A DNA stretch of 64,000 bases from Pararhizobium sp. IMCC21322 (GTDB taxonomy: Bacteria; Pseudomonadota; Alphaproteobacteria; Rhizobiales; GCA-2746425): contig NZ_CP132335.1 of the NCBI RefSeq assembly GCF_030758295.1, positions 186,001-250,000 of the forward strand. Direction: 5' to 3'. Positions within the stretch are counted from its first letter, which is position 1, and each line of letters begins with the position of its first letter. Made by a program: the position numbers and the translations under genes. The notes beneath the pieces were generated by a model. It made no database searches and was not told the origin of the DNA. It worked only from the letters and a program-made list of their open reading frames with translations. Positions 1 through 64,000 of the stretch are shown here, piece by piece.

Positions 1-1
1 A

Positions 2-208
2 TTTGCACGCAAGGATTATACGCCGACCGGCAACATCAACAATATGGTGAAAGATTTGAACGGTGTGCAGGACCTGGCCCGGATCACCGGCACTTCCATG
101 CCATTGACTGCGGTCTGCGCGGAAATTCACCGTGTTCTGGTCGCAGCTGGCCTTGGCGAAGCCGACAATGCCGTTCTGATGAAGTATTTTGAAGGTCCTG
201 CCGCATAG
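2..208 (+). CDS. 3-hydroxyisobutyrate / 2-hydroxy-3-oxopropionate dehydrogenase family, C-terminal end (partial)
   Basis: Only the last 68 codons are inside the window; the gene starts upstream. The visible residues (NNMVKDLNGVQDLARITG, then SMPLTAVCAEIH, then AGLGEADNAVLMKYF) match the all-helical C-terminal domain of beta-hydroxyacid dehydrogenases, where the lysine in the MVKDL segment is the catalytic Lys of the family. Such enzymes oxidise 3-hydroxyisobutyrate or reduce tartronate semialdehyde with NAD(P). The exact substrate cannot be told without the N-terminal Rossmann half. It is followed 55 bp downstream by a small same-strand gene, so the two may form one transcript next to the divergent sugar transporter operon. 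Confidence 0.8.
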   Translation, partial: FARKDYTPTGNINNMVKDLNGVQDLARITGTSMPLTAVCAEIHRVLVAAGLGEADNAVLMKYFEGPAA

Positions 209-263
209 CGTGCGGCCCAACGGGCAAACCCCTTTCATTCAACAACTCATACAAACAAGGAAT

Positions 264-608
264 ATGCCCGTGATAACCCGATACGCATTGTTCGAAGGAA
301 CCGTGAAAGAAGGCCAGACACCCGCCTTCAGAAAATTTGTGAATGAAAAACTGGTGCCGATATGGACGCAGTTCGACGGCGCAGTGGAAGTCCGGGTCAT
401 GTTCGGCGAAGACCGCGATGAAGGCGCACCGGAATTCCCGCTAATCCTTGCCATAAGCTACGAAGACACGGCCGGTATGGAAAAAGCACTGGCCTGTGAC
501 GCCCGTTTCAAATCACGCGAAGTGACCGGTGAAATGGTGGAACTCTATTTCGACGGACGCATCCATCACCATGTCATGGCAGCCAACGCACATCCGCTAA
601 CGGCCTGA
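264..608 (+). CDS. Small dimeric alpha/beta-barrel (EthD/ABM-like) protein
   Basis: The product is 114 residues from ATG 264, which has an AAGGA-type ribosome site at 257-262; the longer frame from 189 overlaps the previous gene and is unlikely. The pattern MPVITRYALFEGTVKEG, then a helix (PAFRKFVNEKLVPIW), strand VEVRVMFGE and C-terminal YFDGRIHHHV fits the ferredoxin-like dimeric barrel fold found in EthD and antibiotic-biosynthesis-monooxygenase-like proteins. No catalytic residue can be assigned. It follows a hydroxyacid dehydrogenase, so a role in the same catabolic route is plausible but inferred. Confidence 0.6.
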   Translation: MPVITRYALFEGTVKEGQTPAFRKFVNEKLVPIWTQFDGAVEVRVMFGEDRDEGAPEFPLILAISYEDTAGMEKALACDARFKSREVTGEMVELYFDGRIHHHVMAANAHPLTA

Positions 609-619
609 CGCACATTACT

Positions 620-1339
620 CTATTCGTCGGCTTCCTCGTTCAGCCGACGAATTCCCGGACCAATCGGCTTCATGCGATTGCCGGGATGGACAGGGTCCGG
701 GCCCCAGATCGCCTGATAGGTATCGATGGTTCGGCCCTTGGCTTGCAGGCGGATAAACACAACCGCCAGAACACACCACCACAACGCAATACAGATCCAC
801 ATCCAGCGCGGTGCATTGCTGTCCCAAAGCCCGGTAAAAATAGTCCCGATTGAGAGCAAAATCGCGCCATAGCCAGCTGATTTGTGGACATACTCGAATA
901 TGCGACGCCGCTTGGTCATGTCATAATGATCGCCGTGCATGGACCCGTCAGCGCCGATCTCGGTTGGCCCACCCTTGGTGCCACGATAAATCCCGGCAAT
1001 GAACTGAAGCAGGCATAACACCACAACAGTCCAGCCAAGAACCGCATGCGGATGAATTTGAAAGACGCGGCCCGGATTGGTGAGGATCAGCAACAGCGCG
1101 ACAAGCACCACCACCCCACCGGAAATCTGCAGATAAAGATGCGAGCGCCACCACGCCAGATTATCTATTTCCCGTGGCCAATCCTGCCGCGGCATAATTT
1201 TGAAAAAGCGGGCAATGATAATGCCGATGGGCAGCAGAAATGCCCAGGCCAAAACCATCAGGCGTCCATGCCATGCAACGTTAAAACCAACTTCGTGCAA
1301 TCGCGATGGATCAATTGGTAATAACAGCCATTCAATCAT
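620..1339 (-). CDS. Cytochrome b561-type membrane protein
   Basis: A 239-residue membrane protein with about six hydrophobic segments. Histidines at roughly residues 24 (AWHGRLMVLAW), 67 (SHLYLQ), 98 (IHPHAVLGW) and 152 (VHKSAGYGAI) sit at helix ends in the spacing expected for the two heme b groups of the eukaryote-like cytochrome b561 fold. It would carry electrons across the inner membrane. The start codon is only 3 bp after the stop of the ABC permease, so it looks like the last gene of the sugar ABC operon, an unusual partner. A function linked to the transported compound (for example a membrane redox step in its oxidation) is inference. Confidence 0.75.
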   Translation of the reverse strand: MIEWLLLPIDPSRLHEVGFNVAWHGRLMVLAWAFLLPIGIIIARFFKIMPRQDWPREIDNLAWWRSHLYLQISGGVVVLVALLLILTNPGRVFQIHPHAVLGWTVVVLCLLQFIAGIYRGTKGGPTEIGADGSMHGDHYDMTKRRRIFEYVHKSAGYGAILLSIGTIFTGLWDSNAPRWMWICIALWWCVLAVVFIRLQAKGRTIDTYQAIWGPDPVHPGNRMKPIGPGIRRLNEEADE

Positions 1340-1342
1340 GCA

Positions 1343-2215
1343 TCAGCCTTTAACAGCGCCTGCTGTCATACCGGTAATGATCTGCCGTGAGGCGACAAAG
1401 GTGAAGATGATCGGCGGCACAGCCAGCAGCATGCCGGTTGCCATGATCACACCCCAGTCAATGTCATATTCGGTCAGAGAGTTCACGATGGTTACGGGTA
1501 CTGTGCGTGAATTACGATCCGCCAGCGCGTTAGCCAGCAAAAACTCGTTCCAGGCAATTCGGAAGGTGAAAATCGAGGCGGCTGCCAAACCAGGTTTGAT
1601 GATCGGCAGCACCACCAGAAAGAACACCTGGAAAGGTCCGGCACCATCCATCCGGGCAGCTTCTTCAAGCTGGATAGGCACCTGAATGATGAAGCTTTGC
1701 AAAATCCAGATCACAAAGGGCAGGTTCATGGCGACATAGACCAGAATGATGCCCGCTTTTGTGCCGTCAATCTGGAACTGGAAGGTCCAGATTCCAAACA
1801 CCGGCACCAGCAGAACTGCCGGCGGCACCATGCGCATGACCAGCGTGGTCAACGACACCGTATCCCGGCCCATAAAGCGGAACCGCACAATTGCGTAGGC
1901 CGCCATACAGCCAATCACCAATGTCAGTGCAGTGGACACAATGGCAATCGTCAGAGAGTTCATCAGCGCACGACCAAAGGTCGGATCGCAATATTCCACA
2001 TGCTCCGGCGCGTACCACAACATGTCGCACAGCGCGGTTTCGTAGTTGCGCAGCGTCGGCATGAAAATCAAGCTGGTCGTGTCAGACATAATGTCCACAT
2101 TCAGCTTCAACGAGGTCATCAGCATCATCAAGATGGGTCCGACCGACATGATGACCAGTGCAACAATCAGCGCGTAAAAGGCCGGGTTTTGTTTATCGTA
2201 AACCTTGTCAGCCAT
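1343..2215 (-). CDS. Carbohydrate ABC transporter permease (MalG type)
   Basis: 290 residues with six predicted membrane segments and the cytoplasmic EAA loop (EEAARMDGAGPFQVFFLVVLP) near residues 182-202 that contacts the ATPase. This is the family of MalG/UgpE inner-membrane subunits of CUT1 sugar importers. Its ATG overlaps the stop of the preceding permease as TGATG, indicating translational coupling. It carries a longer than usual first periplasmic loop (residues about 40-80) with two cysteines. Substrate not predictable. Confidence 0.92.
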   Translation of the reverse strand: MADKVYDKQNPAFYALIVALVIMSVGPILMMLMTSLKLNVDIMSDTTSLIFMPTLRNYETALCDMLWYAPEHVEYCDPTFGRALMNSLTIAIVSTALTLVIGCMAAYAIVRFRFMGRDTVSLTTLVMRMVPPAVLLVPVFGIWTFQFQIDGTKAGIILVYVAMNLPFVIWILQSFIIQVPIQLEEAARMDGAGPFQVFFLVVLPIIKPGLAAASIFTFRIAWNEFLLANALADRNSRTVPVTIVNSLTEYDIDWGVIMATGMLLAVPPIIFTFVASRQIITGMTAGAVKG

Positions 2216-3132
2216 CAGTCATCTCCCTCAGCTGCAGCCCGCAATCGTGCCGTGCGCATTTCAGAAACCTTGTTGTAGAAGAACATCGCCAGCGTCAGCA
2301 GCAGCAGGACGATCAGCAAATAGTTGGACATCGCCGCAGCTTCGCCAAGTTCGCGGAATTCCGACGCTGTGCGCGATATGCGCAAGGACAGAATTTCGGT
2401 CGACAGCCCCGGTCCGCCATTGGTCAGCACCAGCACAACTTCCAGAACCTTGAAGGCATCAATCAGGCGCAGAAGACAGGTCACAATCAAAACCGGCATC
2501 ATCAGTGGCAGTTTGATATGCCAAATCTGCTGCCAGCCGGTCGCCCCGTCAATACGGGATGCCTCCAGCGCAGATTGCGGCAGCGACTGCAAGGCCGCCA
2601 GCGACAGAATAAAGATGAAAGGCGTCCACTGCCACACATCGGCAATGATCACCGAAGCAAAGGCCCAGCTGCCATCCGACAGCCAGGGAACCGACTCAAA
2701 GCCCAGCGATTTCAGCGTGCGGTTAAAAATACCAACAGTCGGGTGATACATGTAGCGCCACATCAGACCGACAACGATGGGAGCGATCATCATCGGCAGA
2801 ATAAACAGCGTGCGCAGCGCCGACATGCCTCTGATATTGCGGTCCAGCAACAGCGCCAGACCAACGCCGACAAGCATTTCCAGAAAGACAACAATTCCGG
2901 CAAATTTCAGGGTAACGGAAAGACTCTCACGAAAGCTCTCATCGCCCAGAAGGTTGATGTAGTTCCGCAGGCCGACAAACTCAGCTTCGCCAATGCGCTG
3001 GCTTGGGTTCCAGTCCAGAAAACTGGCATAAATCATGTAGCCAATGGGATAGAGCAGCGCGATAACAAGGATCACAACAGCCGGAGCCAGAAACATATAC
3101 GGGGTCAACCGATTGACATTTGCCATTTGCAT
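2215..3132 (-). CDS. Carbohydrate ABC transporter permease (MalF/UgpA type)
   Basis: 305 residues, N-terminal hydrophobic segment MFLAPAVVILVIALLYPIG, six membrane spans and EAA loop EASRIDGATGWQQIWHIKLP around residues 185-204. It is the first permease of the operon and partners the product of the next gene. An alternative ATG two codons downstream (3126) is equally possible. The 100-bp gap before it carries a strong hairpin (3179-3209), which is common after binding-protein genes and usually lowers downstream expression relative to the binding protein. Confidence 0.92.
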   Translation of the reverse strand: MQMANVNRLTPYMFLAPAVVILVIALLYPIGYMIYASFLDWNPSQRIGEAEFVGLRNYINLLGDESFRESLSVTLKFAGIVVFLEMLVGVGLALLLDRNIRGMSALRTLFILPMMIAPIVVGLMWRYMYHPTVGIFNRTLKSLGFESVPWLSDGSWAFASVIIADVWQWTPFIFILSLAALQSLPQSALEASRIDGATGWQQIWHIKLPLMMPVLIVTCLLRLIDAFKVLEVVLVLTNGGPGLSTEILSLRISRTASEFRELGEAAAMSNYLLIVLLLLTLAMFFYNKVSEMRTARLRAAAEGDD

Positions 3133-3178
3133 GATGAGCGCCTGCGTTTCCCTGGAGTGAGAACAGTGTTTCGGGGGT

Positions 3179-3209
3179 CCGGAACGGGGCTGAATGTGCC
3201 CCGTCCCGG
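3179..3209 (-). promoter_or_regulatory. Intercistronic hairpin after the binding-protein gene
   Basis: Arms CCGGaACGGGGC and GCCCCGTcCCGG pair over 11 bp with one mismatch and a 7-nt loop. It has no T-run after it. The location between a periplasmic binding-protein gene and its permease genes suggests a 3' mRNA stabiliser or partial terminator that gives excess binding protein. Confidence 0.6.
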
Positions 3210-3233
3210 TTATCGAGTTCTAATCCTGGGAGA

Positions 3234-4562
3234 TCAGTTCCAGGTGTAGTAGCCGGCCTCGTCCATGATGGCCCGGGCACGCTCGGCAACACCATCCAGA
3301 GCTTCCTGAGGATCAAGATCTTCCGTCAGAACCTTGGACATTGAGGTTCCGATATCGGCATTGATCTTGCCCCAGGTTGGGATGATTGGACGCCAGTCAG
3401 GATCAGCATATTTCAGGGCTTCACCGAAGGTTGCGGAATAAGGATATTTCTCATTCAGCCCGGCATCTTCATAGGTTGAGAAGCGTGATGGGTTTCCACC
3501 AGCCATGGCAACCATCAGATCACCTTTTTTGGAAGTCAGCCACTGCATCAGCAGGAAGGCAGCTTCCTTGTTCTGGGCGTTCTGCGGAATGGCAATACCA
3601 AATCCACCTGTCTGGGAGCCGCGACGGACGCCTTCAGGATGAAGGGCATAGCCAACTTTACCGGCCACTTTGGATTTGGAAGGATCTTCAAAACCGGCAG
3701 CAAAGGCAATCGAGTCCATGAACATGGCAGCCTGACCCTGCGAGAACGCAGCAGCCGCTTCAGCAGGTCCGAATGTCTGTGCACCTTCCGGACCACAATC
3801 CACGATAGTTTTCAGAGCATTTGCAGCAGCAACACCGGCTTCATTATTGATGATCGGGTTCCACTCACCGTCAAACACACGGCCACCCAACGGCGCCAGA
3901 TGCAGGAGGAATGCGTGGCTGGCCTGATGGCCTGAGGCTGCACGGGATGCCATGCCACCAACGCCTGGCTCAACTTCTGGAATTTTGCAGGCTGCATCAA
4001 GAAGCTGGTCATAGGTTTCAGGAACCGCGATGCCATGCTTTTCAAAGATATCCTTGCGATAGGCCAGAACGGATGTTTCTGATCCGAATGGAATACCATA
4101 AAGGGAGCCGGTTTTGCCGGGCAGATAACCCTTCGTGCCACCGGCAACGCCGATATTCTGCACATAACCGTCAATCAGATCATCTGCATCATACTTCGGA
4201 TCAGACAGTTTCGGGTTCATGAAATAGCGTGCAAGGTTCTCAAGCTGATCTGCAAATACGTAATCGGCTTTGGAGAACACCACATAGGCGATCAGATCGT
4301 AATCGCCTTCATCCTTGGTCAATTCCAGGGTCTGGCGCTCGCGCATTTTCAGATACTGCAATTGATCGACTTCAACGCGAATACCGGTTTCCTTGGTGAA
4401 TTCCGGCAGAATTTTCATCACTGCATTATAGTGCGGATGGGCTGGAAAGTTCACCACCAGGGTGGTGCCTTCATAAGGCTCGTATGGGTTTGCCAGAACA
4501 GTGGATGACATCATAGCCAACCCAGCTGCCGCAGCCGTTGTGTATTTCAGGAAATTCAGCAT
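3234..4562 (-). CDS. Sugar ABC transporter substrate-binding protein
   Basis: 442 residues starting at ATG 4562, preceded by an AGGGAGG ribosome site at about 4570-4577; the frame extends 12 codons further but without a comparable site. A signal peptide (MLNFLKYTTAAAAGLAMMSS, cleavage near TVLA-NP) sends it to the periplasm. The mature part has the type-2 extracellular solute-binding pattern of CUT1 systems: LPEFTKETGIRVEVDQL, later GQAAMFMDS and AAFLLMQWLTS. It delivers a carbohydrate or polyol to the two permeases that follow. No substrate can be named from sequence alone. Confidence 0.9.
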   Translation of the reverse strand: MLNFLKYTTAAAAGLAMMSSTVLANPYEPYEGTTLVVNFPAHPHYNAVMKILPEFTKETGIRVEVDQLQYLKMRERQTLELTKDEGDYDLIAYVVFSKADYVFADQLENLARYFMNPKLSDPKYDADDLIDGYVQNIGVAGGTKGYLPGKTGSLYGIPFGSETSVLAYRKDIFEKHGIAVPETYDQLLDAACKIPEVEPGVGGMASRAASGHQASHAFLLHLAPLGGRVFDGEWNPIINNEAGVAAANALKTIVDCGPEGAQTFGPAEAAAAFSQGQAAMFMDSIAFAAGFEDPSKSKVAGKVGYALHPEGVRRGSQTGGFGIAIPQNAQNKEAAFLLMQWLTSKKGDLMVAMAGGNPSRFSTYEDAGLNEKYPYSATFGEALKYADPDWRPIIPTWGKINADIGTSMSKVLTEDLDPQEALDGVAERARAIMDEAGYYTWN

Positions 4563-4594
4563 CAATGTTTCCTCCCTTAGTGCTGAGAACAGGC

Positions 4595-5677
4595 TCAAAG
4601 CCGCTTTCCGGACGTATGGTCGAAAAGCATTATTTCGTCCGTGCGAATTGCAAACTCGTTGATTTCGCCCGCTTTGACAGGTGAAGAACTTTCGTACTCC
4701 ACAAGAACATCGGCAGCGCCACAGCGCGTTACCAAAACAGATTGGGCACCCAGATATTCCGAGACGATGATCCGCAGGGAAATGGGCGCGCCTTGTGAGA
4801 CATCTGATGAGAAAGACGATGGACGGATACCGACAGAAACTGACTTGTTGGTATAGCTGGCAAGCCGCGTGGACTGCTCGTCCGTCAAAGGCAATGAGAA
4901 GCCATCGCCCTTGACAGTCAGCTGGCCGCTTTCAGTCATCAACTCGCCATCAAGGAAATTCATGGTCGGGCTGCCAATGAAGCCGGCGACAAATTTATTG
5001 GCCGGAGATTTGAACAGCTCTTCCGGCGTGCCCTGCTGTTGAATAATGCCTTCGGACATCACCACAATACGGTCGCCCAGCGTCATCGCTTCAATCTGAT
5101 CATGCGTCACATAGACCATGTTCTTGTCGAGCGTGTTGCGCATTTCCGCCAGCTCGGTGCGCATTTTAGCGCGCAGCTTTGCATCCAGATTGGACAATGG
5201 CTCATCAAACAGGAACGTCGAGGCATCGCGCACCAGGGCACGGCCCATGGCCACCCTCTGGCGCTGCCCGCCTGAAAGTTCGGCCGGCTTGCGTTGCAGC
5301 AGATGATCAATATTCAGCATCGTTGCGACGCGCTTGACCTTGTCATCAATCTCGGATTTTGGCACCCGCGCCAGTCGCAGCGCAAAGGACATGTTCTTTG
5401 CGATGTTCATGTGCGGGTAAAGCGCATAATCCTGAAACACCATGGCCAGATCGCGCTCTTTGGGTTCCAGATGGCTTATCGGTTTTTCATCGAAGTAAAT
5501 CTCGCCACCACTGAGCGTTTCAAGCCCGGCAAGAATACGCAGAGTCGTGGACTTGCCGCAGCCTGAAGGCCCGACGAGCACAGTGAACTCACCATCACTA
5601 AGTTCAAGGTCGACCGGTGGCAGCACGCGAACACTACCAAAACTCTTCTCAATCTTTTCGAAACGGATATTCGGCAA
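4595..5677 (-). CDS. ABC transporter ATPase (UgpC/MalK family)
   Basis: About 360 residues. Walker A GPSGCGKST, Q-loop MVFQDYALYPHM, signature LSGGQRQRVAMGRALVRD, Walker B FLFDEPLSNLD and H-loop VTHD are all present, followed by a C-terminal TOBE-type regulatory region. I chose TTG at 5677 because GGGAGG lies 5 bp upstream and it yields the normal family N-terminus MPNIRFEKIEKSFG; an ATG 9 codons upstream is the alternative. It is the first gene of the leftward operon, divergent from a LacI-type repressor, with an operator-like palindrome between them. Confidence 0.92.
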   Translation of the reverse strand: MPNIRFEKIEKSFGSVRVLPPVDLELSDGEFTVLVGPSGCGKSTTLRILAGLETLSGGEIYFDEKPISHLEPKERDLAMVFQDYALYPHMNIAKNMSFALRLARVPKSEIDDKVKRVATMLNIDHLLQRKPAELSGGQRQRVAMGRALVRDASTFLFDEPLSNLDAKLRAKMRTELAEMRNTLDKNMVYVTHDQIEAMTLGDRIVVMSEGIIQQQGTPEELFKSPANKFVAGFIGSPTMNFLDGELMTESGQLTVKGDGFSLPLTDEQSTRLASYTNKSVSVGIRPSSFSSDVSQGAPISLRIIVSEYLGAQSVLVTRCGAADVLVEYESSSPVKAGEINEFAIRTDEIMLFDHTSGKRL

Positions 5678-5763
5678 GCCACCCTCCCAAGCATGCTTCC
5701 ACAAATTGTTACCGATACCAAAGCCGATAAATTATCTCGCATACAATTGAATTCTGAAAAAAC

Positions 5764-5781
5764 TACGTTAGCGCTAACGTA
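5764..5781. promoter_or_regulatory. LacI-type operator palindrome
   Basis: TACGTTAGCGCTAACGTA is a perfect 18-bp palindrome with a central CG typical of LacI/GalR operators. It lies in the 142-bp divergent intergenic region between the ABC operon and the LacI-type regulator gene, 38 bp before the ATG of the latter. The likely binder is that regulator or its neighbour. Confidence 0.8.
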
Positions 5782-5819
5782 AAATCTCTGCTACATTGAC
5801 CGGGCGATCGACCAGTCAA

Positions 5820-6884
5820 ATGGACACTGAAATGCCCGCTGGAATACCATCAAATCGCCCTGCAAAAATTGAAGATGTTGCGCGTGCCGCCGGCGTCAGC
5901 ATCATGTCGGTGTCCCGTGTCATGCGCGGCGTTGAAGGCGTGTCACCTGCCAAAAGAACCGAAATTCGCCGCATTGCGCGCAAATTGAGCTATTCACCCA
6001 GCAGTGTGGCCGGTTCTCTGGCCGCAGCAAACTCCACCCTGATCGGCATTTCCATGCCCACATTGTTTGAGGCTGTCTTTGCCGAGATTCTGGATGGCAT
6101 GCGCGGCATCTTCAACAAGGCCGGGCTGCAGGCGATTGTCGAAACCACCGATTATGTGGAAAGCTTTGAGGAAAAATGGGTGGAACGCATGATCGCGTGG
6201 CATCCGGCAGGTGTGATCCTCAGCGGCGTGTTTCACAGCAAAACCACCGAGGAACGCTTGCGGAATTCAGGCATTCCGACCCTGGAAATATGGGATTATA
6301 CCGACACGCCAATTGATATGTGCATTGGCGTTGATCATTTTTCGGCCGGTTATGAAATGGGGCTTCATCTGGTGCGTCTTGGTTACAGACGCCCGGCCTA
6401 TGTGGGCGTGAAACTGAACAAGGATCCGCGCGCCGAAGATCGCGTTGCCGGATTGTCCAAAGCCTTTTCAGAAGTCGGATCAGGCATTCATGCAAACTCC
6501 AGACTGGCGGATACCGCATCCTTTGAAGGCGGGATGAAAGGCACCATTGAAATTCTCAACAATACGGCACCGACACCGGATGTGATCTGCTTCCTGAATG
6601 ATCACATGGCCTTTGGCGGCACAATGGAGTGTGAACGGCGCGGCTTTTCGGTGCCTGACGACATTGGCATTGTCGGCTTTAACGGCCTGAACATAAATGA
6701 GGTTCTGTCAAAACGTATCACAACATCGGTCACGCCCCGCACCTTGATGGGGGCAACGGCCGCCCGCATGCTGGTGGCGCGCATCTACGGTGCCAAGACC
6801 GAGGAAAAAATTTTGATGCCCGTTGAAATCTTTGCTGGAGATACAACAAAAGACACGACGAAAACCGGCGATACCAACACATAA
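5820..6884 (+). CDS. LacI/GalR-family transcriptional regulator (first of two)
   Basis: 354 residues from ATG 5820 (a TTG at 5796 and an ATG at 5832 are alternatives; no clear ribosome site decides). The N-terminal helix-turn-helix reads KIEDVARAAGVSIMSVSRVM with the hinge helix near SPSSVAGSLA, followed by a periplasmic-binding-protein-like effector domain (STLIGISMPTL, later GYEMGLHLVRLGYRRPAYVG and DDIGIVGFNG). It resembles the GntR gluconate repressor subgroup in layout. Divergence from the sugar ABC operon and the palindrome between them make it the obvious local repressor; the inducer is unknown. Confidence 0.9.
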   Translation: MDTEMPAGIPSNRPAKIEDVARAAGVSIMSVSRVMRGVEGVSPAKRTEIRRIARKLSYSPSSVAGSLAAANSTLIGISMPTLFEAVFAEILDGMRGIFNKAGLQAIVETTDYVESFEEKWVERMIAWHPAGVILSGVFHSKTTEERLRNSGIPTLEIWDYTDTPIDMCIGVDHFSAGYEMGLHLVRLGYRRPAYVGVKLNKDPRAEDRVAGLSKAFSEVGSGIHANSRLADTASFEGGMKGTIEILNNTAPTPDVICFLNDHMAFGGTMECERRGFSVPDDIGIVGFNGLNINEVLSKRITTSVTPRTLMGATAARMLVARIYGAKTEEKILMPVEIFAGDTTKDTTKTGDTNT

Positions 6885-6986
6885 GTGCCGCGGCGTGCCT
6901 TGCCTATTGCTGCAAAATGCGATCAGATGATATCGATAACAGTTTCCAGAATTTGCTGGAATTTGCCAAAACCTGAGTATCGCCGC

Positions 6987-8024
6987 ATGTCGAACAGTCC
7001 AAAGCAACCCACCATGATGGATGTGGCGCATCTGGCAGGTGTGTCACCGATGACCGTGTCACGCGCTTTGAAACCCAACACCTCTGTCAGCGAAGCCACA
7101 CGCGCGAAAATACGCGCGGCAGCCGATGAACTGGGTTATGTTCTGGACAGCACCGCAGCTGGCCTTTCATCGCGCCGCACAGGCTTTATAGCCGTCACCA
7201 TTCCCTCTATTAACAACGCCAATTTTGCCGATACATTGCGCGGCCTCACGCAGGTTCTGCAGGAAACCAGTATGCAGGTTCTGCTGGGTTACACCGATTA
7301 TGACGTGGCTGAGGAAGAACGGCTGGTCGAGCAATTTCTGCGCCGCCGCCCGGAAGCCATCATTGTCACCGGCCATGCCCATACCGATCGGTGCAGACGC
7401 ATGCTGGAAAAATGCGGGGTTCCGGTCATTGAAATGTGGGACCTGCCCGAAAATCCCATTGGCCAGGTTGTCGGCTTTTCCAATGCCCACGCTGCAAAAC
7501 TGATGGTCGATCATTTTGTGGCGCAAGGGTACCGCAAAATCGGTTTCATTGGCGGCGACCCGTCACGCGACACACGTGGCCAGGACAGGCGACGGGGGTT
7601 TCTGGCCGCATTGGAAGCCCATGGCCTCGACACGTCCCGCATGATCGCGGCACAGCGCCCCCCGATCACCATGCGTGAAGGCGCACATTCCATGCGCCTG
7701 ATGCTGGAAAAATGGCCAGATATCGAGGCGCTGATGTGCGTGTCCGACCTGTCAGCCTTTGGTGCCATGACCGAATGCCAGCGTCAGGGATTGCGCATAC
7801 CCGATGACATCGCCATTGGTGGGTTCGGCGCTTATGATTTGTCTGAGCAGGCCCTTCCCCCGATCACCACCATTGATGTGAGTTCAGAAGACATCGGCCG
7901 CATTGCTGCGAATGTCATTCAAAACCTTCTGTCTGCAGATGCCGGCAAAACCTATGAGACCATACATCGCATTGAACCAAAACTGTTGGCACGAGACAGT
8001 TCGCTGCGTCACAAAGAACGGTAA
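6987..8024 (+). CDS. LacI/GalR-family transcriptional regulator (second of two)
   Basis: 345 residues from ATG 6987, giving the family start MSNSPKQPTMMDVAHLAGVSPMTVSRAL; the open frame back to 6885 lacks similarity to the family. The effector domain shows TGFIAVTIPSI, GYRKIGFIGG and DDIAIGGFGA. It lies 102 bp after the first LacI gene in the same direction. The two proteins resemble each other over their length (for example in the IEMWDLPENP / LEIWDYTDTP segment), so they look like an old tandem duplication that has diverged. Confidence 0.9.
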   Translation: MSNSPKQPTMMDVAHLAGVSPMTVSRALKPNTSVSEATRAKIRAAADELGYVLDSTAAGLSSRRTGFIAVTIPSINNANFADTLRGLTQVLQETSMQVLLGYTDYDVAEEERLVEQFLRRRPEAIIVTGHAHTDRCRRMLEKCGVPVIEMWDLPENPIGQVVGFSNAHAAKLMVDHFVAQGYRKIGFIGGDPSRDTRGQDRRRGFLAALEAHGLDTSRMIAAQRPPITMREGAHSMRLMLEKWPDIEALMCVSDLSAFGAMTECQRQGLRIPDDIAIGGFGAYDLSEQALPPITTIDVSSEDIGRIAANVIQNLLSADAGKTYETIHRIEPKLLARDSSLRHKER

Positions 8025-8131
8025 CGTCAAAGTTAAATGACTTAAACATCATTGCAGTGCCATCATAATCAAATGCTGATGATGTCTCACATTCACGATC
8101 CGGGAGCCGCGCAACAGGAGGCCTCAATTCA

Positions 8132-9361
8132 ATGATCGGTCTGCTGGTTCTGGCGCTCTTCACCATTGCATATTCCATGCTGGCAAAACGTCTTGCCAAC
8201 ACCATGGTCACAGCACCCATGCTGTTTCTGGGCTTCGGCTTCTTTCTGTCAACCACCGAGCTGATGCCCAAAGCGGGTGCAGAAGAAGCGCTTCATCTGG
8301 TCGCTGAACTGGCGTTGATCGTCCTGCTGTTTCTGGATGCGGCACAGATCAATTTGAAAATACTGCGCCAGCATCACGTCTGGCCCTTGCGGATGCTTGC
8401 AGTCGGTCTGCCGCTGTCACTTGTCATCGGCACGCTGGCAGCGTGGCCCTTTCTGCCGGGTTGGCCTCTTGTGGCCGTTGCACTTGTCGCAGCCATTCTG
8501 ACCCCAACCGATGCAGCCCTTGGCCAGGCCGTCGTGACGAATGAGTCTGTGCCGGGTCGGGCGCGCCGCGCGCTTTCGGTCGAAAGCGGACTGAATGACG
8601 GCCTTGCCTTGCCCGCAATATTATTGCTTGCCAGCCTTGCCATATCTGAGACAGGCCAAGACGGCACCAATTGGGCCTGGTTTGGTGCAAAGCAGTTGAT
8701 ATTTGGCCCGCTGGTTGGATGCGCTGTCGGCCTGTTGGGCGGCAAAATTCTGATCTGGGCCAAAGACCACAATACCACAGCCGACACTTATGAAGGGATC
8801 GGAGCCCTGGCGCTGGCCGGGGCCGCCTACATGGCGGCAACCGCGATTGACGGAAACGGATTTATCGCCGCCTTTGTTGCCGGCATTGCCTTTGGCCATG
8901 CGGTCAAAGGGCGTTGTAAATTCGTCTATGAATTTACCGAAGGCGAAGGTCAGCTTCTGACATGGGCCGCCTTCTTTCTTCTGGGTCTGACCCTGATGCC
9001 GGAAGCTCTCCAGCATCTGTCACTTCCCATGTTTGGTCTGATCATGGTCAGCCTGTTTATTGTTCGCCCATTGGCGATTTATCTCTCGCTGATCGGGACC
9101 GATGCACAGACAAGCACCCGGCTTTTCTTCGGTTGGTTTGGCCCAAGAGGGTTGGCGACGGCCTTGTTTGCGCTGCTCGTTATCCCCAGGATTGATACGG
9201 GCCTGGCCGAACCTGTCCTTCACATCGCCATCAATGCTGTTTGGATCAGTGCCTTGTTGCACGGCATCAGCGCCGCCCCCGGCGCGCATTTTTATGCCTT
9301 GGTCACAAGCCGAAAATCACCTCAAAAGAACACTCAGAACAGGGATCAGGAAACCTCATGA
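8132..9361 (+). CDS. Cation:proton antiporter, CPA1/NhaP type
   Basis: 409 residues with about 12 hydrophobic segments and an AGGAGG ribosome site 9 bp before the ATG. The transport-core motifs LTPTDAALGQAVV and ESGLNDGLALPAILLL, with the ND pair that binds the cation in CPA1 exchangers, are present, as is GPRGLATALFALLV near the C-terminus. It exchanges Na+ or K+ for H+ at the inner membrane. Its stop codon overlaps the start of the next gene (ATGA), so an oxidoreductase is translationally coupled to it. Confidence 0.9.
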   Translation: MIGLLVLALFTIAYSMLAKRLANTMVTAPMLFLGFGFFLSTTELMPKAGAEEALHLVAELALIVLLFLDAAQINLKILRQHHVWPLRMLAVGLPLSLVIGTLAAWPFLPGWPLVAVALVAAILTPTDAALGQAVVTNESVPGRARRALSVESGLNDGLALPAILLLASLAISETGQDGTNWAWFGAKQLIFGPLVGCAVGLLGGKILIWAKDHNTTADTYEGIGALALAGAAYMAATAIDGNGFIAAFVAGIAFGHAVKGRCKFVYEFTEGEGQLLTWAAFFLLGLTLMPEALQHLSLPMFGLIMVSLFIVRPLAIYLSLIGTDAQTSTRLFFGWFGPRGLATALFALLVIPRIDTGLAEPVLHIAINAVWISALLHGISAAPGAHFYALVTSRKSPQKNTQNRDQETS

Positions 9362-10980
9362 AGAAAATATCAATTGCGACATATGGCAAGATTGAAGACC
9401 GCAAACCGGAACATGCCTTCGTCGCAGGAATAGATCTGGTCATCGTACGATTTGACGAAGATATTTCGGTTTTCTACGGCCGTTGTCTTCACCGTGGTGC
9501 GCTTATGTCTGATGGCTTTGTGCGTGGCCAGAACCTTATTTGCGGGCTGCACAATTGGGATTACCGCCTGGATTCAGGCGTGTCCGAGTATCAAAATTCA
9601 GAGGTTCTGCCCAAATTCAAATCCTGGGTTGAGAACAACGAAATTTGGGTCGATGAGGATGAAATTGCTGACTGGGCTCTCGAGAACCCGCAACCCTTTG
9701 ACCGCGACGCCTATCTGGGTGTTTACGCAGATACGTCACATGGCACAGAGGAGGAGCCTTATAAGGGCCTGATCCAGGGTTATGCCCGAAATGGCCTGTC
9801 AAAGACCGGCCACCATGGCCAGATTGATGCCATGGGCGTGCCGCGCAACCAATTGCCCGACTGGGATGATATTCAACTTCTGACAGCCCAATTGCACAAG
9901 CCGCCATTGCTGGATGATGTGCCCGTGGGCACGCAAACCATCATTGGTCCGAACGCACAGAAACCGCTCAAACTGGATATCCCGCTCTTCGTCTCGGATA
10001 TGAGCTTTGGTGCCTTGTCCGAAACCGCAAAAGTTGCATTGGCGCGCGGTGCCGAGTTGGCGGGCACCGGCATTTGCTCCGGCGAAGGTGGGATGCTGCC
10101 GGAAGAACAGGCCGAAAATTCGCGTTATTTCTACGAACTGGCGTCCGGTCGGTTTGGATTTGAATGGGAAAAGCTGGACAAGGTTCAGGCCTTTCACTTC
10201 AAGGGCGGACAGGGCGCAAAAACTGGCACAGGCGGGCATCTTCCGGGCAATAAGGTGGTTGGCAAAATTGCTGAAGTGCGCGGTCTGGCAGAAGGCGAAG
10301 CAGCAATCTCCCCCGCGCGCTTTCCCGATTGGACGGATGTCAGCCAGATCAGGGAATTTGCCGACGAGGTGCGGGACCGCACAGGCGGCATACCCATCGG
10401 CTACAAACTGTCGGCGCAACATATCGAGAAGGATATTGATGCCGCGCTTGAAGTCGGTGTGGATTACATCATCCTGGATGGCAGAGGGGGTGGCACCGGC
10501 GCAGCGCCCGTCATCTTCCGCGACAATATTTCGGTTCCCACCATTCCCGCTCTTGCCCGCGCAAGGCGTCATCTGGACGCTTCGGGCCGCAGCGATGTCA
10601 CGCTTGTCATCACAGGCGGCCTGCGAAAACCAGCTGACTTCATCAAGGCCATGGCACTGGGCGCGGATGCCATAGCCGTCTCGAATTCAGCCATGCAGGC
10701 CATCGGCTGCATTGCCATGCGCGCTTGTCACACCAATAACTGCCCGGTTGGCATCGCCACGCAGAAGCCGCATCTGATCAACCGTCTGATTGTGGAAAAA
10801 TCCGCGCAGCAATTGAAGAACTTTTTCGAAGCATCAGTGGAACTGATGCAGGTCATGGCGCGTGCTTGCGGACATGACCACCTTTCACAATTCAACGCGG
10901 ACGATCTGACAAGCTGGAAACGCGACATGTCCGATTTATCGGGCGTGGCATATGGAGGCTTCTCCAGCCAGTCAAACTGA
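9358..10980 (+). CDS. Rieske domain fused to FMN glutamate-synthase-like oxidoreductase
   Basis: 540 residues from ATG 9358, overlapping the antiporter stop. Residues 1-95 form a Rieske [2Fe-2S] domain with ligands C43-x-H45 and C62-x2-H65 (GRCLHRGALM, ICGLHNWDY). From about residue 150 the protein is the FMN-binding domain of glutamate synthase (SDMSFGALSETAKVALARGA, GKGGQGAKTGTGGHLPG-like segment, LDGRGGGTGAAP) and has the 3Fe-4S motif C451-x5-C457-x4-C462. There is no glutamine amidotransferase domain, so it is not a complete GOGAT. The family is usually annotated only as FMN-binding glutamate synthase family protein; the acceptor and substrate are unknown. Confidence 0.88.
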   Translation: MKKISIATYGKIEDRKPEHAFVAGIDLVIVRFDEDISVFYGRCLHRGALMSDGFVRGQNLICGLHNWDYRLDSGVSEYQNSEVLPKFKSWVENNEIWVDEDEIADWALENPQPFDRDAYLGVYADTSHGTEEEPYKGLIQGYARNGLSKTGHHGQIDAMGVPRNQLPDWDDIQLLTAQLHKPPLLDDVPVGTQTIIGPNAQKPLKLDIPLFVSDMSFGALSETAKVALARGAELAGTGICSGEGGMLPEEQAENSRYFYELASGRFGFEWEKLDKVQAFHFKGGQGAKTGTGGHLPGNKVVGKIAEVRGLAEGEAAISPARFPDWTDVSQIREFADEVRDRTGGIPIGYKLSAQHIEKDIDAALEVGVDYIILDGRGGGTGAAPVIFRDNISVPTIPALARARRHLDASGRSDVTLVITGGLRKPADFIKAMALGADAIAVSNSAMQAIGCIAMRACHTNNCPVGIATQKPHLINRLIVEKSAQQLKNFFEASVELMQVMARACGHDHLSQFNADDLTSWKRDMSDLSGVAYGGFSSQSN

Positions 10981-11168
10981 CAATTGGTAGCACGCGTGAG
11001 GCTCAAGGTCTGTCACGCTTTGGACTGCGCGGTTTTGAGATTTGACGTTTATGGTGACCCTTGCAATTTGCTCCGGATTTCAGAAATTATTCAAATTTTG
11101 CGGAACCACCGACAGGGATCAGGCGTTATTTGGGTGTACTGAAACGCGACAGCGGAGAGGAGATTAAG

Positions 11169-11537
11169 ATGTCTGATTTAAGCATCCAAGAAAATAACAT
11201 CCCTGCCTCCAAGGTGAAGGGCACTGATGTCTATAATTTCAAGGGCGAGCACCTTGGCGAGATAGATGACATCATTCTGGCAAAACAGAGCGGCAAAGCA
11301 CAATACGCCGTTATGTCCTTCGGTGGCTTCCTTGGAATCGGGGAGGATTATCACCCGGTGCCATGGGACCAATTGCGTTACGACGCCGAAAAGGGCGGTT
11401 ATCTGATCGACATAGATCGAGATCGTCTGGAAGGCGCACCACGTTACGCGGCCAACAAAGAGCCTGACTGGAATGACAAGGCGTATGGCGGACGGCTTAA
11501 CGATTATTGGGGCGTGCCACCGGTTGGTTACATCTGA
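11169..11537 (+). CDS. PRC-barrel domain protein
   Basis: 122 residues from ATG 11169 with GGAGAGGAG at 11154-11162. Residues 12-80 (IPASKVKGTDVYNFKGEHLG, EIDDIILAK, YAVMSFGGFLGIGEDYHPVPW) are the PRC-barrel fold found in photosynthetic reaction centre H subunits and RimM, here as a free-standing protein of the type often induced by stress in rhizobia. The C-terminus has YGGRLNDYWGVPPVGYI. It is separated from a convergent small gene by a bidirectional terminator. Confidence 0.88.
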   Translation: MSDLSIQENNIPASKVKGTDVYNFKGEHLGEIDDIILAKQSGKAQYAVMSFGGFLGIGEDYHPVPWDQLRYDAEKGGYLIDIDRDRLEGAPRYAANKEPDWNDKAYGGRLNDYWGVPPVGYI

Positions 11538-11595
11538 TAAGGGCCAGACCCAGGTAGCGACGCTTCGCGCATCCAGGGCATAGGATAAAATGAAA

Positions 11596-11624
11596 GGAAC
11601 CGGGCTGATCGCCAGCCCGGTTCC
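11596..11624. terminator. Bidirectional hairpin terminator
   Basis: A perfect 12-bp stem (GGAACCGGGCTG / CAGCCCGGTTCC) with a 5-nt loop sits between convergent genes. On the minus strand it is followed by the T-rich TTTCATTTTAT, so it best fits as terminator for the leftward small gene; on the plus strand the T content is low. Confidence 0.75.
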
Positions 11625-11661
11625 TCCAAATGTCATCAATAGGTAATCAAACTGGCGGAAT

Positions 11662-11910
11662 TTACAGGGTCGCGGCACCATTGTCTTCAGGGGATTCCGG
11701 CTTGTGGCCAAGGTCCTCCAGGGCCTGATCAAGATGTTTCAGCTCCGCTCCCACATCATTGTCATTGACCATGGCGCTCTCAGTGGCCGCCCTCATTTCA
11801 GCACGCACATCCTCCCTCAATCTCACCAAGTGATCAATCTTCGCGTCTGCTGACAAGTTTGTATCAGTTACGATATCTTCGATTTGTTTTTTCACACCTG
11901 TTTCGTCCAT
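11662..11910 (-). CDS. Small acidic helical protein of unknown function
   Basis: 82 residues from ATG 11910, chosen because GGAG lies 6 bp upstream. The sequence is almost entirely charged and helical (VKKQIEDIVTDTNLSADAKI, DHLVRLREDVRAEMRAATES, LKHLDQALEDLG). I do not recognise a family. It converges on the PRC-barrel gene and stands divergent to a DUF992-like gene. A stress-related role is only suggested by the neighbours. Confidence 0.6.
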   Translation of the reverse strand: MDETGVKKQIEDIVTDTNLSADAKIDHLVRLREDVRAEMRAATESAMVNDNDVGAELKHLDQALEDLGHKPESPEDNGAATL

Positions 11911-12101
11911 GGGCATCTCCAATGCTAAATTACGAATGTCTCGAAAAATCTGAGACATCCCTTCACAAATGCCCGTCATCGCGGTTGGTTCCATTATTGC
12001 CGTATGTGCGATCCGCCACGGCAAGGCACCGAGCCTGACGGAACCAAAAAGCGTCAAGACCATTTTATCTGAAGAGCTAACAATGGTGAGGTTCAAATAT
12101 A

Positions 12102-12614
12102 ATGGAAAAATTAGCTGTTTTTGACACCACGGCCAGCCGACCGGTACTCGCAGCAAGTCTGTTTGCGGTGTTGGGCCTGGCGGTCTTCACACCCGACAGT
12201 GCCTGGTCGCAGGCGGACGCACTGTCCAACGCAGGCACACTGACATGTACGGTGGCGCCGGGAGACCATTTAACAAACACGGAGCCCCGCAGTACATCCT
12301 GCCAGTTCGAACCGCTTTCAGGACCCAGGATAAACTTCTCCGGAACTTTGAAGCGTCTCAGCGACCCGGCGCCAACGGCTGATCGCATCGTTCTGGTGTG
12401 GACTGTGTTCACTGAGGATGGCGAGATTAGCGGTGTTGACCTGGAGGGAGACTACAAAAGCGCAGCAGATAGCGAAGCGACGGAGCGCCATGGCCACTTG
12501 ATTGCCCAGAGCAATGACCAGATCGAATTACGACCGCTGGTCACAGTGCCTGATGCAATTCCCGAGGATGCTTCGCTGGTGCTGGAGCTCGATTTGAAAT
12601 ATGAACGGGCCTAG
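12102..12614 (+). CDS. Secreted DUF992-like protein
   Basis: 170 residues. A hydrophobic segment at residues 13-33 (PVLAASLFAVLGLAVF) ending in SAWSQA looks like a signal peptide, so the protein is probably periplasmic. The mature start AGTLTCTVAPG followed by CQFEP and FSGTLKRL matches the pattern of DUF992 proteins of alphaproteobacteria, with two cysteines that could form a disulfide. Function unknown. It stands alone between divergent and same-strand neighbours. Confidence 0.65.
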   Translation: MEKLAVFDTTASRPVLAASLFAVLGLAVFTPDSAWSQADALSNAGTLTCTVAPGDHLTNTEPRSTSCQFEPLSGPRINFSGTLKRLSDPAPTADRIVLVWTVFTEDGEISGVDLEGDYKSAADSEATERHGHLIAQSNDQIELRPLVTVPDAIPEDASLVLELDLKYERA

Positions 12615-12809
12615 CATCAACCTGCAGATGACGACCGCCCGCACCGCGTCCTTTAGGACTTGATGCAGATCATGGTGACAGGTTTCTGACAGGGCCATAA
12701 TTCCGGCATGTAGCAGCGACTTGCGCATCTGGAACCGGGGTAAGCCCAATGTGTCTCGTACCAGTGGGCTTACCGACATCGGCGTCTGGACAGGATTGAG
12801 GTCAGAACA

Positions 12810-13496
12810 ATGGGTGCAGCCCTGACAATAGCCGTTTTGCTGATGATCTCGCTGCTGATCATCAAAGTGGCAACGGTTGCCATGCGGCTGACCGGCCTGC
12901 CGGAGCCGGTGGCCCGTTTCCAGTGCATCTCTGCGCTCACAGGGACGGGCTTTACCACCAGCGAAGCTGAAATGATCGTCAATTACCCGATCCGGCGGCG
13001 CATTGTGATCACACTGATGGTTCTGGGAAATTTCGGCCTCGTCTCGGTCGCATCAACCTTCATTGTGGCTTTCACGGATGCTGGCGGCAACGGAGAGACA
13101 ATTATGTTTCAGGTGATGCTGATTGTTCTGGCCATCGTTCTGACCTTTGTCATTATGCTGAACCAGACACTTGATCGGCTCCTGTCGAAAATCACCGGTC
13201 GGATTCTGTCTCACACCACCGATATCGAGCATCGCGGATACCACCGGATATTCCAGCTCAGCGATGGCTACAGCATTGTTGAACACGTTTACAAACACGA
13301 GACCCCAACAACGTTCGATGCAATAGATCATCACGGCCTGAAATTGCTGGCCATCCAGAGCGCGGGATCAAAGCAGACGCTGACTGTGGAGACAGACCAT
13401 CCGATAGAGTCCGGCGACGTTCTGGTTTATTTTGGTCATGACGAGGCGCATGAGCAGCATGCAAAGTATGTAAATTCTTCAGCCATGCCTGACTGA
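12810..13496 (+). CDS. Small membrane protein with Trk/Ktr-like pore motif and TrkA-C-like domain
   Basis: 228 residues with membrane segments at about 3-25, 65-90 and 97-118. Residues 34-53 read PVARFQCISALTGTGFTTSE, which resembles a selectivity-filter turn of Trk/Ktr/HKT potassium transporters (TGxTT/S-G-F). The soluble C-terminal part (GYSIVEHVYKHETPTTFDAI through ESGDVLVYFG) looks like a TrkA-C/RCK C-terminal ligand domain. It is too short for a full Trk pore, so it may be a regulator or an oligomeric channel-like protein. A GAGG ribosome site precedes the ATG. Family-level identity is moderately sure; the function is inferred. Confidence 0.6.
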   Translation: MGAALTIAVLLMISLLIIKVATVAMRLTGLPEPVARFQCISALTGTGFTTSEAEMIVNYPIRRRIVITLMVLGNFGLVSVASTFIVAFTDAGGNGETIMFQVMLIVLAIVLTFVIMLNQTLDRLLSKITGRILSHTTDIEHRGYHRIFQLSDGYSIVEHVYKHETPTTFDAIDHHGLKLLAIQSAGSKQTLTVETDHPIESGDVLVYFGHDEAHEQHAKYVNSSAMPD

Positions 13497-13884
13497 GACT
13501 TGAGGCTTGAGGCTTGGCCTGATTGCGGACGAACCCTTCAGGGTCCACCAAAAGTCTTCGATGAAATGTTCAGATCGTGACACTCACTCAGTGGGATCGG
13601 GTTTTCCAGCTCACGCGCATCAAACCGCACCAATCCGATTTGCGACAGATGAGGCCAACAAGGATGGCACGGTTGAGGCATGGGCGCGCAGCCAGACAAA
13701 TCCGCTGGGCAGCTATTATGGTTTGCGCTGGCCTTCTACAAGGTTAAAACGATGCAACAGGACAAAGAAATAAGCAAAATGTGATACTTACTGGATTCCC
13801 TTAAGATGCTCTGGACTTAGCCAGAAAAATGGTAAAAGCTCGGCGGTTCTAGGCAAAAACACATCAATTAGGGGACTGTGTCGC
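13497..13884. other. Intergenic, no gene recognised
   Basis: 388 bp between the Trk-like gene and the AGCS symporter. Short open frames exist but show no protein-like conservation pattern. A heptamer-scale repeat (TGAGGCT twice at about 13500-13513) is present. The region just before 13885 must hold the symporter promoter, but no clear -35/-10 pair or riboswitch-like structure was seen. Confidence 0.4.
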
Positions 13885-15333
13885 ATGAGCTTTCTAGATC
13901 CCATATTCAATCTCATAAATGATCTGACCTGGGGGTGGGCACTGATCCCCATCCTGGTTATTTTCGGTCTGTTCTTCACATCCGCCAGTGGCTTTGTGCA
14001 GTTTCGCTTTTTCAAACGCATGTTCGGCGTTCTCACTGGAAACAGCGAAACGTCAGATCCGACGAAGATCAGCGCGCGTGAAGCGCTGTTCGTATCGGTC
14101 GGCGGACGTGTCGGCGGTGGCAACATTGCAGGTGTGGCTGTCGCCATCACAGCAGGTGGCCCCGGCGCGGTATTCTGGATGTGGATGATTGCTCTGGTTG
14201 GTATGTGTACCGCACTGATCGAAGCAACTCTGGCCCAGTTATACAAACGCACCACACCGGAAGGCGACTATCGCGGCGGACCGGCACGCACGATCATACA
14301 TGGTCTGGGTGAAAACTATCGCTGGCTCGCAATTATCTATGCAGTCTGTCTCATTGCATCCTTCGCCATTGGGTTTAACGCGTTTCAGGGCAACACCGTA
14401 GCCGGCGCTGCGCTGGACAGCCTGTCCATCCCACGCATTTACACCGGAGCCGTGTTAGCCATTGCAACCGGCTTCATAATCTATGGCGGTATTCACCGCA
14501 TCGCAAAGACCGCAGATGTCGTCATTCCCATTATGGCAATCGGCTATATCGCAATGGCTCTGATCGTCATTGTAATCAATATTACGGGACTTCCCGCTGT
14601 CATCTGGGACATTGTTGCAAATGCATTTGGCTTTCGCGAAGCCGTTTCCGGGGGCATTGGTGCCGCCATTGCACAAGGGCTGCGCCGCGGCCTGTTTTCA
14701 AACGAGGCCGGCCTTGGCTCCGCCCCTAACGTGGCCGCAACAGCCTATGTCAAGCACCCGGTCAGTCAGGGCATCACACAGAGCTTTTCGGTATTCATTG
14801 ATACCATCATCATCTGTTCATGCACGGCCTTTGTGATCCTTCTGGGAGACGTCTATCAACCAGGTGTGGAAGGCATTGACGGAGTGGCGCTCACTCAGCA
14901 ATCCATGGTCAGCCATGTGGGCAGTTGGGCGGCGTATTTCCTGACCTTTGCCATCTTGCTCTTCTCCTTCTCATCCATCATGTACAATTATTATCTGGGT
15001 GAGAACGCGTTGACATTTATGACCAGCAATCCGATGGCACTGCACGTTCTGCGCATTGCAATTGTTGGCATTGTCTTCCTTGGAGCTGTCGCGCCGGGGG
15101 CAACGTCGATCTTCTCATTCTCTGATCCGATGATGGGCATTTTGGCGGTGGTCAACCTGTTGGCCCTGATGATGCTGTTCCCGGTGGCGATGCGGATAAT
15201 CACCGACTTCCGGCAACAACTTGCCGCCGGTGTCGCAAAGCCGGTGTTCGACCCCAAAAAGTTTTCTGATCTGGATACAGATCACACAGCTTGGCCGGAC
15301 GCTCCACAAGTTGAAGCACAAAAGAGCAGCTAA
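13885..15333 (+). CDS. Alanine/glycine:cation symporter (AGCS family)
   Basis: 482 residues with about 11 membrane segments. The family signature GRVGGGNIAGVAVAITAGGP (residues about 74-93) and the segment GLRRGLFSNEAGLGSAPNVA (about 266-285) are intact. AGCS carriers import alanine or glycine with Na+ or H+. The C-terminal tail from about residue 445 is hydrophilic and cytoplasmic. It stands as a single gene followed by a long hairpin at 15342-15398. Confidence 0.93.
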   Translation: MSFLDPIFNLINDLTWGWALIPILVIFGLFFTSASGFVQFRFFKRMFGVLTGNSETSDPTKISAREALFVSVGGRVGGGNIAGVAVAITAGGPGAVFWMWMIALVGMCTALIEATLAQLYKRTTPEGDYRGGPARTIIHGLGENYRWLAIIYAVCLIASFAIGFNAFQGNTVAGAALDSLSIPRIYTGAVLAIATGFIIYGGIHRIAKTADVVIPIMAIGYIAMALIVIVINITGLPAVIWDIVANAFGFREAVSGGIGAAIAQGLRRGLFSNEAGLGSAPNVAATAYVKHPVSQGITQSFSVFIDTIIICSCTAFVILLGDVYQPGVEGIDGVALTQQSMVSHVGSWAAYFLTFAILLFSFSSIMYNYYLGENALTFMTSNPMALHVLRIAIVGIVFLGAVAPGATSIFSFSDPMMGILAVVNLLALMMLFPVAMRIITDFRQQLAAGVAKPVFDPKKFSDLDTDHTAWPDAPQVEAQKSS

Positions 15334-15341
15334 TCCGCTTA

Positions 15342-15398
15342 CGAACGCCGTCCAGAGAATTGACTTTCAATACGTCAATATCTCTGCGATGGCGTTCG
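15342..15398. repeat. Long imperfect hairpin downstream of the AGCS gene
   Basis: Three pairs of complementary arms nest inside 57 nt: CGAACGCC/GGCGTTCG (outer), AGAGA/TCTCT, and TTGAC/GTCAA (inner), separated by small internal loops. It begins 8 bp after the stop codon. A second short hairpin (GCCGTG/CACGGC) follows at about 15403-15420. There is no T-run, so it may be an mRNA 3' stabiliser, a Rho-type end or a remnant palindromic repeat. Confidence 0.6.
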
Positions 15399-16065
15399 GC
15401 CTGCCGTGTTACCGCACGGCCATCATTGTGGCATTGATAAAAACGCGTCTTGACGGTTTTGATACATTTGGAAAATCGCAAGGGCGCACAAATTCGACTG
15501 TTGCCTGAAACGCCACTCAAATGAATGTCTTGAGAAAGCGTGCTGCAGGACGCCTGCTCAATCCGGGATTCTGATTTTCGCAAATCAATACTTCTTACAA
15601 CAGTCATCTTCTCCAATAAGCCTGAGCATCTTCAGAAAGAGATTCCAGAACGGCATCAAGACGCGGTTCATCTACTGAGGCATGGGCATGACGTTATATA
15701 CCAGAGCGGACCTTGCCCACCAAGGTGTCTCAAAACCATCTGTCGGACGACTCTGACAAACAGCCAAACTTGGATGCCTTTTTCAGTTATGAGGCTATGA
15801 AAAGAGTTTGATCGCCCGATTGAGTCCATCCCCAAAAAACAACGCATTTATGACAACAATACCACGGCGCTTACAACGCTGATGACCACGGTCAGGCTCG
15901 AATGCATGGCCACTGAACTTATGCCGTTCATGACGGATGCAGGTTCAAACGCAAGAATTCCAGAAGTCACAGTAACGAAACAGATCAGCTTGCGCTGCAA
16001 CTGCGATCTGTTGAGCGCGCATAAATTCCGGGCTCTTCCAATCAGGGGTAGTGAAAGGTCAAATC
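15399..16065. other. Intergenic region without recognisable genes
   Basis: About 670 bp with only short open frames whose translations look random. Apart from the small hairpin near 15403-15420, I see no tRNA, terminator or repeat. It must contain the promoter of the DUF1127 gene pair that follows. Confidence 0.4.
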
Positions 16066-16350
16066 ATGCAAATGCATTCTCATCAGCCGCTCAAACAGGT
16101 TCACGGTCTGGCACTGCCTTGTCGCCGGAGCGCCTCAAAAACCCGCCTGGTTATCACGGCCGTTCGCGGGTTGCGCACAATAGCCCGTTTCATTATCGCC
16201 TACATGGCTTACCGGGCGGTGCTCAAAACCCATCAGTTTCTCCTCAAAAGCCCACACCCATTGCTGAACGACATCGGGCTGACTCACGCCGATTTATTGC
16301 GCACCCAAAATGCAATCAGATTTTCAGATTTCTGGCAGGCAAAGCCGTGA
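16066..16350 (+). CDS. DUF1127-domain small protein
   Basis: 94 residues from ATG 16066, with GAAAGG at 16051-16056 as a likely ribosome site. The C-terminal half (VLKTHQFLLKSPHPLLNDIG, then LTHADLL) carries the LLxDIGLTxADL signature of DUF1127 proteins, which in alphaproteobacteria are small regulators linked to RNA turnover and phosphate or stress responses. The N-terminal half is arginine-rich (PCRRSASKTR, AVRGLRTIARF). It overlaps the next gene by GTGA. Confidence 0.7.
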   Translation: MQMHSHQPLKQVHGLALPCRRSASKTRLVITAVRGLRTIARFIIAYMAYRAVLKTHQFLLKSPHPLLNDIGLTHADLLRTQNAIRFSDFWQAKP

Positions 16351-16553
16351 CAGCAAGTTCGCTTTTTGCGGGCTTGCCGATCATTCTATGCGGGTGTCTT
16401 GCTGTCATTTATCTGATGATGACCCCGTTCTTTGAAAACCATCACCCAATCCTGATAAAACGAATGGCAGCTGCTCTTGCTTTCGCATCCCACTATGCAT
16501 TTCTTGGCATTGCCGTTGCATCAATGGTGAATTTGATTGGTCTGCTGTCCTGA
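16347..16553 (+). CDS. Small two-span membrane protein
   Basis: 68 residues starting at GTG 16347, which overlaps the stop of the DUF1127 gene as GTGA, a sign of translational coupling. Two hydrophobic helices (residues about 6-26 and 41-66: LPIILCGCLAVIYLMM; ALAFASHYAFLGIAVASMV) are joined by a short charged hairpin ENHHPILIKR. I do not recognise the family. The pairing with a DUF1127 gene makes a joint stress-related role plausible. Confidence 0.6.
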   Translation: MTASSLFAGLPIILCGCLAVIYLMMTPFFENHHPILIKRMAAALAFASHYAFLGIAVASMVNLIGLLS

Positions 16554-16569
16554 CAAGGCCAGCAGATGG

Positions 16570-17067
16570 TCATCCATAGATATGAAACCCATCAAAATCA
16601 GCCTTGCCAATTTTCATACCGCCATGGCGCAATCCGGCATAGCTGATACTCATATGAAATATCATGTTGGGTAAGGCGAAACAGCTGACATACTCTGCCG
16701 TAGTTTGAACCAGTTCGGCATCGCCTGCCCTGTGCGAAACAATTGGCGCAACATCTGCCTCGGAAATTGGTTCAATGAGCCGCGAGACCTCGTCTGAAAA
16801 CCCGAGAAGATCCGCAACAGTATATGTGTCTGGTATTTCAGGCAGGTCAATCTTTGCCGGAAGACACAACGCACGTGCTGCAAATTGAATGGCGATGGCA
16901 AGGTTAAATCCCGTCTCAAACATATCCGGTGCCAGGCGCACGGATAAAAGACGCTCGGCCTCTGGCTCATTTTCAAGCAGCAACAAAATTTGGCCGATGC
17001 GATGAAGATAGTGTTTTACAGTCTTGGGAATGGACCCGGCCAGGTCCAGATGCTGCTTGTCTTCCAT
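16570..17067 (-). CDS. DUF1993 family protein
   Basis: 165 residues from ATG 17067; the upstream extension to 17145 is not family-like. The sequence follows the DUF1993 layout: a helical bundle with RLAPDMFETGFNLAIAIQFA (about residues 43-62) and the C-terminal FALPNMIFHMSISYAGLRHG then GKADFDG. These proteins resemble the DinB/YfiT four-helix fold; no activity is established. Here the usual LLNARLAPDMFP proline is replaced by E. It converges on the small membrane protein gene. Confidence 0.8.
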   Translation of the reverse strand: MEDKQHLDLAGSIPKTVKHYLHRIGQILLLLENEPEAERLLSVRLAPDMFETGFNLAIAIQFAARALCLPAKIDLPEIPDTYTVADLLGFSDEVSRLIEPISEADVAPIVSHRAGDAELVQTTAEYVSCFALPNMIFHMSISYAGLRHGGMKIGKADFDGFHIYG

Positions 17068-17468
17068 AATACCCTCCGAATGGCGTTCGCGGCTCGATGA
17101 TAAAGCTCTTTGGGCGAAAAACAGACCCGTATTTTGTCCTGACAACAGGAATCATGGTTTGGATCGGGGTGATTTTTCCGCCATGCACGGCGAATTCCCC
17201 TTATTTTTCAAACACAGCTTTGTCACATCGATACACAGGGTTGTGAGGTGTTTCTGTATTTCTGTGAGGTCGATTTTGGCGATCCGCAGAGTTCTGCGGT
17301 TTGGCTCTGCCGGTCTCACGCGTCTGTGAATGTTCAGGTTTCGCGAACGAATTGTCGCTGTTTAAATCTCAGAACTTCTTCCTTAAATCCAACTCATCGA
17401 GAGGCCAACACCACTCGCAACAAACAAAACAAGACGACAACCGAAAATCAACAATAAGGAATAATAAA
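17068..17468. other. Divergent intergenic region upstream of the peptide repeat array
   Basis: 401 bp between the DUF1993 gene and the first peptide gene. It contains a small hairpin (CCGCA/TGCGG at about 17286-17301) and a purine-rich AAGGAATAATAAA leader directly before the first ATG, which is shared by all three peptide genes. No other gene was seen. Confidence 0.45.
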
Positions 17469-17630
17469 ATGACTTTTCGTAAAATCGCAGCACCAATCCT
17501 GATCCTCGGCTCCATCGCACTTGGCGCATCTGCAGCTTCTGCAAATGTCTACAACCCAGCCAATGACAGCTCACCCGATGCCATGACACCAGGTTACACT
17601 GGTCTGGCTAAAGACCTGTACGGCAAATAA
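17469..17630 (+). CDS. Secreted 53-residue peptide, copy 1
   Basis: The peptide has a typical signal sequence (MTFRKIAAPILILGSIALGA then SAASA, cleavage likely before NVY) and a mature part of about 28 residues, NVYNPANDSSPDAMTPGYTG followed by LAKDLYGK. AAGGAATAATAAA precedes the start. It is the first of three tandem copies with a 277-bp period. Copy 1 differs from copies 2 and 3 in one residue (Tyr51 against Ser51). No family is recognised; an exported structural or signalling peptide is possible. Confidence 0.8.
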   Translation: MTFRKIAAPILILGSIALGASAASANVYNPANDSSPDAMTPGYTGLAKDLYGK

Positions 17631-17745
17631 GCCAGACACACTCTCCACCGGATGCCGATTGTCTCTCTGCACCCCTCCCTGACAGATGAGATGACCGGCA
17701 ACCGGAACACCAAACAAACGTCAAGCAAGAACAAGGAACAATAAA

Positions 17746-17907
17746 ATGACATTTCGTAAAATCGCAGCACCAATCCTGATTCTCGGCTCCATTGCACTGG
17801 GCGCATCTGCAGCTTCTGCAAATGTTTACAACCCGGCCAATGACAGCTCACCTGATGCCATGACCCCAGGTTACACTGGTCTGGCCAAAGACCTGTCCGG
17901 CAAATAA
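17746..17907 (+). CDS. Secreted 53-residue peptide, copy 2
   Basis: Same length and frame as copy 1, with 10 base differences in the coding part, nine of them synonymous and one changing Tyr51 to Ser. Against copy 3 there are six differences, all synonymous. That pattern shows the reading frame is under protein-level selection. AAGGAACAATAAA precedes the ATG. The 115-bp spacer before it is nearly the same as the spacer before copy 3. Confidence 0.8.
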   Translation: MTFRKIAAPILILGSIALGASAASANVYNPANDSSPDAMTPGYTGLAKDLSGK

Positions 17908-18022
17908 GCCAGACACGCCCTCTACCGGATGCCGATTGTCTCTCTGTTCTCCTCCCTGACAGATGAGATGACCGGCAACCGGAACACCTGACAAACGTCA
18001 AGCAAGAACAAGGAATAATAAA

Positions 18023-18184
18023 ATGACATTTCGTAAAATCGCAGCACCAATCCTGATCCTCGGCTCCATTGCACTGGGCGCATCTGCAGCTTCTGCAAAT
18101 GTATACAACCCAGCCAATGACAGCTCACCCGATGCCATGACCCCAGGTTACACTGGTCTGGCCAAAGATCTTTCCGGCAAATAA
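18023..18184 (+). CDS. Secreted 53-residue peptide, copy 3
   Basis: Encodes exactly the same peptide as copy 2 (signal sequence ending SAASA, mature end LAKDLSGK) with six synonymous differences. It ends the array; after its tandem TAA TAG stops the sequence no longer matches the spacer of the first two copies. Confidence 0.8.
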   Translation: MTFRKIAAPILILGSIALGASAASANVYNPANDSSPDAMTPGYTGLAKDLSGK

Positions 18185-18416
18185 TAGCTGGAAGAACGCA
18201 ACAGATACGCTTTGTTGCGGCAAGGATCTCGTCGCCTAACGCGCCCCCTAAGCAGGGCGACGGGATCTGAGCTTAACGGCTCACAAACACCACCGACCAC
18301 AAGGCCGCCAATAACAAAAATAAAATGGCCAATGGTTGGGTGATGCGGGCCACAAAAGCTCCACCTTCAAAGCCTCCCGATACCCATCGGCGGGCTTTCT
18401 TCTTTTGGGGAAGGCT

Positions 18417-19739
18417 TCAGTATAAAAGCCGGACGAGCGCCAGCGTAATAATCGGAAAGCTCAGTAAGATTCCAACCCGCACAATATCAGTCAGCACGAA
18501 TGGCAAGACGCCGCGATAGGTCACAGACATCGGCGTACTCTTATCCATGGAATTGATGACAAACAGATTCATGCCCACAGGCGGTGTGATCAGTCCGACC
18601 TCCACCACAATCAGCACCAAAATGCCAAACCACAGAGCAAACTCCTCGGTGGTCATGCCGAAATCCAGCCCGGACACAATCGGGAAGAAAATCGGTACCG
18701 TGAGCAGGATCATCGACAGGGAATCCATCACGCAGCCAAACAACAGATAGAGCACCAATATGCTCAACAAGATGGCCCAGGCATTGATGTCCTGTTCCAG
18801 CACATAATTTGCCAATTCCTGCGGCACCTGAGACAGCGCCAGAAACCCGTTAAACACCGCGGCACCCAGAATGATGAAGAACACCATGCCCGTTGCCGAA
18901 GCCGTTGCCAGAATGGCACCCTTGAGCGTCTTGAAGGTCAATCCACCATTAAAGAACGCGATCAAACCCGTGCCAAAAGCCCCGACAGCTGCAGCCTCCG
19001 TTGGCGTGAAGACGCCAAGATAAATACCACCAACCACAGCCAGAAACACCAGCAGGGCTGGCCAGACCGGCACCAGCGCCTTGAAACGCGCTCCATACGC
19101 CATGCGGTCCCGCACACCACCGGATTTGGGATCAACACGCACATAAATTGCAATGGTAATCATATAGCTCACCGCTGCCAGAATGCCGGGAATGAAGGCC
19201 GCAACAAACAGCTTGGCGATGTTCTGCTCGGTCAAAATGGCATAGATCACCAGAATGACAGAGGGTGGAATGAGAATGCCCAGCGTGCCACCGGCAGCCA
19301 GAGCGCCGGTCGACAGCGCGGGCGAATAGCCATAGCGTTTGAGTTCCGGCAGAGCCACCTGCCCCATGGTGGCCGCCGTTGCCAGAGATGACCCGCAAAT
19401 GGCACCAAACCCTGCACAAGCGCCAATCGCCGCCATGGCCACACCGCCTTTGCGATGCCCAAGCCAGGCTTCTGCAGCCTTGAACAAGGCCGTAGAAAGT
19501 CCCCCCAGCGTAGCAAATTGCCCCATCAGCAAAAACAGCGGAATGATGGACAGGGAGTAGCTGGAAAATGTTCCGTAGGTCTGGTTCTTCAACTGGGCAA
19601 ACGCCATCAGCGTCGTTCCATTGATGGCATAGCTGCCCCCCAGTCCGACCAGCAGCATCGAAAGGCCAATGGGCACACGCAAGAAAATCAGGCCAAGCAG
19701 CACCGGAAATGACCACAATCCAATTTCAAAACTGCTCAC
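18417..19739 (-). CDS. dctM: TRAP transporter large permease (DctM)
   Basis: 440 residues from GTG 19739, which overlaps the stop of the small-permease gene as GTGA. About 12 membrane segments; family motifs include FLLMGQFATLGGLS, GFGAICGSSLATAATMG and GTLGILIPPSVILVIYAILT. It forms the Na+-driven membrane unit of a tripartite periplasmic transporter with the DctQ and DctP products of this operon. The last gene of the leftward operon. Confidence 0.93.
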   Translation of the reverse strand: MSSFEIGLWSFPVLLGLIFLRVPIGLSMLLVGLGGSYAINGTTLMAFAQLKNQTYGTFSSYSLSIIPLFLLMGQFATLGGLSTALFKAAEAWLGHRKGGVAMAAIGACAGFGAICGSSLATAATMGQVALPELKRYGYSPALSTGALAAGGTLGILIPPSVILVIYAILTEQNIAKLFVAAFIPGILAAVSYMITIAIYVRVDPKSGGVRDRMAYGARFKALVPVWPALLVFLAVVGGIYLGVFTPTEAAAVGAFGTGLIAFFNGGLTFKTLKGAILATASATGMVFFIILGAAVFNGFLALSQVPQELANYVLEQDINAWAILLSILVLYLLFGCVMDSLSMILLTVPIFFPIVSGLDFGMTTEEFALWFGILVLIVVEVGLITPPVGMNLFVINSMDKSTPMSVTYRGVLPFVLTDIVRVGILLSFPIITLALVRLLY

Positions 19740-20248
19740 GCCGGCGCCTCCGAACGCACCATCTGCCTCAGACTGCGCAGCAAACAGAACCCTGCAATAA
19801 GTACGAAGACCAGCGCACCCGCCAGCGATGCCGCATAAGCCCACCACAGCGGAAACTGAAGAATGAAAGTGGTCTCTCCGTAACGGGTTTTATCGAGCGT
19901 ACCCAGATAATGCTGCCGGAACAGCAATACGGCCACGCCAAACATCAGCAACTCAATCGTCACATCCAGCACCTGGTTGATACGCGTTGGCAGAAATTGG
20001 GTCAGTATTTCCACACTGGCGTGCCCTCGGTTAAGCTGACACCAGGGCAGGAAGGTAAATATGGCAAAGGCCACACCGGCTTCCACCAATTCAAAATCAC
20101 CTGGAACCGGGCCAAGCCCAAAAGGAATCAGAGCGCGTCCGCTGACGCTGGCCACAGTCAAAAGGGTCAGTAGAACGAGCACAAAACCACCCAGCAGGGC
20201 AAACAGGAAACTCAGAGCGTAAGCTGCTCGGTTCACAGCTGAATACAT
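19736..20248 (-). CDS. dctQ: TRAP transporter small permease (DctQ)
   Basis: 170 residues with four hydrophobic segments and the family pattern ELVEAGVAFAIFTFLPWCQL followed by RGHASVEILTQFLP. It starts 2 bp after the FAD monooxygenase stop and overlaps the DctM start, so all three are translated together. Confidence 0.9.
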   Translation of the reverse strand: MYSAVNRAAYALSFLFALLGGFVLVLLTLLTVASVSGRALIPFGLGPVPGDFELVEAGVAFAIFTFLPWCQLNRGHASVEILTQFLPTRINQVLDVTIELLMFGVAVLLFRQHYLGTLDKTRYGETTFILQFPLWWAYAASLAGALVFVLIAGFCLLRSLRQMVRSEAPA

Positions 20249-20250
20249 GG

Positions 20251-21522
20251 TCAGATCACTTCTGCTAGAGCAGGATCAATTATGGGCGGCCTGGCATTCA
20301 AGGCGTCAATGCTGAGACCCGTGAGGGCTTTGTAATGCGCTGCGTGATCCTGCAACTCCACATTGGATATAACAAGTTCGGGATTAACATTCTTACCCTT
20401 GCTGCGCTGCTCAACCAGTTCCATGATCTGGTCAGGGCCATTGCCACGATTGGCAAGCACGATGGCGTTGGTCGGCGCGCGTCGCTCCGCTTCATAGGCG
20501 ACCAGCGCAGCTTCACACGCCCCACGCTGTTTCAGCATTAACCCAAGAACCCTTGCATCGATGATGGCTTGCGACGCACCATTGGAACCGATTGGATACA
20601 TGGCATGGGCCGCATCCCCCATCAGCGTTGCCCGGCCAAAGGTCCATTGCGGCAGCGGATCACGGTCGACCATGGGATATTCCAGAATTTCCTGAGCGCT
20701 TCGGATCAAGGCCGGTGCATCAAGCCAGTCAAAAGACCAGCTTTCAAAGGCTGGCAGGAAATCAGCCGGATTGCCGGTCCGGTTCCAGTCTTCCTTGCGC
20801 CAGGCCTGATCCGGCGCAAACTTCAACTCGGCGATCCAGTTAATCAGCGCCATTCCGGTGACAGGGTCAGCTTTGCTGATGGGATAAGTGACAAATTTCT
20901 GATGTTCATGACCGGCCATGGCCATCGTGGCACCGTCCAGAAATGGCCGCGCGATGCTGGTACCACGCCACAGCACGGCACCGCCCCAGATTGGCGAACC
21001 TTCACCGGGATAGAATTGACCACGCAAAGCAGAGTGAATGCCATCAGCACCAATCAGAACGCTGCCACCCTCCTGCCATTGCGCCCCACCTGCTGACCGA
21101 AAATGGGCTGTCACACCGTCCTCTTCCTGATCGCATCGCAACAAAAAAGCATCGGTGACGAGGGCCTCGGCGCCCAATCGCTCGAGCACGGTCTCGAAAA
21201 GCAAACGTTGCAGATTACCGCGATGAACGGAATATTGCGGCCAGTTATTGCCTGCCGCCATGCCGCGTGGCTCGCCCCAGATGAGTTGCCCGTATTTGGT
21301 GAAATAGGTTACCTGCGACGTGCGCAAGCCAAGACCATCGAGGTCCCGCTCAAGGCCAAGATCAAACAGTTCGCGCACGCAATTGGGTTGCAGATTGATG
21401 CCAACGCCCAAAGCCTGGATGGATTGGCTGCGTTCAAAAATGCGAACTGGCAGCCCAAGCTGATGGCAGGTTAGGGCAAGCGACAGGCCGGCAATACCGG
21501 CACCGGCGATGAGAATGGTCAT
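20251..21522 (-). CDS. FAD-dependent aromatic-ring monooxygenase
   Basis: 423 residues. N-terminal dinucleotide motif ILIAGAGIAGLSLALTCHQ, ribityl-binding DG motif VLIGADGIHSALRG (about residue 160) and GD motif LMGDAAHAMYPIGSNGASQA (about 298-317) identify a class A flavin monooxygenase. The YPIGSNGASQAIIDA variant is that of the PhzS / salicylate-hydroxylase-like subgroup. It would hydroxylate an aromatic substrate with NAD(P)H and O2. It lies between the genes for the TRAP binding protein and membrane subunits, so the substrate is probably what the transporter imports. Confidence 0.88.
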   Translation of the reverse strand: MTILIAGAGIAGLSLALTCHQLGLPVRIFERSQSIQALGVGINLQPNCVRELFDLGLERDLDGLGLRTSQVTYFTKYGQLIWGEPRGMAAGNNWPQYSVHRGNLQRLLFETVLERLGAEALVTDAFLLRCDQEEDGVTAHFRSAGGAQWQEGGSVLIGADGIHSALRGQFYPGEGSPIWGGAVLWRGTSIARPFLDGATMAMAGHEHQKFVTYPISKADPVTGMALINWIAELKFAPDQAWRKEDWNRTGNPADFLPAFESWSFDWLDAPALIRSAQEILEYPMVDRDPLPQWTFGRATLMGDAAHAMYPIGSNGASQAIIDARVLGLMLKQRGACEAALVAYEAERRAPTNAIVLANRGNGPDQIMELVEQRSKGKNVNPELVISNVELQDHAAHYKALTGLSIDALNARPPIIDPALAEVI

Positions 21523-21577
21523 AGCTGGGCCATCATGGCAGGACGGGCATCAATGCACCCGCCCTGTCAAAAGAGAA

Positions 21578-22630
21578 CTACATGGAATTCTTTTCAATGA
21601 GCCCCTTGGCCTTGTCCAACAGGGCCTGACCATCAATGCCTTTTTCATCCATTTCAGAAATCCAGCGCGCAACAACAGCTTCTGCCACTGTCTGCCAGCC
21701 GGCAAGCGCATCACCATCAATCACCACAATATCATTATCGGAATCTTCCGCAATCTTGCGACCCGGCGCATCATATTCCTGCATCAGGCGGCCAGCCATG
21801 GCTGAAAATTCCAGGCCGGTATTGTCATCGAGAATGGCCTTCAGATCATCCGGCATGGCATCGTAACGCTGCTTGTTCATGGCCAGAACGAATGTGGCCG
21901 TATAAAGCGCACGATCGCCGCCAAATTCTGTGTGCGTATCAACAAGTTCGGCTATTTTCAGCGCAGGCGCCACTTCCCAGGGAATAACCGCACCGTCAAT
22001 CACACCTTTGGACAGCGCCTCGGGAATGGCAGGAACCGGCATACCCACGGGCGTTGCACCGGCCTCTTTCAGCAGATCATTGATAACCCGTGTCGGGCCG
22101 CGCAGTTTCTTGCCGCTCATATCAGCCAGACTGCGCACGCCATCGCCCTTGGAGTGAATAACGCCGGGACCATGGACCCAGGCACCCAGGATTTTGAAAT
22201 CCTTGAAATCAGCGTCTTTCATCTCGTCATCAAAAAGCTGCCAATAGGCACGCGACGCAGCTTCCGCATTTGTCATCATGAACGGCAGTTCAAAAACCTC
22301 AGCGCGCGGAAAACGGCCCGGCGAATAACCCGGCAGGGTCCAGACAATATCGACCACACCATCTCGCGCCTGATCGATCAGTTGGGGCGGTGTTCCACCC
22401 AGCGCCATTGCGGAAAAAATCTCTATTTTGATGCGCCCCCCAGAAGCCTTTTCCACGCGCTCGGCCCATGGAAACAAAATCTGCTTCGGCACATTGGCCT
22501 GGGGCGGTAAAAACTGATGCATCCGTAACGTTACATCCTGCGCAAAGCTGGCGGATGAAACGACGCCAAGTCCCGCAACAGCCATGGCCGCGGCGCCCAG
22601 AGAGTTAATCAAAAATCGGCGGTTCAGCAT
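21578..22630 (-). CDS. dctP: TRAP transporter substrate-binding protein (DctP)
   Basis: 350 residues. The N-terminus MLNRRFLINSLGAAAMAVAG contains a twin-arginine-like RRFL motif before the hydrophobic core, ending SASFA-QD, so export may use Tat. The mature protein has the DctP fold motifs WAERVEKASGGRIKIEIF, EVFELPFMMTNAEAASRAYW and MSGKKLRGPTRVI, including the conserved arginine that binds carboxylate ligands. First gene of the TRAP/monooxygenase operon. Confidence 0.92.
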   Translation of the reverse strand: MLNRRFLINSLGAAAMAVAGLGVVSSASFAQDVTLRMHQFLPPQANVPKQILFPWAERVEKASGGRIKIEIFSAMALGGTPPQLIDQARDGVVDIVWTLPGYSPGRFPRAEVFELPFMMTNAEAASRAYWQLFDDEMKDADFKDFKILGAWVHGPGVIHSKGDGVRSLADMSGKKLRGPTRVINDLLKEAGATPVGMPVPAIPEALSKGVIDGAVIPWEVAPALKIAELVDTHTEFGGDRALYTATFVLAMNKQRYDAMPDDLKAILDDNTGLEFSAMAGRLMQEYDAPGRKIAEDSDNDIVVIDGDALAGWQTVAEAVVARWISEMDEKGIDGQALLDKAKGLIEKNSM

Positions 22631-22879
22631 TAAGTGTCCTCCTCAATAGTGTCTGACTTTGGGGCAGTTGGATAATCTCCAATCCACCCATTATTTTTTA
22701 TCCCAATTTCGGCATCCCAGTTTCAGAAACTTGATTTGCATTTTCAGGACGATGCGCCTCAAGACGCTGATGCACATAACATGGCAGCAGTTTATGTAAC
22801 TATCCAGCGCTTTGTATTCCGCAATGCATTTCCAGCTTACGGGCAGGAATTCTTGGGACCGAAATTCCTGAAGTCTGCG

Positions 22880-23347
22880 TCACAATGGCAAGCCACCGCC
22901 TTCCTTGACGGTCTCCAGCACAATCGCCGTTTTGACGTTTTGCACGCTCTCATGCGGCAGCAGATACTCATTTACGAAGATTGACAGGCCCTTGAGATCC
23001 CTGGTGACGACTTTCAGCATGTAATCCATTTCGCCGGTCAGCGCATAGGCATCCATGACCTCCGGCAATTCCCCGATCAATTTGGTAAATTGCCTGGCAT
23101 TGTCGCGATTATGGGTTGATAGGGTAACAGAGATCAGATTGACCAGACCAAAGCCCAACCGTTCCCGGTCAAGCGCCGCATGATAGGCCCTGATCCAGCC
23201 CCCCTCCTCCAGCCGCACCCGTCGGCGTGCACATTGAGAAGCCGACAGATTTACCTTGTCCGACAAATCGGTATTGGACAGGCGCCCGTCATCCTGCAGC
23301 GCTACCAGTATTTTCCGGTCAAATTCATCGATGCTTGATTCCTGCAT
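22880..23347 (-). CDS. Lrp/AsnC-family transcriptional regulator
   Basis: 155 residues. The N-terminal winged helix (FDRKILVALQDDGRLSNTDL, then SASQCARRRVRLEEGGWI) is followed by the RAM ligand domain (FGLVNLISVTLSTHN, VMDAYALTGEMDYMLKVVTR). It is divergent from the 4-hydroxyphenylpyruvate dioxygenase gene with 113 bp between, so it likely controls tyrosine or phenylalanine breakdown. The shared region contains the short inverted pair TTGCG/CGCAA near 23401-23419. Confidence 0.92.
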   Translation of the reverse strand: MQESSIDEFDRKILVALQDDGRLSNTDLSDKVNLSASQCARRRVRLEEGGWIRAYHAALDRERLGFGLVNLISVTLSTHNRDNARQFTKLIGELPEVMDAYALTGEMDYMLKVVTRDLKGLSIFVNEYLLPHESVQNVKTAIVLETVKEGGGLPL

Positions 23348-23460
23348 ATTTTCCCAATGTTTGCGTTGATTTAGCCGTATACTAGCTAATACCGGTGCAA
23401 ATTGCGAGAATTACGCGCAAGTTATGCGTTATTATTGGCGTCACCAACAGGAGAATACAT

Positions 23461-24555
23461 ATGGGACCCTTTCCGCACGATGTTGTTGCCGAAATCAGCG
23501 CAGACAATCCCGCAGGAACCGACGGCTTTGAATTTGTTGAATTCGCGCATGAAGACCCAGCTGTTCTGGAAGAGCTGTTTGCAAAAATGGGCTACGCCAA
23601 AGTTGCGCGCCACAAGACAAAAGCAATCAGCCTGTGGCGGCAGGGCGACATCAATTATCTGGTCAATGGCGAACCGGGTTCATTCGGTCAGGAATTTGTC
23701 GAAAAGCATGGTCCCTGCGCGCCTTCCATGGCGTGGCGTGTGGTCGATGCAGCCCATGCCTTGCAGCACGCCCTGGCTAATGGTGCCGAAGAATACACTG
23801 GCGACGGCAAGGTGATGAACGCGCCGGCCATCATCGGCATTGGCGGATCACTTTTATACTTCATCGATGCCCATGGCGAAAAAGGCTCAGCCTACGACAC
23901 CGAATTTGAATGGTTGGGTGCCCGTGACCCAAAGCCGGAAGGGGTTGGTTTTTACTATCTCGACCATCTGACCCACAATGTGTTTCGCGGTAACATGGAC
24001 AAATGGTGGGCTTTCTACCGAACCCTGTTCAACTTCAAACAAATCCATTTCTTTGACATCGAGGGCAAACTGACGGGACTCGTCTCCAGGGCCATCACAT
24101 CACCATGCGGGAAAATCCGCATTCCCTTGAACGAATCCACCGACGACAAAAGCCAGATCGAGGAATATCTCAAGAAATACAATGGCGAGGGCATACAGCA
24201 CATAGCTGTAGGCACAGAACGTATTTACGACGCCACCGACACACTTTCTGCCAACGGCCTTCGGTTCATGCCGAAACCACCTGCCACCTATTACGATCAG
24301 TCCATTGAACGGGTGCATGATCACACTGAGCCACTGGACCGCATGAGCAAACATGGCATCCTGATTGACGGCGAAGGTGTCATTGACGGTGGCACAACCA
24401 AAATCCTTCTTCAGATATTTTCAAAAACGGTTATCGGGCCCATTTTCTTCGAATTTATTCAGCGCAAGGGTGATGAAGGATTCGGCGAAGGCAACTTTCG
24501 AGCGTTGTTTGAATCAATCGAGGAAGATCAGATCCGGCGCGGAGTCCTGACGTAA
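23461..24555 (+). CDS. hppD: 4-Hydroxyphenylpyruvate dioxygenase
   Basis: 364 residues from ATG 23461 with an AGGAG ribosome site 9 bp before. The enzyme converts 4-hydroxyphenylpyruvate to homogentisate with Fe(II) and O2 in tyrosine breakdown. Iron ligands are visible: His in YYLDHLTHNV, His in GIQHIAVGTE and Glu in GPIFFEFIQRKGDEGFGEGN, the last segment also forming the C-terminal gating helix. The usual two-domain VOC layout is complete. The rest of the homogentisate pathway is not in this window. Confidence 0.95.
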   Translation: MGPFPHDVVAEISADNPAGTDGFEFVEFAHEDPAVLEELFAKMGYAKVARHKTKAISLWRQGDINYLVNGEPGSFGQEFVEKHGPCAPSMAWRVVDAAHALQHALANGAEEYTGDGKVMNAPAIIGIGGSLLYFIDAHGEKGSAYDTEFEWLGARDPKPEGVGFYYLDHLTHNVFRGNMDKWWAFYRTLFNFKQIHFFDIEGKLTGLVSRAITSPCGKIRIPLNESTDDKSQIEEYLKKYNGEGIQHIAVGTERIYDATDTLSANGLRFMPKPPATYYDQSIERVHDHTEPLDRMSKHGILIDGEGVIDGGTTKILLQIFSKTVIGPIFFEFIQRKGDEGFGEGNFRALFESIEEDQIRRGVLT

Positions 24556-24672
24556 AAACAATAACTTGACTTTCCTGGCTTCCAGGATGCGACAAATATA
24601 CGCACCTACTCCAGGTTGAAAGCTTCCCGGGAATGGCGGAAACCTTGTCATTTCGAGGTATTTATGCCAATC

Positions 24673-24688
24673 ATTAACACCTGTTAAT
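24673..24688. promoter_or_regulatory. 16-bp palindrome upstream of outer-membrane barrel gene
   Basis: ATTAACACCTGTTAAT has perfect 7-bp arms (ATTAACA/TGTTAAT) around CC and ends 21 bp before the ATG of the next gene, a position suited to repressor binding over the start of transcription. The binder is unknown. Confidence 0.4.
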
Positions 24689-24709
24689 ATCTTTTCAGGT
24701 GGGGATTTC

Positions 24710-25672
24710 ATGAAAGATACGATTTTTCGGGCTGTCATTGGCATGGGAATTGCCTCTGCCAGCCTTATGGGTGTTTCTGGCACAGCGGCTTATGCACAGG
24801 CAGTCTCTCAGGCAGAATTAAATGAATTTGCCGACCTTAGCTTCAAGAGCAATAAAACGGCCGGGGAACGGCTCAGGTATGATATTCTGCGGGCCAAGAT
24901 AAAGGCGAACCCGCCGATCGAAGCTCTGGAAAGTGAAGATGAAGTAGACATTGCTTCAACTCAGTCACTGAAACTGCCTTACTTGGAAGTCGCTCCGGAT
25001 TTCGGGATTACGCGGCTAAGCGCGGGCATCAGATATAAAGACACTTTCTACTCCGGGCAGTCGGACAAAGCTGATGCCAGCGGAACAGCCGCTCGCGTAG
25101 GGCTTGATGTTAGATTGAATATACCGATCAATGACAATCTGGAAGTCTTCGTCGGTGGCTGGAGCTTCGCGAATTTCGGCGGCAACACTGGTCTTCACAA
25201 TGAAGAAGAGGAAGAGTTGAACCTTGGCGGCTCTGGTGGACATTACGGTATTTTAGGTTTCTCCGTAAACAACTTGATCACCGCCTATGCTGGTCTCTCC
25301 CTGCCCTTTTACGAACATTTCTGTGAATGCTTTGGTCCGGTCCAGTTCTCATTGAACCCATATATAGGTGCCCGTATCGGAACCATTGATCTGGATTTGG
25401 ATTACCAAAATGGTAACGGAAGCGATAGAGCATCTGAAAAAGAGACCTATATTGCACCTCTGGGTGGCATTGAAATAAAAGCCAGATCAGCCAGAGTGTT
25501 CGACAGCCATTTCAGCCTGGCCGCAGCCATCGGTTATCAGTTTCAGGGCGGAGCGGACGCGACCATCAAGGGTCAAGACAGTACTATAAACCCTGAAACC
25601 GGCACATTTGATTTCGAGATTGAAAACCAGCAACATTTTTATGGCAGCATCAGAGCGGGCTTTAACTTTTGA
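24710..25672 (+). CDS. Predicted outer-membrane beta-barrel protein
   Basis: 320 residues with signal peptide (FRAVIGMGIASASLMGVSG, cleavage near AAYAQA). The mature protein alternates polar and hydrophobic residues in strands separated by acidic loops (TRLSAGIRYKDTF, DVRLNIPINDNLEVFVGGWS, GAAIGYQFQGGADA) and ends in aromatic residue F (SIRAGFNF), the usual C-terminal strand for BAM-dependent insertion. Residues 25-70 form a helical N-terminal extension. No family is recognised. Base composition is more AT-rich than neighbours, which hints at recent acquisition. Confidence 0.65.
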   Translation: MKDTIFRAVIGMGIASASLMGVSGTAAYAQAVSQAELNEFADLSFKSNKTAGERLRYDILRAKIKANPPIEALESEDEVDIASTQSLKLPYLEVAPDFGITRLSAGIRYKDTFYSGQSDKADASGTAARVGLDVRLNIPINDNLEVFVGGWSFANFGGNTGLHNEEEEELNLGGSGGHYGILGFSVNNLITAYAGLSLPFYEHFCECFGPVQFSLNPYIGARIGTIDLDLDYQNGNGSDRASEKETYIAPLGGIEIKARSARVFDSHFSLAAAIGYQFQGGADATIKGQDSTINPETGTFDFEIENQQHFYGSIRAGFNF

Positions 25673-25695
25673 TGGTTTATGCACAACCAAACAAC

Positions 25696-25724
25696 AAGAG
25701 CCGGCTTTTTCAGCCGGCTTTTTT
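25696..25724. terminator. Rho-independent terminator
   Basis: AGCCGGC/GCCGGCT stem with a 7-nt loop followed by TTTTTT, 24 bp after the barrel gene. On the other strand a run of A/T also flanks the stem, so it may stop the leftward secA transcript as well. Confidence 0.9.
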
Positions 25725-25750
25725 ATGTCTGTCTTTCAGGAAATAAATTC

Positions 25751-28435
25751 CTAGGCAAACTGCCCATGGCAATGTTTGAATTTCTTTCCTGAACCACAAG
25801 GGCAGGCTTCATTACGGCCCACCTTGCCCCAGCTGGAGGGGTCATCAGGATCGCCCGCTGCATTACCAGCTGTGTCCTCGCCGGTGACAGGATCAGGCCG
25901 GGATTCAAACATCTCGCTCTCATCCGGGTCTTCCGGCATTTGTGGCAACTCGCGGGATAATTCAATGTGCGCCAGTTGCATGGTCACCGACTCGCGCAGA
26001 CTGAGCAGCAAGGTCTCAAACAGTTCAAAGCTTTCCGCCTTGTATTCATTCAGCGGATCGCGCTGACCATAGCCACGGAAGCCAACAACCTGGCGCAGAT
26101 GATCAAGGTGCACCAGATGTTCCCGCCACAAATGATCCAGGGTTTGCAGCAGAACGGCTTTTTCAACCTGACGCATGATTTCCGGTGTAAAACGTGCAGC
26201 CTTGGCGGCAAAAAACTCGTCGGCCTTGCGCATCAAACGCTCGCGGATTTCCTCATCCGCAATGCCGTCCTCATCCACCCATTCCAAAACAGGAAGATCC
26301 ATATTCAGCTTGGTCTTGACGTCTTCCTGAAGGCCGGGGCCATCCCATTGCTCCGCATAGGCTTTTTCAGGAATGTGCTTTGCAACCATTGCCTCCACCA
26401 TATCGTGGCGCATATCGGCAGCAGCTTCAGACAAATCTTCATCGCGCATGAGTTCCATACGCTGTTCGAAAATCACACGACGCTGGTCATTCATCACATC
26501 ATCGAATTTCAGAATATTCTTACGAATATCGAAGTTCCGGGCCTCAACCTTTTGCTGCGCCTTTTCCAGCGCGCGGTTGATCCAGGGATGGACAATGCTT
26601 TCATCTTCCTTCAGGCCAAGCTTCTGCAGCATGCCATCCATGCGATCAGAGCCAAAGATGCGCATCAGATCATCCTGCAGGGACAGGAAGAACTTTGAAC
26701 GGCCAGGGTCACCCTGACGGCCCGCACGACCACGCAACTGATTATCGATGCGCCGGCTTTCATGGCGCTCAGTGCCGATGACGTAAAGACCACCAGCAGC
26801 CAGTGCGCCCTGCTTCTTCTCTTCGATCTCGGCCGTGATTTTTGCAATCGCGGCGTCACGGGCTTCACCTTCGGGAAGATCAGATAATTCCTGATCTATG
26901 CGCATATCCAGATTACCGCCGAGCTGAATATCCGTTCCGCGACCCGCCATGTTGGTGGCAATTGTAATCGCCCCTGGCACACCGGCCTGCGATATGATGG
27001 CCGCTTCCTGCTCGTGATAACGCGCGTTCAGAACCTGCACATCCTTGATTTTTTCCGTTGTCAGAAATTCAGCCAGCAATTCGGATTTTTCAATGGATGT
27101 GGTGCCAACCAGAACGGGTTGGCCCTTTTCACGCGCTTCGATAATGTCGCGGACAACGGCCCGGTATTTCTCTTCAACAGTCCGGTAAACTTCGTCATCT
27201 TCATCAATACGAGTGATATCCCGATTGGTGGGCATATCGACCACGCCCAACCCGTAAATATCACCAAACTCTTCCGCTTCGGTCGACGCCGTACCGGTCA
27301 TCCCGGCCAGCTTTTCATACATGCGGAAATAGTTCTGGAAGGTAATCGACGCAAGCGTCTGGTTTTCCGGCTGGATTGCTACATGTTCCTTGGCTTCCAG
27401 CGCCTGATGCAGACCTTCAGAGAAGCGACGGCCCGGCATCATACGTCCGGTGAACTCATCAATGATCACGACTTCATCATTGCGGACAATGTAATCCTTG
27501 TCGCGCTGGAACAGTTTATGGGCTTTGAGCGCCTGATTGAGGTGATGCACCAGAGTGACATTCTCCACATCAAACAGAGAGTCACCCTTCATGATACCGG
27601 CTTCAGTCAGAATTTTTTCAAGCTTTTCAGTGCCATCTTCCGTGAAGTTGGCACTGCGTGCTTTCTCGTCAATTTCAAAATCCGCATCATCCAGATCCGG
27701 AACATACGCATCCATCTGAACATACAGGTCGGATTTATCTTCCAAAGGTCCGGAGATAATCAGCGGTGTACGCGCCTCATCGATGAGAATGGAATCCACC
27801 TCATCGACAATCGCAAAATAGTGCCCGCGCTGAACCATATGGTCGATCTGCGACTTCATATTGTCGCGCAGATAATCAAAGCCGAACTCATTATTGGTGC
27901 CGTAAGTCACATCGGCGGCATAGGCGGCTTTGCGGCCCGCATCATCAACACCGTGGACAATCGTTCCTGTGCTCAGGCCAAGGAACTCATAGATTTCACC
28001 CATCCAGTCAGCATCACGCGCGGCAAGATAATCATTTACGGTAATAACGTGAACGCCGCGCTCGGTCAGCGCATTAAGGTAGACCGGCAAAGTCGCAACC
28101 AGCGTTTTACCTTCGCCGGTTTTCATTTCTGCGATCGAATTTGAGTGCAGCACCATGCCGCCGATCAGCTGAACATCAAAGTGCCGCTGTCCAAGCGTTC
28201 GTTTTGCCGCTTCGCGAACCGTCGCAAAGGCGGGTACCAGCAGATCATCCAGCTTGGCACCATCTTTCAATTGCTGGCGGAATTCGCCAGTACGCGCGCG
28301 CAATTGCTCATCACTCAGAGCTTCCATTTCTGGCTCAAGTGCATTGATCTCATCCACTTTGGGCTGAAAAGACTTTACGAGCCGATCATTGGCGGAGCCA
28401 AACATTTTCCGGGCAAGGGAGCCGAGGCCAACCAT
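25751..28435 (-). CDS. secA: Preprotein translocase ATPase SecA
   Basis: 894 residues, the normal alphaproteobacterial length. Walker A region [24 protein letters not shown]-type [16 protein letters not shown], helicase motif [15 protein letters not shown] and [17 protein letters not shown] are all present. The C-terminal zinc finger [19 protein letters not shown], which binds SecB and lipids, is complete. SecA pushes unfolded precursor proteins through SecYEG. It is divergent from a parvulin-type foldase gene. Confidence 0.98.
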
Positions 28436-28735
28436 GTGCCATTCCTTAAATTTCTATGTGGTCGCAAATGCGGGAGAGCTTTGCGGCTTCCAATTGTAAT
28501 AACGGCTGACAGATAAGAGGGGCCATGGGGCATGTCAACGCGCTAAGCTATCTTCATGCGCCCGGTGGCCACGATATCACGCGATTCTGATCTGTTTTTC
28601 ACCAATTCGCCATGATGATTGCAGAAAATGACGAAATGATAAGGATGCGCGTCACCAAAAAATGGTTTATGGCTGGCGCCCAATATTGATCCACACAGTT
28701 AAATCTGACCAATTCTGAGTTATAAGGAACACATT
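28436..28735. other. Divergent promoter region secA / PPIase
   Basis: 300 bp with no coding signal. It must contain both promoters; the AT-rich stretch 28655-28735 directly before the PPIase gene is the likelier site of its promoter. No regulatory palindrome was found. Confidence 0.4.
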
Positions 28736-29605
28736 ATGCTGGCCATTCGCCATTCATTCGCAACCCTTCTGCTGACAGGCGTTCTTGCCGTCGGTTTTGG
28801 CCAAAACGGATTTGCGCAAGACGCCTCCGCCGAAAAGCCGATGGAAGAAAAACCAATGGAAGCCATGGCTGACCCCGCTGCCGTGGTTCTGACCATCGGA
28901 GACACCGAAGTCACTGAACTGGACCTGACGATTGCGGGAGAAGATTTCGCGGAAGTGCTGGCAGAGGTTCCCGAGAACCAGAAGCGCGAGAAATTGATCG
29001 AGCTGATGATTGATCTGCACACTTTTGCTCAGGAAGCCAAAGCCAAGAATCTTGACGAGTCCGAGACCTATGCGCGCCGCATCAAGCTGATGGAAGCCCG
29101 CGCCTTGCGCAATGCGTTCTTCGAGCAGGAAATCATGGAAAATGTGACCGACGAGGACGTAAAAGCACGCTTTGATGTGGAAATGGCAAAAATTACGCCC
29201 GAAGTCACTGTCAGCGCCCGCCACATTCTGGTCGCGAAAGAAGAAGAAGCCAAGAAAATCATCGAAGAACTGCAGGGTGGCGCGGATTTTGAAGCCCTTG
29301 CCAAAGACCGTTCAACTGGCCCGAGCGGCCCCAATGGTGGCGATCTTGGTCAGTTCTCAAAGGGTCAGATGGTACCGGCTTTCGAAGCAGCAGCCTTTGC
29401 GCTGGACGCAGACTCCTTTACTGCTGAGCCTGTCCAGACCCAGTTTGGATGGCACATCATTCAGGTTTATGAAAAAGGCAGCGCGCCCCTTCCCGAATTC
29501 GCACAGGTAGAAGAACAGGTTCGTAATCTTGTCATCAGCGAACGCTTCACCGAGCAGTTGCAAGCCTTGCGCGGAAAATACGAAGTGAAACGCGCAGCGG
29601 AATAA
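28736..29605 (+). CDS. Periplasmic parvulin-type peptidyl-prolyl isomerase
   Basis: 289 residues. Signal peptide (FATLLLTGVLAVGFGQNGFA-QD), a low-complexity linker (EKPMEEKPMEAM), an SurA-like N-terminal helical part and a parvulin domain at about residues 155-250 (VSARHILVAKEEEAKKI, GPSGPNGGDLGQFSKGQMVP, FGWHIIQVYEKG) are visible. It helps fold exported proteins in the periplasm. Location opposite secA fits that role. Confidence 0.92.
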   Translation: MLAIRHSFATLLLTGVLAVGFGQNGFAQDASAEKPMEEKPMEAMADPAAVVLTIGDTEVTELDLTIAGEDFAEVLAEVPENQKREKLIELMIDLHTFAQEAKAKNLDESETYARRIKLMEARALRNAFFEQEIMENVTDEDVKARFDVEMAKITPEVTVSARHILVAKEEEAKKIIEELQGGADFEALAKDRSTGPSGPNGGDLGQFSKGQMVPAFEAAAFALDADSFTAEPVQTQFGWHIIQVYEKGSAPLPEFAQVEEQVRNLVISERFTEQLQALRGKYEVKRAAE

Positions 29606-29617
29606 ATTGTCCAATCT

Positions 29618-29653
29618 GTCATCTGGCCCGACACAAAGGGCGGGCCGGATGAC
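29618..29653. terminator. Hairpin between convergent PPIase and bolA genes
   Basis: GTCATCtGGCCCG and CGGGCCgGATGAC form a 12-bp stem with one mismatch and a 10-nt loop in the 53-bp gap between two converging genes. It has no long T-run on either side. Confidence 0.65.
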
Positions 29654-29658
29654 ACGCC

Positions 29659-29922
29659 TTACGCGCTGGCTTCTGCGCGAATGGCCAGTGCATGAACCGG
29701 GCCGGCAAGCTCATCGGCAAGGCATTCATTGATCGCACGATGACGCCCGACACGGCTCATATCGGCAAAAGAAGGTGCCGTGATTTCGACACGAAAATGT
29801 GTTTCACCGCCCTCTTTCCAGCCGGAATGACCAGCATGAAGATGCGATTCATCCACAACTTGGAGGGCAGTGGGTTGAAAGTGCTGCGTCAGCTTTTCTT
29901 CAATTTTTGTTTTGACGGACAT
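29659..29922 (-). CDS. bolA: BolA family protein
   Basis: 87 residues with the BolA/YrbA fold: LQVVDESHLHAGHSGWKEGG, FRVEITAPSFADMSRVGRHR and INECLADELAGPVHALAIRA. The conserved His in the SHLHAGH segment can bind an Fe-S cluster with a monothiol glutaredoxin. BolA proteins take part in iron-sulfur trafficking and stress control. Divergent from the J-domain gene. Confidence 0.95.
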   Translation of the reverse strand: MSVKTKIEEKLTQHFQPTALQVVDESHLHAGHSGWKEGGETHFRVEITAPSFADMSRVGRHRAINECLADELAGPVHALAIRAEASA

Positions 29923-30081
29923 TCCGTATGCTCCAGTATGGCTTCAGTGATTCATTCTTTATGCGTCAACCTCGCTGGAAGGTCTTGAAACACAAGCCGC
30001 AAAGCGGCACAACATTGCGTCGGAATTTTCCGAGCCTAAAAATATTCGATTCGCCATTGTCATTCGGTCTATAAGAGCATT

Positions 30082-30711
30082 ATGAGCGCTAACGATAATT
30101 TGTTCGATAAAATACGTATTTCGCCAGCGAAAGCACGCAAGCGGAAGAAAATGGCGGCTGAAGAAAAGCCGGCAAAGGATACGCTGTGTTCGCATCCCGA
30201 TTGTTCTGAAACCGCAACCCACAAGGCCCCGAAAGGCCGTGGCAAGGACAATGATTATCTGTGGTTCTGCCTGCAGCACGTGCGCGACTACAACAAGACA
30301 TATAATTACTTTTCCGGAATGGAAGATGGCGATATCGCCAAATATCAGAAGGACGCGTCCTTCGGTCATCGCCCGACCTGGAAAATGGGTGTGAACGGCA
30401 AAGACGGCCCGAACACCGCCAAACCGCATGATCCATATGCATTCATGGCACACCGGGCCCGCCAGAGGGCAAAAGCTTCGGAACAGGAAAGCCCCAATCA
30501 GCGCGGCCGAAAGCTGCTGAATGTGGAAAAACAGTCTCTGGAAACGCTGGAGCTGGATGGCACTGCGACCAAAGATGACATCAAAAAACGCTTCAAGGAA
30601 CTTGCCAAGAAGCACCATCCTGATGTGAATGGGGGTGACAGGGGATCGGAAGATCGCTTGCGCGAAATTATTCAGGCCTATAATTACCTCAAGGCCGCAG
30701 GATTCTGCTAG
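30082..30711 (+). CDS. J-domain (DnaJ-like) protein
   Basis: 209 residues. The C-terminal 60 residues are a J domain (LETLELDGTATKDDIKKRFK, KKHHPDVNGGDRGSEDRLRE) with the HPD triad, while the N-terminal part has a Cys/His set (CSHPDCSETATHKAPKGRG and FCLQHVRDYN) that could hold a metal. This architecture is common in Hyphomicrobiales next to cobS. It would recruit an Hsp70 partner, possibly for assembly of cobaltochelatase; that link is inferred from position. Confidence 0.9.
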   Translation: MSANDNLFDKIRISPAKARKRKKMAAEEKPAKDTLCSHPDCSETATHKAPKGRGKDNDYLWFCLQHVRDYNKTYNYFSGMEDGDIAKYQKDASFGHRPTWKMGVNGKDGPNTAKPHDPYAFMAHRARQRAKASEQESPNQRGRKLLNVEKQSLETLELDGTATKDDIKKRFKELAKKHHPDVNGGDRGSEDRLREIIQAYNYLKAAGFC

Positions 30712-30795
30712 TCCCGATCCCGCTTCCATGGGGTCTGTACTCAACGAACGACACTAACTTATGAGCCGGTCTTAACGGTCGCGCTGGAGACATTC

Positions 30796-31806
30796 ATGAC
30801 TGAAGCCGCATTTTCCACGTCCCCTGCAACGCCGGATTCCGGCATGCCGGACATTCAGGTTTCTGTGCGCGATACGTTTGGCATAGACAGTGATCTGATG
30901 GTCCCCGCCTATAGCGAGCCAAACGAATATGTGCCGGATCTGGACCCCGATTACCTGTTTGACAAAAACACCACGCTCGCGATTCTGGCGGGCTTTGCCC
31001 ATAATCGCCGCGTCATGGTAACTGGCTATCACGGCACCGGAAAGTCCACCCATATTGAACAGGTTGCAGCCCGCATTAACTGGCCGACCGTTCGGGTTAA
31101 TCTGGACAGCCATATCAGCCGCATCGATCTCATCGGCAAGGACGCTATTGTCATTCGCGATGGCCAGCAAATTACCGAATTCCGTGACGGCATTCTGCCA
31201 TGGGCGCTGAAGCACAACATCGCGCTCGTCTTTGATGAATATGATGCAGGCCGTCCCGATGTGATGTTCGTTATTCAGCGTATTCTGGAACTGCAGGGCA
31301 AATTGACGCTGCTGGATCAGAACCAGGTCATTCGCCCGCATCCTTGTTTCCGCCTGTTCTCGACAACCAACACCATCGGCCTTGGAGATACATCCGGGCT
31401 GTATCACGGCACCCAACAGATCAATCAGGGCCAGATGGACCGCTGGTCGATTGTGACGACGCTCAATTATCTGCCGCATGATGAGGAAACCGCGATCATT
31501 CTTGCCAAGGCCCCACAATACAGGAACGAAGAAGGCCGGGAGACGGTCTCCAACATGGTGCGTCTGGCTGATATGACCCGCAGTGCTTTTATCAATGGCG
31601 ATCTGTCGACCGTGATGAGCCCGCGGACTGTGATTACATGGGCAGAAAATGCCAATATCTTTGGCGAATTGGCATTTGCCTTTCAGGTAACCTTCCTTAA
31701 CAAATGCGACGAATTGGAGCGACCACTGGTTGCTGAATTCTATCAGCGCTGTTTCGGTGAGGAACTGCCTGAATCGTCTGCCAATCTGGTCTTAAGCACC
31801 AACTGA
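30796..31806 (+). CDS. cobS: Aerobic cobaltochelatase subunit CobS
   Basis: 336 residues, AAA+ ATPase with Walker [21 protein letters not shown], Walker [15 protein letters not shown] and sensor segment [17 protein letters not shown]. CobS and CobT form the ATP-driven part of the complex that inserts cobalt into hydrogenobyrinic acid a,c-diamide together with CobN (not in this window). It is 5 bp upstream of cobT. Confidence 0.97.
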
Positions 31807-31811
31807 CATCG

Positions 31812-33710
31812 ATGGCCCATCCTCAGCGTAAAACCGGACAGGGTGCCGCAGCCAACAAGGAAGCGGCAGAAGCAACCGAGGCGTTCAAGCGCAGCGTTGC
31901 AACAACCATGCGTGCCATGTCCGGTGAAGCTGAACTGGAAGTCACCTTTGCCGCAAACCGGCCCAGCCTCGCGCCGGGGCGCGCGCGCCTGCCGGAACCG
32001 CCACGCGGTGCCAAGGCGCAGGATATTGCCACGGCCCGTGGCATGGCCGACAGCATGGCACTGCGCATCGCGGCCCACGATCCCGAATTACATGCCAAGC
32101 GCGCACCGAGCAGTGATACTGCGCGCGTCATTTTCGACACGCTGGAACAGGCAAGATGCGAGTCCCTTGGGGCAACACGCATGTCCGGCGTTGCCCAGAA
32201 TCTGTCAGCCATGCTGGAAGACAAATTCGCCAAAGCGGATTTCGGAACTATAGAATCCACGCAGGATGCACCGCTGGAGCACGCTTTGGCCCTGGTGATG
32301 CGCGAAAAGATCACCGGGCAGAAGCCGCCGGAAAGCGCCAGTGATCTCGTCGAGGTCTGGCGCACAATCATCGATGAAAAAACCGGTGACCGCCTGTCCG
32401 GGCTGGGTGACGTTCTGGATGACCAGACCGCCTTTGCCGACGCTGTGCGTGATGTGCTGACTGACTTCGGCATGGGCGATGATTTTGACGGCAGCGCCGA
32501 CAATGATGACCAGAATGACGATGACGGTGAAGATGGCGATAGCGGCGATGATGCCGCCCAGGGCGAAGCCAACGAAAGTGACGGCGATAACGCTGAGACA
32601 GACAGCCAAAGTGAGGCTACCGGAGACGATCAGGAAGCTGGCGAATCGGAAGCCGGAGAAGCAGATTTCTCTGATTCTGATGACGATGCCTCCGCTGAAA
32701 TGGACGATTCCGGCGAGACCACACGCCCTAATTCGCCGCGCTCCATGCGCGAAGATGAGGATGCGTACAAGGTTTACTCCCACGAGTTTGATGAGACCAT
32801 TGCGGCGGAAGATCTGTGCGATGCCGCCGAGCTGGAACGCCTGCGTGCCTATCTCGACAAGCAGCTGATGAGCCTGCAGGGTGTCGTCGCCCGTCTTGCC
32901 AACCGCCTGCAGCGCAAATTGATGGCAAAGCAGAACCGGTCCTGGGAATTTGATCTGGAGGAAGGTGTTCTCGACAGTTCCCGTCTGACACGGATCGTCA
33001 TTGATCCAACAGCCCCTCTGTCCTTCAAACATGAGCAGGACACGGATTTCCGCGATACAGTGGTCACACTGTTGCTGGACAATTCAGGCTCCATGCGTGG
33101 ACGCCCTATCACGGTTGCCGCCACCTGCGCTGATATTCTGGCACGCACGCTGGAGCGTTGCGGTGTCAAAGTCGAAATTCTGGGCTTCACCACCCGCGCC
33201 TGGAAAGGTGGTCAGGTACGGGAAAAATGGTTGAAGGACGGAAAACCCGCAATGCCGGGCCGCCTCAATGATCTGCGTCATATCATCTACAAAGCGGCTG
33301 ATGCGCCCTGGCGCCGTGCCCGCCGCAATTTGGGCCTGATGATGCGCGAAGGCCTGTTAAAGGAAAACATTGACGGTGAAGCACTGGATTGGGCGCATAA
33401 GCGCCTGTTGGGCAGACCGGAAAGCCGCCGCATTCTGATGGTCATTTCAGACGGTGCACCGGTTGATGATACAACCCTGTCTGTCAATCCCGGCAATTAC
33501 CTGGAAAAACATTTCCATCAGGTGATTGAAGAGATTGAAACCCGTTCGCCGGTACAGCTGGTGGCCATTGGTATCGGACATGACGTCACAAGGCATTATC
33601 GCCGCGCTGTGACCATTGTCGATGCCGAGGAACTGGCCGGAGCAATGACCGATAAATTAGTGGAGCTGTTTGACGAAGATGCAAACAAGCGCGGATCAAA
33701 ATACAGGTAA
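31812..33710 (+). CDS. cobT: Aerobic cobaltochelatase subunit CobT
   Basis: 632 residues. The centre (about residues 220-315) is a strongly acidic Asp/Glu/Ser-rich linker, typical of CobT. The C-terminal von Willebrand A domain has the metal-binding MIDAS motif [13 protein letters not shown] and later [11 protein letters not shown]. Partner of CobS. The next gene starts inside its last codons. Confidence 0.97.
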
Positions 33711-34821
33711 GCATGGCAGGCGCTCACGCGCGCCTTTGTGGATTGCTGTGCTTGGTCTTGGCTGCCTGTTTTCAGGCGTCCACCAGCCTGCACAGGCCCA
33801 AACCCTTCCCTGGTCTATAAACGGCAGCACGCCTGCTGAAATCAAAACTGTGCCCGTTGAGCAGTTCATTGTCGGCAGCGATAAAACCGAATTCGGCGCC
33901 TTGCGGTTTATCGGCGGCATTGTGCTGTCGGGCGGGGCAGAATTTGGCGGTTTTTCCGGTCTCATTGTGACTGAAGACGGCAAAGGCCTGCTTGCGGTGA
34001 GTGATGTCGGCCAATGGTTCAGCGCAGAAATCAATCGGGAAAACGGCCGGATTTCAGGGCTTGAGAATACGGTCATCGGACCCATACGCGATGCAAATGG
34101 GGATGCCTTGAACAAGGGGCGGAAATGGTACGCTGACGCTGAAGGCCTGGCCTGGAACGACGGTCAGGTTATCATGTCCTTTGAACGCCAGAGCGGAAAA
34201 GTTCGAACGGCTGACCTTGCTAAAAAAGGTTTTCTGGCTCCAGCCTCCATTTTGCCGGAAAGCAAGCCGCTCAATTCAATCAAGGGAAATCGCGGCATTG
34301 AAGCCATTGCGGTCCCGCCGGCTGGCTCCGCCTTTGACGGCTCGCTGATTGCAATCGGAGAGCGTATTCTGTCCGCCGGCCATCATTCCGGCTGGGTTCT
34401 GACCGGCGCTAAATCCCGCCGCTTCAAAATTCGGCGACGCGGTGATTTTGACATTACGGATGCAGAATTTTTACCCAATGGTGATTTGCTGATTCTGGAG
34501 CGCCGTTTTTCACTCACCCTTGGCAGCGCGGTGCGCATTCGCCGTATCTCTGCCGCTGACTTCACGCCCGAACGGCTGTCCACAGGCATCATACTGGACG
34601 GTCTTGATCTTATGACCGCCGATCTCACCCATCAAATTGATAATATGGAAGGCATGGCTGTGCGCGTCGCTCCCGACGGCACACCCATCATCCTCTTGAT
34701 TTCAGATGATAATCTGAATTTCTTCCAGCGCACGCTTTTGCTGGAATTTGCTCTGCGTCCCGAAGAGTTCGGCGTTATACCGCAGCCTCGTCCGGCTGCG
34801 GCGAACCTGCCTCGCGGATAA
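33679..34821 (+). CDS. Exported esterase-like phytase-family protein
   Basis: About 380 residues from ATG 33679 (a TTG at 33670 with GGAG 4 bp before is an alternative). It overlaps cobT by about 30 bp. A signal peptide follows a basic start ([17 protein letters not shown], cleavage near PAQA-QT). The mature protein fits the esterase-like domain of the phytase family: [38 protein letters not shown] and GIEAIAVPP, a beta-propeller pattern. The substrate is unknown. The 3' end overlaps the convergent yhhQ-like gene by 47 bp. Confidence 0.8.
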
Positions 34822-35434
34822 AGCCCATCAGCAGGCGATAGGGCAGCAGCAGCAATGCCACTGCCAGAACCTTCACCGCCAGATCACCCAATGCCCAGGA
34901 CATCCAGCGCGGCGCTTCAACACCAAACGCAAACAGGGGTGCCGCCTCAATGGCGAAATCATCATTGGCGCCCAGCACCACCAGACCTGCAGCAAAAGCC
35001 AGCGTGAAAAACAGGGCTGTATCGAGAACAGACGCTGAAATCGAAGATATCACCGGCGCTTTCCACCAGCTCTTGCTGTGACGCAGACGGTTGAACAGCG
35101 ACACGTCGAGCAATTGTGCAATCAGGAAAGCTGTTCCCGAGGCAATCGCAATGCGCGGCGTCGCCAGCCAGAGCGACAGGATGACGGCCAGTGCAAAACC
35201 GGCAAGCACCACAATACGTGCCCGGTTCGGCCCGTAGCGCCGATTGGTGATATCAGTTACCAGAAACGCAATTGGATAGGTAAAGGCACCCCAGGTGAAC
35301 AAATCCGCCATGTTGAACCCGGCCACCACAAAACCGACCGGGAACTGCACCAGATAGTTTGAGGCAAGAACAACACAAACCATTGCAACAATGGCCAATG
35401 GAAGTTTGGAAGGGATGCTTGAAGATGCGGACAT
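34775..35434 (-). CDS. yhhQ: Queuosine precursor transporter, YhhQ/VUT family
   Basis: 219 residues from ATG 35434 (MSASSSIPSK). Six hydrophobic segments with family motifs FTWGAFTYPIAFLVTDITNR and SGTAFLIAQLLDVSLFNRLR identify the VUT/DUF165 family that imports preQ0/preQ1. No preQ1 riboswitch could be recognised upstream. Its last 47 bp overlap the end of the convergent esterase-like gene. Confidence 0.92.
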   Translation of the reverse strand: MSASSSIPSKLPLAIVAMVCVVLASNYLVQFPVGFVVAGFNMADLFTWGAFTYPIAFLVTDITNRRYGPNRARIVVLAGFALAVILSLWLATPRIAIASGTAFLIAQLLDVSLFNRLRHSKSWWKAPVISSISASVLDTALFFTLAFAAGLVVLGANDDFAIEAAPLFAFGVEAPRWMSWALGDLAVKVLAVALLLLPYRLLMGFIREAGSPQPDEAAV

Positions 35435-35465
35435 GACAGCGCTCTCAGGATGAATTGCACAACAA

Positions 35466-35500
35466 CAGAAAACGCGCTGCATCATCAGATGAAGCGCGTC
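35466..35500 (-). terminator. Hairpin terminator downstream of rpmB
   Basis: On the minus strand ACGCGCT and AGCGCGT pair around a 14-nt loop that itself contains CATC/GATG, followed by TTTTCTGTTGTT. It lies between rpmB and yhhQ and probably ends the rpmB transcript. Confidence 0.65.
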
Positions 35501-35513
35501 TGTCAGACTGACA

Positions 35514-35533
35514 ATAATCCCAAATGGGATTAT
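35514..35533. terminator. Short perfect hairpin just after rpmB
   Basis: ATAATCCC/GGGATTAT with a 4-nt loop lies 9 bp downstream of the rpmB stop. The T content after it is low, so it may act together with the stronger hairpin at 35466-35500. Confidence 0.5.
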
Positions 35534-35542
35534 CTAACCGAA

Positions 35543-35833
35543 TTAAGCGGCAGCAAGCTGTTTCTTGGCAACGAGTTTCTTGACCCGCAGAGCTTCGGAT
35601 GACAATTCTTCATCCTTCGCTTTGGCCAGAAACGCATCCAGACCACCACGGTGTTCGACCGTGCGCAGTGCAGCAGCTGAAACGCGCAATTTGATCTGTT
35701 GGCCAAGCGTTTCACTTGTCAAAGACACATCGCACAGATTCGGCAAAAAGCGCCGGCGCGAACGATTCTTCGCGTGGCTTACATTATTTCCTGTCAGGAC
35801 CGCTTTACCGGTCAATTCGCAGCGTCGTGCCAT
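35543..35833 (-). CDS. rpmB: 50S ribosomal protein L28
   Basis: 96 residues from ATG 35833. The start [20 protein letters not shown] followed by [20 protein letters not shown] is characteristic of alphaproteobacterial L28. Open frame continues upstream to 36022 but with no similarity. It is a single gene with its own terminators. Confidence 0.97.
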
Positions 35834-36801
35834 GGCACAAACCTTTCGAAACATATTAAACGACGAGCCACCCTGTATGGTCAAATCCGGTTCGAATGAA
35901 ACCGACGCGGGCAAAGGTTCATTGGAAACCACCAATGTGGAGCCTGACGTAAGGCCCCTGCACCGTGCACCCGAACGCGTAGGGAGGTAATTCGCAGCGG
36001 TCATAAGGCAGAATGCAGCCACGCGTCAAGGTTTTCCTTGGGAAGAGGCCGATTCTCTTGGGCTTGGTGAAGTCACGCAATGACATGAAAATTCAATAGC
36101 TGCGATTTTACAGATTCCGAGTGCCCGGAGCCACTCGAAAAACAGGCGGCGATGGTCCGTTCCATTTTGAAACGATTTCGTTAACACATCCGGGCTTCAG
36201 CACACCCCAATCCACATCGACCCTGCAATGCGCCTCTAGATGATGCAAGGCGGAAACGTGAACACACCCCATGTAGTGAGAACAAAAAAGCAACAAGCTG
36301 GTGTCAGTGATTCGTCGCCAATCTGTTCTCTATCCGATCCATTTCTTAACAAAAGCCGGAACCGTATGACTCCAGCCGGATTGCAGACCTGGTGCCATGT
36401 TCCATTTTGAAACAGGTTCCTGAACAAAAGTCGGATCACACGCCTTTAACGGATCGCTCGAAACCCGGCACTTGTGGCCCGCTCGACCTCAAACCACAAT
36501 TTGTTGTGGTGAACAAAAGCTGAACATAATGGAATCAGCGATTCGGGCACGGTTTGTTCCGCTATGGTTCCTTTTCTTAATGGACAGAAAACAAAGGCTT
36601 GAGGGTAAATGAAGGATGGGTGCTGGCCCGACAAATCATAATGACGGCTTGAATCAATTCGCAGTACTTCAAGACTCTGACTAGCAAACGCAGCTTGTGA
36701 GTGCTATCAACCCGCCCGATACTGCAGATTGGTGCAGCGTCGACCTTACAATCCGGCTGAACGCGCAGCGCTTGCTTTAAAGAATTGTGCGTTTGTCCCG
36801 C
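35834..36801. other. Long intergenic region between rpmB and the helicase gene
   Basis: About 970 bp without a convincing gene. It holds old, diverged tandem repeats (described separately at 36159-36640). Short frames on both strands have no family signal. The last 120 bp must contain the helicase promoter. Confidence 0.5.
36159..36640. repeat. Diverged tandem repeat of about 240 bp
   Basis: GTTCCATTTTGAAAC occurs at 36159 and again at 36399, exactly 240 bp apart. Later parts also match in order: GTGAGAACAAAAAAGC against GGTGAACAAAAGC, then TCAGTGATTCG (36304) against TCAGCGATTCG (36534), then CCATTTCTTAAC against CCTTTTCTTAAT. AACAAAAGYCGGA recurs at 36349 and 36424. Non-coding; nature unknown. 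Confidence 0.55.
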
Positions 36802-39800
36802 ATGACAGAAAGTGGCACCTCATTGACCCTGTTTGATGCCCTGCCCAGCGGTTCCACGCAAAATGGTTCCCACCTGAACGCTTCCTTACAGCCGGAGGCA
36901 CCGACGCGCCTTAAAAACCGGAATGTGACGGCGGTCCTCGGTCCAACCAACACCGGGAAAACCTATCTCGCCATCGAGCGCATGCTGGGCCATGAGAGCG
37001 GCATTATCGGGCTGCCCCTGCGTCTGCTCGCCCGCGAGGTCTACAACAAGCTGGTCATGCGCGCTGGCGAAGAAAACGTTGCGCTGGTCACTGGCGAAGA
37101 AAAGATCATGCCCAAAGCGGCACGGTATTTTGTCTGCACCGTAGAAGCGCTGCCGAACTACACACAATGCGCCTTCGCCGCCATCGATGAAATACAGTTG
37201 GCCTCCGACCTGGATCGGGGTCACATTTTTACCGACCGGTTGCTCAATCTGCGCGGGACACAGGAAACCCTGCTGCTGGGCGCAGAAACCATGCGCCCCA
37301 TTATCGAAAAACTTCTACCGGGCGTGAATATCGTCACCCGGCCGCGCATGTCGGTGCTGGCCTATACCGGGTCGAAAAAGCTGACACGACTGCCAACCCG
37401 TTCAGCCATTGTGACATTTTCCGCCAATGAAGTTTATGCCATCGCCGAGCTGATTCGTCGCCAGCGTGGCGGCGCGGCGGTCGTTCTTGGTTCGCTCAGC
37501 CCCCGCACACGCAACAAGCAGGTGGAGCTTTATCAAAACGGCGATGTGGATTTTCTCATCGCCACGGATGCCATTGGCATGGGTCTAAATCTGGATGTCG
37601 ACCATGTCGCCTTTGCCGCGGACAGCAAATATGACGGGTTTCAGTTCCGCAAGTTGAATGCGGCTGAAATTGGCCAGATTGCCGGACGTGCCGGGCGTCA
37701 CTTGCGCGACGGAACCTTTGGCGTCTCCCACGCAGTCCCGCCCCTGGACGAAGAAATGGTGAAAGCCATTGAAAACCATCGCTTTCAGCCCGTAAAAATC
37801 CTGCAGTGGCGCAATCGCACACTGGATTTTTCAACCATTGACGATTTGCGCAGAAGCCTGGAGGTCACCCCGGATATGCCGGGCCTGACCCGCGCACCGC
37901 CATCGGATGACTGGGAAGCTCTGGACCGGTTATCACGCGATCCTGAAATCACCGATCTGGTGACCAGTTCGGACCGGGTTGAACTGTTATGGAATGCCTG
38001 CCGCATTCCCGATTTTCAGAATATCTCACCGGCCCAGCATTCAGATCTGGTCAATCATATTTTCCGTTTTATCGCCAAGGATGGCAAAATAGACGAAAAC
38101 TGGTTTGGCAAACAGGTAGAACGGGCAGATAAACCCGTCGGTGATATTGACACTCTGGCCGGACGGATTGCAGAAATTCGGACCTGGACCTTTGTAGCCA
38201 ACAGGGCCGACTGGCTGGAAGATGCATGGACCTGGCAAGAAGCAACCCGCGCTGTTGAAGACCGTCTGTCGGACGCCCTTCATGATCAGTTGACCCAACG
38301 ATTTGTCGACCGCCGCACAAGTGTGCTGATGCGGCAATTGAAAGAGAAGACTATGCTTGATGCAGAGATTACAGCAACCGGAGATGTCCTGGTTGAAGGC
38401 CACCATGTTGGCCAATTATCCGGCTTCCGTTTCCAGCCTGACCCGTCAGCCGAAGGTGTTGACGCAAAGGCGGTTCGCGCAGCAGCAGATAAAACACTGG
38501 CAGATGCAATTGCCAAAAAGGCAAGCAAGGCTTCCATAAGTCCGAACGAGGATTTCACCCTGGCCGCCGACGAATCTATTCGTTGGCGCGGCGAGGTGAT
38601 CGCCCGCGCACTGGCCACCGAACAAATGCTGCAGCCCCGCACATTGCTGCTGGCAGATGAACAATTGAATGGCGCGCCACGTGACCAGATCCAGGCGCGG
38701 CTTGATCTGTGGCTGGATACGCACATCAAGACTTTGCTGAAACCGCTGTTTGATTTGAAAGAAGCAGAAAACCTGTCCGGCATTGCACGCGGCATGGCCT
38801 TTCGTCTGTCAGAAAACAATGGCGTCATGGCACGTGCCGACATTGCAGATGACGTAAAGGCGCTGGATCAGGAAACCCGCGCTGGTCTGCGGCAACTGGG
38901 TGTGCGGTTTGGCGCATTCCACATTTTCGTGCCGCAATTGCTGAAGCCCGCTCCGAGCAAATTGCTGGTGGATTTGTTTGCGCTTCACAAAGGTGAGGCT
39001 GAACTGCCGGGCCGGGAAGAAATTCCTGCCATGTCGGCAGCCGGGCGCACATCGGTTCCTGTCGATCCCGCCTTTCAGGCCGATATTTACCAGATGGTCG
39101 GCTTCAAAATATGCGGCAAGCGTGCGGTGCGGATCGACATTCTGGAACGACTTGCAGATCTCATCCGGCCATTAATGGCGTGGAAACCCGGTGGTGAGAG
39201 CGCAAAGCCGCAAGGTGCTGTTGATGGACCCGGCTTTACCATAACGGTTGATATGACATCCCTGTTGGGCTGTGCCGGTGAAGACTTCAATGAGGTTCTG
39301 AAATCCCTTGGCTATCGCATGGAGCGCAAGCCGGTTGAAAAACCGGTTGAGCCAAAGCCTGCCGAAGGGGCTGCACAAGAAGTTGCTCCAGAAACTGCAA
39401 CGGAAGAAACGGCATCGGATGCTGCTTCGGAAAGCCCCGCTGTAGCGACTGAAAAAGCCTCAGTAGAAACAACTTTGGTTGAGCCGGCTCCAATTGAACC
39501 AGACTCAGTTGAATCGGCTCCTGCAGAACCACCAAAAGAAGATCCAGCACCGGTCGAAGCCGTTGCGCAAGCGGACGCACCATCCACGGAAGAGCCTGCA
39601 GTTGCGGACGCAACTCCGGAAGTGACCCCAGAAGTTGTCCCGGAAACTGCCCCTGGAACTACCTCAGATACTGCCTCCGAAGCGGCTCCGGAAGAGACCA
39701 ATGGAACGACGGCAGAGACAGTTGCTGAAGAAGAAGCCTTTATTGAAATCTGGCGGCCAAAGTCGCGGTTTCACAATGAACGCGCTGGCGGCAGACGCGA

Positions 39801-40017
39801 TAACAAACGCAACCAGAATCAGAAACCTGGCAACAACAATAAGGGTGAGAAGCAGGGCAAGGGCAAACGTCCGTCCGGCAAGCGCGATCAGGATCGCAAT
39901 GCCAAAAACAAGGGCGCTCAGGGCAATCGGCCACCAAGGCCGGAAAAGAAAATTGATCCCGATTCCCCATTTGCAGCGCTGGCGGCCCTGAAACAGGATT
40001 TGATCAAAAAGAAGTAG
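36802..40017 (+). CDS. Suv3-like DExH RNA helicase with long acidic and basic tail
   Basis: About 1,070 residues (GTG 36787 is an alternative start). The helicase core has Walker A VLGPTNTGKTYLAIERML, the DExH box as AAIDEIQLASD, motif IV/V region LIATDAIGMGLNLDVDHVAF and motif VI EIGQIAGRAGRHLRDGTFG, closest to mitochondrial Suv3-type helicases. The C-terminal 220 residues are low complexity: a Glu/Ala/Pro-rich repeat-like stretch (about 850-980) and then a Lys/Arg/Asn-rich tail (NKRNQNQKPGNNNKGEKQGK). The tail probably binds RNA or RNase partners. It is followed 12 bp later by an S4-domain gene. Confidence 0.9.
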   Translation: MTESGTSLTLFDALPSGSTQNGSHLNASLQPEAPTRLKNRNVTAVLGPTNTGKTYLAIERMLGHESGIIGLPLRLLAREVYNKLVMRAGEENVALVTGEEKIMPKAARYFVCTVEALPNYTQCAFAAIDEIQLASDLDRGHIFTDRLLNLRGTQETLLLGAETMRPIIEKLLPGVNIVTRPRMSVLAYTGSKKLTRLPTRSAIVTFSANEVYAIAELIRRQRGGAAVVLGSLSPRTRNKQVELYQNGDVDFLIATDAIGMGLNLDVDHVAFAADSKYDGFQFRKLNAAEIGQIAGRAGRHLRDGTFGVSHAVPPLDEEMVKAIENHRFQPVKILQWRNRTLDFSTIDDLRRSLEVTPDMPGLTRAPPSDDWEALDRLSRDPEITDLVTSSDRVELLWNACRIPDFQNISPAQHSDLVNHIFRFIAKDGKIDENWFGKQVERADKPVGDIDTLAGRIAEIRTWTFVANRADWLEDAWTWQEATRAVEDRLSDALHDQLTQRFVDRRTSVLMRQLKEKTMLDAEITATGDVLVEGHHVGQLSGFRFQPDPSAEGVDAKAVRAAADKTLADAIAKKASKASISPNEDFTLAADESIRWRGEVIARALATEQMLQPRTLLLADEQLNGAPRDQIQARLDLWLDTHIKTLLKPLFDLKEAENLSGIARGMAFRLSENNGVMARADIADDVKALDQETRAGLRQLGVRFGAFHIFVPQLLKPAPSKLLVDLFALHKGEAELPGREEIPAMSAAGRTSVPVDPAFQADIYQMVGFKICGKRAVRIDILERLADLIRPLMAWKPGGESAKPQGAVDGPGFTITVDMTSLLGCAGEDFNEVLKSLGYRMERKPVEKPVEPKPAEGAAQEVAPETATEETASDAASESPAVATEKASVETTLVEPAPIEPDSVESAPAEPPKEDPAPVEAVAQADAPSTEEPAVADATPEVTPEVVPETAPGTTSDTASEAAPEETNGTTAETVAEEEAFIEIWRPKSRFHNERAGGRRDNKRNQNQKPGNNNKGEKQGKGKRPSGKRDQDRNAKNKGAQGNRPPRPEKKIDPDSPFAALAALKQDLIKKK

Positions 40018-40029
40018 GGTGCGGTCTTT

Positions 40030-40416
40030 ATGGGGGATGATGCCCGTCAACGGCTCGACAAATGGCTCTGGTATACCCGGATCGTCAAGACCCGCAGCCT
40101 TGCACAGAAACTGGTGAAGGGTGGGAAGGTCCGCGTTAACAATGAACGTGTTTCATCACCCAGCCATCCGCTGAAAACAGATGATGTGTTGACTGTAACC
40201 TTGGCGCGGCAGGTCAAAGTCCTGAAATTCGTCGGTGCTGGCACACGGCGCGGACCGGCTGTGGAAGCTGTTACGCTTTATGAGGATTTGACGCCGCCAC
40301 CGGTTCCAATGACAGCGGAGGAACGCGCGACAAAGGGGCGTGCGCCGGCCCCAGAAAAACGACCCGATAAGCGCGCCCGTCGCGATCTGATCCGCCTGAA
40401 AGGAACAGATGACTAA
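40030..40416 (+). CDS. S4-domain RNA-binding protein (Hsp15 type)
   Basis: 128 residues. The S4 domain covers residues 5-65 (QRLDKWLWYTRIVKTRSLAQ, KLVKGGKVRVNNERV), followed by a proline- and lysine-rich tail. Hsp15 proteins bind stalled 50S subunits carrying tRNA. The gene follows the RNA helicase by 12 bp and likely shares its transcript. Confidence 0.92.
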   Translation: MGDDARQRLDKWLWYTRIVKTRSLAQKLVKGGKVRVNNERVSSPSHPLKTDDVLTVTLARQVKVLKFVGAGTRRGPAVEAVTLYEDLTPPPVPMTAEERATKGRAPAPEKRPDKRARRDLIRLKGTDD

Positions 40417-40512
40417 ATTCCGGCCATTCGCCGCATTGCTTTTGCTTGAGCTTTGCCGGAAAACCGGATAGCAAAACTGGAAATTCAGAATGCCCGTCTC
40501 AGGAGCCGACAC

Positions 40513-40851
40513 TTGACCTACATCGTCAACGACAATTGCATTAAGTGCAAATACATGGATTGTGTTGAAGTCTGTCCCGTAGACTGTTTCTACGAGGGTG
40601 AAAACATGCTCGTGATTCATCCAGACGAGTGTATCGACTGCGGAGTCTGCGAGCCTGAATGCCCAGCGGAGGCCATTAAACCTGACACAGAGCCCGGCCT
40701 GGAAAAATGGCTGCGGATCAACACGGAATACGCCGACAAATGGCCAAATATTACAATCAAGCGTGAATCGCCCGAAGACGCCAAGAAATTTGATGGCGAA
40801 GAAGACAAGTTTGAAAAATATTTCTCGGAAGCACCCGGCGAGGGTGACTGA
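40513..40851 (+). CDS. fdxA: 7Fe ferredoxin FdxA
   Basis: 112 residues starting at TTG 40513, preceded by AGGAG at 40501-40505; this gives the invariant N-terminus [20 protein letters not shown]. The cysteine pattern of a [3Fe-4S][4Fe-4S] ferredoxin is complete ([18 protein letters not shown], then [12 protein letters not shown]). In this group fdxA sits beside carD. Soluble electron carrier. Confidence 0.95.
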
Positions 40852-41496
40852 TCGATCCTTTCGCACATGCGAAATAAGTGACGGCTGACCGATCTCATTG
40901 CCATCTAATTGGCAAAAATCGGCAGCGAATATGTCAGCAATATTTACCCTTAATTTGTGCAGTGCCAGAAATCGTTGATTTTTCCGGTTTTTTTTGCTAT
41001 ATATAGATTGACATCAAATTTTATCGAGTAGGTCTCAGGTCGATTTTCGAATCTGCTGACGGCAAAGTGTCTCATGATACCTTCCATTGGGCAGTTTTTT
41101 GATCCGCTTGAACTGCACGATTTGAATTTGAAACCAGCCTTGCGCCTGTCACTCATGCAAGAGGGTCCGAGAGCGGATCACTTCTTGAAGGATGACGGAG
41201 TGTAAAGTTGGACTTAATCGCGGTCACGCGGGTTTTAGGGACCTTTCGATATTATGATTTGGTTGACGGAAAAGTGCAAAGAATCTGGCAATGCAATCAT
41301 CGACAGAGATGATGTCATTTGCGTGGGTACCGTGAACAAGACGAACGTCGGAACACCGTCAATCCTGAAACGAACCATCTAACAAGCAGGCATAGCAACA
41401 AAGATAAGGCAGAGTTTCATCTGTCTTTTCCAGTGTGCATAAAACCGTCCGGTCTGACGGAACTGATCAGTGACCGGACAGAGGAGTAGAAAGCGT
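40852..41496. other. Intergenic region upstream of carD
   Basis: 645 bp, more AT-rich than the genes around it (TATATATAGATTGACATC near 40996-41013). A 43-codon open frame (41074-41205, starting MIPSIGQFFDPLEL, ending LKDDGV) is the only small candidate gene and has no ribosome site. A regulated carD promoter or an unrecognised small RNA could lie here. Confidence 0.4.
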
Positions 41497-42093
41497 ATGG
41501 CAGTCAAGAAAACAACACAGCGTCACGGCTTCAAAGTAAGCGAGTACATCGTCTATCCGGCCCATGGTGTCGGCCAGATTACCGCTATCGAGAAGCAGGA
41601 AATCGCTGGCATGGAACTGGAACTCATTGTTATTGATTTTCTCAATGACAAGATGACTTTGCGTGTTCCCGTTGCGAAAATCGATAGTGTCGGCATGCGC
41701 AAATTGGCAGACGAAGCGACCGTCGCCAAAGCATTGAAGACCGTTGAGGGCCGCGCCCGCATCAAGCGGACTATGTGGAGCCGTCGCGCGCAGGAATATG
41801 AAGCAAAAATCAATTCAGGCGATCTGATTTCAATTTCTGAAGTTGTGCGCGATCTGTTCCGCTCCGAAAATCAGCCGGAGCAGTCCTACAGTGAGCGTCA
41901 ATTGTATGAAGCGGCTCTGGAACGCATGTCCCGCGAATTGTCTGCGGTGAACAAGCAGACTGAAACCGAATCTGTTCGTCTCATTGAATCACATCTGGCA
42001 AAAAGCCCACGCCGTGGACCAAAAACCGCGGAAGAAGATACGGCCGAAGAAACGACTACGGAATCGCCCAGCGCGGCAGTTGCTGCTGCATAG
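41497..42093 (+). CDS. carD: CarD-family transcriptional regulator
   Basis: 198 residues from ATG 41497 with GAGGAG upstream. The N-terminal RNA-polymerase-interaction (Tudor-like) domain reads FKVSEYIVYPAHGVGQITAI and the following helical DNA-binding part has GRARIKRTMWSRRAQEYEAK and LYEAALERMSRELSAV. CarD stabilises open promoter complexes, including rRNA promoters. The C-terminal 30 residues are a Glu/Thr/Ala tail. A strong terminator follows. Confidence 0.95.
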   Translation: MAVKKTTQRHGFKVSEYIVYPAHGVGQITAIEKQEIAGMELELIVIDFLNDKMTLRVPVAKIDSVGMRKLADEATVAKALKTVEGRARIKRTMWSRRAQEYEAKINSGDLISISEVVRDLFRSENQPEQSYSERQLYEAALERMSRELSAVNKQTETESVRLIESHLAKSPRRGPKTAEEDTAEETTTESPSAAVAAA

Positions 42094-42146
42094 GCAGTCG
42101 GTTTCGGCGCTGCTGTTCTCTGGCAGGCATCAACAAAACAATTTGG

Positions 42147-42177
42147 ACCGGGGCTGTTATCCAGCCCCGGTTTTTTT
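42147..42177 (+). terminator. Rho-independent terminator of carD
   Basis: A perfect 10-bp stem (ACCGGGGCTG/CAGCCCCGGT) with a 5-nt loop is followed by seven T residues. Confidence 0.95.
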
Positions 42178-42289
42178 ATGCATTCCTCGTTTCGGGGCTG
42201 GCCTTTATCGTGCGCCCAATTGACTCACAGGTGATCCAGTTTCGAACATGATGCGTAAATAAGACAAAGAACCGGTAGTGGAGTGTCTT

Positions 42290-43156
42290 ATGAGCGACGA
42301 TCATTCAGCACGCAGAAAGTTCGTGCGAAGCGCCATGAAAGCGCCGTATCTGGAACGCGAAGAAGAACATCAACTCGCGGTCCGCTGGAAAGAAGCAGGC
42401 GACCAGGAGGCTTTGCACAAGCTCACATCCGCCCACATGCGGCTGGTGATATCCGTCGCTGGCAAGTTCCGCTATTTCGGCCTGTCCATGAGCGACCTCA
42501 TCCAGGAAGGCCATGTCGGGCTTCTGGAAGCGGCGGCGCGGTTCGACCCGGCGCGTGAAGTGCGGTTTTCAACTTATGCGACCTGGTGGATCAGAGCCTC
42601 CATCCAGGATCATATCCTGCGCAACTGGTCTATTGTGCGGGGCGGAACCAGTTCTGCTCAAAAATCCCTGTTTTTCAATCTGCGGCGGCTGCGCGCAAAA
42701 CTGACACAGGCCAATGGCGGCGTTCCCACCCATGAGACTTTCACAGAGATTGCCAGCGCTATTGGCGTTTCGGTGAAAGATGTTGCCAATATGAATTCTC
42801 GCCTCTCCGGACCGGATATGTCCCTGAACGCACCGCTCACTGAGAGCGATGGCGAAAGCGCTGATCGCCAGGATTTTCTGGTGGATGAAACGCCAAACCA
42901 GGGTGTGACTGTTCCCGAGGCGATGGACCGCGAACGCCGCTCTTCATGGCTGAAATCCGCCATGACCGTGTTGTCCGAGCGTGAATTGCGCATCGTCCGC
43001 GACCGCCGCCTCAGCGAAGAGGGCGCAACGCTTGAATCACTTGGAAATTCACTTGGTATTTCCAAAGAACGCGTCCGCCAAATCGAGTGTCGCGCTCTGG
43101 AAAAGCTGAAAACCGCTCTGGTTGAAAACCAACCCAATGACGCTGCCTTTATCTGA
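42290..43156 (+). CDS. rpoH: RNA polymerase sigma-32 factor (RpoH)
   Basis: 288 residues from ATG 42290 (GTG 42278 is a weaker alternative; GTGGAG lies before the ATG). Region 2 carries GLSMSDLIQEGHVGLLEAAA and VRFSTYATWWIRASIQDHIL, and region 4 ends in ATLESLGNSLGISKERVRQI. The RpoH-box-like segment between regions 2 and 3 (SSAQKSLFFNLRRLRAKL) is intact, which marks a heat-shock sigma factor. Likely one of two RpoH copies, as in many rhizobia (RpoH2-like); which one is not certain. Confidence 0.9.
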   Translation: MSDDHSARRKFVRSAMKAPYLEREEEHQLAVRWKEAGDQEALHKLTSAHMRLVISVAGKFRYFGLSMSDLIQEGHVGLLEAAARFDPAREVRFSTYATWWIRASIQDHILRNWSIVRGGTSSAQKSLFFNLRRLRAKLTQANGGVPTHETFTEIASAIGVSVKDVANMNSRLSGPDMSLNAPLTESDGESADRQDFLVDETPNQGVTVPEAMDRERRSSWLKSAMTVLSERELRIVRDRRLSEEGATLESLGNSLGISKERVRQIECRALEKLKTALVENQPNDAAFI

Positions 43157-43589
43157 TCTTGATAACGGGTTCCGGATTGAACCGGGACCCACAGCCAAAG
43201 CTGACCGATCCGGGTGCCGGTCACATACAGCTTAACAGCTCACAAATCCTCCGGATCCGCACAGGATTGAAAACCTTTCGACAACAGACCGAGATGATTT
43301 TTCGGCATTACGACGCGCACAAAATGCGAACGCGTTGACGCTGAAAGCCAAGTTGATCAAAGCTCAAATTCTCGGTTTTTTCAAAACAAACAAAAAGCTG
43401 AACCTGACTTAAGCTTTAGCTTATTTCATACGACGCCACCGTGGCACGTAACGTCACTGATAACCTCGTTTTCATGTACCCGGCAACACGCCGAAATCCG
43501 GCCCGGTTGATCGCATCTACGATAATCGGCACCACCGCAGCAAAGACCACTGGCCCAATTATCCAGGGCGCAAAGCTGGCGATAGAGCG
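43157..43589. other. Intergenic region between rpoH and the ABC exporter permease
   Basis: 433 bp between convergent genes. An imperfect hairpin GGGTtCCGG/CCGGgACCC at 43167-43190 may terminate rpoH. On the minus strand, the frame of the permease stays open for about 57 codons after its TAG (to about 43417) with a hydrophobic, protein-like translation (SFAPWIIGPVVFAAVVPIIV), but without a good start codon. Confidence 0.4.
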
Positions 43590-46181
43590 CTACAATTCAC
43601 GCAACACCGGTGCAGCTTTCTGACCAAGCAGCCGCCATGTGCCTGCCAGGCCGAAGCCCACCGTCAACACAAGGGCGGTCAACAGGGCTGAGAATGCGAC
43701 AGAAGGCAGGAAGGTGAAATCAGCGCCCATGATACGCTCCAGCACAAACCAGGATGCCGCTGAACCGGCAATCAGACCGAACACCGCTGTAACCGTGCCC
43801 AGCAGCAGATATTCAAGACCAAAGGCCTGGATCAGCTGTCGCCGCGTGGCACCCAGTGTTTTCAGAATAACTGCATCATAGACACGGTGTCGCTGGCCTG
43901 CCGCCAAAGCACCACCCAGCACCAGAATACTGGCTACCAGCGCAATGCTGGCCGCTACGCGCACGGCCAGCGCCAATTGGCCGATGACTTCGTTCGCCTG
44001 ATCCAGCGCATCCTTCACCCGCACACTCGTTACTGCCGGAAAGGCCGATGTGATGGATTTCAGCACGGCAAACTCGGCATCTTCCGTCGAGCCTTCCGGA
44101 TAGGTCAGTGTGGCCAGATGCGTATGCGGCGCACCGGCGAACGTATTGGGCGAAAACACCAGCACAAAATTGATCGCCAGTGTTTCCCATTCCACTTCCC
44201 GCAGATTGGCAATTTCGGCTGTGATTTCGCGGCCAAGCACATTCACCGACACTTCGTCGCCGATCTTGAGGCCAAACTCACCGGCCAGTTCTGAATCATA
44301 GGATACCAGCGGCTTGCCCTCATAATCGGCAGGCCACCATTCACCCTCTGTCAGCTTGGAATTATCCGGCATGGTTGCGGAATAGGTTATGCCGCGATCA
44401 CCCCTGAGGGCCCATGCGGACCCCGGAGGAGCTTCAATTTCCGACACCGGAACGCCAGCCAAAGACATCATCCGCCCACGCAGCATCGGCACACTTTGCA
44501 CATCGCCAGTTGGCGCGACAGCGCGCACGCCTTCCTTGAAGGTTTCCAGATCATCGTTCTGAATATCCACAAAGAAAAAGCTGGGCGCCTGCTCCGCAAT
44601 TGTGGAGCTGAGTTGGCGTCGTAAATTGCTGTCGATCAGCGTCAGACACACCAGAAGCGCAAGGCCCAGACCCAGCGACAGAACCACACTTGGCGTCAAC
44701 GCACCCTTGCGGTGCAGATTGCCAATGGCCAGCCGCCATGGCGTGGATTTCGGGCGCGGTACGCGTTTGGCAATGGCCATGATAATCTCGGCAACCACCC
44801 GCAACAAAATAAACGCAGCCGCACAGGCGCCCACAAATACGGTTGCAATAAAGGGATCATAGGACAGAAAAATGGCTGCACTGGCCAGCGCTACAGCTGA
44901 AGCCAGAAAGGCAATCAGGTAAGGCCAGCCCGGCAGTCCGGACCCGGCACCGGCCCCATCACGAAACAGGGCCGTCGGCGAGATATCCTGGATTTTTCCA
45001 AGCGGCCAAAGGGCAAAAACCAGCGTCGTCAGAACACCATACAAAACCGCCAGCGCCAGTTCCTGCGGATAGATGCCCATCGCCGTTTCCACCGGCAGCA
45101 CATTGCGCAAAAATCCGCTGGCCAAAAACGGTATGGCAGCACCAGCCACCAGACCTATGGCGATGCCAACAAGAGCCAGCACCATGATCTGAAACAGATA
45201 GATGCGGAACACAAACCCGCCTGATGCACCCACAGATTTGAAGGTCGCAATGACTTTCTGCTTGGTGTCCAGATAGGCGCGAACCGCATTGGCAATACCA
45301 ACGCCGCCCACAACCAGCGCCGTCAGCCCGACCAATGTCAGGAACTGGGCAAAGCGTTCAATATTGCGGCGCAGACCCGGAGAGGCATTGTTGCGCGTAT
45401 CGATATCCCAACCCGCCAGCGGAAATTTCTCTTCCGCATCGGCCTCAATGCGTTTCAAATCAGCATCTGAATTGCCATTTGCAGGCAAATTCACCCGATA
45501 AACCCAGTCCATCAGACTTCCAGGTTGAATCAATCCGCTATCCCGCAACGCGGGTTCCGAGAGCATCAATCGCGGTCCGAAACCAAATCCAGTCGAAAGC
45601 CGATCCGGCTCCAGCGTCAAAGTATCCGTAATGAGAACTGTCAAATCACCGATTTGCAACGTGTCGCCCACAGCCAGATCAAGCCGCGCCAGCAATTCAG
45701 GAGCCGCCAACGCACCCCATTGGCCATCAGCAGTTGATTGCGGTGCCAACAGGCTGGCAAAATCCGCACCGGAGGCTGTTTCAACCGTACCGGTCAGAGG
45801 ATACAACCCATCAACCGCTTTCAGCTCCACAAGGGTTTGATCAGCCCCGTCAGAGCGCCGCGCCATGGCACGTGTGGTTGCAATCTGGGATACCTTGCCC
45901 AGAGCCTTGATATAGGCCAGTTCTTCGGCAGCGGCTTCGCGGTGCACCAGCTCAAAGGAAATATCACCGCCCAGAATGGTGTTACCACCCTGCGAGATGC
46001 CTTCGCTGAGCGAGCGTGACACCGAGCCAACACCGGCAATGGCCGTCACACCCAGTGCCAGACAGGCCAGAAAAATGTAAAACCCTTTCAGGCCACCGCG
46101 CAATTCCCGCAAGGCAAAGCGCAGAGACAGGCCTGCACGGCGCGAACCAGCAATCGGTTGAGGCATCGCGGGCGCACTCAT
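43590..46181 (-). CDS. ybbP: ABC transporter permease, YbbP type (FtsX family)
   Basis: 863 residues with ten hydrophobic segments in the MacB/FtsX arrangement: an N-terminal helix before a large periplasmic domain, FtsX bundle (VGLTALVVGGVGIANAVRAY, DTKQKVIATFKSVGASGG), and a second FtsX domain at the C-terminus (YDAVILKTLGATRRQLIQAF). Together with the upstream ATPase and the opposite arylesterase it forms the conserved ybbA-ybbP-tesA locus. Presumed to act on lipids or lipoproteins in the envelope; the substrate is unknown. Confidence 0.93.
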   Translation of the reverse strand: MSAPAMPQPIAGSRRAGLSLRFALRELRGGLKGFYIFLACLALGVTAIAGVGSVSRSLSEGISQGGNTILGGDISFELVHREAAAEELAYIKALGKVSQIATTRAMARRSDGADQTLVELKAVDGLYPLTGTVETASGADFASLLAPQSTADGQWGALAAPELLARLDLAVGDTLQIGDLTVLITDTLTLEPDRLSTGFGFGPRLMLSEPALRDSGLIQPGSLMDWVYRVNLPANGNSDADLKRIEADAEEKFPLAGWDIDTRNNASPGLRRNIERFAQFLTLVGLTALVVGGVGIANAVRAYLDTKQKVIATFKSVGASGGFVFRIYLFQIMVLALVGIAIGLVAGAAIPFLASGFLRNVLPVETAMGIYPQELALAVLYGVLTTLVFALWPLGKIQDISPTALFRDGAGAGSGLPGWPYLIAFLASAVALASAAIFLSYDPFIATVFVGACAAAFILLRVVAEIIMAIAKRVPRPKSTPWRLAIGNLHRKGALTPSVVLSLGLGLALLVCLTLIDSNLRRQLSSTIAEQAPSFFFVDIQNDDLETFKEGVRAVAPTGDVQSVPMLRGRMMSLAGVPVSEIEAPPGSAWALRGDRGITYSATMPDNSKLTEGEWWPADYEGKPLVSYDSELAGEFGLKIGDEVSVNVLGREITAEIANLREVEWETLAINFVLVFSPNTFAGAPHTHLATLTYPEGSTEDAEFAVLKSITSAFPAVTSVRVKDALDQANEVIGQLALAVRVAASIALVASILVLGGALAAGQRHRVYDAVILKTLGATRRQLIQAFGLEYLLLGTVTAVFGLIAGSAASWFVLERIMGADFTFLPSVAFSALLTALVLTVGFGLAGTWRLLGQKAAPVLREL

Positions 46182-46921
46182 GCGCTTTGCAGCAGCACGT
46201 CGCCCGCTGCGCGATCTTCAAAAATCTCGCCGGAACGAATGGCGACAACGCGCTCGCAGGAATTTGCGAGACCTCCATCATGGGTCACCAAGACAAGTGT
46301 CATGCCGCGCTCTTTTTGAATTTTGAACATCAGATTGGTAATTTCCTGGCCGGTTTCATCATCCAGATTGCCGGTTGGCTCATCAGCGATCAAAATGGCT
46401 GGTCTGGGTGCAAGGGCTCTGGCGATGGCAACGCGCTGCTGCTCCCCGCCCGACAGTTCAGACGGGTAATGGGTCACACGCTCTCCAAGTCCGACACTTT
46501 CCAGCTCACTGCGCGCCCGGTCAAAAGCGTCCGGCACACCGGCCAGTTCCAGCGGCACGGCAACATTCTCCAGAGCTGTCATGTTGGCAATCAGGTGGAA
46601 GGACTGGAAGACAATTCCGATATGCCGTCCGCGAAACACAGCCAGCTGATCTTCACTGAGTTTCTCAAAGGATTGTCCGGCAATCTCCACAACGCCGCTA
46701 TCAGCCCGCTCCAGTCCGCCAATCACCATCAACAGGGTCGACTTGCCGGATCCACTGGGACCAATAAGTCCTAGCGAGGTGCCACGTTCGACTTCAAACG
46801 AAAACCCTTTCAGAATATGTACCCGGCCCGCACCGGAGCCTAGGCTTAGATGCACATCATCAAGACGGATTGCGGGCGCTGCCAGCTGATCAGTGTTCTG
46901 GGAAGAAGGTATTTCGTTCAC
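46178..46921 (-). CDS. ybbA: ABC transporter ATPase, YbbA/LolD type
   Basis: 247 residues with Walker [21 protein letters not shown], signature [20 protein letters not shown], Walker [13 protein letters not shown] and H-loop LVTHD. It overlaps the permease start by 4 bp (ATGA). MacB/LolD-type ATPases drive mechanotransmission rather than classic import. Confidence 0.94.
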
Positions 46922-46986
46922 GGATTAAAGCCCTATATAGTTCGGAAGCGGCATGAAAAGACTGTTGGTCATATGGGACACTTCTG

Positions 46987-47646
46987 ATGCATTACAAAAT
47001 AATACCTGTTGCGTTTCTGCTTACGTGGCTAACAGCCATCTGGACCGGTCCAGCCATGGCAGAGGAGAAGATCATTCTCGCAGCCTTCGGCGATAGCTTG
47101 TCAGCCGGCTACCAATTACCGCCCGAAGCGGCCTTTCCCGTACAGCTGCAAAAGGCGCTGACTGCAAAAGGACTGGATGTGGAAGTCCGCAATGTCGCCG
47201 TTTCTGGAGATACCACAAGCGGCGGCTTGGCGCGGCTCGACTGGTCAATTAGCGACGATGTGGACGGCGTGATTTATGAACTGGGCGCCAATGATGCCCT
47301 GCGTGGCGTGAACCCCGCCATCACGCGCGATGCGGTGGACGCAGCTCTTGCCCGGTTTACCGAGCGCGATATTGAAGTGCTGGTTGCCGGAATGCTTGCC
47401 CCGCCCAATCTGGGCACTGAATACGGCAATGCCTTCAACACCATTTTTCCGGACCTTGCCAAAAAATATGACACTGTGTTTTATCCGTTCTTTCTGGACG
47501 GTGTTGCTGGCGATGCAACATTGAACCTGCCAGACAGAATTCACCCCACTGCAGAAGGTGTCGCCATCATTGTGGAGCGCATTCTGCCGGATGTGGAAGC
47601 CCTGCTGGCAAGAATCGAACTGGACAGAACCAAAAACGCCTCGTAA
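46987..47646 (+). CDS. tesA: Periplasmic arylesterase / lysophospholipase L1 (TesA type)
   Basis: 219 residues. Signal peptide (IIPVAFLLTWLTAIWTGPAMA-EE). SGNH-hydrolase blocks are intact: block I AAFGDSLSAGYQLP (catalytic Ser), block III YELGANDALRGV, block V LPDRIHPTAEG (catalytic Asp and His). Hydrolyses acyl esters or thioesters in the periplasm. Divergent from ybbA, the usual arrangement. Confidence 0.95.
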   Translation: MHYKIIPVAFLLTWLTAIWTGPAMAEEKIILAAFGDSLSAGYQLPPEAAFPVQLQKALTAKGLDVEVRNVAVSGDTTSGGLARLDWSISDDVDGVIYELGANDALRGVNPAITRDAVDAALARFTERDIEVLVAGMLAPPNLGTEYGNAFNTIFPDLAKKYDTVFYPFFLDGVAGDATLNLPDRIHPTAEGVAIIVERILPDVEALLARIELDRTKNAS

Positions 47647-47697
47647 AATTTCGGTCCACTCAAAAATTCCCTCAAGAAATCTCAGGACATCACCTCT

Positions 47698-48750
47698 ATG
47701 GACATGCGCAGGCTTGGCCGCACTGATATAACTGTTTCTTCCCTTTGCCTTGGCACCATGACCTTTGGCGAGCAGAACACACGGGCCGACGGCTTTGCCC
47801 AGATGGACCGCGCCCTTGAGGGCGGCATCAATTTCTTCGACACCGCAGAATTATATGCCGTACCGCCAAAAGCCGCGACGGTCGGACGCTCCGAGGAAAT
47901 TGTTGGCGACTGGTTTGAAGCACGCAACAACCGCGATCAGGTGATTCTTGCAACCAAAGTTGTGGGCCGCAGCAGCAATAAATGGTTTCGGGAGGATGGC
48001 GCGCTGCCGAAACTCGACCGCCAGAACATAATGGAGGCGGTCGACGGAAGTCTGACCCGGCTCAAGACCGATTATATCGACCTTTATCAGATTCACTGGC
48101 CGGACCGGAAAATGCCAAGCTTCGGCGCCAGCCCCATGCAGTTCAAGAAACCGGAACCGCATGAAGACGAAGTTCCAATCGAAGAAACACTGGAAGTGAT
48201 GAGCGAGTTGGTCACCGCCGGGAAAATCCGCGCCATCGGCCTGTCTAATGAAAGCAGTTGGGGTGCCATGAAATATCTGGAGGCCCATCGCCACAAGGGT
48301 CTGGAACGCGTCCATTCCATCCAGAACACCTATAATCTCGTCAACCGCACCTTTGAGGTCAATCTGGCAGAACTGGCTATCCGGGAAGATGTTCGGCTGC
48401 TGGCCTATTCCAGCCTCGCCCAGGGCTATCTAACGGGAAAATACCTGAACGGTGCCCTGCCCAAAGGCGCAAGGCGCACCCTGTTTGACCGTCAGGACCG
48501 CTATGAAGGCCCCGGTGCCGAAGAGGCCTATACCGCTTATGTGGCGCTGGCAAAAGAGTTTGGCATCGATCCCGCCCAGATGGCCATTGCCTTCGCCGCA
48601 TCCCGCCCTTTCGCCACCGCCAACATCATCGGCGCGACAAATCTGGAGCAATTGGACAATGCGATTGCGGCAGCCGATCTGACCATCACCGAAGAACTGG
48701 AAAACCGGATTAACGAATTACACGTCATACACGGCAATCCCTGCCCTTGA
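47698..48750 (+). CDS. Aldo/keto reductase (Tas-like, NADP-dependent)
   Basis: 350 residues, TIM-barrel AKR. Catalytic Asp-Tyr are in the INFFDTAELYAVPP segment, Lys in ILATKVVGRSSN and His in LYQIHWPD; C-terminal NADP-binding part FATANIIGATNLEQLDNAI. The overall layout is that of the Tas/YajO-type reductases. The inverted repeat at 48881-48985 lies downstream. Confidence 0.92.
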   Translation: MDMRRLGRTDITVSSLCLGTMTFGEQNTRADGFAQMDRALEGGINFFDTAELYAVPPKAATVGRSEEIVGDWFEARNNRDQVILATKVVGRSSNKWFREDGALPKLDRQNIMEAVDGSLTRLKTDYIDLYQIHWPDRKMPSFGASPMQFKKPEPHEDEVPIEETLEVMSELVTAGKIRAIGLSNESSWGAMKYLEAHRHKGLERVHSIQNTYNLVNRTFEVNLAELAIREDVRLLAYSSLAQGYLTGKYLNGALPKGARRTLFDRQDRYEGPGAEEAYTAYVALAKEFGIDPAQMAIAFAASRPFATANIIGATNLEQLDNAIAAADLTITEELENRINELHVIHGNPCP

Positions 48751-48880
48751 TGGGAGCGGTGCCCGCGCGTGTGGAATAACGGCGTTTAGAGTTTCAGTGA
48801 CGATACCCAAATCAAACGGCACTGGTTCACCAATGCAATTGTAAAACCCGTTTCAAACGTATCAAGCCTTGTTCGAACTA

Positions 48881-48985
48881 TGGGTCCTCGGAATAAATCC
48901 AAGGACGACGATGGGCCCGTTACCATAAGGCTGGTTATACACCCGCATCTCATGCCGTCGTCCTTGGATTTATTCCGAGGACCCA
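48881..48985. repeat. Perfect 30-bp inverted repeat (palindromic intergenic element)
   Basis: Left arm 48881-48910 (begins TGGGTCCTCGGAATAAATCC) and right arm 48956-48985 (ends TTTATTCCGAGGACCCA) are exact reverse complements over 30 bp, separated by 45 bp. It lies between two convergent genes. The arms resemble dispersed REP/MITE-like intergenic elements of Hyphomicrobiales that contain a GAGGA-type core; RNA from either strand would form a very stable hairpin and can terminate both genes. Confidence 0.85.
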
Positions 48986-49017
48986 CACCGTCAACGCCTG
49001 CTTTCCCAAGAATCCCG

Positions 49018-49404
49018 TCAGAACAACCCATTGTCATTTGCGGACCCATCCGTAATCACCTGCAACACGTCCCAGTGCTCAACGATTTTCCCGTTTTCAT
49101 CAAAGCGAAAGATATCGATACCGGCATAATCATCACTGCCCGGCCATAGCTGATGGCAGTGCAGCACCACTATATTGTCTTCCGCAACAGCTCGTTTGAA
49201 AATGGTTTTCTTGCCGGGATAGTCCCGCGCCATGCGCTCGAAATACGCAATAAAGGCTTCTTTGCCATCCGCAACATGCGGATTGTGCTGGATGTATTGG
49301 TCACCCACATAGGCTTCGATAGCTGCGCGCGGCTGACATTGATTGAACATCAGATCATAAAAGGCCTGTGCATTGATCTTGTTCTGTCCCGGGTCTGACG
49401 CCAT
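49018..49404 (-). CDS. SnoaL-like / NTF2-fold protein
   Basis: 128 residues with the cone-shaped NTF2-like pattern: helical start (AQAFYDLMFNQCQPRAAIEA), YIQHNPHVADGKEAFIAYFE and strands HCHQLWPGSDDYAGIDIFRF, GKIVEHWDVLQ. The family includes polyketide cyclases and predicted ester cyclases. The substrate is unknown. Confidence 0.88.
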   Translation of the reverse strand: MASDPGQNKINAQAFYDLMFNQCQPRAAIEAYVGDQYIQHNPHVADGKEAFIAYFERMARDYPGKKTIFKRAVAEDNIVVLHCHQLWPGSDDYAGIDIFRFDENGKIVEHWDVLQVITDGSANDNGLF

Positions 49405-49431
49405 GAAAATTTCCTTTTTCAGCCCTTCAAC

Positions 49432-50058
49432 TTATGCAGTTCCAATCAGATTTGAAATTGCATCAGCATCTGCTGTTTGTTCCCGCAAAAGCCCTTCCTG
49501 AACTCCGGCCCTGTCGCGCATGTCGCGGTTCTGGCTGACCTTCCAGACGCCCTCAAGGCTCTCGATAGTCAGTTCCACGCCGACAATTCCGCGCAATTGC
49601 CGCGACACATAATCGGCGGGCGCATCGGAAACGGCCCAAGGCTCGGCTCTGTCTTGCTCATGCTGACGGGTCAGCTCAGCAAGATGAACCATCAGCCAAT
49701 CAGTATCATCAACAAACCGAAACGCACCGCGCGCGTGAACCACCACATAATTCCACGTCGGCACGACCTTGCCGTGCGCCTGCTTCGATGGGTACCATGA
49801 GGGCGTGACATAACTCTGCGGTCCCTGAAAGATTGCCATCACAGTTTCCAGTTCAGCCCGATTGCGCCACAACCCATTGGCTTTGGCAACATGACCACGC
49901 AGCAGGCCCTTATCAGACTGGTCCGCATGCAAAACCAACGGCACATGGTCCGCCTGTAATTGGCCTGCCGCAGACGACACCAGTGTCGCCAAGGGCTGCG
50001 CACATATCAAATCCTGCATCACATCAAGACGGTCTTCGCGGAACAAAGGCTGGTACAT
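49432..50058 (-). CDS. FMN-binding negative transcriptional regulator, PaiB type
   Basis: 208 residues with the split-barrel flavin fold: MYQPLFREDRLDVMQDLICA, ADHVPLVLHADQ, GPQSYVTPSWYPSKQAHGKV, VPTWNYVVVHARGAFRFVDD. PaiB-type proteins were linked to control of sporulation and proteases in Bacillus; in Gram-negative bacteria they act as FMN/heme-binding proteins of unclear use. Divergent from a VOC gene. Confidence 0.92.
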   Translation of the reverse strand: MYQPLFREDRLDVMQDLICAQPLATLVSSAAGQLQADHVPLVLHADQSDKGLLRGHVAKANGLWRNRAELETVMAIFQGPQSYVTPSWYPSKQAHGKVVPTWNYVVVHARGAFRFVDDTDWLMVHLAELTRQHEQDRAEPWAVSDAPADYVSRQLRGIVGVELTIESLEGVWKVSQNRDMRDRAGVQEGLLREQTADADAISNLIGTA

Positions 50059-50209
50059 GATTCACCACACTTTCTGGTGTTTGCATTTCCGGATTTGCAT
50101 CCATAATCCGGGAAAATTCATTTGCCAACCATCTGAATTCAGGTGTGTATGGCTGCCAGACTTGTTGTGCCACCCATCCACACCGCCACAAAACAGAGAA
50201 GTCTGTCAC

Positions 50210-50617
50210 ATGAAACCAAGAATTAGCATGATCGCACTTGCCGTTGCAGATGTGCAGCGGTCCGTCGCATTTTACCATGATGGGCTGGGATTTCCCAAAA
50301 TGGATTCACCGCCTGGCGTCGCTTTCTTCAATCTGAATGGCACATGGCTTGGTCTGTCTGAACGAGAGGCATTGGCCGAAGACGCGACGGTTTCGGCAGA
50401 AGGCAGCGGCTACAACAATTTCAGTCTGGCCCACAATGTAGCTTCCAAAGAGGAAGTCGACGCTGTTTTCGCGCAGGCCCTGAAGGCTGGCGCAAAAGCG
50501 GTAAAACCTGTGCAGGAAGCCTCCTGGGGCGGCTATCACGGCTATGTCAGCGATCCGGACGGGCATCTTTGGGAAATCGCATATAATCCGTATTTCTGGA
50601 TCGGGCCAAAAGATTAA
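50210..50617 (+). CDS. VOC-family (glyoxalase/bleomycin-resistance-like) protein
   Basis: 135 residues from ATG 50210. The first half (ISMIALAVADVQRSVAFYHD, GLGFPKM) and second half (GYNNFSLAHNV, GGYHGYVSDPDGHLWEIAYN) form the usual paired beta-alpha-beta-beta-beta units. Typical metal-binding Glu (WEIAYN) is present. Closest in layout to proteins annotated as glyoxalase family; the substrate is unknown. Confidence 0.9.
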   Translation: MKPRISMIALAVADVQRSVAFYHDGLGFPKMDSPPGVAFFNLNGTWLGLSEREALAEDATVSAEGSGYNNFSLAHNVASKEEVDAVFAQALKAGAKAVKPVQEASWGGYHGYVSDPDGHLWEIAYNPYFWIGPKD

Positions 50618-50631
50618 AGGCGGCAAACCTT

Positions 50632-51441
50632 TCAGCAATCTCCGAGCTTCACAACCAACGGGCAATGGTCAGAAATCTCGGGGTCTCTCACAATTTCGAA
50701 GGCCGAGACATGCGCGGCAGAATTAACAAGCAAGTAATCTGCAAAACGGCCCGGCTTGGTATAATGCGATGTTCTAGTACCGCCAGCGCCCGCACTTTGC
50801 ACAAGGTCGGTCAGGCCCAATTCACCCAGAATTTCAAAAGTTTCGCTGTCGGGCAGAACATTGAAATCTCCGCATACAATTATGGGATCACCCGGCTGGG
50901 CAACAGACTGCACCAGTTCCGCCAGTTTGCGCGCCTGCGCCAGCCGCTCTGGCGTATCGTGTTTGCCGGCAAGGTCACGCAACCCATGCATATGTGCGAT
51001 GACAACAGGTACTTGCTGTTCGAAATCAAACAGCCGCACAGCGTGCGCGCTTCTGGAGCGCGGATGCGCGCCATACCCGTTTGCTGAAAATGTGCCATGA
51101 ACAAAACCCTGATACTGGGCGATGACGGGCATGGTATCGCGGATGAAGGTCGCCAGTCCCCATTGTGAAGGAATGCGCTCTGCGCCATCCCACAAATCAC
51201 CCTGTGCTGCGGGGCAGAAAATCGCCCTGTGGTTCGGAAGTGATTTTGAAACTTCGGCAAAGAAATTGGCTTTTTGGGGCAATTCCAAACCCTGGTCGCG
51301 ATAGCTCAACCAGTCCTTTTGCGTGCCGGGCGTATGCACCACTTCCTGAAGGCACAGAACATCCGGGTCAGCCTGACGAACATAGGCAAGCAATTCGTTG
51401 CCCAGCCGACCGCCCCAACCATTTAAAGACATGATTTTCAT
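50632..51441 (-). CDS. Endonuclease/exonuclease/phosphatase family protein
   Basis: 269 residues. The metal-dependent fold is marked by MKIMSLNGWGGRLGNELLAY, VLCLQEVVH (metal-binding Glu), IVCGDFNVLPDSE (Asp/Asn) and C-terminal ISDHCPLVVKL (His). No signal peptide. It could hydrolyse DNA, RNA or phosphodiesters; the substrate is not assignable. Confidence 0.9.
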   Translation of the reverse strand: MKIMSLNGWGGRLGNELLAYVRQADPDVLCLQEVVHTPGTQKDWLSYRDQGLELPQKANFFAEVSKSLPNHRAIFCPAAQGDLWDGAERIPSQWGLATFIRDTMPVIAQYQGFVHGTFSANGYGAHPRSRSAHAVRLFDFEQQVPVVIAHMHGLRDLAGKHDTPERLAQARKLAELVQSVAQPGDPIIVCGDFNVLPDSETFEILGELGLTDLVQSAGAGGTRTSHYTKPGRFADYLLVNSAAHVSAFEIVRDPEISDHCPLVVKLGDC

Positions 51442-51489
51442 ATCAAAAGCCTACCAGCCACGGATCCGCACCATCAAGGCCGGAGGCGT

Positions 51490-51798
51490 CTAGCGATCCA
51501 GAAATTCGATCTCGACGAAAGCACACTCAAAATCATTGCCATTGATCACATCATGCTCCACGCCCAACGCACGGAAATAGGGAACGCCGTTTTGCATGGC
51601 AGCGATACTCCGCTCCCCGCCTGCTGTTTCAATTTCCAGATTTCCGTCAAACAGCGGCACAACCACATAATCATATTCATGCCTGTGCCAGCCAGTATTG
51701 TCGCCCCGTTTTGGAAAGCGCCATTCGGTGACCCGTGTTTTGGCATTTTCAATCTGGATGGTCGGTCTGGCCGTCCCGGCGTTGTTGTCGCTGCACAT
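51490..51798 (-). CDS. Small cupin protein
   Basis: 102 residues with the single beta-barrel pattern VTEWRFPKRGDNTGWHRHEY (two metal-binding histidines), DGNLEIETAGGERSIA and RALGVEHDVINGNDFECAFV. Function unknown. Confidence 0.85.
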   Translation of the reverse strand: MCSDNNAGTARPTIQIENAKTRVTEWRFPKRGDNTGWHRHEYDYVVVPLFDGNLEIETAGGERSIAAMQNGVPYFRALGVEHDVINGNDFECAFVEIEFLDR

Positions 51799-51906
51799 AC
51801 TATCAAGTCTCCATTTTGAGCTGATAGAGACTCACCCTGCGAGCTGACACAACATAGGTCCAGTTTGCATCAGACTGAATGCCAGACAGAGTCTAGGGTG
51901 CGCACC

Positions 51907-52281
51907 CTAGCTCTTGTCCCAAGGCTGACGGGAGGCTTCGTAAATTTTGGTCTCGGTGGAAAAAAAAGCCGTATCATCCAGTGAGCCTGCCATCACGAAA
52001 ACCTTGTCGGCCAGCTTTGAATTGATATTGCAAATGGGCGAGGCGCAGTTTCCGCAAAACGTCAATTCCAGATCATTACCGGTCTCGGATTTTCGGGAAT
52101 GGGTTTTCACCGGACCGGTCACTGAGAAACAATCACGCGGAACCACATAGAGTGGCAGATTGCCCGCCCCCGAAATGCGCTGACAATCCCGGCAATAACA
52201 CTGGATCGTAAAGGCAGGTTCGCCGGTGATTTCATAACGCGTTGCGCCGCAAAGGCACCCGCCGGTGTGTGGTAACGCCAT
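51907..52281 (-). CDS. GFA family protein (glutathione-dependent formaldehyde-activating enzyme type)
   Basis: 124 residues. The zinc-binding cysteines follow the family order: GGCLCGATRYEITG, IQCYCRDCQRISG and LTFCGNCASPICNI. Members bind zinc; most have no proven activity. Confidence 0.92.
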   Translation of the reverse strand: MALPHTGGCLCGATRYEITGEPAFTIQCYCRDCQRISGAGNLPLYVVPRDCFSVTGPVKTHSRKSETGNDLELTFCGNCASPICNINSKLADKVFVMAGSLDDTAFFSTETKIYEASRQPWDKS

Positions 52282-52350
52282 GATTTGCTTTCCAACAGGC
52301 TACTGATTTCAGTGTAAAGCGTAACATTCACACCAGCTTCGGGACAAATC

Positions 52351-52827
52351 CTAGCCAGAATCCGCAGTCAGATTTTCTGTCAATTCACCAAGTGTCGCTA
52401 CCAGCACCTCCAACCGCTCCATATCAAGCCCCGTTGCGGAAATCAGACATTCCGTAATCCGGGGCGCATGTTCTTGCAGCGCCTTGCCACTTTCGGTCAA
52501 ACTGACAAAAACCTGCCGCTCATCCTCAATGCCGCGTTTACGGGTTACAGAACCAAGCTTTTCCAACCGTTTGAGAAGCGGCGTCAGGGTGCTGGATTCC
52601 ATCTTCAGGCGGTTGGCCAGCTGCCCCACGCTCTGCCCATCCTCTTCCCACAAAAGGGTGAGCGTAATGTATTGCGGATAGGTCAGCCCCAACGGTTTCA
52701 GCAATGGCGTATAGGCCCGGTTGATCACATGTGCTGCGCTATAGACATAAAAGCAGAACAGCTCATCTGCTTTGGCTGGCGCTTTGGCCAGCACTTTGGT
52801 CGGCACTTTGGTTGAAATGTCAGTCAT
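52351..52827 (-). CDS. MarR-family regulator, OhrR-like
   Basis: 158 residues from ATG 52827, with GGAG upstream (a TTG at 52848 gives a longer form). The winged helix runs from LTYPQYITLTLLWEEDG to LEKLGSVTRKRGIEDERQV. Cys25 in DELFCFYVYSA is at the position of the peroxide-sensing cysteine of OhrR, so it may sense organic peroxides or bleach. The N-terminus has a KVPTKVLAKAPAKA repeat. It is divergent from a 74-residue gene, with two operator copies between. Confidence 0.88.
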   Translation of the reverse strand: MTDISTKVPTKVLAKAPAKADELFCFYVYSAAHVINRAYTPLLKPLGLTYPQYITLTLLWEEDGQSVGQLANRLKMESSTLTPLLKRLEKLGSVTRKRGIEDERQVFVSLTESGKALQEHAPRITECLISATGLDMERLEVLVATLGELTENLTADSG

Positions 52828-52858
52828 GGGCGAAGGCTCCAGCATCAAACCATTTTAC

Positions 52859-52934
52859 ATCGTGCACGATATGATCGTGTTGACAATCAATCACAATGCT
52901 ACTTATTCATAAAGCATAATAAATCGTCCACGAT
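52859..52934. promoter_or_regulatory. MarR operators and promoter of the divergent small gene
   Basis: ATCGTGCACGAT (52859-52870, perfect palindrome) and ATCGTCCACGAT (52923-52934, one mismatch) both continue with ATA. Between them lies a good rightward promoter: TTGACA at 52880-52885 and a TATTCA-type -10 near 52904-52909 with about 18 bp spacing. The two sites flank the promoter, a layout suited to repression by the adjacent MarR protein. Confidence 0.75.
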
Positions 52935-52952
52935 ATAAATAGAGGAAACGCC

Positions 52953-53177
52953 ATGTCCTGGTTGCCAACACTCATCACCAAAACGCCTGAAGAGGGCTAC
53001 GAGCTCGCCATAAAACTGTCCCGCATGGCCGTCAAAAAAACCCAGCCCGACGACGCAGCCCGCGGCCGCATGCGCCCCGACTATTCCAATAATGCCGACA
53101 GCCTGACCATGGCCTCCCATGTGGTGGCGACAAATTTCCAGACAGTGGCACAGGCGAATGATTATTGGCGGGGGTAA
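52953..53177 (+). CDS. Small conserved-looking protein of unknown function
   Basis: 74 residues with AGAGGAAAC as ribosome site before the ATG. No signal peptide or membrane segment; the sequence is mixed and basic in its centre (MAVKKTQPDDAARGRMRP). I do not recognise a family. It stands under the MarR-type operators and is probably the regulator's main target. Confidence 0.55.
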   Translation: MSWLPTLITKTPEEGYELAIKLSRMAVKKTQPDDAARGRMRPDYSNNADSLTMASHVVATNFQTVAQANDYWRG

Positions 53178-53360
53178 ATACCTCTATCCCAACTTCCTTC
53201 CTGCGCAGCTAGCGGCTGCGTAATGAACAGTCTATGGAGAGGCAACAATTTGGTCTGCTGATCGTTGTCACTCCGCTAAGTCGATCAAATTCGACTGATC
53301 ATTCAAACGGCCACTTACTTGAAGGGCCACGGGGCTCATAGTCTCAAGAAGGAAACAACA

Positions 53361-53906
53361 ATGTCTATTTTGAAACAGGGAATGTCCGGTGCCCCGGTCA
53401 AGCGTCTGCAGGAAAAGCTTGGCATCGGCGCCGACGGTATTTTCGGTAGCGGCACTAAAAAGGCCGTCATGGAGTACCAAAGGGCCAATGGCCTGGCCGT
53501 TGATGGCATTGCCGGACCGGATACATTCACAGCCATGGGCTTGCAGGAACTGGTCCTGTTGCGCGTCGGGTCCCGTGGCGCGGCGGTGAAGCAGCTGCAG
53601 GAAGCACTTGGCATCGGTGCTGACGGCATCTACGGCAAGGGCACCAGGCAGGCGGTCATGGATTATCAGAAAGCCAACAACCTGAGCGCAGACGGCATGG
53701 CAGGTCCTTCAACCCTTGCCAGCATGGATTCCTTTGCCGATTTCACAACCGAGACGGTTGCACGCGCAGAAGTCCAGCCCGACGAAGATCATTTCGACAG
53801 CGAAGACATGCCAGAAATCAAAGGCAGCGACCCGGTCCAGGGATCAGCTGCAGAAGCTGCACCCGATAAATCCCTCTGGGGCAAGGTCACAGGTTGGTTT
53901 GGCTGA
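53361..53906 (+). CDS. Protein with two peptidoglycan-binding (PG_binding_1) domains
   Basis: 181 residues from ATG 53361 (GAAGGAAAC before). Two PG_binding_1 units follow each other: residues 1-55 (GAPVKRLQEKLGIGADGIFG, AVMEYQRANGLAVDGIAG) and 65-125 (GAAVKQLQEALGIGADGIYG, AVMDYQKANNLSADGMAG). There is no signal peptide. An acidic linker leads to the C-terminal tail AAPDKSLWGKVTGWFG. The last 77 bp, including 12 bp after the stop, are duplicated at 58326-58402. It could bind peptidoglycan after non-classical export or recognise another ligand. Confidence 0.85.
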   Translation: MSILKQGMSGAPVKRLQEKLGIGADGIFGSGTKKAVMEYQRANGLAVDGIAGPDTFTAMGLQELVLLRVGSRGAAVKQLQEALGIGADGIYGKGTRQAVMDYQKANNLSADGMAGPSTLASMDSFADFTTETVARAEVQPDEDHFDSEDMPEIKGSDPVQGSAAEAAPDKSLWGKVTGWFG

Positions 53907-53917
53907 ACCATATTTGA
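53841..53917 (+). repeat. Duplicated 3' gene end, copy 1
   Basis: 77 bp covering the last 21 codons of the PG-binding gene, its TGA and the following AACCATATTTGA. The partner copy is at 58326-58402. The only coding differences are at third positions (GGA/GGT, CCC/CCG, TCC/TCA), all synonymous. Confidence 0.9.
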
Positions 53918-53967
53918 ACTAAACGGAATCATTTGACCGGCTTTGAACTTTGAATTTCACTCAGAGC

Positions 53968-54003
53968 CGGACACCGCTCCTTCACAAAAAGGAGCGGTGT
54001 CCG
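53968..54003. terminator. Bidirectional hairpin terminator
   Basis: A perfect 15-bp stem (CGGACACCGCTCCTT/AAGGAGCGGTGTCCG) with a 6-nt loop lies between convergent genes. T-rich stretches are weak on both sides, but the stem is very stable. Confidence 0.8.
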
Positions 54004-54020
54004 CGGTTTGATTTGAGCGC

Positions 54021-55001
54021 TTACCGCTTGGCGTTTCGATCTAAAAAATCGATCATCTGACTTGCAATCTCGTTGCCGTATTCCTCAAGCGCGAAGTGAC
54101 CGGTATCAAGCAGATGGAACTCCAGATTCTCGAGATCTCGCTTGTAGGGATGCGCGCCATCCGCTGGAAAAATGTGGTCGTTTTCACCCCACATAAGCAA
54201 CGTCGGTGTCTGGTGTTCCCGAAACAGGGCCTGCCACTTCGAATATTCAGCGACGTTGGTTCCATAATCCAGGAACATCTCAAGCTGAACCTCTTGGTTG
54301 CCAGGCCTGTCTAACAGATACTGAACATGCCAGAAATTATCGGGGCTGATGGCCTCAGGATTTTGGGTACCGTGAGTGAACTGCCACTTCGTCGCATCCA
54401 TCTCCAAAAAGCCACGCAGCGCGTCACCATTTTCAGCAGAAGGATCAGCCCAATAAGCTTTGAGCGGATCCCAGAACTCCTGCAAACCCTCCTCATAGGC
54501 GTTGCCATTTTGGATAATAAAGCCAGAGACCCGTTCCGGGTTTTCCGCAAACATCCGGAACCCGACAGGTGCGCCATAATCCATCAGATAGACAGCGTAG
54601 TCATCAACGTTCTTCTGATCCAACAACTCCGTTATGATTGCTGCCGTGTTAGCAAATGAGTATTCGAAATCTGCTGCGTCCGGCATATCGGATGCACCGT
54701 AACCGGGATAATCTGGCGCGATGACGTGATAGGTTTTTGCAAGTTCGGGAATCAGGTTGCGGAACATATGCGACGACGTTGGAAATCCGTGCAGCAATAG
54801 AACCGTTGGATTTGTCGGATCGCCCGCTTCACGATAAGCGACACTTAGACCGTCAATGATTTCGTATCGAAACGCCGTCTGCGAAACATCGAGCATGGTT
54901 GCAGTCTCTGCGGCGAGTGCAGACGAAGGCGTTATGCTTGGCATCGCTAAGGTCAACGCCAAAAGGCTGGTGCTCAATACGGATTTGAAGACATGGGGCA
55001 T
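54021..55001 (-). CDS. Exported alpha/beta hydrolase, epoxide hydrolase / haloalkane dehalogenase-like
   Basis: 326 residues from ATG 55001 with AAGGAAG upstream. Signal peptide (FKSVLSTSLLALTLAMPSIT, cleavage near ALAA-ET). The active-site set is visible: HGFP oxyanion motif (LLLHGFPTSSHMF), nucleophile Asp in VYLMDYGAPVGFRM, acid Asp in WGENDHIFP and His in LLDTGHFALEE. A Tyr replaces the Trp that follows the nucleophile in classical dehalogenases, so an epoxide hydrolase-like activity is more likely. It is the last gene of a leftward cluster. Confidence 0.88.
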   Translation of the reverse strand: MPHVFKSVLSTSLLALTLAMPSITPSSALAAETATMLDVSQTAFRYEIIDGLSVAYREAGDPTNPTVLLLHGFPTSSHMFRNLIPELAKTYHVIAPDYPGYGASDMPDAADFEYSFANTAAIITELLDQKNVDDYAVYLMDYGAPVGFRMFAENPERVSGFIIQNGNAYEEGLQEFWDPLKAYWADPSAENGDALRGFLEMDATKWQFTHGTQNPEAISPDNFWHVQYLLDRPGNQEVQLEMFLDYGTNVAEYSKWQALFREHQTPTLLMWGENDHIFPADGAHPYKRDLENLEFHLLDTGHFALEEYGNEIASQMIDFLDRNAKR

Positions 55002-55051
55002 TGGTTTTCTTCCTTGGTTTGTGAGGTGAGGTAAATGGGTAGGAGCCTTGA

Positions 55052-55681
55052 TCAATGGTCGTGACCAAGAGCCGATCTCAGTTGTTCGTTTTCTGATTTA
55101 AGTCGCGAAAGTTCGGCGCGAATGGGCGCTAACTGGGGTTTCAATTCTTCAAGCGTCATCCGTTGCGGGATGTGCTGCGGGCAGTTCCAGTCGAGCGCTT
55201 CAATGGTGATGATTACTGCGCGCTCCACTCGACCGCGATAAGACAGGTCTTGCAGTTGCTTTATCAATTCTGGATTCTTGGATGCACCGACCAGCTTTGC
55301 ATTCCCCCAAACCTTGAGCCTTCGACGGTTGGGGTAATCCATCAGGATCAGCGAGATTCGGCCGTCATCCATCAGATTGCCCGCGCTCAAATATTGGCGG
55401 TTCCCGCGGAAATCGGCGTAAGCGATGGTTTGGTGGTCCAGCACCTTGAGGAAGCCTGTGGGGCCGCCGCGAAACTGTACATATGGCCAGCCGTTATCAG
55501 TGACAGTGGCTTGATAAAAGCCATCCCTGCCCGATATGAATTCAGCCTCGTCAGGGCCGATACGGTCAGCGCGATCAGCGTCAGGGTTCAAAAATTTTGC
55601 ATACCCCTCAGCCGATCCGTTTTGCGCCTGCAATGCGCGGACGGAGGGAGTGAAGCTAATCTCTGCGAATGCGCGTGACAT
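55052..55681 (-). CDS. Pyridoxamine 5'-phosphate oxidase-family flavoprotein
   Basis: 209 residues from ATG 55681, which has CAGGAGAG upstream; the earlier start at 55810 lies in the SnoaL-like gene. The split-barrel core appears in DEAEFISGRDGFYQATVTDN, GWPYVQFRGGPTGFLKVLD, NLMDDGRISLILMDYPNRRR and KVWGNAKLV. The C-terminus is a coiled-coil-like helix (IRAELSRLKSENEQLRSAL). Binds FMN or a related cofactor. It overlaps no gene but follows the NTF2-like gene by 34 bp. Confidence 0.88.
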   Translation of the reverse strand: MSRAFAEISFTPSVRALQAQNGSAEGYAKFLNPDADRADRIGPDEAEFISGRDGFYQATVTDNGWPYVQFRGGPTGFLKVLDHQTIAYADFRGNRQYLSAGNLMDDGRISLILMDYPNRRRLKVWGNAKLVGASKNPELIKQLQDLSYRGRVERAVIITIEALDWNCPQHIPQRMTLEELKPQLAPIRAELSRLKSENEQLRSALGHDH

Positions 55682-55715
55682 AGTGCTCTCCTGTTTCAAT
55701 AGGTGGAAAATAGAA

Positions 55716-56180
55716 TTAAAGGTCCAAACTGGTGAGCCCGGGGTGTTCATCTGGCCTGCGGCCAAGCGGCCAATGAAACTTGCGCTCAGCTTCTGAGATG
55801 GCGAGATCATTGATGCTGGCGATGCGCCGCTGCATTAGCCCACTTGCATCAAATTCCCAGTTTTCATTTCCGTAGGATCGAAACCAGTTGTGGTCGTCAT
55901 CGCGCCATTCATAGGCAAAACGCACAGCGATGCGATTGACAGTAAACGCCCATAATTCCTTGATCAGGCGATAGTCCAATTCTCGGGACCATTTGAGCGT
56001 CAAAAACGCCTCTATCTGATTTCGACCTTGCAAAAATTCTGACCGATTTCTCCAAGCACTGTCCTGGGTATAAGCGAGTGCCACTTTAGCCGGGTTGCGT
56101 GAGTTCCACCCATCTTCTGCTGCGCGCACTTTTTGGATGGCTGTCTCTTGCGTGAAAGGAGGGAGCGGTGGACGGGTCAA
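55716..56180 (-). CDS. NTF2-like DUF1348-family protein
   Basis: 154 residues with [60 protein letters not shown] and [20 protein letters not shown], the conserved order of the DUF1348 family. Its start overlaps the stop of the histidine kinase gene by 4 bp. Function unknown. Confidence 0.92.
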
Positions 56181-56941
56181 TGTGCGATCCCCCGGGCGCG
56201 CGTGGATGCCACAGGCAAGCGCAGCATGAACGCGGCCCCTTTTTTGACACCGTTGCTCTTAGCCACAAGCTCGCCTCCGAGCGAATTGATGATGCGTCTG
56301 GCGGACCAAAGCCCAAGTCCACTCGATTTTTCTCCTGCCGATGGTTTTGCCGAAAGCTGCTGAAATGGCTTGCCTAACTCTGCCAGATCATGTCGCGTCA
56401 ATCCCTTGCCATGGTCCGTGACCTGGATGAAAGCCGAGCGTGCATCCTGCCCGATGCGACAGCTGACCTCGCCATCAAAGGGAGAGAATTTAACCGCATT
56501 GCTGATAAGATTATCGACAGCCTCGACCAACAGATCATCGTCAACATCTGTCAAAATGCCGGGGCCGCTTACGTGAATACGAATGCCCTTTTTCTGAGCA
56601 TTCAACTGACTGTGTTCAATTGCATCTCCGACAACTTTCGTCAGATCGGCTGGCGCAGTCTTTATCGTCGCCGAAGCTGATTTCGAACGCCCGTTGTCGA
56701 GCAGCCTTTGGATCATTCCGTACATGCGATCAGCAGCGCGCAGACCACGTTGAACGATTTTGCGTAATTCGTCTGGAGCAGTCTCTCCCGTCCGGGCCTC
56801 AATCAACTCCAAGGTTAGAACCAGGCAGGAGAGAGGGTTGCGAAGATCATGAGCTGCCATAGTGATTTCCGCATGCGAGACGTTGGCGAAAGGTGGAGCC
56901 GGCGGTTTTACGGTAAGTTCGAGGCGAGACGTCATGGTCAT
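56177..56941 (-). CDS. Soluble sensor histidine kinase
   Basis: 254 residues, no membrane segment. HisKA dimerisation domain with phospho-acceptor His31 ([20 protein letters not shown]), then HATPase_c with N box [13 protein letters not shown]1 DHGKGL and G2 [12 protein letters not shown]. There is no sensor domain or response regulator nearby, so the signal and the partner are unknown. It is the first gene of the four-gene leftward cluster (kinase, DUF1348, PNPOx-like, hydrolase), divergent from a TetR gene with clear operators. Confidence 0.88.
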
Positions 56942-56969
56942 GTTTCTTTCAGAGGTTGGATATAAAGGT

Positions 56970-57014
56970 TACTGATCGGTACACTTTATGACTGCGTTAA
57001 TGTACTGATCGGTA
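56970..57014. promoter_or_regulatory. TetR-type operator pair
   Basis: TACTGATCGGTA occurs at 56970-56981 and 57003-57014, 33 bp apart, in the divergent region between the kinase operon and the TetR gene. Each copy is an imperfect palindrome (TACnGATCnGTA). The flanks GTT...CAC and TGT...ATC make the two sites inverted copies of each other. Confidence 0.8.
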
Positions 57015-57163
57015 ATCTTTGTCAAGAAAAATATCGTGGTGAACGCGGTTGATCATCAAGAATTGGACGTTAAGCAGCATCAACTGTGCGATTCAGCAGC
57101 AATCTCTTGAATATTTTCCGTCATTTCTTTATGTACAGAGCAGTTAATGATGAGGTGAAGAAA

Positions 57164-57730
57164 GTGAGACCTACCAAAAGAGATGAGCTGGTTCAAAAGG
57201 CACTGCAGACGTTCTATCAGAACGGCTTCAATGCCACTGGCATGGATATGCTCGTCAAAGAGACCGGCATTTCAAAAACCTCAATGTACAAGCACTTTCG
57301 AACCAAGGAGGATTTGATCCTCGCTGTTCTGCGTCTGCGCGATGAGCATTTTCGAAACTGGCTTTATCGTCGGATGGAGGAATTGGCCGATGAACCTCGG
57401 GCTCAGTTAATCGCTATGTTCGATGCTCTGGAAGAATGGTTCCAGGAACCGGGTTACAGAGGATGCTTGTTCATTAAAGCGTCGTCGGAATATCAGGATT
57501 CCACGCATCCCATTCACATGCAGTCTGCAGATCACAAACGTATGCTGGAAAGACATGTCACAGAACTGGCCCAGAAGGCTAAGATAACCGACCCTGCTGG
57601 GTTGGCACGCCAACTCTTGCTGTTGAAAGAAGGTGCGATCGTCACAGCGCATCTCGGGCACACAGAAAATCCGGCACAGGACGCCAAGTCAGCAGCTATT
57701 GCTCTGATTGCAGCAAATCACGGACAATAG
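57164..57730 (+). CDS. TetR-family transcriptional regulator
   Basis: 188 residues from GTG 57164, with GAGG 10 bp before; this gives the normal family start MRPTKRDELVQKALQTFYQN. ATG 57131 and GTG 57086 are longer options. The helix-turn-helix is GFNATGMDMLVKETGISKTS followed by MYKHFRTKEDLILAVLRLRD. The C-terminal domain resembles the TetR_C_33-like/YsiA group (EPGYRGCLFIKASSEY). It likely represses the divergent kinase-hydrolase operon through the operator pair. Confidence 0.9.
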   Translation: MRPTKRDELVQKALQTFYQNGFNATGMDMLVKETGISKTSMYKHFRTKEDLILAVLRLRDEHFRNWLYRRMEELADEPRAQLIAMFDALEEWFQEPGYRGCLFIKASSEYQDSTHPIHMQSADHKRMLERHVTELAQKAKITDPAGLARQLLLLKEGAIVTAHLGHTENPAQDAKSAAIALIAANHGQ

Positions 57731-57965
57731 AATATCAACCTATGTGCTCTCACGGCATTCCAAATACTTCGTGATGTAAAGGCTCAAAACCATTTGTATA
57801 TCCAGATGCCCGGACTCACTGTGGCACGCGCCAAGCGCAATCGCCTGCAAAGTACTTTTTGCGTCCCCTTGAAGGGAGGCAATGCGGATTTTTCTTCTAA
57901 AGTTGCAACACCTTTGTAAACAACTCAACAAGTCCCCATGTCAATTCCCGATAGCGGAGCACCCT

Positions 57966-58391
57966 GTGAGAAAACTTGTAAAATCTGTTTTTTGCTTCTT
58001 GTTCCTTGCAGCATTTACGTCATCTTCCGTTGCTGATCAGTCGCTTGGAATGACAAGTCTTGATGTAGCTGGAGGGGACCATGAGCGTCCATTGCAGCTT
58101 TCGCTTTGGTATCCAGCGGAAGGAGGAACGCCCTCACCCGTCGGAGGCAATGCCGTTTTCCTGGGAACAAATGCGGTTCGCAATGCTCCCATAACAGGTG
58201 AAAAACATCCCCTTGTGCTCATTTCTCATGGCGGATTGCGGTCGGCAGCTGATTCAGGGGCATGGTTAAGTGCCAAACTTGCCGAATCCGGCTTTCTGAC
58301 CATAGAGGTCAACGCGCCGCGACCGGGTTCAGCTGCAGAAGCTGCACCGGATAAATCACTCTGGGGCAAGGTCACAGGTTGGTTTGGCTGA
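57966..58391 (+). pseudogene. Truncated alpha/beta hydrolase joined to the tail of the PG-binding gene
   Basis: Open frame of 141 codons from GTG 57966 (GGAG 8 bp before). It has a signal peptide (LVKSVFCFLFLAAFTSSSVA) and the N-terminal part of a dienelactone-hydrolase-like protein (LQLSLWYPAEGGTPSP, HPLVLISHGGLRSAADSGAW), but stops being a hydrolase after VNAPRP. The last 21 codons are the duplicated tail of the PG-binding protein. The nucleophile elbow and the rest of the hydrolase are missing, so catalytic activity is unlikely; a short exported product may still be made. Confidence 0.8.
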
Positions 58392-58402
58392 ACCATATTT
58401 GA
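58326..58402 (+). repeat. Duplicated 3' gene end, copy 2
   Basis: Second copy of the 77-bp segment from 53841-53917, fused in frame to a truncated hydrolase. It brings the tail SLWGKVTGWFG and the TGA stop. Confidence 0.9.
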
Positions 58403-58442
58403 CTTAATTAGACCCTAACCCGCCAAAACCTCAAACTTCCAA

Positions 58443-59104
58443 CCTCAACTCTTGCGGTAGGGAAGTTTGGGGCAATTTGGCGTAAATGCTGTTGCCAACA
58501 AAAAGGGTTTTGATTTTGTGCTCCGACTGCGTCGGGCCGACGGCAAAATGCGGTTTGTTCAGGCGGTCGCATCGGTTGAACTGGACGCTAACCAAAGCAC
58601 CAAAACGGTTTACGGGATATTTCGGGATGTGACCCAAAGCGCATCTGAAAAAGCCATTTCGAAAAATCGAGCGCAATTAGTGACTTCCATGATCGCCAAT
58701 TCCCCGTCTCCAATCGCAATTTTGGACCGGAAACTGTGCTATCTTCAACTGAGCCCGGCCTGGCTGGAATATCACGGCTTGAAAAATCCAAAATCTTACA
58801 TTGGCAAATCGCACTATGCAGCCATACCGGAAATTCCCCAGAAGTGGCGGGAAGAACACCAGCGGGTTCTGCGAGGTGAAACTATCTACCGCTCACAATC
58901 CATTCAAAAGCGCGAGACAACGCTAGAATCCGGTGCCTGCATGTTTCCTTGACGTACAGCAATGGCGAAATAGGAGGGATCATCATAATGGTCACGGCTC
59001 ATGGCAATAGAGAAATTGCGCAAAGCAAAGCTGCAGCGAATGTTGAGCGGCTTATGCAGAAAACGGATCACAAAGCACATCGTTTGGGCGAGTTCAGAAA
59101 ATAG
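58443..59104 (+). pseudogene. PAS-domain protein remnant with a frameshift
   Basis: The first frame (to a TGA at 58952) encodes the end of one PAS/PAC unit (VYGIFRDVTQSASEKAIS) and most of a second PAS (MIANSPSPIAILDRKLCYLQ, LSPAWLEYHGLKN). The PAC part of the second unit continues in another frame (CLHVSLTYSNGEIGGIIIMV, then TAHGNREIAQSKAAANVERL) up to a TAG at about 59104. A frameshift between about 58900 and 58940 therefore broke the gene. Start and output domain are both missing. It was probably a PAS histidine kinase or diguanylate cyclase. Confidence 0.75.
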
Positions 59105-59339
59105 CCGATTTTAAAGCGGCTGATCGAGGCCGATATTTAATTGCTGTTACCGCTCCCATTAGGAACAGTATGCGGTAGTTTTAGTTATACCCAAATAATT
59201 TTCACCGCAATTTTGTAGCGAGTTCCGGTAAATAACTTGGAACCTTCAGTTGAATTTAACGTCTTACTTTCTAGAGTCGGGCAGGGCCTCGCGTGCAGTT
59301 CAAGCTCGTCATCATTAGTCCTAGGAGAGAGCGACAATC

Positions 59340-60260
59340 ATGACCTTTCATTCGACGTCTGAAGAAAGCCTGATCTGGTTTGGGATATTCAAAGAGTCGA
59401 TCGATTCCGCCTTTGATGGCATCTTGATTACGGATGCCGTTTTGAATGAGCCCGGTCCTCACATTGTTCATGCCAACCCCGCCTTTTGTCGGTTAACCGG
59501 CTATAGCCTGAAAGAGGTAATCGGCCGCAACCCTCGATTTTTGCAGGGACCAGAGACCGACAGACAAGTCATAGAACGGTTGCGGTCCGATCTGGAGAAC
59601 GGGCGCATCTTTGAAGGCAGCACCCTGAACTACCGAAAAGACGGATCATCCTTCCAGATGCACTGGACAATCTCGCCCGTAAAGAACGAGCAGGGTGAGA
59701 CCACCCATTATGTCGCCATACAACGCGATGTTACGGAAATTAAGAAAATGCTTTCCATATTAAGACACCGAGCAGTGATCGACGGACTGACTGGCGCTCT
59801 GAACAGGGCTGAGTCGGAAACAATCCTGGAAACCGAGATCGAACGAGCCGAGCGGTACGAATCCGCGCTCTCATTGGTCATGCTCGATTTCGATCATTTC
59901 AAGAAGATCAACGACGTCCACGGTCATAATGTGGGCGATATGGTTTTGACCAAAGCGACCGAGTTGATCCAATCCTCTATTAGGTCATCAGATCATGTGG
60001 GTCGTTGGGGCGGTGAGGAGTTTATAATCATCTTGCCGCAAACAAAAGTCGAAGACGCACAACGCCGCGCCGAAAACATTCGTAGTTGCATTGAAGCAGC
60101 AAATATACACGAAGACCTGCAGGTGACGGCAAGTTTTGGCGTTGCTGGGCACAAGCGGGGACTAGACCGGGAAGCGTTGGTCGGGCGGGCAGACAAATGC
60201 CTTTATGACGCCAAGAATACAGGTCGAAACCGGGTCTGTGCCATGACTGAAAAGACATAA
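59340..60260 (+). CDS. Diguanylate cyclase with LOV-like PAS domain
   Basis: 306 residues, soluble. The N-terminal PAS (residues about 15-135) has the LOV layout (IVHANPAFCRLTGYSLKEVI, GRNPRFLQGPETD), but the photoactive cysteine of GRNCRFLQ is Pro here. The GGDEF domain (about 145-300) has DFDHFKKINDVHGHNVGDMV and active-site GRWGGEEF, so synthesis of c-di-GMP is expected. An AGGAGAGAG site precedes the ATG. It responds to some ligand or partner, but not to light through a Cys adduct. Confidence 0.92.
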   Translation: MTFHSTSEESLIWFGIFKESIDSAFDGILITDAVLNEPGPHIVHANPAFCRLTGYSLKEVIGRNPRFLQGPETDRQVIERLRSDLENGRIFEGSTLNYRKDGSSFQMHWTISPVKNEQGETTHYVAIQRDVTEIKKMLSILRHRAVIDGLTGALNRAESETILETEIERAERYESALSLVMLDFDHFKKINDVHGHNVGDMVLTKATELIQSSIRSSDHVGRWGGEEFIIILPQTKVEDAQRRAENIRSCIEAANIHEDLQVTASFGVAGHKRGLDREALVGRADKCLYDAKNTGRNRVCAMTEKT

Positions 60261-60444
60261 GCTGTCGCAGGCTTCAAGATTCGACTTCAGGTCCGACGAT
60301 ATTACGGGGTGGAGGCCGCGAGGATGTAAAGCATCTGTCATTAATAAACTGCCAGCCAGTAATTAGCGCGAAGCTGGAGTGAATCATCGATAACGCAAGT
60401 CACTTGCATGAACACTTTGAGACGCCTTGAATATCCTCAAAAAC

Positions 60445-60472
60445 TGTTGCAAAAACGATCGTACTTGCGACA
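60445..60472. repeat. Recombinase-type 28-bp inverted-repeat site (left)
   Basis: TGTTGCAA and TTGCGACA form imperfect 8-bp ends of a 28-bp site with a central AT, the size and shape of the crossover site (site I) of Tn3/Sin-type serine resolvases. Its first 12 bp and last 8 bp are nearly the same as those of the site at 61403-61430. It lies 70 bp after the AbiV stop codon. Confidence 0.6.
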
Positions 60473-60541
60473 ACGAAGGTCTACTTCCCAATCGAGTGTT
60501 TCTCCGCTGTTTAGGAAGGGTGCAACGGACTGAATGTTCGT

Positions 60542-61249
60542 TTACTGCGCGGCACGGAACGGCGTTCCTGTCTTGATGTGATCCCGCTCATATCCGAGAA
60601 CCGCTTCCACGATATCTTGCTGGCCTGCTTCCATGCGCGAGATGTAGTACCACCAGAAGTCTTCGGAGTTCAGCACCTCCTGAGACTTTGCAGACTTCAT
60701 CGTGAACAGCCTGTTCTGTGCGAATGTGAACCTTGATGGTATCTTTTCGCTCACTTGGCGGTGTGCATAGGCGAGACAGTCCTCGGCCAGCCTTATACAA
60801 TCCTTTGCGGCGTTGGCGCGTACGACCTCGCGAGGCGTCTGCACCCGATCCGGATTGGTACGTAGGTCACTGTACATCGACGGTTCGCGCCCGCGCTTAA
60901 GGTGGAAAATCAGATCAAGCGCCACCTTTAACGATTCGCGCGGGTCAGAGCTGCTCAAGGCCCAACTGCTCAAGGCGTAGCTGATCTTCTGGGCGTGACT
61001 TTCCATGACCGCTTTCAGCTTGGTGCAAACTGCTGGATCAGATAGGTTGCGGTTCTGGGCATCGAAACCGAACAGCGCTTTGCCCGCTTCCTCAATGCTC
61101 GCCACTGCCAAGAAGTAGGCCCGCGCCATGTGATCATGGTCACGCAAGAGCACCGCTTCAACAAGCAATTCATCGGCGTTACGGAGCGCGGCCTCACTGT
61201 AGGAACGTAGAAGTTCTTTAGTGATCTTGGGTATGTGCGGTGAGCCCAC
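60542..61249 (-). CDS. abiV: AbiV-family abortive-infection protein
   Basis: 235 residues from GTG 61249, with AGGAG 5 bp before. The helical core SYSEAALRNADELLVEAVLL followed by HMARAYFLAVASIEEAGKAL matches the AbiV signature (A-x-A-L-x-L-A-x-EE-x-GKA). AbiV blocks phage multiplication in Lactococcus by acting on translation; many relatives exist next to other defence genes. The gene is flanked by two similarly oriented recombinase-type sites and lies on the opposite strand to the recombinase operon. Confidence 0.8.
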   Translation of the reverse strand: MGSPHIPKITKELLRSYSEAALRNADELLVEAVLLRDHDHMARAYFLAVASIEEAGKALFGFDAQNRNLSDPAVCTKLKAVMESHAQKISYALSSWALSSSDPRESLKVALDLIFHLKRGREPSMYSDLRTNPDRVQTPREVVRANAAKDCIRLAEDCLAYAHRQVSEKIPSRFTFAQNRLFTMKSAKSQEVLNSEDFWWYYISRMEAGQQDIVEAVLGYERDHIKTGTPFRAAQ

Positions 61250-61314
61250 GGCTACTCCTGTCGCAAGTGTGGTGAGATGAACCTGCAAATCGAGTTATTT
61301 CATACCCATCTCGA

Positions 61315-61344
61315 ATTCTCCAAGTTTTGGAAAATTTGGAGAAT
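61315..61344. repeat. 9-bp inverted repeat near the recombinase sites
   Basis: ATTCTCCAA/TTGGAGAAT is a perfect 9-bp stem with a 12-nt loop, followed by CTTTTT. It ends 5 bp before the tandem TTGCGACA motifs. It could be a rightward terminator or part of the recombination site. Confidence 0.55.
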
Positions 61345-61348
61345 CTTT

Positions 61349-61369
61349 TTGCGACAAAGTTTTGCGACA
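61349..61369. repeat. Tandem TTGCGACA motifs, accessory-site type
   Basis: TTGCGACA at 61349-61356 and 61362-61369, 13 bp apart in the same orientation. Head-to-tail motifs next to an inverted-repeat site resemble site II plus site I of Sin/beta-type recombination sites. Confidence 0.55.
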
Positions 61370-61402
61370 TCTAAGCTGTTGATATAGCTGGGTGCGAAAA
61401 AC

Positions 61403-61430
61403 CGTTGCAAAAACCTTCGATTTTGCGACA
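61403..61430. repeat. Recombinase-type 28-bp inverted-repeat site (right)
   Basis: GTTGCAA and TTGCGACA at the ends of a 28-bp site, in the same orientation as the copy at 60445-60472, which shares GTTGCAAAAAC and the right arm. The central dinucleotide is TT rather than AT. It lies 30 bp before the small zinc-ribbon gene. Confidence 0.6.
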
Positions 61431-61459
61431 CTTGAGACACAAATTGTCAATTAGGAATA

Positions 61460-61672
61460 ATGAAGATGTCCAATCCATACTCCGCCGCGCATCCCTATCA
61501 TGGCGACGATTTCGAAATTGAATGCCCAAAATGTGGCGCGAAAAACCGAGTGAGCGTGACTAAACAGGACGGACATAACGAACCGGAAGAATATCACTGT
61601 GCCGGATGTTCCGCGCAAATTGGCAAAATTCGAGCATCAATAACTCCAGAAACCTCCCTTATTACTGACTAG
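61460..61672 (+). CDS. Small zinc-ribbon protein
   Basis: 70 residues from ATG 61460 with AGGAAT before (ATG 61466 also possible). Two CxxC pairs (FEIECPKCGAKNRVSVTKQD, EEYHCAGCSAQIGKI) suggest a zinc ribbon. It sits between recombination sites and the recombinase gene. Function unknown; could bind nucleic acid. Confidence 0.65.
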   Translation: MKMSNPYSAAHPYHGDDFEIECPKCGAKNRVSVTKQDGHNEPEEYHCAGCSAQIGKIRASITPETSLITD

Positions 61673-61732
61673 GCAATTCAGCTCTTCCTTTTTGCAACGC
61701 CTTTTGTGGGTAAGTGAAATCAATCACTTGGC

Positions 61733-61753
61733 TGTCGCAAAATCTTGTTGCAA
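61733..61753. repeat. Tandem recombinase-motif copies before the recombinase gene
   Basis: TGTCGCAA (61733-61740) and TGTTGCAA (61746-61753), 13 bp apart, in the opposite orientation to the pair at 61349-61369. They end 9 bp before the recombinase ATG and could mediate autoregulation or serve as accessory sites. Confidence 0.55.
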
Positions 61754-61762
61754 AATATCCGC

Positions 61763-62320
61763 ATGAGAATTGGATATGCCCGCGTCTCAACCGTTGACCA
61801 AAATCCAAACGCACAGCGCGATGCGCTAAAGGCGGCTGGCTGTGAAAAGGTCGTCACCGAGAAAGTGTCTGGTGCATCGCTCAAGCGGCCAAAACTGGAA
61901 AAGCTTTTGCGCTCCCTCGATGCTGGCGATGTTCTGACAGTCTGGCGATTGGATAGGGTAGGGCGGTCATTGCCGCATCTTCTTCAAGTGGTGGCAGACC
62001 TCAAAGTGCGGAATATAGGTTTTCAATCACTCAATGAGACAATCGACACGACCACGGCCAATGGTGAACTGATATTCCACCTGTTTGCGTCTATGGCGCA
62101 ATTTGAACGCTCCCTGATAGTCGAACGCACCCAAGCAGGACTTGTGGCTGCAAAAAAACGCGGCGTGCGCCTAGGGCGACCTTCTGCGCTCACTGCGGCA
62201 CAAATTAAACACGCTCGCAAATTGATTGAATCAGGCGAACGTCCATCTGCCGTAGCAGAAACTTTAGAAGTTGATAGATCAACGCTCTATAGATATCTAA
62301 AAGGGGAGGTCAGCGCATGA
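61763..62320 (+). CDS. Serine site-specific recombinase (Tn3 resolvase / Pin type)
   Basis: 185 residues from ATG 61763. Catalytic Ser9 in MRIGYARVSTVDQNPNAQRD, conserved arginine region LTVWRLDRVGRSLPHLL, helix E start ANGELIFHLFASMAQFERSL, and C-terminal HTH SGERPSAVAETLEVDRSTLY. Such enzymes resolve, invert or integrate DNA at 28-bp crossover sites. Its stop overlaps the next start (ATGA). No classical ribosome site; motif copies cover the region in front of it. Confidence 0.92.
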   Translation: MRIGYARVSTVDQNPNAQRDALKAAGCEKVVTEKVSGASLKRPKLEKLLRSLDAGDVLTVWRLDRVGRSLPHLLQVVADLKVRNIGFQSLNETIDTTTANGELIFHLFASMAQFERSLIVERTQAGLVAAKKRGVRLGRPSALTAAQIKHARKLIESGERPSAVAETLEVDRSTLYRYLKGEVSA

Positions 62321-62889
62321 GATATCGACTTGAAGGCAATTGGAAAAAGGGGCTTGCATTCGATCTACACACCCTTGCAAGCACTTACCTCGGCACTGAT
62401 GAATTCGGACATGATAGATGGGACACAACCCGCAGTGAAATGGGCGAATTGGTCTACCAGTTAAAATACCAAAACGATAAATCTGTAGTACCAAAGATTA
62501 TCGAACTTTTGAAACCCATCGGCAAAATCGAACAGTTCGATGCAATTATCCCCGTACCGTCATCAAAAGATCGCCCTTAGCAACCTGTAGACGAAATAGC
62601 TAAAGCTTTGGGGGAACAGAGAAGTGTTCCTGTACTTCAAGGCTACCTAAAAAAAGAAACAGGCATAGAACTAAAAGGCATTGATGATCCTGATGAACGA
62701 AAAGAGGCTTTGATGAATTCAATTTCAATACAGGGTGATACCGACATTTCAGGAAATCGTGTACTATTGATAGATGACCTCTATCGATCCGGTGCTACAC
62801 TGGAAGCATGCTGCCATGTACTTACAGAACAATCAAAAGTCGAATTTGTTTCTGTCTTAACAATGACTAAATCAAGGAGCAAAAGATGA
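62317..62889 (+). pseudogene. ComF-like phosphoribosyltransferase interrupted by an in-frame TAG
   Basis: 190 codons in one frame, broken only by TAG at 62578-62580. Before it: MRYRLEGNWKKGLAFDLHTL, GELVYQLKYQNDKSVVPKI, FDAIIPVPSSKDRP. After it: QPVDEIAKALGEQRSVPVLQ and the PRPP-binding motif RVLLIDDLYRSGATLEACCH, TMTKSRSKR. The stop sits where ComF-like proteins usually have an aromatic residue (R-P/L-Y/F-QPV), so one base change explains it. ATG overlaps the recombinase stop. The gene is more AT-rich than the chromosome. Reinitiation (TTG 62608) or readthrough cannot be excluded. Confidence 0.82.
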
Positions 62890-63446
62890 CCATCGTTTTT
62901 CTATCTGGTTCGCGAAAAATCAATCGAATCAACGACACTGTCAGAAGTCGAGTTCAAAACATGATTGACCAAAATTTTCAGATTGTGGTCGGTGATGCAA
63001 ATGGTGCAGACAAAGCTCTTCAGGTATTTCTGGATCAAAACCACTATCGGAACGTCACGGTTTTTTGTGCAGGAACCACCTGCCGAAATAATGTCGGTGA
63101 TTGGCAAACAGATCAAGTTCTGGTCGATAAAAAATTAAGTGGTAGAGATTTCTACACCGAAAAGGACAAAAAAATGGCGGCGGTTGCTGACTATGGGTTT
63201 GTGCTGTGGGACGGGAAAAGTGCCGGATCAATCAACAATGTTTTTGAACTTCTAAAGCGCGGTAAGAAAGTAGTGGTCTACCTCTCCCCAAAGAAGGAGT
63301 TTTTGACCATCACAGAACCACATGATGTTGATTCACTTCTACAGAACTGTGACAGTGCCGATTATTTATCGCTCAATAAGAAAATCAATATGCGCCGACA
63401 TATGGACGATTTACACTCAACTTCGCAAGGTTCATTCAGCATTTGA
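62886..63446 (+). CDS. SLOG-fold nucleotide-sensing-type protein
   Basis: 186 residues, ATG overlapping the stop of the phosphoribosyltransferase gene (ATGA). The first 140 residues follow the SLOG pattern: IVFLSGSRKI at the N-terminus, then the FQIVVGDANGADKALQVFLD motif (G-x-A-x-G-x-D), then YGFVLWDGKSAGSINNVFEL and KKVVVYLSP. SLOG domains sense or process nucleotides and are frequent in conflict systems. The pairing with ComF-like phosphoribosyltransferases is recurrent in my memory of bacterial genomes, usually without a known role. AT-rich. Confidence 0.75.
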   Translation: MTIVFLSGSRKINRINDTVRSRVQNMIDQNFQIVVGDANGADKALQVFLDQNHYRNVTVFCAGTTCRNNVGDWQTDQVLVDKKLSGRDFYTEKDKKMAAVADYGFVLWDGKSAGSINNVFELLKRGKKVVVYLSPKKEFLTITEPHDVDSLLQNCDSADYLSLNKKINMRRHMDDLHSTSQGSFSI

Positions 63447-63589
63447 CACGCCAGTAATCAGAACAGATTTTCGTCGCCGTTTGGCCTCTAAAAAGTTCCA
63501 TAATGAACGTTATGCGCCACTGGGCATATTTTAAGTCCCTCAAAACAGACATGAAACTGTATGCTTACAAGCAAAAAGGTGCCGCACAC

Positions 63590-64000
63590 CTAATCCGCCA
63601 GCTTCCCCGCAAACTCCTCAAACGATCCGCCACCACCCTTGCGGTGGAAATACAGCCTTTGCGCCAGCGCTCGCAGGGGCGGGGTGCCGATGAGCAAATT
63701 ATACATCCAGTTTGGCGGGCCATAGCTCAGCGCGCTGCGGAGGGCGGATTTGATGCGGAAGCGCGGCAGATCACTATCGATGATTTGTTCCGGCGGCGGG
63801 CCTGCATTCAGCAGATGGTCGGCAATGGCGTGGGCGGAGCGGCGGCCGAATTCGAAGGAGAGTTTGATGCCGCCTGCTGTCAGCGGCGAGACAAGGCCGG
63901 CGGAATCCCCCATCAGCATCACACCATCAGTGGCGTAAGGGCGCACCAGCCCGCCGCAGGGGATGACGCCTGAACGACGTTCGACAATCTCGGCCTTTGA
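63590..64000 (-). CDS. Geranylgeranyl-reductase-family FAD oxidoreductase, C-terminal part (partial)
   Basis: The gene enters from beyond the right edge; 136 residues are visible. GVIPCGGLVRPYATDGVMLM and GDSAGLVSPLTAGGIKLSFE contain the GD motif that binds the FAD ribityl chain, in the variant found in the geranylgeranyl diphosphate reductase family. The C-terminal segment SALSYGPPNWMYNLLIGTPP is helical. It marks the return to ordinary chromosomal genes after the island. Confidence 0.8.
   Translation of the reverse strand, partial: SKAEIVERRSGVIPCGGLVRPYATDGVMLMGDSAGLVSPLTAGGIKLSFEFGRRSAHAIADHLLNAGPPPEQIIDSDLPRFRIKSALRSALSYGPPNWMYNLLIGTPPLRALAQRLYFHRKGGGGSFEEFAGKLAD

Follow-up and report, generated by a model that had tools for sequence, protein, structure and literature searches.

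A possible serine recombinase cassette around an AbiV gene, next to a phosphoribosyltransferase-SLOG pair

A small serine recombinase gene lying in one tight block with a phosphoribosyltransferase (PRT) gene and a gene for a SLOG-like protein, with an AbiV gene close by on the other strand, raises the question which of its neighbours such a recombinase serves. In this work we are presenting an analysis of this locus, located at positions 60,445 to 63,446 of a 64,000-nucleotide window from the genome of Pararhizobium sp. IMCC21322 (the window is the whole stretch of DNA analysed, and all coordinates refer to it). A preliminary description had suggested that the recombinase, PRT and SLOG genes form a nucleotide-based defence unit with its own mover. 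We lean, if narrowly, to another reading, in which AbiV is the only gene carried by a non-autonomous cassette that a small serine recombinase moves, and the adjacent recombinase operon also carries a toxin-antitoxin-like PRT-SLOG pair.

Sites flanking the AbiV gene

The AbiV-family (HEPN) abortive-infection gene, which we propose as cassette cargo, occupies 60542..61288 on the minus strand, as the preliminary description had it. Its product matches Pfam HEPN_AbiV at an E-value of 1.7e-24 and NCBIfam TIGR04498 at 5.9e-26, exceeding both curated cut-offs; it is thus like other AbiV proteins, and differs in that its gene sits between two recombination sites. Two 28-bp palindromes flank the gene, at 60445-60472 and 61403-61430. 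The left one is a simple site I on the plus strand, an imperfect palindrome with AT core. The right one, also on the plus strand, has a TT core and would form the right end of the proposed cassette. Together with a site II at 61345..61371 (plus strand), composed of two TTTTGCGACA motifs placed head-to-tail, it makes up an 86-bp Sin-like res site (61345-61430), whose orientation is opposite to the strand of AbiV. The length and layout are those reported for Sin res, which consists of a cleavage site I, a head-to-tail site II and a spacer between them, 86 bp in all (PMC2428073). Neither the palindromes nor the res site had been mentioned in the preliminary description.

The AbiV cassette would begin on the left at the core of the target site I and end on the right with a res of its own, to which it contributes site II and one half, the inner one, of site I. 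The TTGCRACA half-sites would be bound by a small serine recombinase, for which the enzyme encoded 0.3 kb away is the simplest candidate. By joining the res of the cassette with a site I-like target and then cutting at the core, this recombinase would integrate or excise the cassette in circular form. Excision, the formation of circles and the use of this particular recombinase in trans are steps that we infer.

Conservation and one-sided pairing of the sites

A sequence-only model (R1) was built from eight res sites, among them the one beside AbiV, which it matches at 1.7e-25. R1 finds matches in all five genomes of the genus (E≤1; best matches 1.5e-10 to 1.7e-25) and in at least 18 of 397 genomes of the order (E≤1e-4); these counts are lower bounds, as only the best candidates per genome were scored (150 in the genus survey and 10 in the order survey). 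The 86-bp arrangement is conserved, with the spacer only partly so. A palindrome survey of the 397 genomes gave a match in 15 of them, and its reversed-pattern control gave 0 in every row.

The pairing of sites was followed in 30 res sites, which were chosen by hand and are mostly alphaproteobacterial. In 19 of the 30 a lone site I lies no more than 3.5 kb away on the site II side, and in one on the opposite side; for the 18 res sites having at least 2.8 kb of sequence on both sides the respective numbers are nine and one. The real sequence contains 45 sites with at most five mismatches, and ten block shuffles of its 295,393 bases yielded none in any case. Eight of the sites used also served to build R1, and both the model and the pattern favour conserved sites. 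Left out of these counts were recombinase-proximal sites (G000, G004, G002, L190, L193), the second G116 res, duplicates (L234, L240, L245), a chance match (L238) and weak R1 matches (L044, L097, L192, L194-L196, G062, G078, G184 and the remaining weak ones of the genus survey); four weak matches were kept (L095, L096, L033, L191). The left site is absent at 11 of the 30, one of which has just 56 bp of DNA on that side.

Distances between res and the left site range from 0.13 to 3.1 kb. One or two ORFs of at least 55 aa are found in 17 of 20 stretches between sites, some stretches being bounded by two simple sites, and at three loci the sites enclose 133-bp gene-free units. Within the stretches examined around several cassettes (L186-L189) there is no recombinase homologue. 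The two kinds of sites also differ at the core, which is AT in 17 of 19 left sites and TT in 24 of 30 res sites (or in 25, with L189 taken in register); conservative recombination, for which identical cores are expected, does not explain this difference.

Three genomes of a distant genus, g70, contain unrelated inserts of 799 (G329), 1040 (G272) and 1352 bp (G366) between common left and right target sequences. Res is present in two of the inserts, and no site II is visible in that of G366. The left outer half-site is part of the target sequence and the insert boundaries fall at the core; the 38 bases ending at the AT core are identical in G329 and G272. Compared without gaps, the right flanks of G329 and G272 agree at 77%, and at 32% with G366, the latter value being due to a half-site one base shorter in G366, beyond which 22 bases match. 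Since the target flanks are repeats with many copies in the genus, what the inserts can be said to have in common is a sequence rather than a locus. One place in G272 matches the left flank of G329 at 99%; this match breaks off 19 bp short of the site, and it is not followed by an empty target. The 397-genome palindrome survey did not reveal a clearly empty g70 target either, and the GNAT/repeat place offered no empty site, L135 of G000 being without site I. At L038 three relatives are devoid of about 3.9 kb, which is larger than the cassette alone, and the left junction of this insertion is not at a clear site.

These data bear first on the possibility that the recombinase and res do no more than resolve plasmid dimers in the ordinary way, that the res sites on chromosomes are left over from plasmid integration or decay, and that the genes between sites are hitchhikers which do not move as cassettes. 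We find it unlikely, though it is the most serious of the alternatives. Sin itself resolves plasmid dimers (PMC2428073), and the homologue contigs L190, L193 and L230 carry ORFs which by eye resemble relaxases or coupling proteins; a relaxase-like ORF, also recognised by eye, lies beside the res site L014 of G000, and the L038 insertion exceeds cassette size. The one-sided pairing, the short distances together with the gene-free units, and the three inserts in copies of one target, however, all fit discrete modules better.

It is improbable that the paired sites act as a switch, with inversion or deletion between the site I copies turning AbiV on or off in place. The strand of AbiV opposite to res would suit such a device, as would the AT core, which permits inversion as well as resolution (PMC2764113), and the recombinase, which among solved structures is nearest to an invertase. 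Against it, unequal AT and TT cores should block exchange between the two sites, and in genus g70 the left outer half is target sequence.

The recombinase operon and the PRT-SLOG pair

The gene at 61763..62320 (plus strand) encodes 185 aa from the likely ATG at 61763, or 191 aa from a TTG at 61745. Its product is indeed a small serine recombinase with C-terminal HTH (Pfam Resolvase 6.5e-44, HTH_7 2.2e-8). The closest solved structure is a DNA invertase (7.8e-47), and the matches to 2r0q (2.7e-20; listed as Tn552 bin3, which we take to be Sin) and to chains named Sin (1.8e-14) are weaker, so in sequence the enzyme is closer to the invertase than to Sin. Directly 5' of the ATG a res-like site is located on the minus strand (61687..61757), consisting of a half site I (61687-61699) and a site II (61733-61757), and R1 matches it at 3.5e-11; site-like motifs precede the start codon of three homologues as well (70-88% identity). 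A small ORF is present further upstream (61460..61672, plus strand), where a zinc-ribbon gene had been announced, and its zinc-ribbon likeness lies below every Pfam cut-off (best E 0.0015). Two longer copies of DNA of this locus elsewhere in G000 were considered as copies of this gene and rejected, the match being to recombinase DNA.

Both ATGA overlaps of the preliminary description are in place, at 62317-62320 between recombinase and PRT and at 62886-62889 between PRT and SLOG. The intact translated three-gene unit deduced from them does not hold in the source strain, where the ComF-like PRT frame (62317..62889, plus strand) is broken by an in-frame TAG at 62578-62580. The frame is open in the same-genus genome G004, which has an 1828-bp block in common with the window (61686..63513, plus strand) comprising recombinase, PRT and SLOG at 99.2% identity. 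The adjacent chromosome of G000 and G004 is only about 80% identical, from which we conclude that the acquisition or exchange of the three genes was recent and involved them jointly.

The G004 PRT matches the PADLOC profiles PsyrT (1.9e-13) and ShosT (9.2e-9), as expected of the PRTase of a PsyrTA/ShosTA/RqlHI-type pair; it is under the curated cut-offs of Pfam Pribosyltran and NCBIfam comF (1.9e-12). In the source strain the TAG deprives such a pair of an intact gene for its presumed toxin. The SLOG/DprA-like protein (62886..63446, plus strand; 186 aa) is a likely antitoxin or sensor partner. Its proposed SLOG identity finds weak agreement in the profiles ShosA of PADLOC (0.0021) and DprA of Pfam (0.019, below cut-off). 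The best NCBIfam match (0.09) is to an unrelated family, the one match to PDB profiles (0.71) is not meaningful, and the single-sequence fold prediction is poor (mean pLDDT 45.8). Relatives of the SLOG protein bear addiction-antidote or antitoxin-like HTH domains, C-terminal in three of the four scanned.

PRT homologues are common as such, being present in 105 of 397 order genomes at 1e-5 (outside the genus only four fall below 1e-25), and co-occurrence was therefore judged from SLOG; a search of the genome contig collection returned no PRT relatives. The preliminary description expected all three genes to recur together. PRT and SLOG occur in two of the five genus genomes, G000 and G004, both with the recombinase. 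Outside the genus PRT and SLOG are adjacent at four of eight SLOG loci, and a recombinase homologue is found at none of the eight (9.5-12 kb examined per locus). In six of ten hand-picked plasmid neighbourhoods the gene immediately upstream of SLOG is annotated as ComF or phosphoribosyltransferase, and in two of the ten a recombinase or resolvase of some kind is annotated at a distance of up to 3 kb (H34, divergent; H58, resD). Among the best 20 plasmid rows, 8 name the SLOG homologue an 'addiction module antidote protein', and among 24 spread rows 2 do so.

PRT-SLOG appears as a recurrent two-gene module resembling the PsyrTA/ShosTA/RqlHI toxin-antitoxin and DprA-PRTase defence systems, in which a PRTase is paired with a DprA/SLOG-like partner (PMC9122126, PMC4670107), as seems to be the case here. 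It differs in that the PRT, of 190 aa, is without the helicase domain of RqlH and in this strain is interrupted, and that the SLOG protein has no C-terminal HTH. The PRT would be a nucleotide- or DNA-directed toxin and SLOG its antitoxin or phage sensor, and both toxin and defence activity may be expected of the pair; in the source strain it is probably inactive, because the PRT is interrupted. In itself the pair is nothing out of the ordinary, but it is of use as a minimal relative of toxin-antitoxin and defence pairs already known.

That recombinase, PRT and SLOG work together as one nucleotide-based defence unit which brings along a mobility enzyme is, in our estimation, a shade less probable still than the switch. 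The two overlaps and the block shared with G004 speak for it; the interrupted PRT, the missing recombinase homologues at the eight SLOG loci outside the genus and the scarcity of any recombinase or resolvase in the ten plasmid neighbourhoods speak against it, and the recombinase was rejected as a part of the PRT-SLOG system. What survives of the idea is the recurrent pairing; the mover fails the test of co-occurrence which the preliminary description had set. The recombinase more likely belongs to the res/cassette system that also encloses AbiV. Very improbable is a role of the palindromes as mere binding or terminator sequences, for although they are AT-rich and the site II directly before the recombinase ATG may serve as operator, the 86-bp arrangement is conserved and insert boundaries fall at the core.

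Comparison with known cassettes and significance

To our knowledge, gene-cassette systems such as integrons and dif modules use tyrosine recombinases. Integron cassettes are small, have a recombination site at one end and are inserted at a simpler target. The proposed cassettes share with them the one-ended site, the simpler target and possibly a one-strand core bias (PMC9345347), but the enzyme encoded beside the sites is a serine recombinase, not a tyrosine integrase, and the four strong res matches of G000 lie far apart. The dif/pdif modules of Acinetobacter are likewise small gene modules on chromosomes and plasmids bounded by resolution-type sites; these are XerCD (tyrosine) sites (PMC12907356), whereas the motifs of the present sites are also found before serine recombinase genes, and one end of a unit is unlike the other. 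In contrast to Sin/resH, the res copies mark one end of dispersed small units, with a lone site I at the other.

Among the open-licence PMC papers listed in our literature searches, no title or beginning of an abstract describes serine-resolvase gene cassettes, which is no proof of their absence from print. Tentatively, and with somewhat less assurance than for the AbiV cassette itself, we propose that Alphaproteobacteria have cassettes which parallel those of integrons and dif modules but depend on a serine recombinase: small and non-autonomous, some with anti-phage genes, with a Sin-like res at one end, and brought into rare targets resembling site I by an enzyme of the resolvase family that belongs to plasmids or islands. 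The AT/TT asymmetry would then come about because only one strand is retained, as when cassettes integrate replicatively.

The sites around small gene groups in related bacteria look like an unusual way of passing genes as cassettes. If this is true, serine-resolvase cassettes would give small gene sets, defence genes included, one more way to spread among chromosomes, plasmids and prophages, and their cargo could be found by the 86-bp site. It would also pose the testable question by what means a resolvase family with strict topological demands could insert DNA.

The recombinase and the PRT-SLOG pair

In the preliminary description, a serine recombinase (61763-62320), a ComF-like phosphoribosyltransferase (PRT, 62317-62889) and a SLOG/DprA-like protein (62886-63446) were suggested as a possible nucleotide-based defence unit with its own mover. 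The ATGA overlaps joining the three frames (62317-62320 and 62886-62889) are present. The underlying observation was largely right, but it overlooked both the recombination sites and a TAG at 62578-62580 that interrupts the PRT frame. This frame is open in G004, a genome of the same genus, and the pair is probably silenced in the present strain by the broken PRT. Bases 61686-63513 are 99.2% identical to G004 over 1828 bp (15 differences), while the adjoining chromosome reaches only about 80%, so this block is a recent acquisition or exchange. Elsewhere in the window, ORFs 53319-53906 and 57882-58391 share the C-terminal peptide SAAEAAPDKSLWGKVTGWFG, and the latter resembles a fusion of a different start with a duplicated tail.

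SLOG homologues were detected in 10 of 397 genomes of the order (E ≤ 1e-5), eight of them outside the genus. When 9.5-12 kb around each of these eight loci was searched with tblastn (1e-3), PRT adjoined SLOG in four, but a recombinase homologue appeared in none; PRT-SLOG thus stands as a real module, of which the recombinase is not part, and the suggested unit holds up by half. The module is also seen among 98 plasmid records with a SLOG homologue: in ten hand-picked neighbourhoods, an annotated ComF or phosphoribosyltransferase gene lies directly upstream of SLOG in six (H34, H35, H36, H46, H59, H63), its place being taken in H58 by a hypothetical gene of similar size and in H37 by a short ORF preceded by IS3; H66 and H69 have no such gene directly upstream. 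Two Neisseria gonorrhoeae records filed as plasmids (NZ_CP119142.1 and NZ_CP119140.1, 2.17 Mb each), judging from their size likely chromosomes, hold an unannotated SLOG homologue of 53% identity.

The homologue is annotated as 'addiction module antidote protein' in 8 of the best 20 plasmid rows of the 98 records and in 2 of 24 spread rows. Three of four relatives scanned have an HTH of the addiction-antidote or a similar type at the end of SLOG; no C-terminal HTH was seen in the window protein, whose SLOG fold assignment is weakly supported. The G004 PRT matches PADLOC PsyrT and ShosT. In one paper, shosTA, syrTA and rqlHI are named as toxin-antitoxin systems with DprA-like antitoxins, and a DprA + PRTase system gives protection against T7 and lambda (PMC9122126); another maps RqlH toxicity to its PRTase domain (PMC4670107). 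Together with the neighbourhoods, annotations and PADLOC matches, these accounts lead us to read PRT-SLOG as a small relative of such systems.

The recombinase itself matches Pfam Resolvase and HTH_7. Its closest solved structures are DNA invertases (7.8e-47), followed by gamma-delta resolvase (5.8e-25), 2r0q (2.7e-20), which we take to be Sin, and chains named Sin (1.8e-14). Homologues at loci L190, L193 and L230 (70.7%, 70.1% and 87.6% identity) carry motifs like those of the recombination sites upstream of the ATG, as does the gene in the window; the site I palindrome of L193 is a variant form. Some homologue contigs bear relaxase- or coupling-protein-like ORFs, recognised by eye, so the family may have served plasmid resolution. 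L230 (JAAEMV010001022.1), where the recombinase gene lies next to a relaxase-like ORF, is labelled a Planctomycetaceae MAG and is possibly a misbinned alphaproteobacterial plasmid.

A res-type site paired with a lone palindrome

The abortive-infection gene AbiV (60542-61288, minus strand), assigned by family matches, lies as the probable cargo of a proposed cassette between two imperfect 28-bp palindromes (site I) at 60445-60472 and 61403-61430. Ahead of the second palindrome stand two TTTTGCGACA motifs, arranged head to tail at 61345-61371 (site II); the whole spans 86 bp and agrees in length and layout with the Sin res site described in PMC2428073. A sequence-only model, R1, built from an alignment of eight such sites, matched all five genus genomes (E ≤ 1) and at least 18 of 397 genomes of the order (E ≤ 1e-4), both counts being lower bounds because only the best candidates were scored. 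An exact pattern occurred in 14 stretches of genome contigs, one of which (L238) was rejected as a chance match, and in two stretches of viral contigs, both with the same cassette; among the named sources are Hoeflea, Stappia, Ahrensia, Neomegalonema and Marinosulfonomonas.

For 30 hand-chosen res sites, a second site I was sought within 3.5 kb (≤ 6 mismatches). It lay on the site II side in 19 and on the opposite side in one, at 6 mismatches; with ≤ 5 mismatches the counts were 18 and none. Contigs end early at some of these sites, and among the 18 with at least 2.8 kb on both sides, nine were paired on the site II side and one on the other. The same 295,393 bases gave 45 sites with ≤ 5 mismatches against none in each of ten block shuffles. 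The core was AT in 17 of the 19 left sites (CG and AA in the others) and TT in 24 of the 30 res sites (25 with L189 read in register). Twenty stretches between sites measured 0.41-2.57 kb, and 17 held one or two ORFs of at least 55 aa, at most three ORFs per stretch being considered; a gene-less 133-bp unit (left site, site II, site I) occurs at three loci. At L044 5526-6376 (3321525-3322376 of G000, the 5.25-Mb single-contig genome in which the window occupies bases 186001-250000), a VIT1-like membrane protein ORF, judged by eye, lies between two AT-core palindromes with no clear site II.

Insert boundaries and cargo

In the distant genus g70, genomes G329 and G272 share an identical run of 38 bases that leads up to and ends with the AT core. 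The inserts that follow, 799 and 1040 bp long, are unrelated to each other, and beyond them the right flanks are similar again (77% over 60 bases). G366 shares 25 identical bases up to the core and the same 22-base right flank around a third unrelated insert (1352 bp), in which no site II was seen by inspection; blastn among the three inserts gave no mutual match at 1e-3. These common flanks set the left edge of the inserts at the core and assign the outer halves to the target. Repeats present many times in g70 surround this target (for example those of approximately 100-200 bp at L188 4219-4342 and 5179-5386), so what the genomes are shown to have in common is the target sequence and not the locus. 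A place in G272 matching the G329 left flank at 99% diverges into other DNA 19 bp short of the site, no clearly empty copy was found in the genomes surveyed, and at L038, from G004, the DNA missing from relatives measures about 3.9 kb and exceeds the cassette.

A Shedu SduA protein (L038 5994-7163; PADLOC 1.8e-140) directly adjoins res, at the end that does not carry site II. The G366 insert protein (L208 256-1467) matches PADLOC endonuclease and effector models over residues 1-120 (best 1.2e-20) and has no Pfam match; this insert, whose target sequence is also that of two res cassettes, may be a related element that depends on a different mover. Among ten cargo or neighbour proteins scanned against each library, three match Pfam (two above cut-off) and four match PADLOC at 0.01, two of them weakly (0.0015 and 0.0038), so, on these data, defence is part of the cargo and not the rule.

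A proposal for cassette movement

Most likely, the cassette res (site II plus site I) would pair with a lone site I, and cutting at the core followed by joining would insert a circle; excision would be the same reaction run backwards. The main difficulty is the unequal cores, AT on the left and TT on the right. A TT cassette entering an AT target by its top strand alone would yield this pattern. Processes that act on one strand are described in PMC9345347 for integron cassettes, along with strand-biased elements that have tyrosine recombinases; for a serine recombinase, such a process is speculation. Alternatively, mismatched ends could simply stabilise the insertion. The res-type cassette proposed around AbiV may be likened to gene cassettes; with its relatives it is more unusual than the PRT-SLOG pair, its movement being a proposal.
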